Positions 1 to 44,498 of a DNA stretch of 44,498 nucleotides are shown piece by piece. The notes beneath the pieces were generated by a model, which did no database searches, had not been told where the DNA came from, and saw only the letters and a program-made list of their open reading frames with translations. The position numbers were made by a program, and so were the translations under genes. Positions within the stretch are counted from its first letter, which is position 1. Each line of letters begins with the position of its first letter. Origin of the DNA: Alphaproteobacteria bacterium (GTDB lineage Bacteria > Pseudomonadota > Alphaproteobacteria > Rs-D84); contig JAKSTC010000008.1 in assembly GCA_024402765.1 (NCBI GenBank), forward strand, positions 1 through 44,498, in the 5' to 3' direction.

Positions 1-165
1 TTTAAATCTTCTGTTTTTGCATATGCCGTTAAATCTGATTTAACAAGAACATCAGATGTTTTGGCATATTCTTTTAAATCTTCTGTTTTTGCATATGCCA
101 CTAAATCTGATTTAACAAGAACATCAGATGTTTTTGCGTATGCCGCTAAATCTGAAGTTTGTACA
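1..165 (-). repeat. 72-bp tandem repeat encoding a 24-residue unit
   Basis: The segment TTTAAATCTTCTGTTTTTGC at position 1 recurs at position 73, so the period is 72 bp and the frame is kept. The unit is built from two related halves, AYAKTEDLKE and YAKTSDVLVKSDL, and the copies differ by only a few bases. The array continues beyond the left edge, so copy number is unknown. In-frame tandem repeats with this little divergence usually change length by slippage or recombination. Confidence 0.85.
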
Positions 166-641
166 TAATCATCAAATTTACCGCTTATTTCATCCAGTGC
201 CGCAATGATATTATCGGTTTCTGATTGCAAATCAGATATATGTGTAGTGACTGTTACTATATCATTTTCTACGACACCAAGCCGCTCTTCAAGTTCAGCT
301 GTATCTTTTCCAGCAAATTCCGTATCTGATGAAGAAGATATAAATGTGGGTACAGAGATACTACTTACATGCATACCATATGGTATACGTTGTGAACTGG
401 TTGTAGTATCTTGTGTAGAATAAATCTTTGTATCTGCAACCTGTGATGTTGAGACCTGTTTTTTGGTAACGGGCAACGATGATGCACGAGTATTAACAGG
501 CACAACCTCTGGTTCAGTAACACGAACAGTGCCACTAAGTGTCCTTACCGATGAAGCACAATAAGCAGGTATTGTACAACACAACGAACCGAAAAAGACG
601 CAACACACAGCTCTTCTGCACAAATCCATTGATACAAACAT
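1..641 (-). CDS. Exported repeat protein, N-terminal part (runs off left edge)
   Basis: Read on the minus strand from ATG at 641, this open frame reaches the left edge without a stop, so only about 213 codons are present. It starts with a Cys-rich hydrophobic stretch ending near AYCASS, which looks like a signal peptide. A Ser/Thr-rich region and a short heptad-like stretch (around ELEERLGVVENDI) follow. From about residue 160 it enters a 24-residue tandem repeat of the type AYAKTEDLKEYAKTSDVLVK followed by SDL(T/V). Such AYAKTSDL repeats occur in phage tail fibres and trimeric surface fibres, so a cell-surface or adhesin-like fibre is an inference. No enzymatic domain is visible. A strong promoter lies just upstream (666-695). 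A second in-frame ATG at 629 is possible. Confidence 0.75.
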   Translation of the reverse strand, partial: MFVSMDLCRRAVCCVFFGSLCCTIPAYCASSVRTLSGTVRVTEPEVVPVNTRASSLPVTKKQVSTSQVADTKIYSTQDTTTSSQRIPYGMHVSSISVPTFISSSSDTEFAGKDTAELEERLGVVENDIVTVTTHISDLQSETDNIIAALDEISGKFDDYVQTSDLAAYAKTSDVLVKSDLVAYAKTEDLKEYAKTSDVLVKSDLTAYAKTEDL

Positions 642-665
642 TTTACATTCTCTATTCCAGCAAGC

Positions 666-695
666 ATTATATCATAATAATGGCATCAAAATCAA
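666..695 (-). promoter_or_regulatory. Sigma-70-type promoter for the repeat protein
   Basis: On the minus strand TTGATT (690-695) is followed after 18 bp by TATAAT (666-671). The -10 is extended, reading ATGATATAAT. The predicted start site near 659 leaves a leader of about 18 nt before ATG 641. Confidence 0.6.
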
Positions 696-789
696 ATCTC
701 TACACAATTTAATTTTTATATATAGCTTTCTATATCGTAACATAATTATTCAATTTATAAGTAAAATGGTTTTTTTTCTAAATTTTTTG

Positions 790-798
790 TGGTATAAT
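790..798 (+). promoter_or_regulatory. Extended -10 promoter for the tol operon
   Basis: TGGTATAAT (790-798) is an extended -10 box. The surrounding TTTTGTGGTATAAT is repeated exactly at the promoter of the leader RNA at 4961-4974 on the other strand. No convincing -35 is present. A second TATAAT at 808-813 is an alternative. Confidence 0.4.
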
Positions 799-826
799 TG
801 CAAGTACTATAATTAAAGGAAGAAAA

Positions 827-1315
827 ATGACAAATAACTTTTCATTATTAAACTTATTCACCGGTGATATTATGACGATTTTTGTGTCTATTATCCTGGT
901 CATTGCGAGTATTTTATCATGGGCAATCATTATTGAAAAAATTCGCCTGTGGCGTGCAACAAAACGCAATCCTGTAAAAATAAAATCTAGCGACAATCTT
1001 GATTTAATTGTTGATAAATTGATGCGCCCATTTGATAAGAATTTATGGTTTTTATCTATGGTGTCCTATGTTGCACCGTTCATTGGCTTATTCGGAACGG
1101 TTTGGGGCGTTATGGATTCTTTTGCATCAATCGGTATAAATCAATCGGTCAGCATTGGCGTTATTGCACCGGGTTTGGCGACTGCATTGGGCACAACCGC
1201 ATTGGGTTTAATCGCAGCGGTTCCTGCGGCGATTGCATATCAATACTTTGCAAAACGCGCTGATGATTTATACGACAAACTTGATGAACAACGCACAGAA
1301 ATTAAATCAAAGTAA
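827..1315 (+). CDS. tolQ: TolQ/ExbB-type proton channel subunit, short form
   Basis: This is the inner-membrane subunit of a Tol/Exb energy transducer, which couples proton flow to an envelope-spanning partner. Residues 15-40 form a first membrane helix ending ILSWAIIIEKI. The second half has the family signature SYVAPFIGLFGTVWGVMDSF and then a third helix with APGLATALGTTALGLIAAVPA. At 162 residues it is much shorter than usual (about 220-240). The missing part is the cytoplasmic loop between helices 1 and 2, while the pore-forming helices are complete. AAGGAAG lies 5-12 nt before ATG 827. It is followed after 12 bp by the TolR-like gene. TolQ is preferred over ExbB because of the TolA-like third gene. 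Confidence 0.88.
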   Translation: MTNNFSLLNLFTGDIMTIFVSIILVIASILSWAIIIEKIRLWRATKRNPVKIKSSDNLDLIVDKLMRPFDKNLWFLSMVSYVAPFIGLFGTVWGVMDSFASIGINQSVSIGVIAPGLATALGTTALGLIAAVPAAIAYQYFAKRADDLYDKLDEQRTEIKSK

Positions 1316-1327
1316 AAGGCTTAAACT

Positions 1328-1732
1328 ATGTCCCGCAGACGTTCTTGCCGCAGCGATGGTAATATGTCGTTAACACCAATGATTGATGTTATGACAACTT
1401 TGCTTGCGGTGTTTATGGTAACAACACCAATGATGACAACTGGAATTGATCTGAATTTACCACGTGGTGGTAACTCTGCCATGACAGGTATGGATCATGC
1501 AATACAAATTAGCGTGGATAAATCTGGCAATTATTTTCTAGCACAAAACCGTATGCCTATTGATAAAATTGTTACAAGTGTGGCTGCCATGCGAAATGAA
1601 AACCCCGATTTGACAATTACTATTAATGGGGACACCCAGGCCGACTATGGTGCTGTTATGGCAGTTATGGGACGATTAAAGGATGCTGGCTTTCAAAAGA
1701 TAGGATTACGCACAAAACCATCCAAGGAATAA
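1328..1732 (+). CDS. tolR: TolR/ExbD-type protein
   Basis: This is a 134-residue partner of the TolQ-like channel. A short Arg-rich cytoplasmic start leads into MSLTPMIDVMTTLLAVFMVT, whose Asp in PMIDVM is the proton-carrying membrane residue of the TolR/ExbD family. Then comes TTGIDLNLPRG and a small periplasmic domain ending in the usual VMGRLKDAGF-type helix. Length is normal for the family. It lies 12 bp after tolQ and 1 bp before the TolA-like gene, so the three are surely co-transcribed. Confidence 0.9.
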   Translation: MSRRRSCRSDGNMSLTPMIDVMTTLLAVFMVTTPMMTTGIDLNLPRGGNSAMTGMDHAIQISVDKSGNYFLAQNRMPIDKIVTSVAAMRNENPDLTITINGDTQADYGAVMAVMGRLKDAGFQKIGLRTKPSKE

Positions 1733-1733
1733 T

Positions 1734-2486
1734 ATGCCAACACAAAGCCAACGATTTAATTATGAAAATATATTACTATCTGTTTTAGCACATTTAGTAT
1801 TGCTGGTAATATTTGTTACAGGCGCAACAATTATTATCAAACGCAACATATTAGTTACACCCGATAGAATTGATATAGTTGAAATAGATTTATCCAAAGT
1901 AAAAATTACTGGTGACGAAACAAAATTACAAAACAGTACAACCCCAGAAGTTATAAAAACAGAAGCAAAAGAATCAACAAATATACCAGAACGAATTGCC
2001 TCACAATCTGATAGGTCAGAAAAAATTCAAGAACCAACATTAACTGACCCAGAGATTAAGAAGCAGGAATCAGAAAAAATCGAAAAAACAGACAAACCAA
2101 AAGAAGAAACACCTGCGCCAAAAAAGAAAACTGTTATACGTGTAAATCGCGAAGTTATGTCATTGGATCGCACAATGACCGTATCTGTGGTTGATGCGTT
2201 GCGTGTTGCGATGACACGTTGTTGGGTTATTGATACAAATCGTCCAGACATAAACAATATTCGTGCTGTTGCACATTTGACCCTGCGTCCCAATGGCACT
2301 GTTCGTGATGTGTGGTTTGAATCTGCGGCACGTGCAGAAAACGACCCTGGTTTTGCATATGTTTTAGACACAATACGTTCTGCAATAAATACTTGCCAGC
2401 CATTTAAAATGTTGCCACGTTCTGAATTTAGCAAGTGGGAAAAAATTCAATTAACGTTTTACCCGACCCAAGGCAAAGTAATGTAA
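1734..2486 (+). CDS. tolA: TolA-like envelope-spanning protein
   Basis: This 250-residue protein has one N-terminal membrane helix (about 16-38). A long Lys/Glu/Pro-rich linker (about 55-135) follows, then a compact C-terminal domain. The C-terminal domain has the TolA III pattern: MTRCW near residue 160, a middle LRPNGTVRDVWFES stretch, and CQPF before the last strands. Two cysteines (RCW and TCQPF) match the conserved disulfide of that domain in alphaproteobacteria. In the Tol-Pal system TolA links the inner-membrane motor to the outer-membrane lipoprotein Pal during division. TonB is the alternative, but a TonB-type C-terminal motif is absent. No tolB or pal follows, which is unusual. Confidence 0.82.
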   Translation: MPTQSQRFNYENILLSVLAHLVLLVIFVTGATIIIKRNILVTPDRIDIVEIDLSKVKITGDETKLQNSTTPEVIKTEAKESTNIPERIASQSDRSEKIQEPTLTDPEIKKQESEKIEKTDKPKEETPAPKKKTVIRVNREVMSLDRTMTVSVVDALRVAMTRCWVIDTNRPDINNIRAVAHLTLRPNGTVRDVWFESAARAENDPGFAYVLDTIRSAINTCQPFKMLPRSEFSKWEKIQLTFYPTQGKVM

Positions 2487-2535
2487 TTTTGTGCTTGTTA
2501 AAAAATACAAAACCGATTACAATCTTTACCAAGGA

Positions 2536-3513
2536 ATGAAAAAATTACTGTGCTTTTTATCTATAATTATTGCGTGCTGGGGCTCTGAAGGTTTATGCGC
2601 ACGTCGTAATGTTACACCACGCAATTCGCGTGCCGCGGCTGTGCAAAACGAAACACCAATATCTGGATACACTTATAATTATATGTATCCATATTTAAAC
2701 AACCAGATGAAAACTGATTTAAACCCGGGCACAACAACGGCACAAAATACCAACCCAATTAACGCGGTGGTAAAGACATCACAAATTGCCAACAAACCTA
2801 TGCGAAATGTCGTTCCACGTGCAGCAACAAAATCAAATACAAATATAATGATGCCTGTTGCCCAGCAATATACAACAAATAATGCCCCAACACAAACATA
2901 TCAACCAAATGTTGCGCGCGCCGCAACACCATCACAACGCCGGGTTGTTTCGCGTTCAAATGTTCAACGGGGTGCAACAATCGTATTGCCTGATTCAGGC
3001 ACGACAACAACCAATCAAACAACTGTATCAACGGCACGTTGTTTCGCAGATTATGCCGATTGTATGAATAATTATTGTGCGCGCCCCGACACACCATATA
3101 ACAAATGCTATTGCAGTGCCCAACTGGCCCAGATAGAGGCACAATATAAAAGCGAAATTGATTCTGCGCTGACACAACTGGCGCGCCTGCAGGGAATTAA
3201 TCAATGGACCGATGACGAAATGAATGAATACTGGGGAACAGTTATTGGCAAATACAGCAATTCTAATGCTTTTGAAAACATTGATGCGGCATTGGATATA
3301 GATTGGTCCAGTTTGGAAAGTCGGGTTCGTGGTCAAAACGCTTTTATCACAGGTCACGAATATTGTGTTCAACATTTGCGCAACTGTGCGTATGCGGCAT
3401 CCAACTTACGTGACGCATATCGTTCAGAAATTGCACGCGATTGCGCCGCGTATGAGGCATCGTTACAAAGAATAAAAAACGCTGCAAATGCTATTATAGA
3501 AGAATATAAATAA
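2536..3513 (+). CDS. Exported Cys-rich protein sharing a domain with 15493-17784
   Basis: I place the start at ATG 2536, which begins a clear signal peptide (MKKLLCFLSIIIACWGSEGLCA). A GTG at 2491 in frame would add 15 polar residues in front of it. The mature part has a Gln/Asn/Thr-rich low-complexity region (about 20-160). A C-terminal domain follows with the pattern C-x3-YxxCMxxxC-x8-KCYCSxxL, a Leu/Ala-rich helix and two further Cys motifs (CVQHLRNC, DCAAYE). The same domain occurs in the 15493-17784 protein, so the two are paralogues over about 170 residues. No known family is recognised. It is the last gene of the tol operon, 49 bp after tolA, so a periplasmic or outer-membrane role tied to the Tol machinery is possible but inferred. 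Confidence 0.75.
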   Translation: MKKLLCFLSIIIACWGSEGLCARRNVTPRNSRAAAVQNETPISGYTYNYMYPYLNNQMKTDLNPGTTTAQNTNPINAVVKTSQIANKPMRNVVPRAATKSNTNIMMPVAQQYTTNNAPTQTYQPNVARAATPSQRRVVSRSNVQRGATIVLPDSGTTTTNQTTVSTARCFADYADCMNNYCARPDTPYNKCYCSAQLAQIEAQYKSEIDSALTQLARLQGINQWTDDEMNEYWGTVIGKYSNSNAFENIDAALDIDWSSLESRVRGQNAFITGHEYCVQHLRNCAYAASNLRDAYRSEIARDCAAYEASLQRIKNAANAIIEEYK

Positions 3514-3531
3514 TTTATAAGGTATTGAATA

Positions 3532-3655
3532 TTACCACGACACTATATCCCTTGGGAAATTTGTAGAGTATGTGCCACCTGGCAATACCAAAAGTGTTGA
3601 TATTACGCGCCGATTAATCAGCATTGCACAATTATCGTAATTCTTGGCACATTAA
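3532..3655 (-). pseudogene. Open continuation of the small lipoprotein in a shifted frame
   Basis: Read on the minus strand, the frame shifted by one base at the TGTGCC near 3643 runs on as ...KNYDNCAMLINRRVI... to LPGGTYSTNFPRDIVSW and stops at 3532. It has no start of its own with a binding site. It abuts the lipoprotein without a gap and ends 18 bp from the stop of the convergent gene at 3513, the tight packing seen elsewhere in this genome. One base less in the CC would fuse it to the lipoprotein, giving a protein of about 95 residues. It may also be chance. Confidence 0.35.
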
Positions 3656-3814
3656 ATTGTGACGATAAATATTGCGTGCCAAATCATCGCTGATTACATT
3701 CCAATCAGACAAACGACCATAGATTTCCATACATGGATATTTAATCGGCAATTGTGTATTGTTCGCGCAAGATACGACGAATATCGTCGGTCCCAGTATG
3801 ATAAGTTTCCGCAT
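3632..3814 (-). CDS. Small lipoprotein overlapping the upstream gene (possibly frameshifted)
   Basis: This 60-residue frame begins with a lipoprotein signal, MRKLIILGPTIFVVSC, whose VVSC is a plausible lipobox. A good ribosome binding site, AGGGGG, lies 5 nt before the start. It begins inside the last 25 codons of the small membrane protein at 3741-3968, in another frame, with 74 nt shared. That arrangement, a membrane-anchored protein with an embedded lipoprotein, is the one seen for phage Rz/Rz1 spanins. The homology itself is not established. After its stop the neighbouring frame stays open for 38 more codons (see 3532-3655), so the annotated end may reflect a frameshift. Confidence 0.6.
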   Translation of the reverse strand: MRKLIILGPTIFVVSCANNTQLPIKYPCMEIYGRLSDWNVISDDLARNIYRHNLMCQELR

Positions 3815-3968
3815 TGATACCCCCTATTTTTTGCATAACTGTTTCATTATTGTTAATATTATCAACGGCAATACGTTCCCGACAACGCAGGTTGCCAACA
3901 GATTGTCCAACAAAAAAGGCGGCCATAACGACCGCCACAACAAAGCATAAAAAATATAATCGTGTCAT
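3741..3968 (-). CDS. Small single-span membrane protein, spanin-like arrangement
   Basis: This 75-residue protein has one N-terminal membrane helix (LYFLCFVVAVVMAAFFVG) followed by a soluble tail with an Asn/Glu-rich middle and a basic DIRRILREQYTIAD end. A purine-rich GGAAGTGAG lies upstream of ATG 3968. It sits 18 bp after the secreted protein gene 3987-4715 on the same strand, and its last 74 nt also encode the start of the small lipoprotein. Membrane anchor plus embedded lipoprotein suggests an inner/outer-membrane pair such as Rz/Rz1. The tail is short for an inner-membrane spanin, so this is only a structural analogy. Confidence 0.6.
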   Translation of the reverse strand: MTRLYFLCFVVAVVMAAFFVGQSVGNLRCRERIAVDNINNNETVMQKIGGINAETYHTGTDDIRRILREQYTIAD

Positions 3969-3986
3969 GATTTAATCTCACTTCCT

Positions 3987-4715
3987 TTATTGTTTTTCAT
4001 ACACATCGGCACAGTATTTTTTACCATCAAACATTGTGCATAAACCATGTTCTGTGCGTCGTCCCACCGGCATAAAAGCGACATAGTTTCCGGTATGCAA
4101 CAAATGCCCACATTGATCAATATTGGTCGCACCTGCCACCGACAACAAGCCGTTTGGGCATGGTGTGCATGGTTCGTTACCAACAAAATCTTTATATGTA
4201 TTTGGTGGGCATAGAGTACATTCCCATATTGCAGGCAATATGTATTCACCATACGGTTCATACGACGATGTATCAAAATTACATACGGTATCGTCCCGTG
4301 GTGGTGTCCAATACGGGTCTGTTGCACGTTGATAGTACAAAATTACACCAGACATTGCTTGCTTGAAAGATGCTGCAGTTGTATAATTTGTATCAACAAT
4401 ACAAACATAATTTTGTACCTGTTTTACTTCTCCATTATTTCCGCCAAACACATGTAATGCATCTGTAACTTGATATTTAGAAGTATATAATGCACTTGCA
4501 CCACTTGTTTTTGATATAAAATCCGATATATTCGCATAAAATGGATTGTTTGCTATTGAAGGATGTCTTATCCAATTCAAACTTCCTAAATCAACACAAC
4601 CACCTAGACCCTGAGTTATTTTATATCCATATCCAACTGGACATTCATCGTTGGCAAATGTGCTAAAACAAAATATACATGATAAAAATGTCAAAAGTAT
4701 GCACCGAAGCAACAT
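3987..4715 (-). CDS. Exported Cys-rich protein with leader RNA
   Basis: This 242-residue protein has a signal peptide ending near STFA, then NDECPVGYGYKI. The middle has no recognisable fold. From about residue 165 there is a Cys-repeat module (WECTLCPPNTYKDFVGNEPC then TPCPNGLL) of the ephrin-receptor/GCC2-GCC3-like type. The last 43 residues (CGHLLHTGNYVAFMP to ADVYEKQ) are nearly identical to the C-terminus of the gene cut by the right edge (44336-44498), so this is a reused C-terminal domain. AGGGAGA precedes ATG 4715. Its mRNA begins with a structured leader of about 240 nt (4716-4954). Function unknown; surface or periplasmic location inferred. Confidence 0.8.
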   Translation of the reverse strand: MLLRCILLTFLSCIFCFSTFANDECPVGYGYKITQGLGGCVDLGSLNWIRHPSIANNPFYANISDFISKTSGASALYTSKYQVTDALHVFGGNNGEVKQVQNYVCIVDTNYTTAASFKQAMSGVILYYQRATDPYWTPPRDDTVCNFDTSSYEPYGEYILPAIWECTLCPPNTYKDFVGNEPCTPCPNGLLSVAGATNIDQCGHLLHTGNYVAFMPVGRRTEHGLCTMFDGKKYCADVYEKQ

Positions 4716-4954
4716 ATAAACTCTCCCTTATATTTTCTTGGTGGTGGCGCATAAATGCGTGGTAAATACGCCACCAAAAAAACCACCGATATGTGTCGAG
4801 TGGTTGGAGGTTAGTAACAATTTAAGTCGAAATTGTGCGCCTATTCTTTATATTCAGCAACCCTCCAACCAAATTTAGTTGGAGATTTTTTACGTCCATT
4901 TTCAGACGCGACTTAACGGGTTACTACACCCCATCACAACACTCTATTGTGACG
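4716..4954 (-). promoter_or_regulatory. Structured leader RNA, copy 1 (attenuator-like)
   Basis: This minus-strand 5' leader contains, in order: a hairpin (4947-4952 with 4934-4939); the 5' strands of two long-range stems, TAGTAAC (4920-4926) and TTAAGTCG (4909-4916); a hairpin (4893-4908); a CTCCAAC/GTTGGAG hairpin (4878-4884 with 4863-4869); the loop GAATATAAAGAATA (4842-4855); and the 3' strands CGACTTAA (4822-4829) and GTTACTA (4812-4818). Next come CCTCCAACC (4802-4810), a hairpin AACCAC/GTGGTT (4800-4805 with 4781-4786) with U7, and a GGTGGCGTAT hairpin (4766-4775 with 4743-4752). Copy 2 at 22121 has the same architecture with different stem sequences. It resembles a riboswitch or attenuator; no known class is recognised. 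Confidence 0.75.
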
Positions 4955-4960
4955 GCACCT

Positions 4961-4969
4961 ATTATACCA
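4961..4969 (-). promoter_or_regulatory. Extended -10 promoter of leader RNA copy 1
   Basis: TGGTATAAT on the minus strand (4961-4969) predicts a start near 4954, exactly where the first hairpin of the leader begins. A weak TTCCAA lies 17 bp upstream (4984-4989). Confidence 0.5.
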
Positions 4970-5007
4970 CAAAACACAAAAAATTGGAAGTGTTTTTTAT
5001 ATCGCAA

Positions 5008-5031
5008 TAAAAAAACGCCCAAACGGGCGTT
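5008..5031 (-). terminator. Rho-independent terminator of the rho gene
   Basis: Inverted repeat AACGCCC/GGGCGTT (5014-5020, 5025-5031) with a 4-nt loop. On the minus strand it runs into TTTTTTTATT directly after the rho stop codon. Confidence 0.85.
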
Positions 5032-5036
5032 CTTTA

Positions 5037-6305
5037 TTATTGATTCATAGAACTAAAGAAATCATCGTTGGTTTTCGTTAAGCGCATTTTATCCAACAGG
5101 AATTCCATTGCCTCTAGTGTTCCCATTGGGGTTATTATACGGCGCAGAACATACATTTTGGACAACTGATCCTTGGACACCAACAAATCTTCCTTACGCG
5201 TGCCAGACTTTGTAATATCGATTGCTGGATAAACACGTTTATCAGATAATTTCCTATCCAAAATAATTTCGCTGTTGCCTGTTCCCTTAAATTCTTCGAA
5301 TACGACTTCGTCCATTTTGGAACCCGTTTCAATCAGGGCGGTTGCGATAATTGTCAAACTGCCGCCACCTTCGATATTACGCGCTGCACCAAAGAAACGC
5401 TTTGGCCGCTGCAGAGCATATGCATCAACACCACCGGTTAAAACCTTACCACTGGATGGGACACATGTATTATACGCACGACCCAAACGCGTAATAGAAT
5501 CAAGCAGAATAACAACATCCTGGCCGGCCTCTACCAAACGTTTTGCCTTTTCGATAACCATTTCTGCAACCTGGATATGGCGGGATGCAGGTTCATCAAA
5601 TGTTGATGAGATTACTTCGCCCTTTACACTGCGTTGCATATCAGTAACTTCTTCGGGACGTTCATCAATCAACAAAACAATCAGTTTTACATCTGGATAA
5701 TTTGTTGCGATTGAATGTGCAATATTTTGCAACATAACCGTTTTACCGGTACGCGGTGGTGCAACAATCAATGAACGCTGTCCCTTACCCGTTGGGGCAA
5801 TCAAATCAATAACGCGCGCAGATAAATTGCGTCCTTTATCGGTATCGTTTTCAACCTCCATCTTTAACTTTTCATCGGGATACAATGGGGTCATATCATC
5901 AAAAGACACACGATGGCGCAATTTGTCAGGTGTATCACCGTTTACACGTTCAATTGTTTCAAGTGCGAAATAACGTTCCGATTCGTTTTGTGGTGCCTCT
6001 ATTTGTCCTTCGACATAATCACCGGTTTTAAGTCCGAATTTCTTAATCAAACTGGGCGAAACATATAAATCATCAGGTCCCGCAAGATAATTACTCTCTG
6101 GCGCGCGCAGAAAACCAAACCCATCCTGCAAACGTTCCAAAACACCATCACCAATCAACGTAAGTTTCTTGTCCGCCGCATAAACGCGCATAACCGCGAA
6201 ACGCAACTGTTGGACATTTAATTGTGATGGATTTTCAATTCCTAAATCTTCCGCAATTTTCAACAACTGTTGCGGCGACTTGGCCTTAAGTTCATTAATA
6301 TGCAT
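5037..6305 (-). CDS. rho: Transcription termination factor Rho
   Basis: This 422-residue hexameric RNA helicase ends transcription at Rho-dependent sites. The N-terminal helical Rho_N domain (about 1-45) and the cold-shock-like RNA-binding domain (about 50-125, with [20 protein letters not shown]) precede the ATPase. In the ATPase, the phosphate loop is APPRTGKT, Walker B is [15 protein letters not shown], and the R-loop/Q-loop region is typical, ending [18 protein letters not shown]. The length is normal. AAAGGA lies 9 nt before ATG 6305. A consensus promoter (6360-6388) and a 5' leader of about 50 nt with a small CGCAG/CTGCG hairpin precede it. Rho is often autoregulated in its leader, which is possible here. 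Confidence 0.98.
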
Positions 6306-6359
6306 GTAAATATTCCTTTTGTGAGATTAAACGCAGAACTGCGCCTTTTCGATACATTC

Positions 6360-6388
6360 ATTATAGTGCACCCATAACAAAATGTCAA
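6360..6388 (-). promoter_or_regulatory. Perfect-consensus sigma-70 promoter of rho
   Basis: TTGACA (6383-6388), a 17-bp spacer and TATAAT (6360-6365) on the minus strand match the sigma-70 consensus at every position. The start is predicted near 6353. Confidence 0.85.
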
Positions 6389-6411
6389 GTTTTTGTGTTT
6401 TTCTTTTTTTC

Positions 6412-6441
6412 TTGCATTTGTATAAAAAATTAGCCTACAAT
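6412..6441 (+). promoter_or_regulatory. Promoter of ssb
   Basis: TTGCAT (6412-6417), an 18-bp spacer and TACAAT (6436-6441), facing away from the rho promoter. The predicted start near 6448 gives a leader of about 24 nt. Confidence 0.6.
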
Positions 6442-6471
6442 CAAAATACAAGTAAACAAAAGGAAGTAATT

Positions 6472-6930
6472 ATGGCAGGAAGCATAAATAAAGTTATATT
6501 GGTTGGCAATGTGGGCCAGGAACCCCAGGCACGTCAAATGCAGAACGGACAAAAGGTTGTTAGTTTTTCACTTGCAACATCTGAACGTTGGCGTGACCGT
6601 CAATCAGGCGAACAAAAGGAACAAACCGAATGGCACCGTATTGTTATCTTTAACCCAAATTTGGTTGATGTCGCAGAACGCATGTTACAAAAAGGAACCA
6701 AATTGTATATCGAAGGTGCCCTGCGTACACGCAAATGGCAAAATCAACAAGGCGCAGATGTCTTTACAACAGAGGTTGTATTGAATCAATTCGCGGGCCA
6801 GTTGGTAATTTTGTCAGGTGCCAAACCTGTGGACGGCTCTGCCCCGGTATCTGATTATGTTGCGGCATCAACATCCGCACCCCAGCCCGAAATGTCAGTG
6901 GCAGAAATCGGTGACGATATTCCATTCTAA
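6472..6930 (+). CDS. ssb: Single-stranded DNA-binding protein
   Basis: This 152-residue SSB has an N-terminal OB fold (about 1-115: SINKVILVGNVGQEPQAR, then WHRIVIFN, YIEGALRTRKW). A short linker follows and the acidic tail ends GDDIPF, the peptide through which SSB recruits repair and replication proteins. I start at ATG 6472, which has AAAAGGAAG 6 nt upstream. The frame is open further upstream, but that lies across the promoter. A strong terminator follows at once, so it is a single-gene unit. Confidence 0.97.
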   Translation: MAGSINKVILVGNVGQEPQARQMQNGQKVVSFSLATSERWRDRQSGEQKEQTEWHRIVIFNPNLVDVAERMLQKGTKLYIEGALRTRKWQNQQGADVFTTEVVLNQFAGQLVILSGAKPVDGSAPVSDYVAASTSAPQPEMSVAEIGDDIPF

Positions 6931-6937
6931 AAAAATA

Positions 6938-6972
6938 AAATCCTTGGCCTTAAAAACACCAAGGATTTTTTT
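6938..6972 (+). terminator. Terminator after ssb
   Basis: Ten-base inverted repeat AAATCCTTGG/CCAAGGATTT (6938-6947, 6959-6968) followed by a T run. Confidence 0.9.
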
Positions 6973-6986
6973 AACATAAAATATTC

Positions 6987-7199
6987 TTACTCACCCATAT
7001 GCTTGGCATTGTTCAGGGCGTTACGCAGGGCCAGTTCTGCAATCTGGCGAATTTTGCCCGCAAATGCACGCATATTCATTGTGTTTGCAACCGTATCGCC
7101 AAATGTTTTGGCGATATATTCAATTTGGGTCGGGGCAATTGTAAATACCTCACTGGTTATATCATTAATCGACAAGTCTTGAATTCTTTGATTTTGCAT
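6987..7199 (-). CDS. Small hypothetical protein
   Basis: This 70-residue soluble protein is not recognised. It has no signal peptide. The middle (QIEYIAKTFGDTVANTMNMRAF) and the end (IRQIAELALRNALNNAKHMG) are predicted to be amphipathic helices. A very strong binding site, AGGGGGG, lies 4-5 nt before ATG 7199, which is the main reason for accepting it. An ATGATATAAT extended -10 box lies about 75 bp upstream on the same strand (7272-7281). Confidence 0.65.
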   Translation of the reverse strand: MQNQRIQDLSINDITSEVFTIAPTQIEYIAKTFGDTVANTMNMRAFAGKIRQIAELALRNALNNAKHMGE

Positions 7200-7271
7200 T
7201 TTACCCCCCTATTTTTCATACATAATAGCAAAAAAATAACTGTTTTGCCACTTGTTAATTTTCTTAATTAA

Positions 7272-7281
7272 ATTATATCAT
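7272..7281 (-). promoter_or_regulatory. Extended -10 box facing the small gene 6987-7199
   Basis: ATGATATAAT on the minus strand, identical to four other boxes in the window. It would give a leader of about 65 nt. No clear -35 is seen. Confidence 0.4.
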
Positions 7282-7289
7282 AAAGTAAC

Positions 7290-7318
7290 TTGACCACAAG
7301 CGGCAAAATTGCTATAAA
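7290..7318 (+). promoter_or_regulatory. Promoter of secA
   Basis: TTGACC (7290-7295), a 17-bp spacer and TATAAA (7313-7318). The start is near 7325, about 18 nt before ATG 7343. Confidence 0.7.
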
Positions 7319-7342
7319 TTGTCAAAAACATAAGGAAAAGAA

Positions 7343-9949
7343 ATGGTAAATATATTAAGAAAAGTATTAGGTTCTGCAAACGATAGATTGGTTAAATCTT
7401 TTGATAGAACTGTTTCAATGATTAATGATTTGGAACCAAAATATCATGATATGTCTGATGAACAATTGCGTGAACAAACAAATGTTTTGCGTGAACGCTT
7501 GCAAAACGGCGAAAAAGAAAAGAATATTTTGCCTGATGCGTTTGCTTTGGTGCGTGAAGCGTCTGTCCGAACAATTGGTTTGCGCCACTTTAATGTGCAA
7601 CTGATTGGTGGTATGGTTTTGAACAATGGTCAAATTGCAGAAATGAAAACCGGTGAAGGTAAAACATTGGTCGCAACATTGGCTATGTTTTTAAAAGCCT
7701 TGCACGGCAAGGGCGCACATTTGATTACTGTGAACGATTATTTGGCATCGCGTGACGCAAATTGGATGGGCCAGATTTATAAGTTTTTGGGGATGTCAGT
7801 CGGTATTATTCAACACGATATGACAGACCAAGAACGCAGGGACGCATATAATTGTGATATTACCTATGTTACGAATTCTGAATTGGGTTTTGATTATCTG
7901 CGCGATAATATGAAGTTTTCTAAAGAGCAACAGGTTTTGCGCCCGTTCTTTTATGCGATTGTTGACGAAGTCGATTCTATTTTAATTGACGAAGCGCGCA
8001 CACCACTTATCATTTCGGGCCCGTCCGAAGATACCAGTGATTTGTATAACAAGGTTGATGCGGTTGTGGCACAACTGGTGGAATCTGATTTCAAAAAAGA
8101 CGAAAAAGATCGCCATGTTACATTGACTGAAACCGGTGTTGATAACGCAACGCGTTTATTAAAGGATGCCGGCGTTTTGGTTGGCGACAATCTGTATGCA
8201 TCTGAAAATGCGGCGGTCGTTATGCATGTGCAACAGGCCTTACTCGCACATCATTTGTACCAGAAAAATGTTAACTATGTTGTGCGTAATGGCGAAGTGT
8301 TAATTGTCGATGAATTTACAGGTCGTGTTATGTCGGGACGTCGTTTTGGTCGTGGTCTGCACCAGGCAATAGAGGCCAAAGAACACGTAACTGTTCAACC
8401 TGAAAATCAAACCGTATCATCAATTTCTTATCAGAATTTATTCCGCCTGTACCCCACCCTGTCTGGTATGACGGGAACCGCAATGACCGAAGCGGTCGAA
8501 TTCGAAGAAATCTATAAATTGCGCGTGGTATCAATTCCAACGAATCGTCCTGTGGCGCGCGTGGATCATCATGATGAAATCTATCGCAACAAACAGGAAA
8601 AATACGATGCTATTATCAAACAGATTCAGGAATGTATGAATAAAAAGCAACCTGTATTGGTTGGAACGGTGTCTATTGAAAAATCTGAAGAATTGGCAGA
8701 AATTGTTAAAAAGCGTTTGAAAATCACCCCTGCGGTTTTGAACGCAAAACATCATGAGTCTGAGGCAAAGATTGTTTCCCAGGCTGGTGCCCCCGGCGCC
8801 GTTACAATCGCAACAAATATGGCAGGGCGTGGAACCGATATTAAACTGGGTGGTAATGCCGAAGATTTAATTGCAGACTTGGATAAAGATGCGCCAGATT
8901 TTGAAAAGAAAAAGAAAGAAATTTATAACACAATTGAAAAGAACAAAAAATTGGTTCTGGATGCAGGTGGTTTGTATGTTATCGGAACAGAACGTCACGA
9001 ATCACGCCGTATTGATAATCAGTTGCGTGGTCGTTCCGGTCGCCAGGGTGATCCAGGTGATTCAAAATTCTTTTTGGCATTGGACGATGATTTAATGCGT
9101 ATATTTGGTGCAGAACGTCTGAATACCATGCTTACCACATTGGGACTAAAACCTGGCGAAGCAATTACCCACCCGTGGATAACCAAGGCGTTGGAAAAAG
9201 CGCAAAAACGCGTAGAGGCCAGATATTTCGAAGCACGTAAAGAATTGCTGAAATACGATGATGTTATGAACGAACAAAGAATTGTTGTCTATAAACAACG
9301 CGATGATTTGATGACTTCTAAAAATCTTGCGCCATTGGCGGATGAAATGATTGGTGATGTTGTTGAAATGATTTGCGAAGTTAATATTCCTGAAAAGGCA
9401 CGTCCGTCTGATTGGAATGTTGACGGTATTCATGATGCAATGTTACGAACATTCGCATTGGATATTACAGATATTGCAAAATGGAAAACAGACGAAGAAA
9501 TTACAGAACGCAAGGCATATGAAACCCTGCGCGGATTGGCAAATCGCCGTTATGCACAACAGGCGGAAAAATACGGTCCTGAATTAATGCAAATGGCATC
9601 GCGTCAAATGATGTTGGGGGCATTGGATAGTGTTTGGAAACGTCATTTGCAACAGATGGATTATTTGCAAACTGCGATTGGTCTGCGTGGCTATGGTCAG
9701 AAAAATCCATTGTATGAATATAAACGCGAAGCATTGGATATATTCAAAAATACAATGAATAATTTCAAACTGATGTCTGTATCTTATATTTGTCGTATGG
9801 AATTAACACGCGATGATGTTAATGCCAAAGAACGTGAACAGACACAACATGATGTCGCATTAAACCAGGCATCCGAAGCACATCGTAATGCACCATGTCC
9901 ATGTGGGTCGGGATTAAAATACAAACATTGTTGCGGAAAGTTGCACTAA
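7343..9949 (+). CDS. secA: Preprotein translocase ATPase SecA
   Basis: This 868-residue motor of the Sec export pathway drives preproteins through SecYEG. It has the first nucleotide-binding fold (Walker A MKTGEGKT at about residue 100, DEVDSILIDEARTPLIISG), the preprotein cross-linking domain, and the second fold with NMAGRGTDIKLGG and QLRGRSGRQGDPG. The helical scaffold follows, and the C-terminal zinc finger CPCGSGLKYKHCCG binds SecB or ribosomes. AAGGAAAAG lies upstream of ATG 7343. Its substrates would include the many exported Cys-rich proteins nearby. dnaE follows after 18 bp. Confidence 0.98.
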   Translation: MVNILRKVLGSANDRLVKSFDRTVSMINDLEPKYHDMSDEQLREQTNVLRERLQNGEKEKNILPDAFALVREASVRTIGLRHFNVQLIGGMVLNNGQIAEMKTGEGKTLVATLAMFLKALHGKGAHLITVNDYLASRDANWMGQIYKFLGMSVGIIQHDMTDQERRDAYNCDITYVTNSELGFDYLRDNMKFSKEQQVLRPFFYAIVDEVDSILIDEARTPLIISGPSEDTSDLYNKVDAVVAQLVESDFKKDEKDRHVTLTETGVDNATRLLKDAGVLVGDNLYASENAAVVMHVQQALLAHHLYQKNVNYVVRNGEVLIVDEFTGRVMSGRRFGRGLHQAIEAKEHVTVQPENQTVSSISYQNLFRLYPTLSGMTGTAMTEAVEFEEIYKLRVVSIPTNRPVARVDHHDEIYRNKQEKYDAIIKQIQECMNKKQPVLVGTVSIEKSEELAEIVKKRLKITPAVLNAKHHESEAKIVSQAGAPGAVTIATNMAGRGTDIKLGGNAEDLIADLDKDAPDFEKKKKEIYNTIEKNKKLVLDAGGLYVIGTERHESRRIDNQLRGRSGRQGDPGDSKFFLALDDDLMRIFGAERLNTMLTTLGLKPGEAITHPWITKALEKAQKRVEARYFEARKELLKYDDVMNEQRIVVYKQRDDLMTSKNLAPLADEMIGDVVEMICEVNIPEKARPSDWNVDGIHDAMLRTFALDITDIAKWKTDEEITERKAYETLRGLANRRYAQQAEKYGPELMQMASRQMMLGALDSVWKRHLQQMDYLQTAIGLRGYGQKNPLYEYKREALDIFKNTMNNFKLMSVSYICRMELTRDDVNAKEREQTQHDVALNQASEAHRNAPCPCGSGLKYKHCCGKLH

Positions 9950-9967
9950 ACATTTGCGGAAAGGAAA

Positions 9968-12900
9968 ATGGGAGAATTCGTTCATCTTCGTGTGCACTCT
10001 AAATTCTCGGTCGGGGCGAGCACTTTGCAGATAAAAGATATTCCTGCATTGTGCATTGCCAACGGGATGTCTGCGTGCGCCCTGACCGACACAAATTTAA
10101 TGTCGGGTGCGGCAGAGTTTTCTGATTTGATGCCTGGAAAAAAACTGCAACCTATTATTGGTATTGAAATCAGCCTTAACCACCATAGCGCAGATCCAAA
10201 GATATTGCGCGATGCGTCTTTATCCAAAATTGTATTGTTGGCACAAAATCATACAGGCTATTTAAATCTGTGTGAACTGAACCGCATAATGTATATGCGT
10301 GATGAAAATCATCATCTGGGGCCATATATTACTTTGGACGAACTTGCAACGCATGCGGACGGTGTTATTTGTTTGTCGGGTGGCACATCTGGTCCGATTG
10401 GAATGTCTATTTTGGAAAATCAAAATACCCAGGCAAAAAGTTTTGCAAAGCGTTTTTTAGATATTTTTGATGACCGCTTTTATATGGAAATTCAACGGCA
10501 TGGTCTGGACGCAGAAATTAAAACAGAACCTGAATTTTTAAATATAGCATTGGAGTTTAACATACCTATTGTTGCAACAAATGATGTGTGTTTTGCGGCA
10601 AATGACAATTATGAATCTGCGGATGCTTTGGGTTGTGTGTTGGGTCAAACCAAGGTAATTGATCCGGATAGATTACGCAAATCGTCAGAACAGTATTTTA
10701 AGTCTTATGAAGAAATGCGTGAGTTGTTTTCTGATTTGCCAGAGGCGATAGAGAATACAACCTTAATCGCACAACGTTGTGCATTTTTGGTAAATGTTCA
10801 TGAAAAACCCCTGCTCCCACGGTTTGGTGATAATTTAGAGGCCGAATGTGAAATGCTGCGCAATAATACGATGGATGGTTTGGCGCAACGGTTAAAAGAA
10901 AATAAAATCACAGACACCCAACCATATTATGACCAGGCAGAATTTGAATTGGGTGTTATTATTGGTATGGGATTTCCAGGGTATTTTTTAATAGTTGCTG
11001 ATTATATTCAATGGTGCAGGAACAATGGTGTCTTAACTGGACCGGGCCGTGGTTCGGGTGCGGGTTCTATTGTTGCGTGGGCATTGGGTATTACCCATGT
11101 TGATCCATTAAAGTATGGTTTGTTGTTTGAGAGGTTTTTAAACCCAGATCGTATTTCAATGCCTGATTTTGATGTCGATTTTGAACCAAATGGGATTGAA
11201 CGCGTTTTGGCGTATATTTGTGATAAATACGGTCATGATTCTGTATGCCGTATCATTACTTTTGGCAGTCTGCAAGCGCGTGGTGCAATTCGTGATATAG
11301 GCCGTGTTTATGGAATACCTTATTCCAAATCAGACAGACTTTCAAAATTAATTCCCCAAGATGCCAAAACATTAAAAGAAGCCGTTGATTCTTCATCTGA
11401 AATTCAAGAGGTGCTAGAGTCAGACGAAGACATGAACAAGGTTGTTACAGTTGCAGAGGAATTAGAGGGTTCCCTGCGCAACCTGGGGCAGCATGCGTGT
11501 GGTGTTGTTATTGGCGATCGTCCCACAACCAAAATTGCACCGGTATATCGTGATCCTGCGAACCCGTTACCATCGTGCCAATATGACGGGCATTATTTGG
11601 AATCTGCAGGTTTAATCAAATTTGACTTTTTGGGTTTGGAAACATTGGTTGTGTTAAAATACACACTTAAACTCATTCAACAAACACATGGTGTGAATAT
11701 TGATTTGGACGCAATTCCAACCGATGATAAAAAAACAATGAAGTTGTGGCAAATGGGCCTGACCGAAGGCATATTCCAATTTGATGCCCCGTTTGTTAAA
11801 CAAACTTTACATAAAATGCATCCGACAAGTTTCTTAGAAATTTCTGCGTTAAATGCGTTAAATCGTCCGGGACCTATTGCATTTATTCCACAATTTATTG
11901 CGCGTATGCATGGTGAAGAAAAAATAGAATATGTCCACCCTAAGGCAGAGCCTATATTAAAAGAAACCTATGGAATCATCGTGTACCAGGAACAGGTTAT
12001 GATGCTGACACGTGCGTTGGCGGGCTTTACACGTGGTGAATCTGATACTGTGCGTAAGGCAATGGGTAAAAAGAAATTGGAATTGCTGGCTAAACTGGAA
12101 GTTAAGTTTTTGGACGGTTGTGAAAAAGAAGGAACTCTGGACAGAACAACTGCAAAAGATTTATGGGAAAAGTTTAAGGAATTTGCAAAATATGCCTTCA
12201 ATAAATCACATGCTATTGCCTATTCTATTGTTGCAAATCAGTGCGCATATTTAAAGGCACATTATCCTGCGGAATTTTTGGCGGCATCTATGTCGAGTAA
12301 CCTAAACGACACCGATCAGTTGGCGTTGTTTGTTGATGACGCAAAGTCTAATTTTAATATTCAAATTGTCCCACCAAACATTAATGAAAGTGAATCTTTG
12401 TTTACGGTCAAAGATGGAAAAATTGTTTATGGTTTGGCGGCAATCAAGGGTGTTGGGACAGTTGCAACAGATGCGATTATTGCGGAAAGAAATGCTAATG
12501 GAAAGTTTAAGAATTTAACTGACTTTGCAAAACGTTGTGCGCCAATTATAAACAAGCGTGTTTTAGAGGCATTTGCCAAGGTTGGTGTTTTAGATAGTTT
12601 GGAACCAAATCGCGCTGCAATATTTATGAATGCTGATATGATTTTGTCTTATGCCTCAAAGTCCAAAGATTCGGGTAACATGTTGTCGTTGTTTGCAAAC
12701 ACAACCCAGGATGATGTTAGCGAAGATAGATTAAGACAAAACCTACCGCATACTGAGCCATGGTCATTTGGTGTTCGTATGGAAAATGAATTAAGTGCGA
12801 TTGGTTTTTATATCTCTGGTCATCCATTGGATCAGTATAAAAATTTAATTACGCGTGAAAATTTGCCAACAAGCGCGACATTACAGAATATGGGCGACAG

Positions 12901-13375
12901 AAAACCGGTACAGATTGCCGCAACTGTTACATCTTATTCGCGTCGCAGAACCAAAACCGGCAAAGAAATGATTACGATAAACGCATCTGATAGTTATGGT
13001 AATGTCGATGCGGTTGCATTTGGTGATTCTGCGATAGAATTTGCAAACATTTTGTCGAACGATACATTGGTTTTATTATCTGGGAAAACTTCTTGTCGGG
13101 ATGACAGTGTTTCTATATTTGTTGACTCAATTACACCGCTTGCACAATGGGTTGCTAATGTTGCAAAAAAGATTACTTTGGATATTTGGGATAAAAATAC
13201 TTTGGGGTCTGTTAAAAAAGCACTATCGGTTCTGACCGCGGGACAAACAAAGGTTGTGTTGAATTTGCATGGCAATGATAAAACCGCGGCGATGGCGTTA
13301 CCTGGTGGGGTTTTGTTAAACAAATCAACCATTGGTGATATTGTTGCGCTGGGAATAAAGGTTAAGGTGGAGTAA
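9968..13375 (+). CDS. dnaE: DNA polymerase III alpha subunit
   Basis: This 1135-residue replicative polymerase has an N-terminal PHP domain (FVHLRVHSKFS), then a palm with GPGRGSGAG and the catalytic PDFDVDFE. The fingers have FNKSHAIAYS, the HhH region has GLAAIKGVG, and a C-terminal OB domain begins near PVQIAATVTS. In PHP the metal-binding pattern is broken (HSK for HSD, TDTN for TDHG), as in proteobacterial DnaE proteins generally, where a separate DnaQ proofreads. GGAAAGG lies before ATG 9968. It lies between secA (18 bp upstream) and rsmH (2 bp downstream), probably in one transcript. Confidence 0.98.
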   Translation: MGEFVHLRVHSKFSVGASTLQIKDIPALCIANGMSACALTDTNLMSGAAEFSDLMPGKKLQPIIGIEISLNHHSADPKILRDASLSKIVLLAQNHTGYLNLCELNRIMYMRDENHHLGPYITLDELATHADGVICLSGGTSGPIGMSILENQNTQAKSFAKRFLDIFDDRFYMEIQRHGLDAEIKTEPEFLNIALEFNIPIVATNDVCFAANDNYESADALGCVLGQTKVIDPDRLRKSSEQYFKSYEEMRELFSDLPEAIENTTLIAQRCAFLVNVHEKPLLPRFGDNLEAECEMLRNNTMDGLAQRLKENKITDTQPYYDQAEFELGVIIGMGFPGYFLIVADYIQWCRNNGVLTGPGRGSGAGSIVAWALGITHVDPLKYGLLFERFLNPDRISMPDFDVDFEPNGIERVLAYICDKYGHDSVCRIITFGSLQARGAIRDIGRVYGIPYSKSDRLSKLIPQDAKTLKEAVDSSSEIQEVLESDEDMNKVVTVAEELEGSLRNLGQHACGVVIGDRPTTKIAPVYRDPANPLPSCQYDGHYLESAGLIKFDFLGLETLVVLKYTLKLIQQTHGVNIDLDAIPTDDKKTMKLWQMGLTEGIFQFDAPFVKQTLHKMHPTSFLEISALNALNRPGPIAFIPQFIARMHGEEKIEYVHPKAEPILKETYGIIVYQEQVMMLTRALAGFTRGESDTVRKAMGKKKLELLAKLEVKFLDGCEKEGTLDRTTAKDLWEKFKEFAKYAFNKSHAIAYSIVANQCAYLKAHYPAEFLAASMSSNLNDTDQLALFVDDAKSNFNIQIVPPNINESESLFTVKDGKIVYGLAAIKGVGTVATDAIIAERNANGKFKNLTDFAKRCAPIINKRVLEAFAKVGVLDSLEPNRAAIFMNADMILSYASKSKDSGNMLSLFANTTQDDVSEDRLRQNLPHTEPWSFGVRMENELSAIGFYISGHPLDQYKNLITRENLPTSATLQNMGDRKPVQIAATVTSYSRRRTKTGKEMITINASDSYGNVDAVAFGDSAIEFANILSNDTLVLLSGKTSCRDDSVSIFVDSITPLAQWVANVAKKITLDIWDKNTLGSVKKALSVLTAGQTKVVLNLHGNDKTAAMALPGGVLLNKSTIGDIVALGIKVKVE

Positions 13376-13377
13376 TC

Positions 13378-14223
13378 ATGAAGCATATTCCAGTTTTATT
13401 AAATAGTGTTTTGGATGCATTGGGCGATATAGATGGCAAATCTGTGATAGACGCTACATTTGGTGCTGGTGGATATACACGGGCATTTTTGGAACGCGGG
13501 GCGATTGTAACTGCATTTGATCGCGATCCAAATGTTGTATCAGACGCAAATGATATAAAATCAGAATATGGTGATAAATTTAATTTTATTGCTGCGCCTT
13601 TTTCAGAAATGAAAAATTTAACAGATACCTATGATGCAATTGTTTTTGACTTGGGAATATCTTCTATGCAGATTGATATTGCAGAGCGCGGTTTTTCTTT
13701 TCGTTATGATGGGCCATTGGATATGCGTATGGGACAAAAAGGCCAAACAGCGGCTGATTTAATCACAACAACAACTGATTCCGAACTCGCAACTATTTTG
13801 CGCGATTATGGCGATGTTAAAAAGGCGATGCTTTTGGCAAAAGTTATTCATCAAAATATGCCAAAAACGACATTTGAATTGCGTGATTTGATACATAATC
13901 CGCATGATATTGCGCCTGTATTCCAGGCATTACGTATTGCGGTAAATAATGAAATGGATGAATTAGAAACAACTTTGACAACGATCCCTAACCTATTGAA
14001 TGTTGGTGGAAAATGTGTTTGTGTAACTTTTCATTCAATCGAGGATAGAATTGTTAAAAATACATTTCGTGATTGGACAATGCCGGTTGGGGACCCCAGG
14101 TTACCTGATTTGCAACCGGCAAAATTTAATTTGATAAAAGCACAAACGCCTACAGATGATGAGTTAAAGGGAAATCCGCGTGCGCGTTCTGCGCATATGC
14201 GGGCGGTGGAAAAATCATATTGA
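13378..14223 (+). CDS. rsmH: 16S rRNA (cytosine1402-N4)-methyltransferase RsmH
   Basis: This 281-residue SAM-dependent methyltransferase modifies C1402 in the decoding centre. It opens with KHIPVLLNSVLDAL and DATFGAGGYTRAFL (SAM motif I). It continues with FDLGISSMQID, the insert domain, QALRIAVNNEMDEL, VTFHSIEDRIVKN and the C-terminal NPRARSAHMRAVEK. The ATG is only 2 bp after the dnaE stop. In most bacteria rsmH heads the division and cell-wall cluster with ftsL and ftsI next. Here it is detached from that cluster and follows dnaE. Confidence 0.97.
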   Translation: MKHIPVLLNSVLDALGDIDGKSVIDATFGAGGYTRAFLERGAIVTAFDRDPNVVSDANDIKSEYGDKFNFIAAPFSEMKNLTDTYDAIVFDLGISSMQIDIAERGFSFRYDGPLDMRMGQKGQTAADLITTTTDSELATILRDYGDVKKAMLLAKVIHQNMPKTTFELRDLIHNPHDIAPVFQALRIAVNNEMDELETTLTTIPNLLNVGGKCVCVTFHSIEDRIVKNTFRDWTMPVGDPRLPDLQPAKFNLIKAQTPTDDELKGNPRARSAHMRAVEKSY

Positions 14224-14276
14224 CCTGTGTTGAGCAATTGCAGTATACTAAAGGAAAAATTAAAAAGGAAAGGAAA

Positions 14277-14825
14277 ATGAAAAAATTTTTATCTTATTTT
14301 GGTGCGTCTTTATTGATGATATTGTGTTTTTTGCCTGTGGCAAATGCGGTTTGTCCGGTGTGCACTGTTGCCGTTGGTGCGGGCTTAGAGGGGGCGCGTC
14401 TATTGGGTGTTGATGATGTTATAACCGGTATTTGGGCGGGTGGTTTAACATTGTCTTTGGTTGGTTGGACCGCAAATTATATGCGTTCTCATGGCGTATC
14501 GCGTCCAATCTGGTATGTTTTGAATTTTGTTGCATATTATGCTATTTTGGCATTGGTATATTTTATCCCGGCAAATAATCCAATTGTTTTGTTTAACGAT
14601 CGTTGTATGTGGGGAATTGATCAGTTTTTATTGGGTATTATCATCGGCAGTATTGTGTTTTTTGTTATGGAACTGTGGTATTCAAAAATCAAGAAAAACA
14701 ATGGTGGACATGCCCTATTCCCATTTCAAAAGGTTGTAATGCCATTTGGTGGTTTGTTGGTTGCAACATTAATATTCTGGGCGATAATTAAATGGTTGCC
14801 ACAAATTGGAATAACACTGTGTTAA
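14277..14825 (+). CDS. Membrane protein with N-terminal CPVC motif
   Basis: Start at ATG 14277, which has AAAGGAAAGGA upstream. The open frame extends to 14220, but that overlaps the rsmH stop. The 182 residues comprise a signal-like first helix ending VANA, then VCPVCTVAVGAGLEGARLLG and four further membrane helices (roughly 50-70, 82-102, 118-140, 158-178). The CPVC pair just outside the first helix could be redox-active or metal-binding. I recall similar CPVCTVAVGAGL proteins in uncultured bacteria but cannot name a function. It is followed after 17 bp by the soluble gene 14843-15436, which looks like a partner. Confidence 0.8.
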   Translation: MKKFLSYFGASLLMILCFLPVANAVCPVCTVAVGAGLEGARLLGVDDVITGIWAGGLTLSLVGWTANYMRSHGVSRPIWYVLNFVAYYAILALVYFIPANNPIVLFNDRCMWGIDQFLLGIIIGSIVFFVMELWYSKIKKNNGGHALFPFQKVVMPFGGLLVATLIFWAIIKWLPQIGITLC

Positions 14826-14842
14826 AAGAAAGGAAGTGAAAA

Positions 14843-15436
14843 ATGAAGAAAGAAACAAAAAAATTATCTTTGGATGAAATGATTAATAAATTGGATGCTG
14901 CGAAAAAAGCAAATCCATTGGATTTATCATCGGATCAGGATTTGTCTATCGCATTGATGAATTTAATTTCACTAGAAGAACATTTCTTTTTTAGTGGTGC
15001 CAAGACCCAAAAAACCGGTTTTTACGATATGATTAATACTGTGCGTAATATGCGCAAGGAATTGATGGAACGCATCGTTGATAAATCTTCGGCTGAGGGT
15101 GGCGAAGTCTGGTGTATTTCAAAACATTTGTTGGCTGCCGCAATGCGTTTGATGGAGGTTGGGACCAAGGCCCTGGGTGCGGGTAAAAAGAAAGACGCTT
15201 ATGATATGTTTAATCGCGCATACGATTTATATTCTTTGTTTTGGGGATTAAACATGCATTTGATTGATTTAAGTGGCGTTCACGAAAATATTCCAGATTT
15301 TTATGATGCCGCAATAAAAAAATGTGATGTAAAACCAACAAAAAAAGAAAAAATCATTGCAAAATCTGATGATATTTCGACAGTAAAGCGTCTGGGTAAT
15401 TGGGTAAAGAAAGCGGTGAATTGTTGTATTGAATAA
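14843..15436 (+). CDS. Hypothetical all-helical soluble protein
   Basis: This 197-residue protein has a strong binding site (GAAAGGAAGTG) 5 nt before ATG 14843. It has no signal peptide or membrane segment. The sequence is Lys-, Leu- and Met-rich and predicted helical: LSLDEMINKLDAAKKANP, a DLSIALMNLISLEEH helix, then AAAMRLMEVGTKALGAGKKK and DAYDMFNRAYDLYSLFWGLN, which reads like TPR-type helices. The C-terminal tail is basic and ends NCCIE. No family recognised. It is coupled to the CPVC membrane protein. Confidence 0.75.
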   Translation: MKKETKKLSLDEMINKLDAAKKANPLDLSSDQDLSIALMNLISLEEHFFFSGAKTQKTGFYDMINTVRNMRKELMERIVDKSSAEGGEVWCISKHLLAAAMRLMEVGTKALGAGKKKDAYDMFNRAYDLYSLFWGLNMHLIDLSGVHENIPDFYDAAIKKCDVKPTKKEKIIAKSDDISTVKRLGNWVKKAVNCCIE

Positions 15437-15443
15437 TTAACTA

Positions 15444-15472
15444 TTGAATGCAACATAAAAACATGATATAAT
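15444..15472 (+). promoter_or_regulatory. Promoter of the 15493 gene
   Basis: TTGAAT (15444-15449), a 17-bp spacer and TATAAT (15467-15472), extended to ATGATATAAT. The start is near 15479, downstream of the in-frame ATG 15475. That ATG therefore cannot be the start codon, and GTG 15493 is favoured. Confidence 0.75.
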
Positions 15473-15492
15473 GCATGATAAAGGGATATGGG

Positions 15493-17784
15493 GTGAGTGT
15501 AAAATTATCTGATTTTCTGGGTTTTATTGTTATGACATTCCTTGTCGTTAGTGTATCTAATGCGGACACTGGGTCAAACGGTCGTACTAGTGCGGTTATT
15601 CGAACAATTGGAACTGGTGAATCTGGCATACGCAGTGGTGCAAATATACGCGCTGGGTCGGTGCGCTTGGAACGTGGGACGAATGCATCTGGCACAAATA
15701 AAAGTGTTAACAACATTTCCAGAACGGCATCAACATCACGCAATGCCCAGGTTAACAGCGTTGCCCGCAGTGCAATAAACACACAAAAAACAAATGTTGG
15801 ACGCAGTGCGGTTGCTCCAAAAACGACAACATCTGTGGGGCGCAGTGCAATAACACCGGTAAATGTTGGACGCGCGACAGCGGTGTTTTCTGATGTATCT
15901 AAAATTGGTTCTGGGTATGCTGAATGTCGTGATGCGTATGCGACATGTATGGATCAATTTTGTGCGGTTATGAACGACAAATACCGCAGATGTTATTGTA
16001 GTGAAAAACTTTCAGAATTTCAAAACACCGAAGATGCGTTGGACCAGGCGGTTTCTTTGCTGGCTAAATTTGAAGATAATAATTTGAATGCCGTTGATAA
16101 AACTGCAGCAGAGGTTAATGCAATGTATTCTGCAACCGCGGGTGAGGCTGCCATTAAAAACGACACCAGTGGCGCCGCGCAAATGCTTAATGAAATCGGT
16201 GATTTGTTGGCGGGCAAAAAAAGTAAAACAACAAATACTTACACTTCTTTGAATGGTACCAGTATTGATTTTTCTGTTGAAATAGATGATATTTGGTCGG
16301 ACACGTCTGCATCAAACATTTTTGCCACATCTGGGGCCAAGGATTTATCTACTTTATCGGGTGTTGAATTGTATAATAATGCAATAACACAATGTTTAGA
16401 AATAACCGCTGATTCTTGTCAAAATGATGCGGTGTTAAACATGGCAAAAAGTTCATATAGTATTATGATTAGCCAGGATTGTAATGCATATTCAAAAAAT
16501 ATAGATTCAAAACGTGAACAGGTTAAACAAACCGTCCGAACAGCAGAGAAGTATTTACGCGAAGCACGTTTGGATGAATATCGTTCACACAATTCTGCGG
16601 ATATGAATGAATGTATTACCAAGGTAAAAACCGCAATTCAACAGGATTTAGCGTGTGGCGAAAATTATAATCGCTGTTTAGATAATACTGGTGCTTATAT
16701 TAATTCCACAACGGGCGAGCCAATATATTCCCCCAGATTATTTCAATTGACTGATTTAATTAAATTGGATGGTGTTAAGTCTGATGTTTTGTCGCAGAAC
16801 GATACATTTAATAAATTTTTAGATTCAAAGCGCAAATTTGCGGAAACGGCGCTGTCTACATGTCGTGATATTGCAGATGATGTGTGGACGGAATTCAAAC
16901 GCACCGCCCTGATTGAAATTGCCCAGGCCCAGGATGAAAAAATTGAATCTGTAAAAATGTCGTGTATTCAAACAATATCCGAATGTTACGATCGTCAATC
17001 AGAAGGGTTAAAAGAACTGGACAAATCGACATCCAAGACAGCATTGGGTTCGGGTATTGTTGCTACACGTGATACATGCAAAAATGAAGTTATTGCGTGC
17101 GCATCGTTGTATGGTGATACAAATGGTTGCTCTTTTGACGGCAACGGTAAATTAGTCGCTGGAAACAATAATAATGGAACCCATTGCGGTTTAACGTCTT
17201 TACTTAAGTTTGTTGATACGGTTGATATCGCCCGTGTGTCAGAGGCATGTGATACCGCACTTGAAAATTATTTACATAGTTTATGTACCCCAAAATCAGG
17301 AACTTATGGTTATCCGTATCAATGTAGATTGATCACTAAAAAAGAGATAGAAGATTCTTTGACAAATTATGCGACTCAGGCGTGCACCGCACAAATTGGC
17401 GATACAACAACTAACGGTAACAGTGCAAAGATTACTCAATTAGTGGACGACCTGGAAATAGACATGGATATCATGTTGGCGGATATATGTGAATCATTGG
17501 ATGGGAATTGGACAACCGACTCACTAGACAGGATAAAAGAGAATAAATTAACCACTTTTTATTCCCAGATATCTGGGGGTAGTCCAAACACACCGGCGTG
17601 GGGCACATGTGTTGAAAAATCAGTTAGAAATTTGTGTAATGATTTAGGTTCAGAATTGGCATCTTATTATAATGCGACAACTAACACGTGTGAACTGACA
17701 GACAAATGGTATAAAGAAAAATGTGCAGCTATTAATGGTTATTGGGAAAATAATAATTGTTACATTATTTCAGGGGGCAAGTAA
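15493..17784 (+). CDS. Large exported Cys-rich protein
   Basis: I choose GTG 15493, with AAGGGA 6 nt upstream, because the promoter places the transcript start after ATG 15475. The 763 residues begin with a signal peptide (LSDFLGFIVMTFLVVSVSNA). A Ser/Arg/Asn-rich region follows with degenerate VGRSA(V/I)-type repeats (about 100-125). Then comes a Cys domain CRDAYATCMDQFCAVM...YRRCYCSEKL, shared with the 2536-3513 protein. A long helical, Asp/Ser-rich remainder carries many paired cysteines, for example CIQTISEC and CENLDGNW-like CESLDGNW. It ends in a Cys cluster near CAAINGYWENNNC. Function unknown; periplasmic or surface location. The next gene starts 2 bp after its stop. Confidence 0.8.
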   Translation: MSVKLSDFLGFIVMTFLVVSVSNADTGSNGRTSAVIRTIGTGESGIRSGANIRAGSVRLERGTNASGTNKSVNNISRTASTSRNAQVNSVARSAINTQKTNVGRSAVAPKTTTSVGRSAITPVNVGRATAVFSDVSKIGSGYAECRDAYATCMDQFCAVMNDKYRRCYCSEKLSEFQNTEDALDQAVSLLAKFEDNNLNAVDKTAAEVNAMYSATAGEAAIKNDTSGAAQMLNEIGDLLAGKKSKTTNTYTSLNGTSIDFSVEIDDIWSDTSASNIFATSGAKDLSTLSGVELYNNAITQCLEITADSCQNDAVLNMAKSSYSIMISQDCNAYSKNIDSKREQVKQTVRTAEKYLREARLDEYRSHNSADMNECITKVKTAIQQDLACGENYNRCLDNTGAYINSTTGEPIYSPRLFQLTDLIKLDGVKSDVLSQNDTFNKFLDSKRKFAETALSTCRDIADDVWTEFKRTALIEIAQAQDEKIESVKMSCIQTISECYDRQSEGLKELDKSTSKTALGSGIVATRDTCKNEVIACASLYGDTNGCSFDGNGKLVAGNNNNGTHCGLTSLLKFVDTVDIARVSEACDTALENYLHSLCTPKSGTYGYPYQCRLITKKEIEDSLTNYATQACTAQIGDTTTNGNSAKITQLVDDLEIDMDIMLADICESLDGNWTTDSLDRIKENKLTTFYSQISGGSPNTPAWGTCVEKSVRNLCNDLGSELASYYNATTNTCELTDKWYKEKCAAINGYWENNNCYIISGGK

Positions 17785-17786
17785 AA

Positions 17787-18989
17787 ATGTCTAATTTTAA
17801 TAAATTTTGTTTATTGTTTATCGTTGGCATGGTTTATGCGAATACAGCAACAGCTGTGGATGTATCTAGCCAAACTGCAAATTGGGGTAATGGAGTTTTA
17901 AACACCTGTGGGACAAATCTTCTTGGATTTACAGATTGTATTGGTATTAGCGCTGAAGAAGACAAAATCACAAATCCAGGAGAGACGATCACTTGGTCTT
18001 GTAACACAGGCAAAAACATGGGGATTTATTCTCGAGCCCACGATGAACGTGCAATTTTGATGATGGTCGCACGCCAGATAAAAGGTAACTGTGCACAGTT
18101 TTGTCCCACACAGATTGAAGCGAGGAACAAAAAGAGGACAGACACATGGACAGAGTATGTGGATGCTACTCCTAGTAACGAACAAAACACATATTGTGTT
18201 TGGTTATGTCAGGGTGGCGATTGGTCAGCTATATCATCAGACACCGATGCTTGTGATGCAACTAAATTGTCTCGGGAAACATATACAGGTATTAAGTCAG
18301 TAACACAGGGTTCAGATATAAAAAAGTCTGATATAGCATTGTTTAAAAATGAAGACCGTGTGTGTGGCAAAAATCTTAAACAAGAACATAATATGTTTTT
18401 GTCTATTGACTCTATTACAGAGCATGGTGCATATGTAAAACAAATGGTGGTTCGTGCAAATTATTCGGGGTATCCAAATATGTATTCTTGGCCAGAGGTA
18501 TATCCTGCCAGCAACATACGAAAAATTTTAGTATGCAAAATTGGCTATAAACCAAATGCGCAAGAAACAGATTGTGTTGAGGTATCTGAGCCTGCTTGTG
18601 CGAAGCAGCAAATGGCGCCCGGCTTTAATGATGGGCAATATGATGAAAGTATACATAAACTCTTCTTGAATGAAAAAAACGAATATGAATATCGTTGCAA
18701 AGAGGCTGGCTATGGATTTAGTCCAGGAGCACATACCTGTGAAAAATGTATAAATAACCCAATACATGACGGTAAAAATCCAGAAAATGACGAATGTGTA
18801 CAATGTGGAGCTGGTAAGGCGTTTAATCCCGGTGCCGCAAACTCATCATATTGTTCTGACATGATACAAGTTGATAAAACAGTATTACAATACGGTAACC
18901 ACAAAGACAAAAAATTCACAGACCAATGCTGGACCAAGGATTCCTCAGACTATGCCGACTGTGTGAAGCCAGCACTACCAAAACAGTAG
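17787..18989 (+). CDS. Exported Cys-rich protein
   Basis: Start ATG 17787, with AGGGGG upstream and 2 bp after the previous stop, so it is translationally linked. It is 400 residues. The signal peptide ends near NTATA. The mature part is rich in Cys and Asn, with CAQFCP, YCVWLCQGGDW, CKIGYKPNAQETDC and near the C-terminus YGFSPGAHTCEKC and CVQCGAGKAFNPG. These resemble short EGF/GCC2-GCC3-like disulfide modules, as in 3987-4715. No catalytic motif. With the preceding gene it forms a two-gene secreted module. Confidence 0.8.
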   Translation: MSNFNKFCLLFIVGMVYANTATAVDVSSQTANWGNGVLNTCGTNLLGFTDCIGISAEEDKITNPGETITWSCNTGKNMGIYSRAHDERAILMMVARQIKGNCAQFCPTQIEARNKKRTDTWTEYVDATPSNEQNTYCVWLCQGGDWSAISSDTDACDATKLSRETYTGIKSVTQGSDIKKSDIALFKNEDRVCGKNLKQEHNMFLSIDSITEHGAYVKQMVVRANYSGYPNMYSWPEVYPASNIRKILVCKIGYKPNAQETDCVEVSEPACAKQQMAPGFNDGQYDESIHKLFLNEKNEYEYRCKEAGYGFSPGAHTCEKCINNPIHDGKNPENDECVQCGAGKAFNPGAANSSYCSDMIQVDKTVLQYGNHKDKKFTDQCWTKDSSDYADCVKPALPKQ

Positions 18990-19016
18990 CAACTGAAAAA
19001 AGTTACGTTTTTTTCT
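18987..19016 (+). terminator. Weak terminator after 18989
   Basis: An imperfect hairpin, GTAgcAACT/AGTTAC, then TTTTTTT. The T run overlaps the region before the convergent regulator stop at 19015. Confidence 0.45.
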
Positions 19017-19452
19017 AGTTTTGTGTTTCGGTATTTTCCACGGTTGCACCTGTTAATGCAGTCAATAAATTCATAACCGTTTTTCGATGACTGTCGGGCA
19101 AATGCCAATACAATTGTATCAGTTTTAATGTTTCATTCTTGCCCAATGGATCTTCGGCATGTGGTTCTGAAACATGAATTGATTTGTTTGCCTTGGTTTC
19201 TTCGGGCATATTACCGGGCAACCCCAGAAAGAAAAACGACATCGGTGTATCCAATGCACGCCCTACTTCGAATAAACGCGATGCAGATATACGATTGTCT
19301 GCCGCCTCGTACTTTTGAATCTGTTGAAATGTAACACCACATTTTTCAGCCAATGCCTTTTGCGACAGCCCCAACATTGTGCGACGCAGTTGCATACGGC
19401 GACCAATATGTAAATCTATACTTGATGGTGTGTTTTTCTTGATTGCAGACAT
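19015..19452 (-). CDS. XRE-family transcriptional regulator, PraR/SinR-like
   Basis: Start at ATG 19452, which has AAAGGGGAAAAAG upstream. A longer frame to 19497 would add 15 mostly basic residues across the leader. The 145-residue protein has an N-terminal helix-turn-helix (about 12-65: IGRRMQLRRTMLGLSQKALA, GVTFQQIQKYEAADNRISASRL). Then comes the SFFFLGLP segment typical of alphaproteobacterial PraR-type regulators, and a helical C-terminal part. A near-consensus promoter precedes it. The AT-rich intergenic region shared with gpmI has several TTTTTGTA-like repeats that could be its own operator (inference). Confidence 0.88.
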   Translation of the reverse strand: MSAIKKNTPSSIDLHIGRRMQLRRTMLGLSQKALAEKCGVTFQQIQKYEAADNRISASRLFEVGRALDTPMSFFFLGLPGNMPEETKANKSIHVSEPHAEDPLGKNETLKLIQLYWHLPDSHRKTVMNLLTALTGATVENTETQN

Positions 19453-19488
19453 CTTTTTCCCCTTTGAAAAGAATTTGTTCCTACCTTT

Positions 19489-19517
19489 TTTATACAATTT
19501 TTTACATTTTTTTGCAA
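19489..19517 (-). promoter_or_regulatory. Promoter of the XRE regulator
   Basis: TTGCAA (19512-19517), a 17-bp spacer and TATAAA (19489-19494) on the minus strand. The start is near 19482, giving a 30-nt leader. Confidence 0.65.
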
Positions 19518-19557
19518 CAGTTTTGTATTTTTACCTGTTTTATTTTTGTAATTTTTG

Positions 19558-19563
19558 TATAAT
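19558..19563 (+). promoter_or_regulatory. -10 box of gpmI
   Basis: TATAAT at 19558-19563, about 25 bp before the start codon. No good -35 is present; the upstream DNA is T-rich. Confidence 0.4.
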
Positions 19564-19587
19564 ATGTAGCCTGAGGGGGAATAATAT

Positions 19588-21060
19588 ATGCCCAAACCAA
19601 TAGTTTTATGTATTTTAGATGGTGTCGGAATTCGCAGCGAATCTGAACATAACGCGTTTGCGTTGGCACATACACCGTTTTTAGATAATTTAATTCGTAA
19701 TTATCCGAATTCACAATTAAATGCAAGTGGAACTGCGGTCGGCCTGCCCGATGGCGTGATGGGTAATTCAGAGGTTGGACACATAACAATTGGTTCTGGA
19801 CGAATTGTGAACCAGTTTCTGCGCCGATTTGAATTAACAGATTTTGATAAAAACATTGCCTTGAATAACTTTATTAAATCTGTAACCAACGATAATGGCA
19901 TTGTTCATGTTGCGGCATTAATGTCTGATGGTCGCGTTCATTCTGATATTAATGGGGTTTTAGAGATTGTCCAGATTGTATTAAAATCGGGTTTGCGTGT
20001 TTGTATTCATTTTATAGCAGATGGTCGTGATACCCCACCGCGCAGTGCGCAAAAATATATTGATAAAATTAAAACGACACTGGCAAATGAATTAAAATCT
20101 GGGGCGGCGTTTTTTGGAACACTTTCTGGACGCTATTACACAATGGATAGAAATAACAATTTGGACAGGACTCAGGTTGCATTTGATGCGATTGCAAACG
20201 CGAAATCTGAATTGCGTGCCGACACGATTGATGATGCATTGTCTGCGGCATACGCGCGCGGCGAATCAGATGAATTTATTAAACCAACCGTTATCACAGA
20301 TTGCCCGATAACAGATAAAGACGGTTTTATCTTTGGCAATTATCGCAGTGACCGCGCCCGTCAAATTATGCGCATGATATTACAGACCAAATGTCATATT
20401 TTATGTTTTTCGCAATATGGCGAAGGGTTGGATGAATTGTGCCCTGCACTGTTGCCGGATGTTAAAATTGAAAATACTTTGGGTGATGTTCTGGCGGAAA
20501 ATGGCAAAACGCAACTGCGAATCGCAGAAACAGAAAAATACAATCATGTGACATACTTTTTTGATGCAGAAAGGAATATTGACTTTGATGGTGAAGAAAA
20601 GGTTTTAATTCCGTCACCCGCGGTTGCAACATTTGATTTGAAACCTGAAATGTCTGCGCGTGAAATTACTGCGGCATTATTGCCAAAATTACCGTTGTTT
20701 GATGTGGTGATTTTGAACTTTGCAAATGGCGATATGGTTGGACATACCGGAAACGAAGCGGCGGCAACCAAGGCGATGCAGGTTCTGGATAAACAACTAT
20801 CTGAAATTGTGCCGACAACACTAAACCTGGGCGGTGCGGTTATGATTGTGGCGGACCACGGCAATGTTGAAGAAATGTGGGACTATGGGCACAATGCACC
20901 ATTGACGGCACACACGACAAACCCTGTGCGGTTTATAATGGTTGCGAATTATAAATACCGTGTACATGATGGCGGTCTTGCAGATATTGCCCCAACAGTA
21001 TTGCATTTGCTGAATATAGCGCAACCAACCGATATGACCGGCCACAGTTTGATTGATTAG
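19588..21060 (+). CDS. gpmI: 2,3-bisphosphoglycerate-independent phosphoglycerate mutase
   Basis: This 490-residue glycolytic enzyme interconverts 3- and 2-phosphoglycerate with two Mn ions. Motifs: LDGVG at the N-terminus (metal), MGNSEVGHITIGSGRIV (catalytic Ser and metal site), HFIADGRDTPPRSA, NYRSDRARQI, FANGDMVGHTGN, VADHGNVEEMWD and TAHTTNPV. Length is slightly short (usual about 510). GAGGGGG lies 9 nt before ATG 19588. Its stop codon overlaps the stop of convergent tadA by 3 bp. Confidence 0.97.
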   Translation: MPKPIVLCILDGVGIRSESEHNAFALAHTPFLDNLIRNYPNSQLNASGTAVGLPDGVMGNSEVGHITIGSGRIVNQFLRRFELTDFDKNIALNNFIKSVTNDNGIVHVAALMSDGRVHSDINGVLEIVQIVLKSGLRVCIHFIADGRDTPPRSAQKYIDKIKTTLANELKSGAAFFGTLSGRYYTMDRNNNLDRTQVAFDAIANAKSELRADTIDDALSAAYARGESDEFIKPTVITDCPITDKDGFIFGNYRSDRARQIMRMILQTKCHILCFSQYGEGLDELCPALLPDVKIENTLGDVLAENGKTQLRIAETEKYNHVTYFFDAERNIDFDGEEKVLIPSPAVATFDLKPEMSAREITAALLPKLPLFDVVILNFANGDMVGHTGNEAAATKAMQVLDKQLSEIVPTTLNLGGAVMIVADHGNVEEMWDYGHNAPLTAHTTNPVRFIMVANYKYRVHDGGLADIAPTVLHLLNIAQPTDMTGHSLID

Positions 21061-21506
21061 TATTTATTACGACGCAGGGCAAAAAATTCACGCAATAGTT
21101 TCGCAGATTCATCTGCATATTCTGGCACTTCGTGAACGCTTGGTTTCCACAGGTGCTTGTCAGTATCATATACACATGCGTTTGATTTTATACCCCCGCC
21201 CTTTATATCAGGGGCGGCAAAATACACATTTTTAATACGCGCAAATGAAATGGCGGTTGCACACATGGCACACGGTTCCAATGATATATAAATATCGCAA
21301 TCATCCAAAAACTTTTGCCCCAATTTTTTACATGCACGATTAATAGCAACAATTTCTGCATGCAGTGTTGGGTTGTGTTTTAATTGCACCTGGTTTTCGC
21401 CACGCGCAATTATTTTGCCATCACGAACGATAACAGCACCAATTGGTACATCGTCATGGGAAAATGCGCGCCGCGCTAAAATTAAAGTTTGCTTCATAAA
21501 ATCCAT
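21057..21506 (-). CDS. tadA: tRNA(adenine34) deaminase TadA
   Basis: This deaminase converts A34 to inosine in tRNA-Arg(ACG). The zinc site is visible as HAEIVAINRAC (catalytic HAE) and PCAMCATAI (PCxxC). DVPIGAVIVRDGKII is typical of the family. I start at ATG 21506, giving 149 residues. The frame to 21533 would overlap rsmD. A -10 box ends 7 nt before this ATG and there is no ribosome binding site, so a leaderless message is likely. It is divergent from rsmD with start codons 18 bp apart. Confidence 0.93.
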   Translation of the reverse strand: MDFMKQTLILARRAFSHDDVPIGAVIVRDGKIIARGENQVQLKHNPTLHAEIVAINRACKKLGQKFLDDCDIYISLEPCAMCATAISFARIKNVYFAAPDIKGGGIKSNACVYDTDKHLWKPSVHEVPEYADESAKLLREFFALRRNKY

Positions 21507-21541
21507 GTGATACAGTTTACAGTATGGATTCAAAATTGCAA
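21489..21541. promoter_or_regulatory. Overlapping divergent promoters of tadA and rsmD
   Basis: For rsmD (plus): TTGCTT (21489-21494), 16 bp, TACAGT (21511-21516), then 7 nt to ATG 21524. For tadA (minus): TTGCAA (21536-21541), 16 bp, TAAACT (21514-21519), then 7 nt to ATG 21506. The two -10 boxes overlap by 3 bp, and each start codon sits at the predicted transcription start. Confidence 0.6.
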
Positions 21542-22078
21542 ATTATTTCAGGTGCATTTCGTGGGAAAAAGTTAAAAATTCCCGCAACGGCCCGCCCAAC
21601 ACAAAACCGCGCGCGTGTTGCGGTGTTTAATATGTTAACGGGCATTCTGACACATGATGATATTACGATATGGGATGCATTTGCAGGTGCGGGTGCGTTT
21701 GGTTTGGAATGTTTGTCGCGTTATCAAAATGCACGTGTGCTGTTTACGGATATTGCAACCGAATCGGTTAACTGTATTCGTGATAATGTTGGTGCATTAA
21801 ATGTTGGCACACGCACAACGGTAAAACAGACGGATGCAATGTCTGTGATTACACATTATGCATCGGATATTGATTTGGTATTCTTGGACCCACCATACGC
21901 GGATGCCGAATTGGGTATCGTATTTGTGAAAAGGTTTTTTGCCCACGCGAAATCTGGCGCGATTATGGTATGGGAACAAGATAATGCAATCAGCACACTG
22001 CCCGATTTGCGTGATGTTATGGTATTGCGTGATAAAAAATATGGTCGCGCACGTTTTTTAATTTTACAAAAACAATAA
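21524..22078 (+). CDS. rsmD: 16S rRNA (guanine966-N2)-methyltransferase RsmD
   Basis: This 184-residue SAM-dependent methyltransferase acts on G966 of 16S rRNA. It starts LQIISGAFRGKKLKIP, then RPTQNRARVAVFNML (RNA-binding), DAFAGAGAFGLECLSR (SAM motif I) and the catalytic LDPPY. No binding site precedes ATG 21524, and the -10 box ends 7 nt before it, so a leaderless message is likely. It is followed by the promoter of leader RNA copy 2. Confidence 0.95.
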   Translation: MDSKLQIISGAFRGKKLKIPATARPTQNRARVAVFNMLTGILTHDDITIWDAFAGAGAFGLECLSRYQNARVLFTDIATESVNCIRDNVGALNVGTRTTVKQTDAMSVITHYASDIDLVFLDPPYADAELGIVFVKRFFAHAKSGAIMVWEQDNAISTLPDLRDVMVLRDKKYGRARFLILQKQ

Positions 22079-22087
22079 ATTTTTATC

Positions 22088-22116
22088 TTGAATCAAATCA
22101 CAGTTTTTTATATCAT
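22088..22116 (+). promoter_or_regulatory. Promoter of leader RNA copy 2
   Basis: TTGAAT (22088-22093), 17 bp, TATCAT (22111-22116). The start is predicted near 22122, where the first leader hairpin begins, as in copy 1. Confidence 0.6.
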
Positions 22117-22120
22117 TAAA

Positions 22121-22373
22121 CCGTATCGATAGGCGTTATCGGTATGGGGCGTAAAGACCTCTAAATTCAAGTTACCTGAAGTTTTCAGGTGTGAAACAAA
22201 CTCCAACTATGGGTTGGAGGGCGGCGAATATAAAGAATAAGCCCGCTATTTTCTTGAATTATAGTCTTTAACCTCCAACCACTCGAGAATAAAATCAGTG
22301 GTTTTTTTGGTGGCGTATTTCCACGCATTTATACGCCACCACCAAGGATTAAAACCGGGGGGACGAAAGGAAA
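22121..22373 (+). promoter_or_regulatory. Structured leader RNA, copy 2 (attenuator-like)
   Basis: Elements in order: hairpin 22121-22131/22137-22147; 5' strands TAAAGAC (22152-22158) and AATTCAAG (22164-22171); hairpin ACCTGAA/TTCAGGT (22174-22190); CTCCAAC/GTTGGAG hairpin (22201-22219); invariant GAATATAAAGAATA (22226-22239); 3' strands CTTGAATT (22253-22260) and GTCTTTA (22264-22270); CCTCCAACC (22272-22280); hairpin AACCACT/AGTGGTT (22277-22303) with T7; and hairpin GGTGGCGTAT/ATACGCCACC (22309-22318, 22331-22340). GGTTGGAGG (22212-22220) can pair either locally or with CCTCCAACC, which would break the hairpin in front of T7. Pairing with CCTCCAACC while the long-range stems persist would make a pseudoknot. 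Confidence 0.78.
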
Positions 22374-22982
22374 ATGAAACGATTGTTTTTGATTTTGTGT
22401 TTAATAATAATATGCAATACATCATACGCAGATATTGCATCAGTGGGCTATGTGGATAGCGTTGTTGCGCCTATACAGGATAGTATTTCAAACATTGATT
22501 CAATAAAACAGGATAAATTACCGAATCCACCCAATAATAATGGAATATATAAACTGGTTTGGAACGGCAATACTGGACAAATTGTGTGGGAATTTGAACA
22601 ATATTCATTAACCTGTACACCCAACACATACGACATCGGGTTTAGTCAGTGCATAGACCCAACGATAGAGGGAACAGACTATACATACAATGCGGGTGCG
22701 ATGACGTGGAAAACAGTATTTCCATACGGAAATGTATCGGGTGTTGCGGTGTGTAACGACACATCGGGCAGTTATGCTGTATCATCAACAACGGAACAGG
22801 TAGAAACTGGTGGTGTGATGTGTTGGTGTAAGATGACACATCCGGCTACCTCAAATTGGGTGTTCGACGCCGCGTACTCGTCGTCTTCCGTTTGCGCGGA
22901 CGGTTGCGCGTACGCCTGCGGGCGCCTCGTCCAGAACTACTCGGACTTTCGTTCCGGCGTTTTTTCGTCGGTCGGTCAATAA
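22374..22982 (+). CDS. Exported protein with A-poor, variable-looking C-terminus
   Basis: Start ATG 22374 with GAAAGGAAA upstream. It is 202 residues. The signal peptide (MKRLFLILCLIIICNTSYA) and the next DIASVGYVDSVVA are almost identical to the 38095 protein. A short heptad-like region with IKQDKLPN is followed by a Cys-containing middle domain. The last 41 codons (22857-22979) share with 38095 the pattern C-A-x-x-C-A-x-x-C-G, then S-D-x-R-S-x-V-F. In this stretch only 11 of 123 bases are A, GC is about 63%, and no codon but the last ends in A, unlike the rest of the gene. This resembles a variable repeat of a diversity-generating retroelement target. Ligand-binding surface protein is an inference. 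Confidence 0.8.
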   Translation: MKRLFLILCLIIICNTSYADIASVGYVDSVVAPIQDSISNIDSIKQDKLPNPPNNNGIYKLVWNGNTGQIVWEFEQYSLTCTPNTYDIGFSQCIDPTIEGTDYTYNAGAMTWKTVFPYGNVSGVAVCNDTSGSYAVSSTTEQVETGGVMCWCKMTHPATSNWVFDAAYSSSSVCADGCAYACGRLVQNYSDFRSGVFSSVGQ

Positions 22983-23012
22983 ATTTATCGCGACGGAGAT
23001 TTGTTCGTCCAC

Positions 23013-23039
23013 CACCGCCCAATCGGGCGGTGTTTTTTT
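23013..23039 (+). terminator. Terminator after the 22374 gene
   Basis: CACCGCCC/GGGCGGTG (23013-23020, 23025-23032) with loop AATC, then seven T. Confidence 0.9.
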
Positions 23040-23060
23040 GTTTTATTTTTTTTACAAAAA

Positions 23061-23094
23061 ACTGGATTGCTTCGCTACGCTCGCAATGACAAAA
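23061..23094 (+). repeat. Half copy of a REP/MITE-like repeat
   Basis: ACTGGATTGCTTCGCTACGC followed by TCGCAATGACAAAA. It matches the right half of the 102-bp palindromic element at 39006-39107. The next bases (GAGTAAGA) are also shared. The CGCAATGAC/GTCATTGCG core is a repeat seen in many bacterial genomes. Confidence 0.75.
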
Positions 23095-23129
23095 GAGAGT
23101 AAGAACGCAACAACAAAGAATTTAACAAA

Positions 23130-23150
23130 AACCGCCCGTTTTGGGCGGTT
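23130..23150. terminator. Bidirectional hairpin between the variable gene and rlmE
   Basis: AACCGCCC/GGGCGGTT with a 5-nt loop and T-rich flanks on both sides. It can end rlmE transcription on the minus strand. Confidence 0.75.
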
Positions 23151-23153
23151 GTT

Positions 23154-23807
23154 TTATCCCTTAAAATCCATTGCGACGATAAACATTTCTACGGAATCTT
23201 TGCGTGATGCAGGTGGTTTAACATAATGCACAGACGAAAAATGTTGCTTTATCACCCTGACCAAATCATTTGTTGTTCCGCCCGTAAAAGATTTCGCAAC
23301 AAATGTTCCGCCAACCTTTAACGCGCGCAATGCAAAGTCCAGCGCATATTCCAATAACACCATTTGACGCAAATGGTCGGTCTTTTTATGGCCAACCGTA
23401 TTTGGCGCCATATCAGAAACAACAACATCAACATTACCGTTGCCCAATTCGGGTAAATGCAACTGATTTTCCAACCATTGTAGCGCTTCATCCGATGTAA
23501 AATCGCCCTGGTAAAAAGTAACGCCGGGAATATCTTGAATTTCCAACAAATCCATCGCAAATATTTTTGTTTTTGGATATGTACGCGCAATATACTGGGA
23601 CCACGACCCTGGTGCAGCACCCAAATCAACGACAACTTGATTATTTTTCAGAAACTTGAACTGCTCATTCATCTCTATCAATTTATATGCGGCACGCGCA
23701 CGATAACCGTCCCGATGTGCGCGCGCAACATACGGATCAGATGCCTGGCGTTGAATCCATTGGGCAGATGATTTATGTGCAGCAATTTTTTTGTTCAGGA
23801 TTTTCAT
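23154..23807 (-). CDS. rlmE: 23S rRNA (uridine2552-2'-O)-methyltransferase RlmE
   Basis: This 217-residue RrmJ/FtsJ family enzyme methylates U2552 in the A-loop of 23S rRNA. Visible are RAAYKLIEMNEQF (with the catalytic Lys), VVDLGAAPGSWSQYIA (SAM motif I), VDVVVSDMAPNTVG (catalytic Asp) and the FVAKSF segment (catalytic Lys). The C-terminal SRKDSVEMFIVAMDFKG is typical. No binding site is obvious before ATG 23807. It is the last gene of the dusB-to-rlmE minus-strand run, 23 bp after the SRP M-domain gene. Confidence 0.96.
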   Translation of the reverse strand: MKILNKKIAAHKSSAQWIQRQASDPYVARAHRDGYRARAAYKLIEMNEQFKFLKNNQVVVDLGAAPGSWSQYIARTYPKTKIFAMDLLEIQDIPGVTFYQGDFTSDEALQWLENQLHLPELGNGNVDVVVSDMAPNTVGHKKTDHLRQMVLLEYALDFALRALKVGGTFVAKSFTGGTTNDLVRVIKQHFSSVHYVKPPASRKDSVEMFIVAMDFKG

Positions 23808-23830
23808 AAAATTTAGTTTTTCAACAATTT

Positions 23831-24319
23831 TTAATTTTGCCCACTCGGTGCATTTTTCATACGTTCCATAACCGCTTCCATTCCACCCATTTTTTGAATA
23901 GCAGCCATTTGTTGTTTCATTTTCTGATATTGTTTTATCATATGTTCAACATCACGAACGGTACAACCCGCAATTTCAGCAATACGTGTTTTTGCATTAG
24001 CAAATATTTTTTCGGGTTCCATCCTTTCCGCAGGTGTCATTGCCTCTAAGATTTTGATTTGGGCATCAACACTGCCGTCTTTAATCTTTTCTTTCATTGC
24101 ATTAACAGCACCCGCCATACCTGGCATCATTTTCAGCAGACCACTAAAATTGCTCATTTTTTTAATTTGTTTTAGTTGCGTCAACATATCGTTCATATCA
24201 AATTGACCCGACATCATACGTTGCGCAGTTTCCTTTATCCCCGATGGAATTTTTTCCGTATCCATTGATTCTGGGGCGGTTTGTGATTCAACATTTTTCT
24301 TTTTACCAAAGCCAAACAT
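23831..24319 (-). CDS. Stand-alone SRP54 M-domain protein
   Basis: This 162-residue protein matches only the C-terminal M domain of the signal recognition particle GTPase Ffh: GQFDMNDMLTQLKQIKKM, LLKMMPGMAGAVNAMKEK, the ILEAMTPAERMEPE helix and RIAEIAGCTVRDVEHMIKQY, then a Met/Gln-rich tail. A short MFGFGKKK start and a linker replace the N and G domains, so there is no GTPase. The RNA-contact loop, GSG in Ffh, reads IAG here, so 4.5S RNA binding may be changed. It could be a split or accessory SRP part, or a degenerate duplicate. A full ffh elsewhere is expected. It lies 16 bp after uvrA; AAAAAAGGAGA gives a strong start. Confidence 0.8.
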   Translation of the reverse strand: MFGFGKKKNVESQTAPESMDTEKIPSGIKETAQRMMSGQFDMNDMLTQLKQIKKMSNFSGLLKMMPGMAGAVNAMKEKIKDGSVDAQIKILEAMTPAERMEPEKIFANAKTRIAEIAGCTVRDVEHMIKQYQKMKQQMAAIQKMGGMEAVMERMKNAPSGQN

Positions 24320-24335
24320 ATCGTCTCCTTTTTTG

Positions 24336-27197
24336 TTATTTATGAATATTAGCCTTAATTTTACGATTGTCCAGATACTTTTTCAAATATTTACCCGTCA
24401 AAGATTCTGGAACAGCGGCAACCTGTTCGGGGGTACCTGTGGCAATTATACGACCGCCGCCCGCCCCACCAACAGGGCCCAAATCAATAACCCAATCTGC
24501 GGTTTTAATTACTTCCAGGTTATGTTCAATAACTATCACAGTATTTCCCTGCTCTACTAATTCATGTAAAACCGACAGTAATTGCCTAATGTCTTCGAAA
24601 TGCAGACCCGTTGTCGGTTCGTCCAAGATATAAATCGTTTTACCTGTGCTGCATGCACTTAATTCCTTGGACAATTTTATACGCTGGGCTTCGCCACCAG
24701 ATAAGTCAAGCGAACTTTGACCTAATTTGATATAGCCCAAACCAACGCGTTTCAACAATTCCAGTTTCCTAACAATTTTTGGAACATTAACGAATAATCG
24801 CGCGGCTTCTTCGACCGTCATATCCAACACATCTGCGATTGATTTGCCTTTATACTTTACCGCCAAAGTTTCAGAATTATAACGCGCGCCATGGCATTTA
24901 TCACATTCCACATAAACATCCGCCAAGAAATTCATTTCTATCTTTATCTGGCCATCACCCTGACATGCTTCGCACCGTCCACCCTTGACATTAAATGAAA
25001 AACGACCGGGGGTATAACCACGCGCCTTGGATTCTGGCAATTCCGCAAAGAAATCACGAATATCAGAAAACACACCTGTATATGTTGCGGGGTTACTGCG
25101 TGGACTACGTCCAATCGGCGATTGGTCAATATCAACCACTTTGTCTACATTTTCCATACCACGAATTCTGTCGTATTTCGCAACATCTATCTTGGAATTA
25201 TACAACGCACGCATCAACGCAGGATACAGTGTCCCCAACAACAATGTTGATTTGCCCGAACCTGATACACCCGTCAGCGCGATAAATTTTCCCAATGGGA
25301 ATTCAACATCTATATTCTTAAGGTTATTGCCAGACGCACCAAAAACAGATATAGATTGTCCGTTACCCTTTCTGCGTGTTGTCGGCACAGCAATTGTGCG
25401 TTTACCAGACAAATATTGTCCTGTCAAAGAATCAGGATTATTTATCACTTCTTTTGGTGTTCCGGCGGCAACAATACTTCCGCCATTTATGCCCGCGCCA
25501 CGACCAATATCAACCAAATAATCTGCGGTTCGCATAGCATCTTCGTCATGTTCAACAACAATAACCGTATTATCTTTATCACGCAGAGATTTTAAAGTGT
25601 CCAACAATTTATCATTATCACTTTGGTGCAAACCAATCGACGGTTCGTCCAAAACATACAACACACCTGATAGCCCACTGCCGATTTGTGATGCCAAACG
25701 AATACGTTGTGATTCGCCACCAGACAAAGTCCCCGCCATACGCGACAATGTCAAATACCCCAAACCAACATTTTGCAAGAACATCAATCTATCTGTAATT
25801 TCACGTAATATTATACGGGCAATATCATTTTCTTTTTGTGACAGATGATTTGGCAAATCGTAAAACCAATTCAAAGAATCAGATACCGCCATATCACAGA
25901 CATCAATTATATCCATACCATTAATTTTCACGCACAATGCCTGGATATTCAAACGTTTACCATGGCACATTGGACAAATCTTTTCCGATTGATATTTTGC
26001 ATATTCATTGCGCATTATTTCAGAATCTGTTTCACGCAAACGGCGTTCAATGTTGGGTATTACCCCTTCGAACGGTTTTTCATAAACAAAGCCATTCCAA
26101 TTTATTTTCATTGGTTCATCGCCACTGCCATACAAGACCAAATCTTTCTGTTCCTGGGTCAACGAATGCCATGGTTTTGACAAAGGCAATTTATACTTTT
26201 TGTGTAACGCATCCAACAGATGTTCAAACTGGCTTAACATTCCGCCACGCGACCACGGCGCTATTGCGCCATCCAATATAGACTTTGATGGGTCCGGCAC
26301 AACCAAATCAGGTGAAATATTTAACTGAACACCCAAACCATCGCATGTTGGGCACGCCCCCAATGGCGCATTAAACGAAAACAGACGTGGTTCTATTTTT
26401 GGAACGGTAAAACCACTGACAGGGCAAGCATAATTTTGTGAATATAAAGTATCTTCGTTTGTATCCAAACGACGCACCAACACAGACCCCGGAACCAGGC
26501 GCAAAGAACCCTCAAACGAAGAATACATACGCGACCGAAATTCTTCATTATTTTCAGAATCATCTGGAATTTGCAATCTGTCAATTATGACAAAAATATT
26601 ATGTTTTTTGTTTTTATCCAATGGCGGCACAGATGACAAATCAAACAATTCATTATCGATTATTGCACGTTGAAAACCCTGCTTTATCAAGAAAGCAATT
26701 TCCTTGCGATATTCACCCTTACGTTCACGCACAAGTGGCGCCATGATATATACACGAGTCCCCGCTGGTATTTTCATTGTCCAATCAACCATTTCACCAA
26801 TCGTTTGGGATGTGATTGGCAAACCCGTTACAGGGGAATGAGGTATTCCAACACGCGCCCACAACAGACGCAAATAATCATAAATTTCTGTAACCGTTCC
26901 AACCGTAGAACGCGGATTTTTTGAAGTTGTTTTTTGTTCAATGGAAATTGCAGGCGACAACCCTTCTATGAAATCAACATCTGGTTTTTTCTGCATATCC
27001 AAAAATTGACGTGCATAGCTGGACAGCGATTCGACATAACGACGTTGCCCCTCTGCATAAATAGTATTAAACGCTAACGATGATTTACCCGACCCAGAAA
27101 CGCCAGTAAAAACCACCAACTTGTTTTTAGGCAAGTCAATATCAATATTTTTAAGATTATTTTCGCGTGCACCGCGAATTTTTATAAATCCAGTCAT
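24336..27197 (-). CDS. uvrA: Excinuclease ABC subunit A
   Basis: This 953-residue damage-recognition ATPase of nucleotide-excision repair has a first ABC module with [12 protein letters not shown], then the signature [10 protein letters not shown]. The second module has [11 protein letters not shown], a complete zinc finger ([16 protein letters not shown]... CDKCHGAR) and [15 protein letters not shown]. The first zinc finger reads CPVSGF, with Ser for the second Cys, as is usual in Alphaproteobacteria. No binding site precedes ATG 27197. A TTGTAA/TATATA pair ends 7 nt before it, so it may also be transcribed alone and leaderless. No clear LexA box was found. Confidence 0.98.
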
Positions 27198-27204
27198 AGC
27201 AAAT

Positions 27205-27234
27205 TATATATAAGCAAAAAATTGCGTTTTACAA
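27205..27234 (-). promoter_or_regulatory. Possible internal promoter of uvrA
   Basis: TTGTAA (27229-27234), 18 bp, TATATA (27205-27210), then 7 nt to ATG 27197. Confidence 0.4.
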
Positions 27235-27267
27235 TATGCGTTCTCAGAAAATTAAGTATATATAAAA

Positions 27268-28119
27268 TTATTTGTCTGCAGATTTAATCAGATTCTTTGG
27301 TAATAAGGAAATATCCGACTTTGCGACATGCCCTTTTGCAATCTTGGGCGCCAATTTACCATTCACCCAAACATCTATACCACCTGCATTACCAAATTTA
27401 GCTTTGTAATTTCCGCTTGGCACAAAATACACATCACCTGCGACCAAAGAACGCCCAAAAACAACACGACCACGAGAATCTTCAACTGCGACATAAGAAT
27501 CTTCTATGGCCTGCAAGACAACCTCTGCTTTATCACGATTCTCTGCCCCAAAATATTCACGCACAGGAATATTATAATTTAAGTCTACTACAGTATCCGT
27601 AACTTCTACAGGTTCCTGTGGAATTGTATTATCTGCCCTTCCACCAAAAACTAGAATCAAAACCACAGAAGCAACTATCAAAGCCCCAAAACCAATAGCA
27701 AACCATTTCCAATGTTTTTTTACAAATGACCATACCTGTTTTGAAAACAGCAACACTGATTGCCACACAGATTTAATAGAAGTATGTTTAGTTGTTCCAT
27801 CAGGGATAATTTCTCCTGGTGCAACTGATATTTCTGATTTAACAACACCCATTTCTGTTTTAATTTTTTCAATAAGCTCTGTAGGATCCAGTCCTAATTC
27901 TATGGCATAGTTACGTGCAAAACCCAACACATACACCAATTCAGGAATAAAAGCGTAATTACCATCCTCTAAGGCTTGCAAAAACTCTTCACGAATACAC
28001 AACTGTTTTGCTATTGTGGAAATTTCGCGTTTTCTACGCCCAGTAGTACGTGCATCGCGCAACATTTCACCTGCTGTAAGAATTGATTTATTTGTAATAT
28101 TTTCTGTTACTTCGTCCAT
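27268..28119 (-). CDS. RodZ-like protein: HTH, membrane anchor, DUF4115 domain
   Basis: I start at ATG 28119, with GAGG 9 nt upstream; a longer frame to 28149 lacks a site. The 283 residues contain an N-terminal RodZ-type helix-turn-helix (about 15-85: AGEMLRDARTTGRRKREIST, then YVLGFARNYAIELGLDP). A linker, one membrane helix (about 150-172) and a C-terminal beta domain follow (VVLQAIEDSYVAVEDSRGR, GDVYFVPSGNYKAKFGNAGG). RodZ binds MreB under the membrane and supports rod shape. It lies between dusB and uvrA, 43 bp after dusB. Confidence 0.88.
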   Translation of the reverse strand: MDEVTENITNKSILTAGEMLRDARTTGRRKREISTIAKQLCIREEFLQALEDGNYAFIPELVYVLGFARNYAIELGLDPTELIEKIKTEMGVVKSEISVAPGEIIPDGTTKHTSIKSVWQSVLLFSKQVWSFVKKHWKWFAIGFGALIVASVVLILVFGGRADNTIPQEPVEVTDTVVDLNYNIPVREYFGAENRDKAEVVLQAIEDSYVAVEDSRGRVVFGRSLVAGDVYFVPSGNYKAKFGNAGGIDVWVNGKLAPKIAKGHVAKSDISLLPKNLIKSADK

Positions 28120-28162
28120 TTTATCCTCGACAATACTTGTTTCTATCATAAAACTATATATT

Positions 28163-29077
28163 TCAAACGCAACCCCAAAATTCAGATATTGCCAATTTTA
28201 ATTCTGATTCTGTTGTAATAGAATTTATTTTTACCCGAAATTCCCCAGAATTTGGCATTCCAGAGCTATACCACGCCACATGTTTACGAAACATAGGGAC
28301 ACCCACCTTTTCGCCATAATATTCCAAGACGAATTCTAAATGCTGTAAAACCATTTTTTCAATATTACGGTTATATTTTTCTGGGGATAACAAATCGTCA
28401 AAAATCCATGGTTGTCCAAGCATTCCACGCCCAATCATCGCACCAGAATAACCCAATGTTTGAACCCGTTCTATATCATTTTTTGTCCGAATATCACCAT
28501 TTGCAATAATTGGCAACGGGCAATCATGAACATCAGGCAATTCGGCATTTCCTAAATACCCTTGGGCACGTGTCCGCCCATGCAAAGCAACCCATGACAC
28601 ACCTGAATTATAAGCGATATTAACCAGATCACGCCAATCCTTGCTATCACTATCCCAACCAAGACGTGTTTTTATAGATACCGGTATGTCAACAGCCTCA
28701 ACAACTGCAGTCATTATTTTTCCAGCCAACACATGGTCTCGCATTAAATATGCACCCGCCCCAGAACGTGTTGCCACCTTTGGTACAGGGCACCCCATAT
28801 TTATATCAATCCATTTAGCGCCTTGGTCTTGTAATATTTTGGCAGCCGTTCCCATAAGTTCGGGTACAGCACCGAATATTTGCGCCCCTATATCACCCTC
28901 ATCATCATAAGAATCAAAATTACGCGGACAATTTTTATGCTGTTCTACCAAAGAATGACAAGATATCATTTCTGTAATCAATCGAACATCTGGCGAAAAC
29001 ATACGAACCATTTTACGAAATGGTTTATCGGTTATTCCTGCCAATGGTGCAGCAAAAAGTTGATTATTAGCAAACAT
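28163..29077 (-). CDS. dusB: tRNA-dihydrouridine synthase
   Basis: This 304-residue FMN-dependent TIM-barrel enzyme reduces uridines in tRNA. It has APLAGITDKPFRKMV, then INMGCPVPKVATRSGAGAYL with the catalytic Cys, KTRLGWD, LHGRTRAQGY, ANGDI and GAMIGRGMLGQPWIF. It is slightly shorter than usual at the C-terminus. ATG 29077 has no binding site. TTGATT (29108-29113), 17 bp, CATTAT (29085-29090) ends 7 nt before it, so the mRNA is probably leaderless. It heads the dusB-rodZ-uvrA-SRP M-rlmE run. Confidence 0.95.
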   Translation of the reverse strand: MFANNQLFAAPLAGITDKPFRKMVRMFSPDVRLITEMISCHSLVEQHKNCPRNFDSYDDEGDIGAQIFGAVPELMGTAAKILQDQGAKWIDINMGCPVPKVATRSGAGAYLMRDHVLAGKIMTAVVEAVDIPVSIKTRLGWDSDSKDWRDLVNIAYNSGVSWVALHGRTRAQGYLGNAELPDVHDCPLPIIANGDIRTKNDIERVQTLGYSGAMIGRGMLGQPWIFDDLLSPEKYNRNIEKMVLQHLEFVLEYYGEKVGVPMFRKHVAWYSSGMPNSGEFRVKINSITTESELKLAISEFWGCV

Positions 29078-29113
29078 TTATGATATAATGACACACATGA
29101 GGGAAAAAATCAA
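29060..29113. promoter_or_regulatory. Overlapping divergent promoters of dusB and the ftsB-like gene
   Basis: Plus: TTGATT (29060-29065), 18 bp, TATAAT (29084-29089, extended to ATGATATAAT), 7 nt, ATG 29097. Minus: TTGATT (29108-29113), 17 bp, CATTAT (29085-29090), 7 nt, ATG 29077. The -10 boxes overlap by 5 bp. Confidence 0.7.
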
Positions 29114-29423
29114 AAATTTCTTTACATTTATCGGTCGTGCATGGAAAGCAGGTTTTCGTGGTGGCATTGGTATTGCGATGCTTATCTTTGCACTCTTTTT
29201 ATTCTTTCGCATATTTAGTGGTGAAACAACAATTCAGAGTTTTGTAATGAATTTATGGCATATCAACCAAGAACAAACACAATTAACACAATTACAACAA
29301 GAGTTAAAAGAGCTGGAACACCATAATAACCTGTTACAAAATTACAGCCCTGATTACATTCAAGAAATCGGGCTGTCTGTGTTAAATATTGGCGATTCTA
29401 AAACACGTATTTTGCGTTTTTAA
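29097..29423 (+). CDS. FtsB/DivIC-like division protein
   Basis: This 108-residue bitopic protein has a basic cytoplasmic start, a membrane helix (GIAMLIFALFLFFRIF) and a periplasmic coiled coil (QEQTQLTQLQQELKELEHHN). A short globular end contains SPDYIQEIGLSVLNIG, matching the DivIC/FtsB septum-initiator layout. I start at ATG 29097, 7 nt after the -10 box. ATG 29088 would overlap the -10 box itself, so it cannot be translated from this promoter. The stop overlaps convergent tspO by 4 bp. Confidence 0.8.
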   Translation: MREKIKNFFTFIGRAWKAGFRGGIGIAMLIFALFLFFRIFSGETTIQSFVMNLWHINQEQTQLTQLQQELKELEHHNNLLQNYSPDYIQEIGLSVLNIGDSKTRILRF

Positions 29424-29893
29424 TTCCACAAAAATATCGTTCCGTTCAGGTATAGTGCAAATATCAACCATAGCACATAGGGTATAATCAGTATGCCTGC
29501 TGCTTTGTTGATTCTGAGAAAACTGACCAGCATCCATACAGAAACACCGATTAAACCCAACAAAACAAACAGCGCAAGCAAAGGCATCTGTAACCCAAAG
29601 AACAGGTATGACCATAGCGCATTCAGGCCCATCTGAATTGCGAACAACCAATATGAACTTCTTTTTTCACATGTTGATTTTTTGTTTTGCATAATCAAGA
29701 ACAAGGCAACACCCAAAATCGCATACAATATTGTCCATGCAACACCAAACACCCAACCGTCCGGGGTCAGCACAGATTTATTCAGCGCATTAAACCACAA
29801 ATCAGAACCACCAGATGGTGTAAAGAACCGTCCAATAATTCCCGGGATAAACGATATTACCATTGCCAATACAAATTTAAAAAATGTTTTCAT
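29420..29893 (-). CDS. tspO: TspO/MBR family membrane protein
   Basis: This 157-residue protein has five membrane helices. The family motifs are present: a Trp-rich first half (SDLWFNALNKSVLTPDGWVFGVAWTILY), then WLFAIQMGLNALWSYLFFG and the C-terminal PYVLWLIFALYLNGTIFLWN. TspO proteins bind porphyrins and cholesterol-like ligands and tie to stress or tetrapyrrole handling. Its substrate here is not deducible. A very strong AAGGAGG precedes ATG 29893. It stands alone between convergent neighbours. Confidence 0.95.
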   Translation of the reverse strand: MKTFFKFVLAMVISFIPGIIGRFFTPSGGSDLWFNALNKSVLTPDGWVFGVAWTILYAILGVALFLIMQNKKSTCEKRSSYWLFAIQMGLNALWSYLFFGLQMPLLALFVLLGLIGVSVWMLVSFLRINKAAGILIIPYVLWLIFALYLNGTIFLWN

Positions 29894-29975
29894 TTCAAGA
29901 ACCTCCTTTTTTGGTTACATCACAATATTACCATTTAGGCAAATTGTTACCAATAGGAGGCTATTCATAACAAAA

Positions 29976-31229
29976 CTACATCTGTATAAATAACTTGGGA
30001 TTATCCGCCAATTTTTCCAATTGAGTATCCAAATTTTTGCGATACTCTAGGAATTTTTGCTTATCTTCCTTACCTAAATTACCAATCGCAGGCAATTTAA
30101 CCGTTAAAGGATTTACATGTTTCCCATCCTTGATAATTTCATAATGTAAATGTGGTCCTGTTGACAAACCTGTTGACCCAACATAGCCAATTGTTTGTCC
30201 CTGTTTTACCGCGGTTCCAACATTTACACCTTTGGCAAACTTGGACATATGGGCATACAATGTTTCATATGAACCGTTATGACGAATTTTTACATAATTT
30301 CCATGACCATTATTATATCCGCGAGCGACCACACGCCCCGCCCCCGCAGCAGGAATTGGTGTCCCAGTTGATGCACGAAAATCAACCCCCTTATGTGCGC
30401 GGGTAAATCCCAATACAGGATGCTTACGCTTATTAGAAAAACTACTGGTCACACGTGCATTATTAATAGGCGTTCTTTTTAATGATTTTATTGCACCGTT
30501 TCCATTTTCATCGTAATAACCTATTGTGCCATCTGCCTTTTTGAACCGATACATTTTGACATTTCCACGCAATGCATCAAAAGAAACAGCCAGCACACGA
30601 CCGTTTTCAACCTTTTCACCATTAGCAAAATTTTCTTCGTACAACACAGAAAACTTTTGACCAGCACGTACATCACGTTCAAAGTCCATTTCAAACGCCA
30701 ATAAATCATAGACATTTGCCAACACGCCCTCTGGAATACCGGCACGAATACCCGCCAAATAAAAACTGTCGCCATCTTGTATTTCACCGGATTTATAAAC
30801 GCCATGTACATCGGGGATTATATCTACAGTGTTGCACTTCCAATCACCAGTATCACTACAGGTAACCTCTACCTTGCGCCATGGCGATGGAATAAATACT
30901 ACCTTATCTACAGGTGCGCCATCATTTTGGCGAACAAATTCAATTTTATCTTTATCTGCACGTATAGTTGTAATTCCAGCATCTGTTTTTAATGCAGAAA
31001 CAATTGCTGTAACATCAGCCCCCTTTAATCCCTGATTTGACAACAACCCCGATAAAGTATCACCAGACGCGACAACAACCGCAGTTTTACATTCATTGTT
31101 TAAAACATCATGGGAAACCGATGAATATCTAAACAAAACAACACAGGCAACCACAGATAATACAATCGCGATTCCCATTACAATCTTAATAAAATTATTT
31201 GAACACAGAATATCTTTTGCTTTTTTCAT
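29976..31229 (-). CDS. M23 peptidoglycan DD-endopeptidase, MepM-like
   Basis: I start at ATG 31229, seven nt after a TATAAT box; the longer frame to 31265 overlaps prmC and the promoter. The 417 residues comprise a membrane anchor (about 15-35), a LysM/OapA-like region (VVASGDTLSGLLSNQGLKG), a middle domain and a C-terminal LytM peptidase. Its zinc residues appear in AHKGVDF (HxxxD), YAHMS and GPHLHYE (HxH). The enzyme cleaves peptide cross-links to allow wall growth. It is divergent from prmC, with start codons 22 bp apart. Confidence 0.92.
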   Translation of the reverse strand: MKKAKDILCSNNFIKIVMGIAIVLSVVACVVLFRYSSVSHDVLNNECKTAVVVASGDTLSGLLSNQGLKGADVTAIVSALKTDAGITTIRADKDKIEFVRQNDGAPVDKVVFIPSPWRKVEVTCSDTGDWKCNTVDIIPDVHGVYKSGEIQDGDSFYLAGIRAGIPEGVLANVYDLLAFEMDFERDVRAGQKFSVLYEENFANGEKVENGRVLAVSFDALRGNVKMYRFKKADGTIGYYDENGNGAIKSLKRTPINNARVTSSFSNKRKHPVLGFTRAHKGVDFRASTGTPIPAAGAGRVVARGYNNGHGNYVKIRHNGSYETLYAHMSKFAKGVNVGTAVKQGQTIGYVGSTGLSTGPHLHYEIIKDGKHVNPLTVKLPAIGNLGKEDKQKFLEYRKNLDTQLEKLADNPKLFIQM

Positions 31230-31265
31230 GAGACCGATTATAATATTTCCATGAATATAAATCAA
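31217..31265. promoter_or_regulatory. Overlapping divergent promoters of the M23 peptidase gene and prmC
   Basis: Plus: TTGCTT (31217-31222), 16 bp, TATAAT (31239-31244), 6 nt, ATG 31251. Minus: TTGATT (31260-31265), 17 bp, TATAAT (31237-31242), 7 nt, ATG 31229. The palindrome ATTATAAT (31237-31244) serves as -10 in both directions. Each start codon lies inside the other promoter. Confidence 0.75.
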
Positions 31266-32015
31266 GCATTTGAAATTTTAGCTCTCACATCCGACAGTCA
31301 TACTGCCCGCATTATCACAGAAAACAGGCAAAAAATTTCGATTATTGAACTATTAAAAATAAAGTATTTACTAAAACACAATGTACCTGTTGCAAAAATA
31401 ATTCATAAAAAATGGTTCTATGATTTACCGTTTTATACAAATTATAACACACTTGATCCACGTCCAGATACCGAAACACTTATCGAAGCGGTATTATCAG
31501 ACAAACCGATGCACCCAACAATTCTCGATTTGGGGACAGGCACAGGTTGTATAATATGTTCTTTGGTAAAAAACATACCTGGTGCTAATGGCACAGCAAT
31601 TGACATATCTATCAAAGCATTACATGTTACAAAGAAAAATATAAGAAAATTAAATTTGGGTAATCGTATTTCTGCCCAACACGGAAATTTTGCCAAATCC
31701 AACTGTGTAAAACAACGTTTTGATATAATTGTATCAAATCCGCCATATATTGCCCATGGCGACAAACGTGTAGACATCGGTGCAAAACACGATCCAGACA
31801 TTGCACTTTATGCAAAAGATAATGGACTTTGGGCATATAAACAAATTGCACAAAACGCAAAGAAGTGGATTAAACCAAACGGTAAAATTTATTTAGAAAT
31901 TGGGTTAGGAATGACATCCAATGTAAAACAAATTTTTACCAAACACGGCTGGTCTTTCGACCGCACTGTTAAAGATTTGTCCGGCAAAACACGGGTTATT
32001 TGTTTTATCGGCTGA
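31251..32015 (+). CDS. prmC: Peptide chain release factor N5-glutamine methyltransferase
   Basis: This 254-residue HemK-family enzyme methylates the GGQ glutamine of RF1 and RF2. It has the helical N-terminal domain with KWFYDLPFYTNYNTLDPRPDTETLIE, SAM motif I LDLGTGTGCII and the catalytic VSNPPYI, then GLWAYKQIAQNA. No binding site is present and the -10 box ends 6 nt before ATG 31251, so it is probably leaderless. Its end overlaps the convergent methyltransferase gene by 11 bp. Confidence 0.95.
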   Translation: MNINQAFEILALTSDSHTARIITENRQKISIIELLKIKYLLKHNVPVAKIIHKKWFYDLPFYTNYNTLDPRPDTETLIEAVLSDKPMHPTILDLGTGTGCIICSLVKNIPGANGTAIDISIKALHVTKKNIRKLNLGNRISAQHGNFAKSNCVKQRFDIIVSNPPYIAHGDKRVDIGAKHDPDIALYAKDNGLWAYKQIAQNAKKWIKPNGKIYLEIGLGMTSNVKQIFTKHGWSFDRTVKDLSGKTRVICFIG

Positions 32016-32859
32016 CAAACAAACTACGTTCATTATGTAAAAAATATTGTTTTTTCAAATTACACATACGTTTATAATAACGCAATGAATTATGTATTAA
32101 TGTTGTCTCTATATCTTTACTATGCTCGACTGTCATACGCAAACGCGCCAACCCCTCAGGAGTAAAAGCGAAACGTTCTGCTCTTTCTGGATTTATTGTA
32201 TACATTATTTCCAAAAAGAAGTTAGAAAAATGTTGATTTATAAAGTCTAATCGATTTACTTGTTCTTTTATTGGCATATGTGGGAAAACGCCCATTGCCG
32301 TAATAGTATTTACATCGTTTTTAAGTGCCATATTTTTAATCTGGGCCCATGTTTTAAATTCAGGGGTCCTACCACCAACCAATTCTGCCGTTTGAATATA
32401 AGCATCCGCAATAGGTTCTTTATCTATTATATAAGCATTTTTTATATTATATTTTGTTTGAAAAGCTGCCGCCATTGGCGAAAATCCACATCCTAAATCA
32501 ACAAATTTTAAATTATTTTGTTCTTTTTGCTTATTTGATAAATAATTTAAAGTTTCCGTATTTCTAATCGCATTATATAATGATTGAACGCCAATATCTG
32601 ATGGGAACATTACACATTTATTAAGAAAACTATCTAACTGATTTTTTGCACGCAACAAAATCTCTGTATGCTTACCACGATATTTTTTAAAACAATCTTT
32701 TTTCAAAACCTCCTGCAGAACCCTATTCCATTGTTTATAATAATCTTTTATTTCTATATCCACAGGTACTAAATATCCAGCATAATATTCAAAAGCAGCG
32801 GGCATAAAAACACTACACAATACCGGTATATCAAATTCTTTAAATTGTCCATTTATCAT
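32005..32859 (-). CDS. SAM-dependent methyltransferase-like protein
   Basis: This is a 284-residue protein from ATG 32859. The longer frame to 32913 is excluded because a good promoter (32882-32910) lies across it. The N-terminal half is helical and Lys/Tyr-rich. The centre has LKFVDLGCGFSPMAAAFQTK, a SAM-binding motif I, followed by AYIIDKEPIADAY, a motif II-like acidic strand. The C-terminal half (INPERAERFAFTPEGLARLR) resembles no family I know; the layout recalls rRNA methyltransferases of the FmrO/Rmt type, but only weakly. Substrate unknown. Confidence 0.7.
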   Translation of the reverse strand: MINGQFKEFDIPVLCSVFMPAAFEYYAGYLVPVDIEIKDYYKQWNRVLQEVLKKDCFKKYRGKHTEILLRAKNQLDSFLNKCVMFPSDIGVQSLYNAIRNTETLNYLSNKQKEQNNLKFVDLGCGFSPMAAAFQTKYNIKNAYIIDKEPIADAYIQTAELVGGRTPEFKTWAQIKNMALKNDVNTITAMGVFPHMPIKEQVNRLDFINQHFSNFFLEIMYTINPERAERFAFTPEGLARLRMTVEHSKDIETTLIHNSLRYYKRMCNLKKQYFLHNERSLFVSR

Positions 32860-32881
32860 TAAAAAACTCACTTTTTTGAGT

Positions 32882-32910
32882 AAATTAACACAAAATAACA
32901 CTTTCGTCAA
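32882..32910 (-). promoter_or_regulatory. Promoter of the methyltransferase-like gene
   Basis: TTGACG (32905-32910), 17 bp, TAATTT (32882-32887) on the minus strand. It separates this gene from the tilS-to-hydrolase run and fixes the start at 32859. Confidence 0.65.
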
Positions 32911-32916
32911 CAAACA

Positions 32917-33648
32917 TTAATCAAAATCTATTTGCAAACTTTCAAAATCGCCATGCGAATAATTATCCAATATTCTTAAATCTTTACCTGTGACCCATTT
33001 TTTGGACAATGTAATAGGAACAATTTTATCATGCGTTCCGACATAATGCACCTGATTTACCACCGGCAAAACGTTCAAATTTAATGAATCTGATAAAGGT
33101 TTATCACCGAAATATTCTGTCCAATCAGCATGGTTTAACACACCCGCAACTGTAACCCATTTTTGGACATTTATATCTGTATAATTTTGTATGATTAAAC
33201 CACTAACCATCGCCCCACCCGAATAGCCGACCAAAACAACTGGTGCGCTGCCAACTATTTTTTTTAACGCGCCCACCATACTATCAATAATGTCTTGCGA
33301 AAAACGCCCCGATGTCCAATCGGTTACACTACATGCATCAGACATCACAAATTGACATGGGCGTGCCATATACACAACATTAGACGAAGAATCACTTGCA
33401 ACCAACCTGCGTAACATTGTCCCACGTGGTGTCGGGTTATGTGTTGGCATACCACGTGCATCAAATGCGTTTCCATCACCTTCTATATAAACATGAACTG
33501 GCGATTGTGTATCGGTAATTCGCGACCATGTCGCAATCGTATATTTACCTGCACTTATTTCTGAATATTGTAAATTTTCCATGTTCACAGATGACACCCC
33601 AGCGCACCCGACGAGCAAAAACAATAAACAGATACTTTTTTTAATCAT
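32917..33648 (-). CDS. Lipoprotein alpha/beta hydrolase
   Basis: This 243-residue protein has a lipoprotein signal (MIKKSICLLFLLVGCAG, lipobox LVGC). The hydrolase core shows VHVYIEGDG, the nucleophile elbow VGYSGGAM (Ser), the acid in GTHDKIVP and the base in YSHGDF, a complete catalytic triad. Two cysteines (ARPCQF, SDACSV) could form a disulfide. It probably acts at the outer or inner membrane on an ester; the substrate is unknown. Its start overlaps the end of the MBL hydrolase gene by 8 bp, so it is the last gene of the tilS operon. Confidence 0.85.
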   Translation of the reverse strand: MIKKSICLLFLLVGCAGVSSVNMENLQYSEISAGKYTIATWSRITDTQSPVHVYIEGDGNAFDARGMPTHNPTPRGTMLRRLVASDSSSNVVYMARPCQFVMSDACSVTDWTSGRFSQDIIDSMVGALKKIVGSAPVVLVGYSGGAMVSGLIIQNYTDINVQKWVTVAGVLNHADWTEYFGDKPLSDSLNLNVLPVVNQVHYVGTHDKIVPITLSKKWVTGKDLRILDNYSHGDFESLQIDFD

Positions 33649-34291
33649 AGTGTTTGAACACAGGGTTTTCTGTTTTTAGTTTTCCAATCAACGAATCAAC
33701 ACCATGCCCATGCACAACATAGGTATCTTCTGGCAAATTCATATCGTATAAATCAGATATAGATTTTTCCAACGCGCCCTTGTCCCCACCCGGCAAATCA
33801 TAACGACCAAAACCATCATGGAAAATTGTATCACCGGTTAGCAGAATTTTATAATCAGGGAACCAAAACATAACACCGCCCTGTGAATGCCCCGGTGCCG
33901 ACAGCACAGACATTTTTGTATTTGGTAAAATTTCTATATCACCACAAACTAAATCAGATGAGACATCATGATGCGGACACAAATGTTCAATACCAAAGAA
34001 ATCCAGTATTTCATTTCCCCAGCCAACCAAATTCCTATCCAACGGATTTAAATACCACGGACAGTTATAATGTTTTGCTAATTTTGGTGCGGCTGATATA
34101 TGATCGGGATGTCCATGGGTTGAATATATCGCACACAGGTTCAGACCACGTTCATCAATTAACTTTATCCAATCGTCCGCATTTCCCCAGGCATCAAAAA
34201 CAACACAATCTGAACCCGTCCATACCAATACAGAATTTGTATTTTTTGGGTTCATCTGAATAATTTCAAAATTACTTTTTAGATTTGGCAT
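33641..34291 (-). CDS. Metallo-beta-lactamase-fold hydrolase, glyoxalase II-like
   Basis: This 216-residue protein has the MBL-fold metal ligands STHGHPDHISAAP (HxHxDH), APGHSQGG (His), LLTGDTIF (Asp) and VVHGHG (His). The short size and the CVVFDAWGNADDW start fit the glyoxalase II/YcbL-like thioesterase group. The exact substrate cannot be told. Its ATG 34291 lies inside the last 20 bp of ftsH, so translation is coupled to ftsH. Confidence 0.9.
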   Translation of the reverse strand: MPNLKSNFEIIQMNPKNTNSVLVWTGSDCVVFDAWGNADDWIKLIDERGLNLCAIYSTHGHPDHISAAPKLAKHYNCPWYLNPLDRNLVGWGNEILDFFGIEHLCPHHDVSSDLVCGDIEILPNTKMSVLSAPGHSQGGVMFWFPDYKILLTGDTIFHDGFGRYDLPGGDKGALEKSISDLYDMNLPEDTYVVHGHGVDSLIGKLKTENPVFKHYD

Positions 34292-36125
34292 TTTTCTTTT
34301 GTGTTTTCTTTCTGTGCCCCGAAATAATCTTTTTAATTTCTTCGCCAGTTAATGTTTCATGCTTTAACAATTCCTGGGCCAAATTTGTTACGGTCTGTTT
34401 ATTTTTGGTCAACAAACGAACTGCATCCTTGTGTGCGTTATCCAACCAAGCACGTGTTTCCGCATCAACCAATTCTGCGGTCTTTTCCGATGCATTTTCC
34501 AATGCCAATCTGCCGCCAAAATTAGACACCTGTTTAATCGCCGCCAAGCCGATTTTTTCCGATAGCCCGGCCGTTGTAATTGCATAGCGTGCCAAACGCG
34601 TTGCCATATCAATATCACTTTCGGCACCCGTTGTGATTTTGTTTGCACCAAAGAAGACTTCTTCGGCGGCACGCCCCGCCAGTGCCACAGACAAATTCGC
34701 ACGCACTTCGGCAATTGTCATTGAAACCTTGTCATCAACCGGCAAGTGTTGCACCATACCCAACGCACGCCCGCGTGGAACGATTGTCGCCTTGTGTATT
34801 GGGTCGGTTACATCTGCGTACATAACACTAACGAACGCATGTCCTGCCTCATGATATGCTGTCAATTTTATATCTTCGGGGCGCATTTTACGGTTCTTTT
34901 TTGGTCCCATCAAAATTTTATCACGCGCTTCATCTAAATCTGACTTTTTAATTTCGCCATGCCCAACACGCACCGCATGTAGTGCCGCTTCGTTCAACAG
35001 GTTTTCCAAATCAGCACCCGAAAAACCCGTTGTTCCGCGTGCAGAATCGAGCAAATTCACATCTTTTGCCAACTTAACTTTTTTCGCATGCAGTTTTAAT
35101 ATTGCCTCGCGACTGGCTAAATCTGGCAACTCTATATGCACCTGTCTATCAAAACGTCCTGGACGTAACAATGCCTGATCCAGCATATCCGGGCGATTCG
35201 TTGCACCAATAACGATAATGCCAGTATCATTTGCAAAACCGTCCATTTCAATCAGTAATTGATTAAGTGTCTGTTCGCGATCCTGATCATTAAAGGAATG
35301 CGAACTGCGCCTTTGTCCAATTGCATCAATTTCATCAATAAATAAAATACAGGGCGCAGTGCGTTTTGCCATTTCAAAGATTTCTTTTATTTTGGCAACA
35401 CCCAAACCAACAATTATTCCTGAAAAATCACTACCTGACGCAGCAAAGAAAGGCACATTTGCCTCACCCGCGATTGCGCGCGCCAACAATGTTTTTCCTG
35501 TTCCTGGTTCACCCGATAGCAACACACCACGTGGAACGCGGGCACCAATTGCCTTGAACTTATCCTTGTGTTTCAAGAATTCAACAATTTCAGACAATTC
35601 TTGTTTTTCCGCATCAATACCCGCAACATCTGCGAAAGTAGTTTTTGGTTTTCCTGTGGTAATTTTTGTTGGATTTTGTCCCATCAGCCCCCGACTAATA
35701 CCCGATGCACCACCACGCACACCGCGGAATATCCACCAGATTAAGAGCACTCCGAATAACAACGGAAACCAATTTAAAAATCCTTCTAATAAACTTTTTG
35801 ACGAATCGATTGATACAGATGCGCCCTTGTCTGCGATTTTTGTTAATAATTCTGGGTCATATGTAATTGTAGCATTGTATTTTGTTCCGTCTTTTAATTC
35901 GCCAGACGCTTCTTCGCCACGAACGACCATTGTTTTAATATCGCCCGAACGACGCAAAACGTCAGAAAAAGACAATTCAATTGGGCGCGTAACATTTATA
36001 ACACCATTTTCCTGTGTCGCATTTGGCGAAACAACAATGCTGCGCACAATCATCGCAATAAACAGTGCAATAAATATACCCAAAAACCAATAAGATTTAT
36101 CTTTTTTAAATATTTGTTTTCTCAT
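34272..36125 (-). CDS. ftsH: ATP-dependent zinc metalloprotease FtsH
   Basis: I start at ATG 36125, with AGGAAAAG upstream. It is 617 residues. Two membrane helices flank a periplasmic domain (about 15-120). The AAA domain has LLSGEPGTGKT (Walker A, with Glu for the usual first Pro), ILFIDEIDAIG (Walker B) and ATNRPDMLDQALLRPGRFDRQV. The peptidase domain has HEAGH and the third zinc ligand in AESDIDMAT. The substrate-gripping pore loop, EMFVGVG in most FtsH, reads GIIVGLG, so the aromatic residue is lost. It lies between tilS and the MBL gene, overlapping both by 20 bp. tilS-ftsH order is common. Confidence 0.96.
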   Translation of the reverse strand: MRKQIFKKDKSYWFLGIFIALFIAMIVRSIVVSPNATQENGVINVTRPIELSFSDVLRRSGDIKTMVVRGEEASGELKDGTKYNATITYDPELLTKIADKGASVSIDSSKSLLEGFLNWFPLLFGVLLIWWIFRGVRGGASGISRGLMGQNPTKITTGKPKTTFADVAGIDAEKQELSEIVEFLKHKDKFKAIGARVPRGVLLSGEPGTGKTLLARAIAGEANVPFFAASGSDFSGIIVGLGVAKIKEIFEMAKRTAPCILFIDEIDAIGQRRSSHSFNDQDREQTLNQLLIEMDGFANDTGIIVIGATNRPDMLDQALLRPGRFDRQVHIELPDLASREAILKLHAKKVKLAKDVNLLDSARGTTGFSGADLENLLNEAALHAVRVGHGEIKKSDLDEARDKILMGPKKNRKMRPEDIKLTAYHEAGHAFVSVMYADVTDPIHKATIVPRGRALGMVQHLPVDDKVSMTIAEVRANLSVALAGRAAEEVFFGANKITTGAESDIDMATRLARYAITTAGLSEKIGLAAIKQVSNFGGRLALENASEKTAELVDAETRAWLDNAHKDAVRLLTKNKQTVTNLAQELLKHETLTGEEIKKIISGHRKKTQKKNAKSKK

Positions 36126-37077
36126 GTCTTTTCCTAAAAGTTGTTTTTTGACCCTCTGGCACAATCAAGATTTTAGACTTTAAACGTCTTATCGTGCAAT
36201 GTCCCAAAGTAAATTTACAATCACCTGATAATTTATCTAGTGCACCCGACAACGATTTCAAGCGTGGCTGATAATTATCCCCCCCTATTTTTTGAATGAG
36301 CATTCCGATGAACTTTAGCCGAATATCCATATCCAGGTCAAACAGAAAAGTATCCGAAAACATCGCATAATTCCGATGGCACACGCCGTCAACCAATTGC
36401 CCAATATTTTCATCCAACGAATCGCGCAACCGCCCCAGATTTTCAATCGCCAACATCAATCGCGCATCAGAAATTCCTAATTTGTCGTTTAAAAAATGCC
36501 TATTCTGACGAATTTTAACGCGCGTATAGTGGTCGTCATCGTTCATTTCATCACAGAAATATCTGATATTATTATCATCACAATACTTTTTTATTTCTAC
36601 CCGCGGTGTGTTAAGCAGGGGTCGCACAATTTTAATACCATCGCGAATCGTTTCGCGCTTCATCGCCGACAACCCGTAAATACCACTGCCCCGTCCCAGG
36701 TTCATTAAAAAAGTTTCAATTTGATCATCGGCCTGGTGCGCGACAAAAATAGTATCAATGCCGTTTGCATGGCAATAGTCCGTCATTAATTTATAACGCG
36801 CGTTACGCGCTGCGGCCTCTAAACCCGTTGATGGTTTATCGCCCGTCCAATAAAACACATGTGATTCCATGCCCAATGATTTCGCCAAATCTTGGACATA
36901 TTGCGTCTCAATATCTGCATTTTTACGCAGGCCATGATTCACATGCAGAACAATTGCATTAATATGTAACTCTGCTAACCACGACATCAGGCAAACCGAA
37001 TCGACACCACCACTGACCGCGACAGCGACTTTTTTGTCCGAATAATTCCGAATAAAATCTTTAAAATTTTGATTCAT
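36106..37077 (-). CDS. tilS: tRNA(Ile)-lysidine synthase
   Basis: This 323-residue enzyme attaches lysine to C34 of tRNA-Ile(CAU), changing both its codon and amino-acid identity. It has the PP-loop VAVSGGVDSVCLMSW, the LHVNHGLRKNAD segment, FVAHQADDQIETFLMNLGRGSG and VRPLLNTPRVEIKKYC. The C-terminal part is reduced (many TilS proteins exceed 400 residues). The 3' end overlaps ftsH by 20 bp, starting the tilS-ftsH-MBL-hydrolase operon. Confidence 0.96.
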   Translation of the reverse strand: MNQNFKDFIRNYSDKKVAVAVSGGVDSVCLMSWLAELHINAIVLHVNHGLRKNADIETQYVQDLAKSLGMESHVFYWTGDKPSTGLEAAARNARYKLMTDYCHANGIDTIFVAHQADDQIETFLMNLGRGSGIYGLSAMKRETIRDGIKIVRPLLNTPRVEIKKYCDDNNIRYFCDEMNDDDHYTRVKIRQNRHFLNDKLGISDARLMLAIENLGRLRDSLDENIGQLVDGVCHRNYAMFSDTFLFDLDMDIRLKFIGMLIQKIGGDNYQPRLKSLSGALDKLSGDCKFTLGHCTIRRLKSKILIVPEGQKTTFRKRHEKTNI

Positions 37078-37091
37078 AACTGGTTCATTTT

Positions 37092-37101
37092 ATGATATAA
37101 T
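37092..37101 (+). promoter_or_regulatory. Extended -10 promoter of the LOG gene
   Basis: ATGATATAAT at 37092-37101. The start is near 37108, with a 16-nt leader that holds AAAGGAAAAAG. The -35 is weak. Confidence 0.55.
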
Positions 37102-37124
37102 TTGGAAAAATAAAGGAAAAAGAA

Positions 37125-37748
37125 ATGGCAAAATCAATTGTAAAGGAAACCAAAAGTCCAATAAAAAAATCTAAATGCACCAAAGAGGTTCACAAAATTA
37201 AAACCGTTGCGGTGTATTGCGGGCACAAAATGGGAAATGATCGTCAATATGCGCGTGATGCGGAACAGATTGGCGAATATCTGGCTCGCAATGAAATCGG
37301 TATCGTTTTCGGGGGCAGTAATGTCGGCCTGATGGGTGCGGTATCAACAGCGGCATTGGATAATGGCGGTTCGGTAACGGGCATTTCAACCGAACATTTG
37401 ATTAATAAACAAGAACCCGCACATGACAGGGTAAAGGTTAAGATTGTACGTGGCCTGAACGAACGGAAACAGGCAATGTATGAAATCGCAGATGCGTTTA
37501 TCATTTTGCCGGGGGGGGTTGGTACATTAAATGAAGTTTCTGATATTTTAACCATGCAACAGATTGGTGAATCAAAAAAACCTATATTCTTTTTGAACAC
37601 CGAACATTTCTGGGATTTGTTCAGTTTGATGTTTGTTCACATGATGCACAATGGTTTTATTGAAAATGCTAAGGATTTCAGTGCGAATATGTTTGCGCAT
37701 CCTGACGAATTAATAAATAAACTCTTGGAATGTAACAACGGCAAGTAA
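37125..37748 (+). CDS. LOG family protein (putative nucleotide phosphoribohydrolase)
   Basis: This 207-residue protein has the lysine-decarboxylase-like Rossmann fold. It shows VYCGHKMGNDRQYARDA, VFGGSNVGLMGAVS and the active-site ILPGGVGTLNEVSD (PGGxGTxxE). The family hydrolyses nucleoside 5'-monophosphates to release the base and ribose 5-phosphate. In plants and pathogens this makes cytokinins; in most bacteria the role is unclear. A Lys-rich N-terminal tail of about 27 residues precedes the fold and is unusual. AAAGGAAAAAG precedes ATG 37125. Confidence 0.9.
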   Translation: MAKSIVKETKSPIKKSKCTKEVHKIKTVAVYCGHKMGNDRQYARDAEQIGEYLARNEIGIVFGGSNVGLMGAVSTAALDNGGSVTGISTEHLINKQEPAHDRVKVKIVRGLNERKQAMYEIADAFIILPGGVGTLNEVSDILTMQQIGESKKPIFFLNTEHFWDLFSLMFVHMMHNGFIENAKDFSANMFAHPDELINKLLECNNGK

Positions 37749-37777
37749 ATACAGCTTCTCCTTCTTTTCCTCCTACG

Positions 37778-37805
37778 CCGCCCAAATCTGGGCGGTATCG
37801 TTTTT
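37778..37805 (+). terminator. Terminator after the LOG gene
   Basis: CCGCCC/GGGCGG (37778-37783, 37790-37795), loop AAATCT, then TATCGTTTTT. Confidence 0.75.
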
Positions 37806-37838
37806 ATAAAAAAACAGGCGGTTTTTTGGGTTCATGTG

Positions 37839-38004
37839 GTGGAAAAAAAACCTAGGTTAAAAGTCAACCACTTTTTGCGATAAATATTCATTTTTATAAA
37901 AAACAAAAAACCGCAGATTTCTGCATGTTATAGCAGATTGTTTGTTGACAATAAAATTTTTTGGGGTGGTGGAAATTTAACCTAGGTTTTTGATACCATT
38001 TTTT
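37839..38004 (+). repeat. Two direct repeats with AACCTAGGTT palindromes
   Basis: TGGTGGAAA, a few A/T bases, and AACCTAGGTT occur at about 37838-37858 and again at about 37968-37988, 130 bp apart. Each is followed by a short ACCA segment and T5-T6. The palindrome may be a protein-binding site, or each unit may fold into a hairpin with a U tract. A TTGACA stands between them at 37945-37950 without a good -10. Confidence 0.7.
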
Positions 38005-38094
38005 CTGTGGAAATCTACGGTTTTTACGGTGGCGTATTTACCACGCATTTATACGCCACCACCAAAGATTAAAACCTGTGGGGGGACGAAAGGA
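38005..38094 (+). promoter_or_regulatory. Leader element copy 3: terminator-like hairpin plus GGTGGCGTAT hairpin
   Basis: CTGTGG/CTACGG (38005-38010, 38015-38020, two G-U pairs) with T5 is followed by GGTGGCGTAT/ATACGCCACC (38028-38037, 38051-38060), then the binding site AAAGGA. The second hairpin is the same as in the leaders at 4716 and 22121. The upstream pseudoknot region of those leaders is absent; the AACCTAGGTT repeats stand in its place. Confidence 0.65.
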
Positions 38095-38967
38095 ATGAAA
38101 CGATTGTTTTTAATTTTGTGTTTAATAACGATATGTAATATATCATACGCAGATATTGCATCGGTGGGTTATGTGGACGGTGTTGTTGCGACCAAGCAGG
38201 ATACGATTCCCGATATTGCAACGATTCGAACCGGTGCGGGTCTGGGCGCAACGGCGGTTCAACCATCAACATTATCAACGGTCGCAAAGACAGGTTCATA
38301 TAATGATTTAAGTAACAAACCGACAATACCCACCGTTCCGACGACCATAAGTTCATTTACAAACGACAGTGGATACATAACAACCAGTTACCATGATTCA
38401 ACAAAACAGGATAAATTACCAACAGGTCCCAGTGATGGAAAAAAGTATAGTTTAATTTGGAACGGCAACGGTTTTTCATTTGAAGAATTCACAACTGGGG
38501 GTGATAGCACCCCGATTGATTGGGATGCAATAGATGAGTATTTAAGCAAATTACGTCCATCAGGTTATGCATCATATGGATTAGATGGTCAGCATTGTGT
38601 AGGTATGGATGCCAATTATGATTTGTTTGGTGTAGATGCAGGTGGCAGTTGCAGTGACCCAGAATTTGCGGGCATGGTAGCGGGCGATTGGTATGTGGAT
38701 ATACCAGAAATGAATACCAAGATAGAGGGTCGTGCATTATGCAGTTCGACCAACGGGACATATGCCAGTGATCCGGACGGCAGTGGCAGTGGTGACACAC
38801 GATATTGCTGGTGCAAGATAACAAGTCCGGCTGCTTCGCGTTGGTTGTTCTTCTACGACGACTTCGATGCGGACGATTGCGCGTTCTATTGTGCTTACTA
38901 CTGCGGTAACGACATCCGTGACTTTTCCGATGTCCGGTCGGTCGTTTTTGGGTCGATTGGGCAATAA
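38095..38967 (+). CDS. Exported fibre-like protein with A-poor, variable-looking C-terminus
   Basis: Start ATG 38095 directly after AAAGGA; a longer frame to 37990 runs through the leader hairpins and is rejected. The 290 residues begin with a signal peptide MKRLFLILCLITICNISYA and DIASVGYVDGVVATKQD, matching 22374. A phage-tail-fibre-like segment follows (YNDLSNKPTIPTVP, SSFTNDSGYITTS), then a Gly/Asp-rich domain with several Cys. The last 41 codons (38842-38964) align without gaps to those of 22374, with C-A-x-x-C-A-x-x-C-G, S-D-x-R-S, V-F-x-S. Here 18 of 123 bases are A, and no codon but the last ends in A. A receptor or ligand-binding tip is an inference. Confidence 0.8.
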   Translation: MKRLFLILCLITICNISYADIASVGYVDGVVATKQDTIPDIATIRTGAGLGATAVQPSTLSTVAKTGSYNDLSNKPTIPTVPTTISSFTNDSGYITTSYHDSTKQDKLPTGPSDGKKYSLIWNGNGFSFEEFTTGGDSTPIDWDAIDEYLSKLRPSGYASYGLDGQHCVGMDANYDLFGVDAGGSCSDPEFAGMVAGDWYVDIPEMNTKIEGRALCSSTNGTYASDPDGSGSGDTRYCWCKITSPAASRWLFFYDDFDADDCAFYCAYYCGNDIRDFSDVRSVVFGSIGQ

Positions 38968-39005
38968 TAGTATTGTTCCCTTGTGCCGCGCGTTTCGTTT
39001 ATTCC

Positions 39006-39107
39006 CCTTTGTCATTGCGAGCGCAGCGAAGCAATCCAGTCAAATAAAGCAAATAACATTATTCACTGGATTGCCACGGTCGTTACACTCCCTCGCAATG
39101 ACAAAGG
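39006..39107. repeat. 102-bp palindromic REP/MITE-like element
   Basis: Perfect 16-bp terminal inverted repeats CCTTTGTCATTGCGAG/CTCGCAATGACAAAGG, with an inner inverted pair GCAATCCAGT/ACTGGATTGC (39031-39040, 39065-39074). It has no open frame. A half copy lies at 23061-23094, in both cases just after a variable exported-protein gene. The core is a repeat found in many bacterial genomes. Confidence 0.85.
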
Positions 39108-39144
39108 TGAGTAAGAGTGTATTAATGAAGTAATAGCAAAAACA

Positions 39145-39164
39145 AACCGCCCAATCGGGCGGTT
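39145..39164. terminator. Terminator between the repeat element and yggU
   Basis: AACCGCCC/GGGCGGTT (39145-39152, 39157-39164), loop AATC. It ends the minus-strand HIT-yggU unit and may also stop plus-strand readthrough. Confidence 0.75.
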
Positions 39165-39166
39165 GT

Positions 39167-39382
39167 TTAATATTCAATTAACTTATCATGACTGGTTTCG
39201 CCACGAATAATTTTTATTTGTGATTTTGGCACATCCAAATGTTTCGCCAGTAATTTTATTACGGCTTCGTTCGCCCGACCACTATCTGGCACTGCGGTTG
39301 TGTGAACACGCAATATGCCGTCTGAGCTTTCCGTAATACTATTTTGGCGCGCACGCGGTAAAACACGAACCTTTATTTGCAT
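39167..39382 (-). CDS. DUF167/YggU family protein
   Basis: This 71-residue small alpha/beta protein has IKVRVLPRARQNSI, GRANEAVIKLLAKHL and KSQIKIIRGETSHDKL, the full UPF0235 pattern. The family role is unknown. It overlaps the end of the HIT gene by 10 bp, so the two are coupled. Confidence 0.9.
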   Translation of the reverse strand: MQIKVRVLPRARQNSITESSDGILRVHTTAVPDSGRANEAVIKLLAKHLDVPKSQIKIIRGETSHDKLIEY

Positions 39383-39723
39383 ACTTTTTTCCCAGCCGTT
39401 ATATGTAAATGAAAGTGGAACACAGATTGCTCTGTCAATGGTGCATTTTTGCCTGCATTCGCCAAAACATTAAAGTCGCACATAACGCCTAATTTATCAA
39501 GCGTTTCAACAAAGCATTTCCAAAACGCAGCCTGCTCTATTGCCGACGCATTTTTAGTAAAATCAAGCACATTTTCATATTCGCCCTTTGGGACAACCAA
39601 CACATGCACATCTGTAATTGGATTTACATCATAAAAAGACATTGCATATTCATTTTCTACGATTTTTTTTGACGGAATTTCACCACGAATAATTTTAGCA
39701 AACACATTATTTTTGTCATACAT
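39373..39723 (-). CDS. HIT family nucleotide-binding protein (HinT-like)
   Basis: This 116-residue protein has the histidine triad FHFHLHI (HxHxHx) and VFAKIIRGEIPSKKI at the start, as in purine nucleoside phosphoramidases. VHVLVVPKGEYEN and NAGKNAPLTEQSVFH match the fold. AAGGGG precedes ATG 39723. It is divergent from groES. Confidence 0.95.
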   Translation of the reverse strand: MYDKNNVFAKIIRGEIPSKKIVENEYAMSFYDVNPITDVHVLVVPKGEYENVLDFTKNASAIEQAAFWKCFVETLDKLGVMCDFNVLANAGKNAPLTEQSVFHFHLHITAGKKVCK

Positions 39724-39779
39724 TCGAAATACCCCTTTTCAACAAACAAACAATAATAAACAATTATAATAAAATCAAC

Positions 39780-39808
39780 CTTGAAATTAGTATTTTTCGC
39801 ACTATATT
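39780..39808 (+). promoter_or_regulatory. RpoH-type heat-shock promoter of groESL
   Basis: CTTGAA (39780-39785), 16 bp, CTATAT(T) (39802-39808), close to the alphaproteobacterial RpoH pattern. No CIRCE inverted repeat is present. The transcript would start near 39815, about 20 nt before groES. Confidence 0.6.
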
Positions 39809-39834
39809 TTGTCTGCAGCAAAGGAGTTTTTAAT

Positions 39835-40122
39835 ATGTTTAAACCGTTGCATAATTACATTTTATTAACCAGAATGAACGAAGATAATAAAACTGCGGGT
39901 GGAATTATTATTCCTGACACCGCCAAAGAAAAACCATCACGCGGGCGCGTAATCGCAACTGGCGATGGTATTTATGAAAATGGAACTTTGATTCCTGTAT
40001 CTGTAAAAAAAGATGATGTTGTCCTATTTGCAAAATGGGCATCGTCTGCGAACGAAGTCAAAATTGATGGCGTCGATTATGTTTTAATCAAAGAATCTGA
40101 TATTTTGGGTATCTTAGACTAA
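39835..40122 (+). CDS. groES: Co-chaperonin GroES
   Basis: This 95-residue lid of the GroEL folding chamber has the mobile loop region [20 protein letters not shown] and the dome [17 protein letters not shown]. Start ATG 39835 with AAGGAG upstream; the open frame to 39781 runs through the promoter. groEL follows after 15 bp. Confidence 0.97.
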
Positions 40123-40137
40123 CCAAAGGAATTACAA

Positions 40138-41751
40138 ATGGCAAAAGATATTGTATTTGATACTGATAAATTGTCTGTGGGTGTTGATAAATTGGCAAAT
40201 GCCGTAAAAATCACTATGGGACCCAAGGGTCGTACGGTCGTCATCGATAAATCATATGGCGCACCTGTCGCGACCAAGGATGGTGTTACTGTAGCGAAAG
40301 CGGTTTCATTAAAAGACCCCACCGAAAACATTGGTGCACGCATGGTGCAAGAGGTTGCAAAAAAAGCGGGTGATGATGCCGGCGATGGAACAACAACTGC
40401 AACTGTATTAGCACAAAAATTAATACACGAAGGTCGTCGTGTTATCGCCGCGGGTATGAACCCGATGGACATCAAACGCGGAATTGATATGGCGGTGGCG
40501 GCGGTTGTTTCTGATATTGACGACCATGCGCGTCCTGTAAAAAATTCATCTGAAATTGCCCAGGTTGCAACAATTTCTGCGAACAACGATTCTGACATTG
40601 GTAAAAAAATTGCTGATGCCATGGATAAGGTGGGCAAAGAAGGCGTTATTACCGTCGAAGAAGCCAAAGGTTTGGAAACAGAAATCGAAATCACCGAAGG
40701 GATGCAGTTCGATCAGGGCTTTATGTCGCCATATTTCGTAACGAATCCTGATAAAATGTTGGCGGAATTGGACGGTGTGCAAATCTTGGTTTCTGAAAAG
40801 AAAATTACAGGTCTGCAGGCATTATTACCAATTTTGGAACCAATCGCACAATCAGGACGTCCATTGTTGATTATTGCCGAAGATATTGAATCCGAAGCAT
40901 TGGCAACATTGGTTGTGAACCGTTTGCGTGGCGGTCTGAAAGTTTGCGCGGTCAAGGCACCCGGCTTTGGCGACAGACGCAAAGAAATGTTGAAAGATAT
41001 CGCAGTTGTAACGGGCGCAACTGTTATTTCTGATGATATGGGTATGACATTTGAAAATATCACAATGGATGTTTTGGGGTCTGCGAAAAAAGTTGTTGTG
41101 TCCAAAGATTCAACACTGATTGCCCATGGTGGCGGCGACAAAGACGCAATCAAAGATCGCGCTGATGAAATTCGTCACACATTGAAAACCACAACCAGTG
41201 AATATGACCGTGAAAAACTTTCTGAACGTTTGGCAAAATTGGTCGGCGGGGTCGCAGTTATCAAGGTCGGCGGTATGACAGAGGTAGAGGTTAAGGAAAA
41301 GAAAGACCGTGTTGATGACGCACTGGCGGCAACACGTGCCGCGGTTGCGGGCGGAATTGTCGCGGGTGGCGGGGTCGCATTGGTGCGCGCTGTCAAAGCA
41401 TTAGAAAAATTAAAAGGTGATAATACTGACCAAAATGTCGGAATTGATATTGTTCGTCATGCATTGGTTGCACCATGTGCCCAGATTGCAGAAAACGCGG
41501 GCAAGTCAGGCGAAATCGTTGTTGGCAAAGTATCCGAAGCGTCCGATTATAATTTCGGTTATAATGCACAAACAGACGAATATGTCGATATGATGGAATG
41601 CGGTATTATTGACCCAGCGAAAGTGGTAAAAACTGCCATTTTGGCGGCATCGTCCACCGCGGGTGTAATGTTGACCACTGGTGCGGTTATGACAGAAATT
41701 CCCGAAGAAAAAAAGGATAATCAATCGCCCGCAATGCCTGGCATGATGTAA
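40138..41751 (+). CDS. groEL: Chaperonin GroEL
   Basis: This 537-residue subunit of the 14-mer folding chamber has the ATP-binding [11 protein letters not shown] and DGTTTAT (GDGTTT), apical-domain [38 protein letters not shown] and GGVALVRA. The C-terminus is short, ending MPGMM instead of a long GGM tail. It is co-transcribed with groES from the RpoH-type promoter. Confidence 0.99.
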
Positions 41752-41772
41752 AATAAAACCACAAAAAAAACA

Positions 41773-41798
41773 CCGCCAAAATGGCGGCGTTTTTTTTC
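41773..41798. terminator. Bidirectional terminator between groEL and tig
   Basis: CCGCCA/TGGCGG (41773-41778, 41782-41787), with T8 to the right and A8 to the left, so it ends both convergent genes. Confidence 0.9.
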
Positions 41799-41808
41799 AT
41801 AATGTTAA

Positions 41809-43119
41809 TTATTTAACATCTGCCTGTTTGAACAATTCTTCAGCAGGAACAGATTTTTCTTTGGTTTTAACTTGCGTCAACATTGCATCCAAAGCCTTGC
41901 GTTCAAACAACATACCGCGCAACATCGCCAAAGCATTTTGATTCTTGTTATAGAATTCAAAAACCTGTTTTGGATCTGGATAACGGGAAGCTTCTGCCCA
42001 TACGGCCTGTTGCAAATCATCGCGGGTAACCTCTACTTTATTCTGTGTGCCCCACTCTGCCAACACCAAGCCTAATTTAACGCGACGTTCGGCTTCTTTG
42101 CGTTCCGCTTTTTCATCCCATTTGCATTCGCCACCACAATGTCCATCACAATGTGCGTGTTGATGTTCGTGTTCTTGCTTAGCCATATTAAATTCTTGAT
42201 CAACCAAAGTTTCCGGCAAATCTAGTTTCACTTTATCTGCCAAAATTTCCAACAATTCGTTACGCATCGCACGCTGGCTCGCTTCGTCATATTGTTCTGT
42301 CAAAATGTTGCGAATATGTTCGCGCAATTTTTCAACAGATTCCTGGCCAACACTCTTTGCCAATTCATCGTTTAATTCAGGCAAAATATGTTTACGAACT
42401 TCATGAACCAAAACCTCAAAACGTGCAGCCTTGCCCGCCAAATTTTCGGCATGATAATCTTCTGGGAAATTTACATTAACATCAAATTTATCGCCCGCTT
42501 TGTGTCCGATAATTTGATCTTCGAAACCTGGGATAAATGAACCAGAGCCCAACACCAGATGATGTTTTGTTGCTTCACCACCTTCAAAAGCATCATCACC
42601 AATAAAGCCCTTAAAATCAATGACAGCAGTATCACCATCTTGTGCTTTATATTTTTCGTCTTGCTTTTCTGCGACACTGCGACTTTTGCGAATATTTTCG
42701 AGCGCCTTTTCTACTTCACTTTCGTCCAACTTTGCAATTTGTTTTGTTACAGTGAATTTATCCAAATCAATTGCTGGCACGGTTGGCAAAATATCAAAAT
42801 CCAAGGAATATTCTGCATCTTTACCGATTTCCCAACCCGCCAAGTCCGCCTTGGGCGCGCCCGCCAAACGAATTTTTTTATCAGCGACATACGCATTTAA
42901 ATCAGAATTCATCAACTTATCAATTGCTTCACCATAAGCAGACGCATTAAATTTCTGGCGCAATACATTAAGTGGAATGTGACCCGCACGAAAGCCCGGC
43001 ATTTTTGCCGTTTTGCCGTATTCAGTCAAAATTTCATCGGCAGCTTTTTGTAAATCATCTGCGGAAATAACGCCATTAACACTGTAGTGTAAATCTTTAA
43101 TTTTTTCTTTTTTAATCAT
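41809..43119 (-). CDS. tig: Trigger factor with His/Cys-rich insertion
   Basis: This 436-residue ribosome-bound chaperone has an N-terminal ribosome-binding domain with MPGFRAGHIPLNVLRQKF. An FKBP-type prolyl isomerase follows (DGDTAVIDFKGFIGDDAFEG, GSFIPGFEDQIIGHKAGDK), then a helical C-terminal domain. Within the C-terminal domain lies HEHQHAHCDGHCGGEC, a dense His/Cys cluster absent from standard trigger factors as I know them and likely to bind metal. A good promoter precedes it. Confidence 0.96.
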   Translation of the reverse strand: MIKKEKIKDLHYSVNGVISADDLQKAADEILTEYGKTAKMPGFRAGHIPLNVLRQKFNASAYGEAIDKLMNSDLNAYVADKKIRLAGAPKADLAGWEIGKDAEYSLDFDILPTVPAIDLDKFTVTKQIAKLDESEVEKALENIRKSRSVAEKQDEKYKAQDGDTAVIDFKGFIGDDAFEGGEATKHHLVLGSGSFIPGFEDQIIGHKAGDKFDVNVNFPEDYHAENLAGKAARFEVLVHEVRKHILPELNDELAKSVGQESVEKLREHIRNILTEQYDEASQRAMRNELLEILADKVKLDLPETLVDQEFNMAKQEHEHQHAHCDGHCGGECKWDEKAERKEAERRVKLGLVLAEWGTQNKVEVTRDDLQQAVWAEASRYPDPKQVFEFYNKNQNALAMLRGMLFERKALDAMLTQVKTKEKSVPAEELFKQADVK

Positions 43120-43153
43120 GATTATTTATCCTTTAATACAACGTTGCCGGCAA

Positions 43154-43182
43154 AGTATACAATGGAAAAATCTTTAACGCAA
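43154..43182 (-). promoter_or_regulatory. Promoter of tig
   Basis: TTGCGT (43177-43182), 17 bp, TATACT (43154-43159) on the minus strand. The 5' leader contains the palindromes TTGCCGGCAA and CAACGTTG. Confidence 0.6.
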
Positions 43183-43200
43183 CATAAACATACAAAAAAA

Positions 43201-43230
43201 GCACTGAAAAAAAATCCAGCGCTTTTTTTT
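43201..43230 (-). terminator. Terminator of rplM-rpsI
   Basis: GCACTG/CAGCGC (43201-43206, 43217-43222, one mismatch-tolerant G-U pair). On the minus strand it is followed by seven T. Confidence 0.75.
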
Positions 43231-43247
43231 GTAACACTTCGCAAATA

Positions 43248-43757
43248 TTAACGTTTGCTGAACTGTGTAGAACGACGTGCCTTGCGGAAACCATAGTGCT
43301 TACGTTCGACAACACGGCTATCGCGTGTCAAGAAGCCCGCAGCCTTTAACGCAGCGCGCAATTCTGGTTCTGCTTTTTCCAATGCTTTGGAAATACCGTG
43401 TTTAACGGCACCCGCCTGACCAGACAAACCGCCACCCATTACCATAACACACGCATCGTATGCGCCATCGCGTTTTGTAACATTAAATGGTTGTGCGATA
43501 ATCATCTGTAATACAGGACGACGGAAATACTCAGTCATCGCAACATTGTTCACAGTGATATTACCTTTGCCTGGGAACAAATATACACGCGCCACAGAAT
43601 CTTTACGTTTACCGGTTGCGTATGTTGCATTGTTCAATTTAACATCTGCAGCCTTAACCGCCGCTACTTTTGTTGTTTTAGCAGTTGTTGCCTTTGGGGC
43701 AGATTTCTTTGGTGCAGCGACTTTTTTTGCTGCTGTTGTTTTCTTTACTTCTGTCAT
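43248..43757 (-). CDS. rpsI: 30S ribosomal protein S9 with Ala/Lys-rich N-terminal extension
   Basis: This 169-residue S9 has its core from about residue 45: [19 protein letters not shown], then [22 protein letters not shown] and the basic C-terminal tail ending RRSTQFSKR, which reaches the P-site tRNA. An Ala/Lys/Thr-rich tail of about 40 residues precedes it, longer than in E. coli. Its ATG shares one base with the rplM stop (TAATG). Confidence 0.97.
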
Positions 43758-44230
43758 TATTCGCCCCTTTTATTTTTACGATTCAAACTTGCGAAATCAA
43801 TAACGATTGGGTTTTGTGCAGCGTGTTTGTGTTCAGCACCCGCATAAACATGCAACTTTGTCAAACGTTGATTTGCCAAAGCAACCGCAGTGCGACGACC
43901 CATCATGCGTTTAACCGCATTAGTAACCAATTTTTCAGGTTTTTCGTCACGCATTTGACCCAATGTGCGTTCTTTGGTGCTGCCGGTCCACAGGGAATGC
44001 CAAAAGAATTTATCCTTGTCCGCCTTGTGTCCAGATAATGCAACCTTAGACGCGTTAACGATAATAACATGATCACCGCAATCCATATTTGGTGTCCATG
44101 TTGGTTTATTTTTGCCACGCAGGATGTTTGCAGTAAACACCGCCAAACGACCCAACGTGCAATCTGTTGCGTCAATCAGATACCATTTGGCATCCAATTC
44201 ACATTTTTTTAACGATTTTGTCGCTACCAT
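43757..44230 (-). CDS. rplM: 50S ribosomal protein L13
   Basis: This 157-residue L13 has [46 protein letters not shown] and [20 protein letters not shown]. The rplM-rpsI order is universal. It is preceded by a near-consensus promoter and AAAAAGG. Confidence 0.98.
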
Positions 44231-44262
44231 ATTTTTAACCTTTTTATTTATAAAGCGTTGCT

Positions 44263-44291
44263 ATTATTACGCAACCCCGCACAAAAGTCAA
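44263..44291 (-). promoter_or_regulatory. Promoter of rplM-rpsI
   Basis: TTGACT (44286-44291), 17 bp, AATAAT (44263-44268) on the minus strand. The start is near 44256. Confidence 0.7.
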
Positions 44292-44335
44292 GAAAAATCA
44301 ATACGGTATTATATTACCATACACCAAAACAACAA

Positions 44336-44498
44336 TTATTGCCTCTCATATACATCGGCACAATATTTTTTACCGTCCAACATTGTGCACAACCCATGTT
44401 CGGTCCGCCGTCCAAACGGCATATGTGCAATATAGTCCCCAACATGCAAAATACGACCACACTCATTAATACTGGTTGCACCCGATGGTGAACTAAAT
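44336..44498 (-). CDS. Exported Cys-rich protein, C-terminal end (cut by right edge)
   Basis: The minus-strand frame enters at the right edge and stops at 44336, giving 53 residues. The sequence CGRILHVGDYIAHMPFGR then RTEHGLCTMLDGKKYCADVY matches the end of the 3987-4715 protein at about 80% of positions, and the stretch before it (GATSINEC against GATNIDQC) also matches. The rest of the gene lies outside the window. It is a second copy of the same C-terminal domain, about 40 kb from the first. Confidence 0.85.
   Translation of the reverse strand, partial: FSSPSGATSINECGRILHVGDYIAHMPFGRRTEHGLCTMLDGKKYCADVYERQ

Follow-up and report, generated by a model that had tools for sequence, protein, structure and literature searches.

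Introduction

C4 antisense RNA and the c4-a1b1 RNA have been catalogued in Proteobacteria and phages (PMC2864571), and in the record of phage P1 the elements a1, b1, c4, a2, b2 and icd are annotated in that order. Termination together with structural switching has been described at loci of the C4 kind, namely those of IsrK and of phage P4 CI/seqA (PMC4825925). In Xanthomonas, sRNA-Xcc1, an RNA of 88 nt mapped by RACE (PMC2996969), is located upstream of symE in integron cassettes (PMC12444791). Here, these systems are compared with a leader RNA of the alphaproteobacterial order Rs-D84, to which Candidatus Enterousia belongs, a group whose genomes measure about 1 Mb or less and whose members have been proposed to be symbionts or parasites (PMC12306168). 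The DNA that was analysed, hereafter the window, is a stretch of 44,498 nucleotides (contig JAKSTC010000008.1, assembly GCA_024402765.1) containing two copies of this leader, which an initial annotation had described as a novel structured RNA. The leader belongs to the C4 antisense RNA/sRNA-Xcc1 architecture and represents a known device in new use.

Anatomy of the leader RNA

Two long-range stems, different in sequence between the copies and perfectly paired in each, had been reported in the initial annotation, and both were recovered with the same strands in both copies, copy 1 reading on the minus strand (Table 1). The interval 4716-4954, which had been taken as one leader RNA, does contain the RNA but also a separate 33-nt repeat hairpin and the ribosome-binding site (RBS). 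In each copy the elements follow one another in the same order, i.e. a sigma70-like promoter, P0, P7 with the P1 5' strand, the P2 5' strand, P3, P4, P5, P6 with the P2 3' strand, the P1 3' strand, c and the terminator; sequences resembling -10 and -35 elements, as judged by eye, also lie upstream of other copies. P0 is the counterpart of the first hairpin of c4-a1b1 when its topology is set against RF03163 on phage P1. Strand a (CTCCAAC) pairs with GTTGGAG of strand b, and the terminator hairpin AACCAC..GTGGTT reuses the last bases of c and is directly followed by seven T residues.

Two features had previously gone unnoticed. In terms of a C4-type system, each long-range stem is a pairing of a guide with its target, namely a/a1 and b/b1, and two hairpins cross these stems while a third alternative helix overlaps the intrinsic terminator. 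P7 crosses P1 and P6 crosses P2, forming a putative double pseudoknot in which linkers of about 2-3 nt stand beside loop helices of 6-8 bp; judged from these lengths, kissing-type pseudoknots that coexist would be compatible with the RNA, and P6 and P7 could instead be alternative folds.

Table 1. Positions of the leader RNA elements and adjacent features in the two window copies.
Feature	Copy 1 (minus strand)	Copy 2 (plus strand)	Remarks
Whole RNA or element	4776-4953	22121..22308
Sigma70-like -10 element	GTATAATAG, 4959..4967		Directly 5' of the RNA; read from sequence
P0, 5' hairpin	4933..4953	22121-22148	Fold
P7 hairpin	GGGG..CCC, 4918..4932	22146-22161 (P7/P1)	Loop holds P1 5' strand; covaries
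P1 5' strand	TAGTAAC, 4920-4926	TAAAGAC, 22152-22158	a1-like target
P2 5' strand	TTAAGTCG, 4909..4916	AATTCAAG, 22164-22171	b1-like target; covariation
P3 variable hairpin	4893..4908		Fold; copies differ in its size
P4 hairpin (a:b)	4862..4884	22201-22220	Pairing and covariation
Strand a	CTCCAAC, 4878-4884
Strand b	GGTTGGAGG, 4862-4870
P5 hairpin	4835..4861	22220-22246	GAATATAAAGAATA A-rich loop; first hairpin of C4-type unit; covariation
P6 hairpin	CAATT..AATTG, 4818..4835	22246-22264	Loop is the P2 3' strand
P2 3' strand	CGACTTAA, 4822-4829	CTTGAATT, 22253-22260	C4 'b' guide
P1 3' strand	GTTACTA, 4812..4818	GTCTTTA, 22264-22270	C4 'a' guide
c strand	CCTCCAACC, 4802..4810	22272-22280	Pairs with b as C4 closing stem; overlaps 5' arm of terminator
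Intrinsic terminator	AACCAC..GTGGTTTTTTT, 4776..4805	22277-22308	T-run in relatives; stem covaries
Repeat hairpin B	4743..4775	22309..22340	Between terminator and RBS; found also without leader
Downstream gene	3987..4715	22374..22982	After copy 1: 242 aa, signal-peptide-like N-terminus, Ephrin_rec_like cysteine-rich domain; after copy 2: 202 aa, signal peptide MKRLFLILCLIIICNTSYA..., no Pfam family

Fold stability and covariation

The view of the element as a structured RNA was borne out by folding, as copies 1 and 2 were more stable than their dinucleotide shuffles (z -5.1 and -5.2, respectively; 0/200). Among 99 model-aligned homologues the whole structure was 93.4% paired compared with 71.1% upon shuffling, and pairing dropped to 33-47% when the columns were slid by one to three. 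The covariation initially noted between two copies extends to both stems across this set, with P1 being 98.1% paired and P2 92.5% paired, and with changes on both sides at 7/7 and 8/8 pairs, respectively; in two alignments the P1 3' strand pairs with its 5' strand in 98-99%. P5 and the terminator stem covary as well (99- and 93-row alignments), double changes occur at all 35 pairs of the broader 93-row alignment, and P4 was 96.8-97.7% paired with double changes in 7/7 pairs (alignment A6).

Since the alignment had been fitted to the structure, helices outside the model were also tested. The b:c stem was 98.7% paired, with double changes at 5/9 pairs, a result reached by 0/500 shuffles; its outer pair is found as G-C (71), U-A (16), U-G (3) and A-U (2), and the b base of this pair changes along with c, not with the base next to a. 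P7 occurs as GGGG/CCCC, GAGG/CCTC, GTGG/CCAC, CAGG/CCTG, GGAG/CTCC and GGAA/TTCC, and in an alignment-free count its observed pairing was reached by 0/2000 shuffles, full 4-bp stems numbering 54 versus 28 upon shuffling in a wider set, likewise counted without alignment. P6 gave 77% on fixed columns, which are misaligned at this helix, and was thus assessed by alignment-free counts of exact complements (79/98 versus 35 shuffled) and of complements including G-U pairs (86/90 versus 41 shuffled, wider set). Strands are shared among a:b, b:c and the terminator, helices that are mutually exclusive and that all covary; b:c excludes an intact terminator because c supplies the terminator 5' arm. These compensatory changes, together with unrelated downstream genes, uphold the earlier statement that conservation operates at the RNA level.

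The proposal that an invariant loop, GAATATAAAGAATA, could be a ligand or protein site was not supported as it stood, as this loop is identical in copies 1 and 2 but varies across the family, with GAATATATTGAATA and GATATATCAAAATA among its variants. The internal loop of P5 resembles a UAA/GAN-type motif whose two strands exchange places from one genus to another (5' GAATA..AATAA 3' versus 5' AAAATAA..GAATAT 3', e.g. L115 versus L123), and five loci (L128, L129, L296, L300 and L302) carry a TATGTCC..AAAAG loop in its place. A conserved leader peptide was considered and rejected, the ATG at the P0/P7 junction not being conserved, and so was anti-Shine-Dalgarno mimicry through CCTCC in c, a motif that relatives have lost (CTTCCAGC, CTCCCAGTCC).

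Distribution and downstream genes

A BLAST search with copy 1 pointed to 24 places in its own genome, some of them representing hairpin B alone. Using a covariance model built from 13 own-genome copies (R1), 19 copies were found in this genome of 0.92 Mb and more in relatives, i.e. in 33 of 34 genomes of the same genus (at most 43 per genome) and in other families of the order, and these further copies keep both stems. A broader model trained on Alphaproteobacteria only (R2) detected the element in 136 of 142 genomes of the order and, in a class-wide sample of 385 genomes, in 34, including other alphaproteobacterial families; that most class genomes lack the element attests to the specificity of the model. 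Named records with the core pattern correspond to gut and termite alphaproteobacterial metagenome-assembled genomes, among which Candidatus Enterousia. On the strength of this kinship, the window itself probably also stems from Enterousia.

Two elements, or three in the case of L189, precede a single gene in tandem at L107, L175, L176, L189, L208, L223, L224 and L226, every element having a terminator of its own. At L008/L075 (own genome, C6:13750) the 3' half is identical to that of L010/L074 and the 5' half is like that of L005/L077, a chimeric appearance that leaves two mismatches in P1 and suggests, from the sequence, that copies may have recombined. Three contigs classed as viral (IMG/VR: L264, L265 and L266) contain the element, which is identical in two of them. 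An integron attC site, considered in view of the paired variable stems, was rejected because promoter, terminator and RBS are spaced as in a leader and the copies lie singly at scattered places; a MITE/REP element was also rejected, given non-conserved ends and the presence of compensatory changes.

The genes that follow copies 1 and 2 are unrelated, as had been claimed, although both encode predicted exported proteins, which had not been mentioned. As an overall figure, the gene begins about 15-35 nt beyond the terminator; in most copies a Shine-Dalgarno (SD) sequence and a start codon lie 10-40 nt past the terminator, or 60-70 nt when hairpin B is inserted. A signal- or transmembrane-like N-terminus was assigned by a crude home-made rule to 52/64 downstream proteins with a length of 90 aa or more versus 7/36 window genes. 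The Pfam families encountered downstream include HTH domains, outer-membrane barrels, surface antigen, YadA anchor, Stealth, GmrSD and ABC transporters; overall, the downstream genes are unrelated and encode mainly exported proteins and small HTH proteins, and no common pathway theme was seen in this Pfam survey.

Hairpin B is a near-identical palindrome of about 33 nt, GGTGGCGTATTTCCACGCATTTATACGCCACC, that is present a third time in the window at 38028-38060 (plus strand). Related signal-peptide genes have it immediately before their RBS, whether or not they also carry the leader RNA; own-genome loci show it in 19 different contexts, in one of which (L017) it stands in tandem. Two genes that have hairpin B only, L016 (C6:7584) and L018 (C23:38019, i.e. 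window position 38019), share an identical upstream block of about 150 nt with AACCTAGGTT repeats and a hairpin in place of the C4-like leader, and this block is an alternative 5' module before the same gene family.

Relationship to sRNA-Xcc1 and C4 RNAs

The designation of the leader as novel stands in part: Rfam misses the window copies, but their architecture is that of C4 and sRNA-Xcc1, and relatives pass the cut-off of RF02221. At curated cut-offs no Rfam family, known riboswitches and leaders included, matched the window. For sRNA-Xcc1 (RF02221) nothing reached the gathering cut-off of 53 bits in the window or in its own genome, the best score being 36.2 bits (L020), and for C4 (RF01695) there was no hit in the window, own-genome copies or class-level loci, the window copies staying below the cut-off. 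Kinship with sRNA-Xcc1 was tested from both sides. RF02221 scored above its cut-off in the class-level members L303 (66.2 bits) and L298 (56.2 bits), both of which are also found by R2, and R2 in turn matched the RF02221-type loci L313 (E 5.6e-8) and L311 (E 1e-5) over its full length (model positions 1-152). A search of phage P1 with R2 did not find c4 and gave no credible hit; kinship with C4 is therefore based on topology and on the bridge formed by sRNA-Xcc1. On phage P1, the Rfam models C4 and c4-a1b1 match, and isrK does so weakly. RF02221 is not placed in the C4 clan of Rfam.

The RF02221 model comprises b:c, P5 and P6, which is the 3' half only, and the b:c stem closing around the two hairpins P5 and P6 is present in the leader family as it is in sRNA-Xcc1. 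Searching 398 Pseudomonadota genomes provided 30 RF02221 loci that were read (L304-L333, from outside Alphaproteobacteria), and these also have a 5' half with P7/P1 and P2 strands. In these loci the a guide has an upstream perfect complement of 7.5 nt on average versus 4.75 shuffled (sd 0.22), and the guide in the P6 loop one of 6.8 versus 5.2 (sd 0.17). A second complement pair flanks the SD downstream (5.8 versus 4.5 and 6.5 versus 5.0 shuffled), as exemplified by L322 with CCGAAAAccccaccAAACAG upstream and CCGAAAAGGAGcAAACAGccATG downstream. sRNA-Xcc1 and the Rs-D84 leaders share b:c, P5, P6, both guides and a 5' half with target strands, but in the sRNA-Xcc1 loci both target strands recur on either side of the SD belonging to the following gene, whereas downstream complementarity in the Rs-D84 copies equals that of shuffles (4.49 versus 4.36; 5.12 versus 5.05), without a2/b2 at the RBS. 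The position of the T-run also differs, as it lies between b1 and the C4 unit in 23/30 RF02221 loci versus 4/98 Rs-D84 copies, and after the C4 unit in 2/30 versus 89/98. Given that the RBS targets are lost and the T-run has moved to the 3' side, a translational antisense system appears, on this comparison, to have been rewired into a cis transcription attenuator. At L318 (24-1193) a CRISPR array with CRISPR-DR4 repeats stops about 300 nt upstream of the sRNA-Xcc1-type element.

As in C4/c4-a1b1 of phages P1 and P7 (RF01695, RF03163), the leaders have upstream strands complementary to the guides, with a1 in a hairpin loop followed by b1 and then by a C4 unit made of a closing stem and two hairpins, and short variable a/b pairs likewise set specificity (PMC5320573). 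Unlike these phage systems, the leaders lack a2/b2 and the icd/ant genes, and their terminator overlaps c. The phage P4 CI RNA/seqA and Salmonella Gifsy-1 IsrK systems, compared here by their description, resemble the model proposed for the leaders in that a leader RNA uses alternative structures, and its pairing with a target further upstream, to decide on premature termination (PMC4825925), but they act in trans and within prophages, and IsrK has its own terminator before the C4-like part. Group 1 C4-like sRNAs of Acinetobacter baumannii are also numerous per bacterial genome; in contrast to the leaders they are described as processed sRNAs acting in trans, and their description, as consulted here, does not include cis attenuation of adjacent exported-protein genes (PMC5320573). 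The phrase 'C4 antisense' together with Alphaproteobacteria was not found in a literature search covering few subscription journals.

Proposed mechanism and alternative explanations

The leader is probably a cis-acting transcription attenuator built on the C4/sRNA-Xcc1 antisense-RNA architecture. Its own promoter would start a transcript whose 5' half holds an a1-like target strand in the P7 loop and a b1-like one, and whose 3' half would form the C4-type unit, i.e. b:c, P5 and P6 with the b guide in its loop, followed by the a guide. At the level of predicted pairing, guides are shown to match targets of the same transcript, and b:c cannot coexist with either P4 (a:b) or an intact terminator. 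In the nested fold (P1, P2 and P4), which we infer to be the default, c would be free, the terminator would form and transcription would stop about 180 nt in; in the C4 fold, b:c would break the terminator and the downstream gene would be transcribed, making b:c the putative read-through or ON state. The nested/terminator fold was calculated at -60.1 and -62.6 kcal/mol in the two copies versus -48.8 and -50.4 kcal/mol for the C4 fold, values in which pseudoknot pairs are uncounted. Candidate triggers that may shift the balance are a trans RNA, a protein, RNase P processing or a metabolite. Multiplication of this module has placed one copy in front of each of tens of unrelated genes. Most guide-target pairs occur in a single copy within a genome, as judged from an alignment with some rows out of register at P2; this would be expected from avoidance of cross-talk or from mere drift of the pairs.

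Action in trans, as for phage P4 CI RNA on seqA, is an unlikely alternative in which RNase P would free a C4-like unit, starting with GGU at b, that acts on a1/b1 strands in its own or sister transcripts to bring about termination. The C4 unit does begin with GG, as does RNase P-processed C4 (PMC5320573), termination through pairing with an upstream target has a precedent in P4 (PMC4825925), and private guides would suit this reading; however, a genome-wide search for a trans target of copy 1 returned the element itself only, its second hit being the element's own reverse complement, a2/b2 complements are not enriched downstream, and the intrinsic terminator overlaps the C4 unit, which points to cis action. 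It is rather improbable that the leader is a metabolite riboswitch in which a small ligand, bound by the double-pseudoknot domain, selects among a:b, b:c and the terminator. A compact core with pseudoknots, a conserved motif in the P5 internal loop, the overlap of alternative helices with the intrinsic terminator as in a terminator expression platform, and tandem copies before one gene, as known for some riboswitches, would all agree with ligand binding, but the topology matches an antisense guide-target system, loop nucleotides vary and downstream genes are without a pathway theme. Moreover, the repeated target strands around the RBS of RF02221 loci are not predicted by a ligand model.

That the copies are remnants of phages or of mobile elements (MITE-like repeats) without host function is disfavoured and seems very improbable. 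Their multiplicity and the occurrence of relatives in phages (Rac-like, Vibrio), plasmids and the three IMG/VR contigs are in line with such an origin, yet compensatory changes are found in all helices, the spacing of promoter, leader, terminator and RBS is conserved, and the element has been deeply retained across the order in genomes of 0.9 Mb; furthermore, neither conserved ends nor target duplications were seen and the associated genes are mostly not phage genes.

Conclusions

Three separately described RNAs, namely phage C4/a1b1, the integron sRNA-Xcc1 and the Rs-D84 leaders, are joined here as one architecture, of which the sRNA-Xcc1 model of Rfam is shown to hold the 3' half only. More than 100 natural variants with co-varying guide and target make the choice between C4-type folds testable, and the leaders offer a way into the study of gene control in Candidatus Enterousia and related uncultured gut bacteria with reduced genomes in the order Rs-D84. 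We tentatively raise the possibility, which we hold to be on the doubtful side, that a phage-immunity RNA has been domesticated as a genome-wide regulatory layer, with 20-40 C4-type attenuators gating surface or secreted proteins in genomes below about 1 Mb. If so, private guide-target pairs would gate genes independently, possibly by RNA-RNA competition, and this layer may stand in for transcription factors that have been lost, or allow the surface to be varied.

Follow-up and report, generated by a model that had tools for sequence, protein, structure and literature searches.

A repeated hairpin and a probable switching leader RNA upstream of exported-protein genes in an Rs-D84 alphaproteobacterium

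Why do three exported-protein genes on one bacterial contig carry the same short hairpin just ahead of their start codons? The question is raised by contig JAKSTC010000008.1 of an alphaproteobacterial assembly (GCA_024402765.1), analysed over its 44,498 nt and referred to here as the window. It is contig C23 of an assembly (G000) of 921,052 bases in 24 contigs. Reduced genomes have been described for Candidatus Enterousia, in the order Rs-D84 (PMC12306168). The hairpin copies were found where a preliminary description, made from the letters of the window, had placed them, at 4743-4775 (minus strand), 22309-22340 (plus) and 38028-38060 (plus), and the start codons that follow are at 4715 (minus), 22374 and 38095. 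Copy 1 is a U.G pair variant (ATGCGCCACC), and the change from A-U to G-U that had been reported for it is correct when read on the strand of the gene. The downstream genes code for an exported cysteine-rich protein of family b with an Ephrin_rec_like domain (3987..4715, minus), an exported target protein of a diversity-generating retroelement (DGR), family a (22374..22982, plus), and an exported DGR-type protein, also of family a (38095..38967, plus). No matches to the exact 33-mer are expected from dinucleotide shuffles of the window, and a reversed control pattern had none in genome G000. The observation is thereby confirmed, and chance does not account for it.

A genome-wide search, with the downstream genes listed, returned 19 copies at 18 loci, 15 of them matching the strict pattern and four having C for A at the loop-closing position; at one locus (L009) two copies stand in tandem. 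Every copy is oriented as a downstream ORF with an export signal (19/19), and coding regions contain none. The distance from hairpin to start codon is about 19-36 nt, except that the upstream member of the tandem is 75 nt away and that an offset of 17 at L019, which corresponds to an alternative upstream start, falls outside this range. A covariance model of the hairpin (R2) detected 19 copies in G000 and nine in a sister species (G097). Those nine, too, all stand ahead of genes for exported proteins. In 154 further genomes of the genus the model gave no credible match. Each of the 28 copies is 5' of a gene, in a single orientation, and the hairpin is an accessory limited to the two sister species.

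The changes seen between copies bear on the level at which the hairpin acts. In the sister species the stem is GGTGGTGTAT/ATACACCACC, a compensated double change relative to G000, and GGTGGTGTAT/ATACGCCACC, with a U.G pair, is also present; five copies in G000 have a U.G pair at another position. Since the opposite strand would have A.C mismatches where the mRNA has G.U, these pairs, together with the compensated change, indicate that the hairpin acts as RNA of the gene strand. When folded in its natural context it formed independently in every copy tested. Between the two main gene families, identity is 0.95 over the hairpin, 0.61 over the preceding 150 nt, 0.56 over the following 18 nt and 0.39 in the initial stretch of the ORF. 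In one orthologous pair (L001 in G000 and L239 in G097) the leader sequences described below are identical over 150 nt and the hairpins differ, each being of its own species' type. The identity profile and this pair point to concerted evolution of the hairpins, whether through selection, conversion or both.

In one rival explanation the hairpin regulates nothing by itself: a small palindromic repeat, REP- or MITE-like or brought along by gene duplication and conversion, would have spread together with a gene family's 5' regions. Its confinement to two sister species, a near-uniform sequence within each genome that changed jointly between the two, the single tandem pair and recombination among paralogous 5' regions (for example, the chimaeric leader at L017) are all in keeping with this. 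However, unrelated gene families have the hairpin at the same spot and the genome has it nowhere else, identity drops sharply on either side of it, and the compensated and G.U changes preserve stem pairing on the mRNA strand only. REP and MITE sequences, which go with a cognate transposase, are dispersed over varied intergenic positions. As far as position goes, the 28 copies do not show this distribution. A passive repeat is judged unlikely. A different reading is that the hairpin is the recognition site of one RNA-binding protein or small RNA, by which the marked surface-protein mRNAs would be controlled post-transcriptionally. The conservation of sequence beyond pairing across unrelated genes (the 0.95 against 0.61 and 0.56 given above) speaks for it, as do the loop UU and the CGCAUU, which are invariant among the variants compared from both species, and the joint alteration of stem and remaining loop in the sister species; but conversion among paralogues yields the same pattern, and folding of seven copies gave no sign of a switch with the ribosome-binding site. 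We hold a recognition site to be rather doubtful.

Several other roles were considered and rejected. Folding of seven copies gave no clear support for an effect on access to the ribosome-binding site, and insulation or masking of that site by the hairpin had little effect in these folds. For the three window copies, the absence of a T run behind the hairpin speaks against a second terminator. An integron attC site appears unlikely from the arrangement of the copies, which are dispersed and form no array, and a DNA cruciform for retrohoming from the distance to the variable region, which begins several hundred bp downstream of the hairpin. No known RNA family matched the window at its gathering score, and nothing relevant appeared at E <=5 in the loci tried. 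Some function of the hairpin at the RNA level is quite likely, and within such a function protection of the message is possible rather than probable.

It had also been stated that each hairpin directly follows another hairpin and a run of five to seven T. This is true of copies 1 and 2, where the "hairpin + T7" appears to be the intrinsic terminator of a structured leader RNA of about 180 nt, and this leader, rather than the hairpin, seems to be the main regulatory object. The idea of a shared RNA element on a surface-protein regulon is partly supported: it holds up for the hairpin, in both species and in its pairing changes, but had missed the leader. Along the leader the order is a -10 box, hairpin P0, closing helix P1, helices P2, P3, P4 and P5, and the terminator; 72 of 84 leaders have their own -10 box with five or six matches to TATAAT, and P0 is present in 84/90. 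Leader 1 (P1 to T run, class A) occupies 4776..4933 on the minus strand, with strand a at 4884-4878, b at 4870-4862, c at 4810-4802 and the terminator at 4805-4776; P0, at its 5' end, is at 4932..4954 and the TATAAT box at 4961..4966. Leader 2, also class A, lies on the plus strand at 22145..22308 (P1 to T run; strand a 22201-22207, b 22212-22220, c 22272-22280, terminator 22277-22308), and its P0 is just 5' of it, at about 22122-22144.

Such a leader, ending in a terminator, stands upstream of the hairpin at 15 of the 18 loci: at 13 the hairpin follows without a gap, at L006 the last part of a leader is found at the contig end, and at L009 the leader is a related one. The hairpin begins 0-3 nt past the T run. 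The two elements also occur apart. At least five leaders in G000 (L063-L067) and the leaders of all other species viewed have no hairpin, while hairpins at L004, L015 (window copy 3) and L019 have no leader, and some copies in G097 have other upstream regions. From this it follows that the effect of the hairpin would be a separate one, exerted either on mRNA that extends beyond the terminator or on mRNA from another promoter, and the best reading of the hairpin is a lineage-specific add-on in the read-through mRNA, for protection or recognition.

At copy 3 the claimed terminator is weak. A 6-bp stem (38005-38020) is followed by TTTTTAC, giving a terminator-like element at 38005..38024 (plus) that lies outside the leader family, and in the sister-species homologue (L234) the T run is lost, with TATTGAC in its place. 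The leader model gave only weak, low-complexity matches to the region 5' of this copy. A distinct upstream region precedes copy 3 (37820-38027 of the window) and its relatives at L004 and L234. It contains two direct repeats, GTGGTGGAAA..AACCTAGGTT, in which the palindrome AACCTAGGTT occupies 37849-37858 and 37979-37988; there is also a pairing over a long range, ACCGCAGATTTCTGCA/TGTGGAAATCTACGGT. This region is perhaps an operator-controlled promoter.

How might the leader act? Its strands can pair in two exclusive ways. In the first fold P1 and P4 (a:b) are formed and the terminator is free; 94.6% of cells are paired, and its support is far above that of slid controls. In the second, b pairs with c and hairpin PX forms, with 97.5% of cells paired and one PX pair split between UA (44) and AU (41). 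Double changes number 264 against 73 in shuffles for the first fold and 68 against 25 for the second. These counts depend in part on an alignment that was fitted to the first fold, and related sequences inflate them. A stronger argument for the two folds is that independent sequence classes and outgroups agree. Between class A (GGTTGGAGG/CCTCCAACC), class B (GGTCAGGAGG/CCTCCTGACC) and single variants, the three strands a, b and c change jointly. The b:c helix runs for at least eight pairs in 86/90 leaders, and among 17 outgroup leaders it has at least 9 bp in all, in many different sequences, and an a:b match of 7-10 bp is kept in all but one.

Strand c and the 5' arm of the terminator share the sequence AACC. 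The helices are mutually exclusive and one overlaps an intrinsic terminator, as in attenuators and riboswitches; covarying exclusive folds of this kind are the signature of transcription attenuation, and the leader is very likely to be a transcription attenuator. PX could instead form a pseudoknot with P2 rather than exclude it. A leader peptide was rejected, as start codons read off the alignments are unconserved. One leader (L017:1353-1500) is chimaeric, its 5' half resembling L002 and its 3' half L010, so that helix P1 is broken; such a chimaera is a sign of recombination between leaders. In other species, two to four leaders are found in tandem within about 1 kb (L040, L048, L049, L152 and L157).

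Covariance models were built from ten leader copies (R1) and from 94 sequences (R3). R1 matched 87/96 genomes of the genus and 170/183 of the family, in all 13 genera, and its matches are weaker in other families of the order; with R3, 289 genomes sampled from the class were searched, and 12 that lie outside the order have leaders. Full searches of five genomes gave 19-43 copies in each. Signal-peptide-like N-termini, recognized by a hydrophobicity rule and not a trained predictor, follow 64 of the 85 leaders with a readable ORF, and 20 of these 64 ORFs have a DGR-type variable motif. Many of the remaining leaders precede small proteins, several with HTH domains, and outgroup leaders precede proteins that, by their sequence, resemble outer-membrane barrels, lipoproteins, HTH proteins and, in one case, a prepilin. 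Proteins of 60-84 aa that form one family (MRIGHQIEATRQKLGIPVFKMCDILA...TTYQKIMFIA; L036, L043, L049, L051, L080 and L100) recur behind leaders in several species; the two members tested had no Pfam match, and the family may regulate the regulon. Three IMG/VR viral contigs (L240, L241 and L242) contain an exact match to the core pattern of the leader, which may reflect misassigned bacterial sequence or carriage by phage.

The nearest curated relative is sRNA-Xcc1 (RF02221), reported as an 88-nt RNA in Xanthomonas (PMC2996969). Its consensus fold, a closing helix and two hairpins, corresponds to the second fold of the leader, in which b:c is joined by P5 and PX; covariation is seen in b:c and in PX. 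Matches to RF02221 in 16 genomes are mostly sub-threshold (E down to 7.5e-9) and at least 14 coincide with R1 or R3 matches; the model also finds copies with GGTCGGGG/CCCCGACC strands (class C). Its gathering score of 53 bits is not reached in G000 (best 41.2) or the genus (best 51.8), and is exceeded by one outgroup copy (L259, 56.2), where the match falls inside an R3 match. As the window leaders score below the curated cut-off, they are regarded as distant relatives of sRNA-Xcc1 and not as members.

An alternative is that the leader, like sRNA-Xcc1 as reported, is a separate gene for a trans-acting small RNA, with a terminator of its own, and does not regulate the surface genes in cis. Its own -10 box and terminator, the cloning of its relative as an 88-nt RNA and the occurrence of leaders in tandem would suit such a gene. 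Yet the 19-43 copies in each of the five genomes are all oriented as a gene that starts shortly past the T run, and in integron cassettes sRNA-Xcc1 is itself found upstream of symE (PMC12444791). The overlap of strand c with the terminator arm also means that the choice of pairing bears on termination, and we consider a trans-acting RNA improbable.

The exported genes connect the leader to a DGR. Proteins of family a end in a hypervariable, cysteine-containing region. In the gene at 22374..22982 this region (22841..22975, plus) has 15 of its 21 mismatches to the template repeat at template adenines, while that of the gene at 38.1 kb (38826-38960) has diverged much further from the template, and this gene may depend on another or a lost template. 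The 136-nt template repeat (L021:6143-6278) lies beside the only RVT_1 reverse transcriptase in the genome (L021:6846-7919), which is judged to be DGR-type from its motifs and surroundings. In the neighbouring variable region, at the 3' end of a gene, 13/13 mismatches fall at template adenines; over all targets, the share of differing cells is 58% at template adenines and 14-17% at other bases. The variable regions at L001, L003, L006, L015 and L016 have many non-adenine differences from the only template found, suggesting other or lost templates. Between template repeat and reverse transcriptase is a 108-aa ORF (L021:6517-6843) with no Pfam or PADLOC match, possibly a DGR accessory protein of the Avd type. 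At L009 the tandem hairpins stand ahead of the gene cluster with the DGR. Model R1 misses the L009 leader, which resembles a class C copy matched by RF02221 (L260) and folds alike; its proposed kinship is based on that fold and similarity.

Taken as a whole, a two-part 5' leader, made of a switching RNA and the hairpin, is a probable model. An RNA of about 180 nt would start at its own -10 box and fold in one of the two ways. In the OFF state P1, P2, P3 and P4 (a:b) would form, leaving strand c free to enter the terminator; in the ON state b would pair with c as an antiterminator, P5 and PX would form as hairpins, and the terminator would lose its 5' arm to this pairing. Some signal (a metabolite, a protein or the timing of transcription) would select the state and thereby control a surface-protein regulon that includes the DGR targets and, through the related leader, the cluster holding the retroelement. 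The 33-nt hairpin would be present only in read-through mRNA, most likely as a stable fold, either protecting the message or serving as the target of a trans-acting factor.

A genome of less than 1 Mb with dozens of such switches on surface genes would point to one dominant environmental or cell-state signal. Covariation supplies an exact antitermination model, and the leader model ties RNA-based control to a DGR with many dispersed targets; the sister species pair offers a natural system for an added post-transcriptional layer, the hairpin. The title of a 2011 paper on sRNA-Xcc1 reportedly calls it trans-acting, and the antitermination model would turn it into a cis leader. We propose tentatively, as something close to but short of an even chance, that Alphaproteobacteria and other bacteria have a large class of cis-acting switching leaders, of which sRNA-Xcc1-like RNAs are only the part seen so far, and that in gut Rs-D84 one signal acts via dozens of copies on a surface regulon including the DGR targets and the DGR operon, so that diversification and display would switch together.

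Riboswitches and transcription attenuators likewise have exclusive helices before the regulated gene, one of which uses up the 5' arm of the terminator. The leader differs in having no known ligand or aptamer and no match to an Rfam riboswitch, and in that one design occurs up to 43 times per genome before surface genes. Stabilising stem-loops of the ompA type are stable hairpins in the 5' UTR of surface-protein mRNAs, before a single-stranded ribosome-binding site. The hairpin described here has the same placement, but it is not at the extreme 5' end unless the leader is cut off, and its sequence is conserved across unrelated genes. With sRNA-Xcc1 the leader shares the closing b:c helix and the P5-like and PX-like hairpins, in identical order, as well as a position upstream of a gene (symE in the Xanthomonas cassettes; PMC12444791). 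Rfam, however, covers only an 87-nt 3' half in one conformation, labelled sRNA, whereas the unit here is about 180 nt long with P0-P4, a second fold and a terminator, and is present dozens of times ahead of exported-protein genes, for the most part scoring under the curated cut-off. As in other DGRs, there is a DGR-type reverse transcriptase, a template repeat and variable 3' ends with adenine-specific mismatches; unlike them, several variable regions are too diverged for the sole template found, and the many dispersed targets have a common leader and hairpin.
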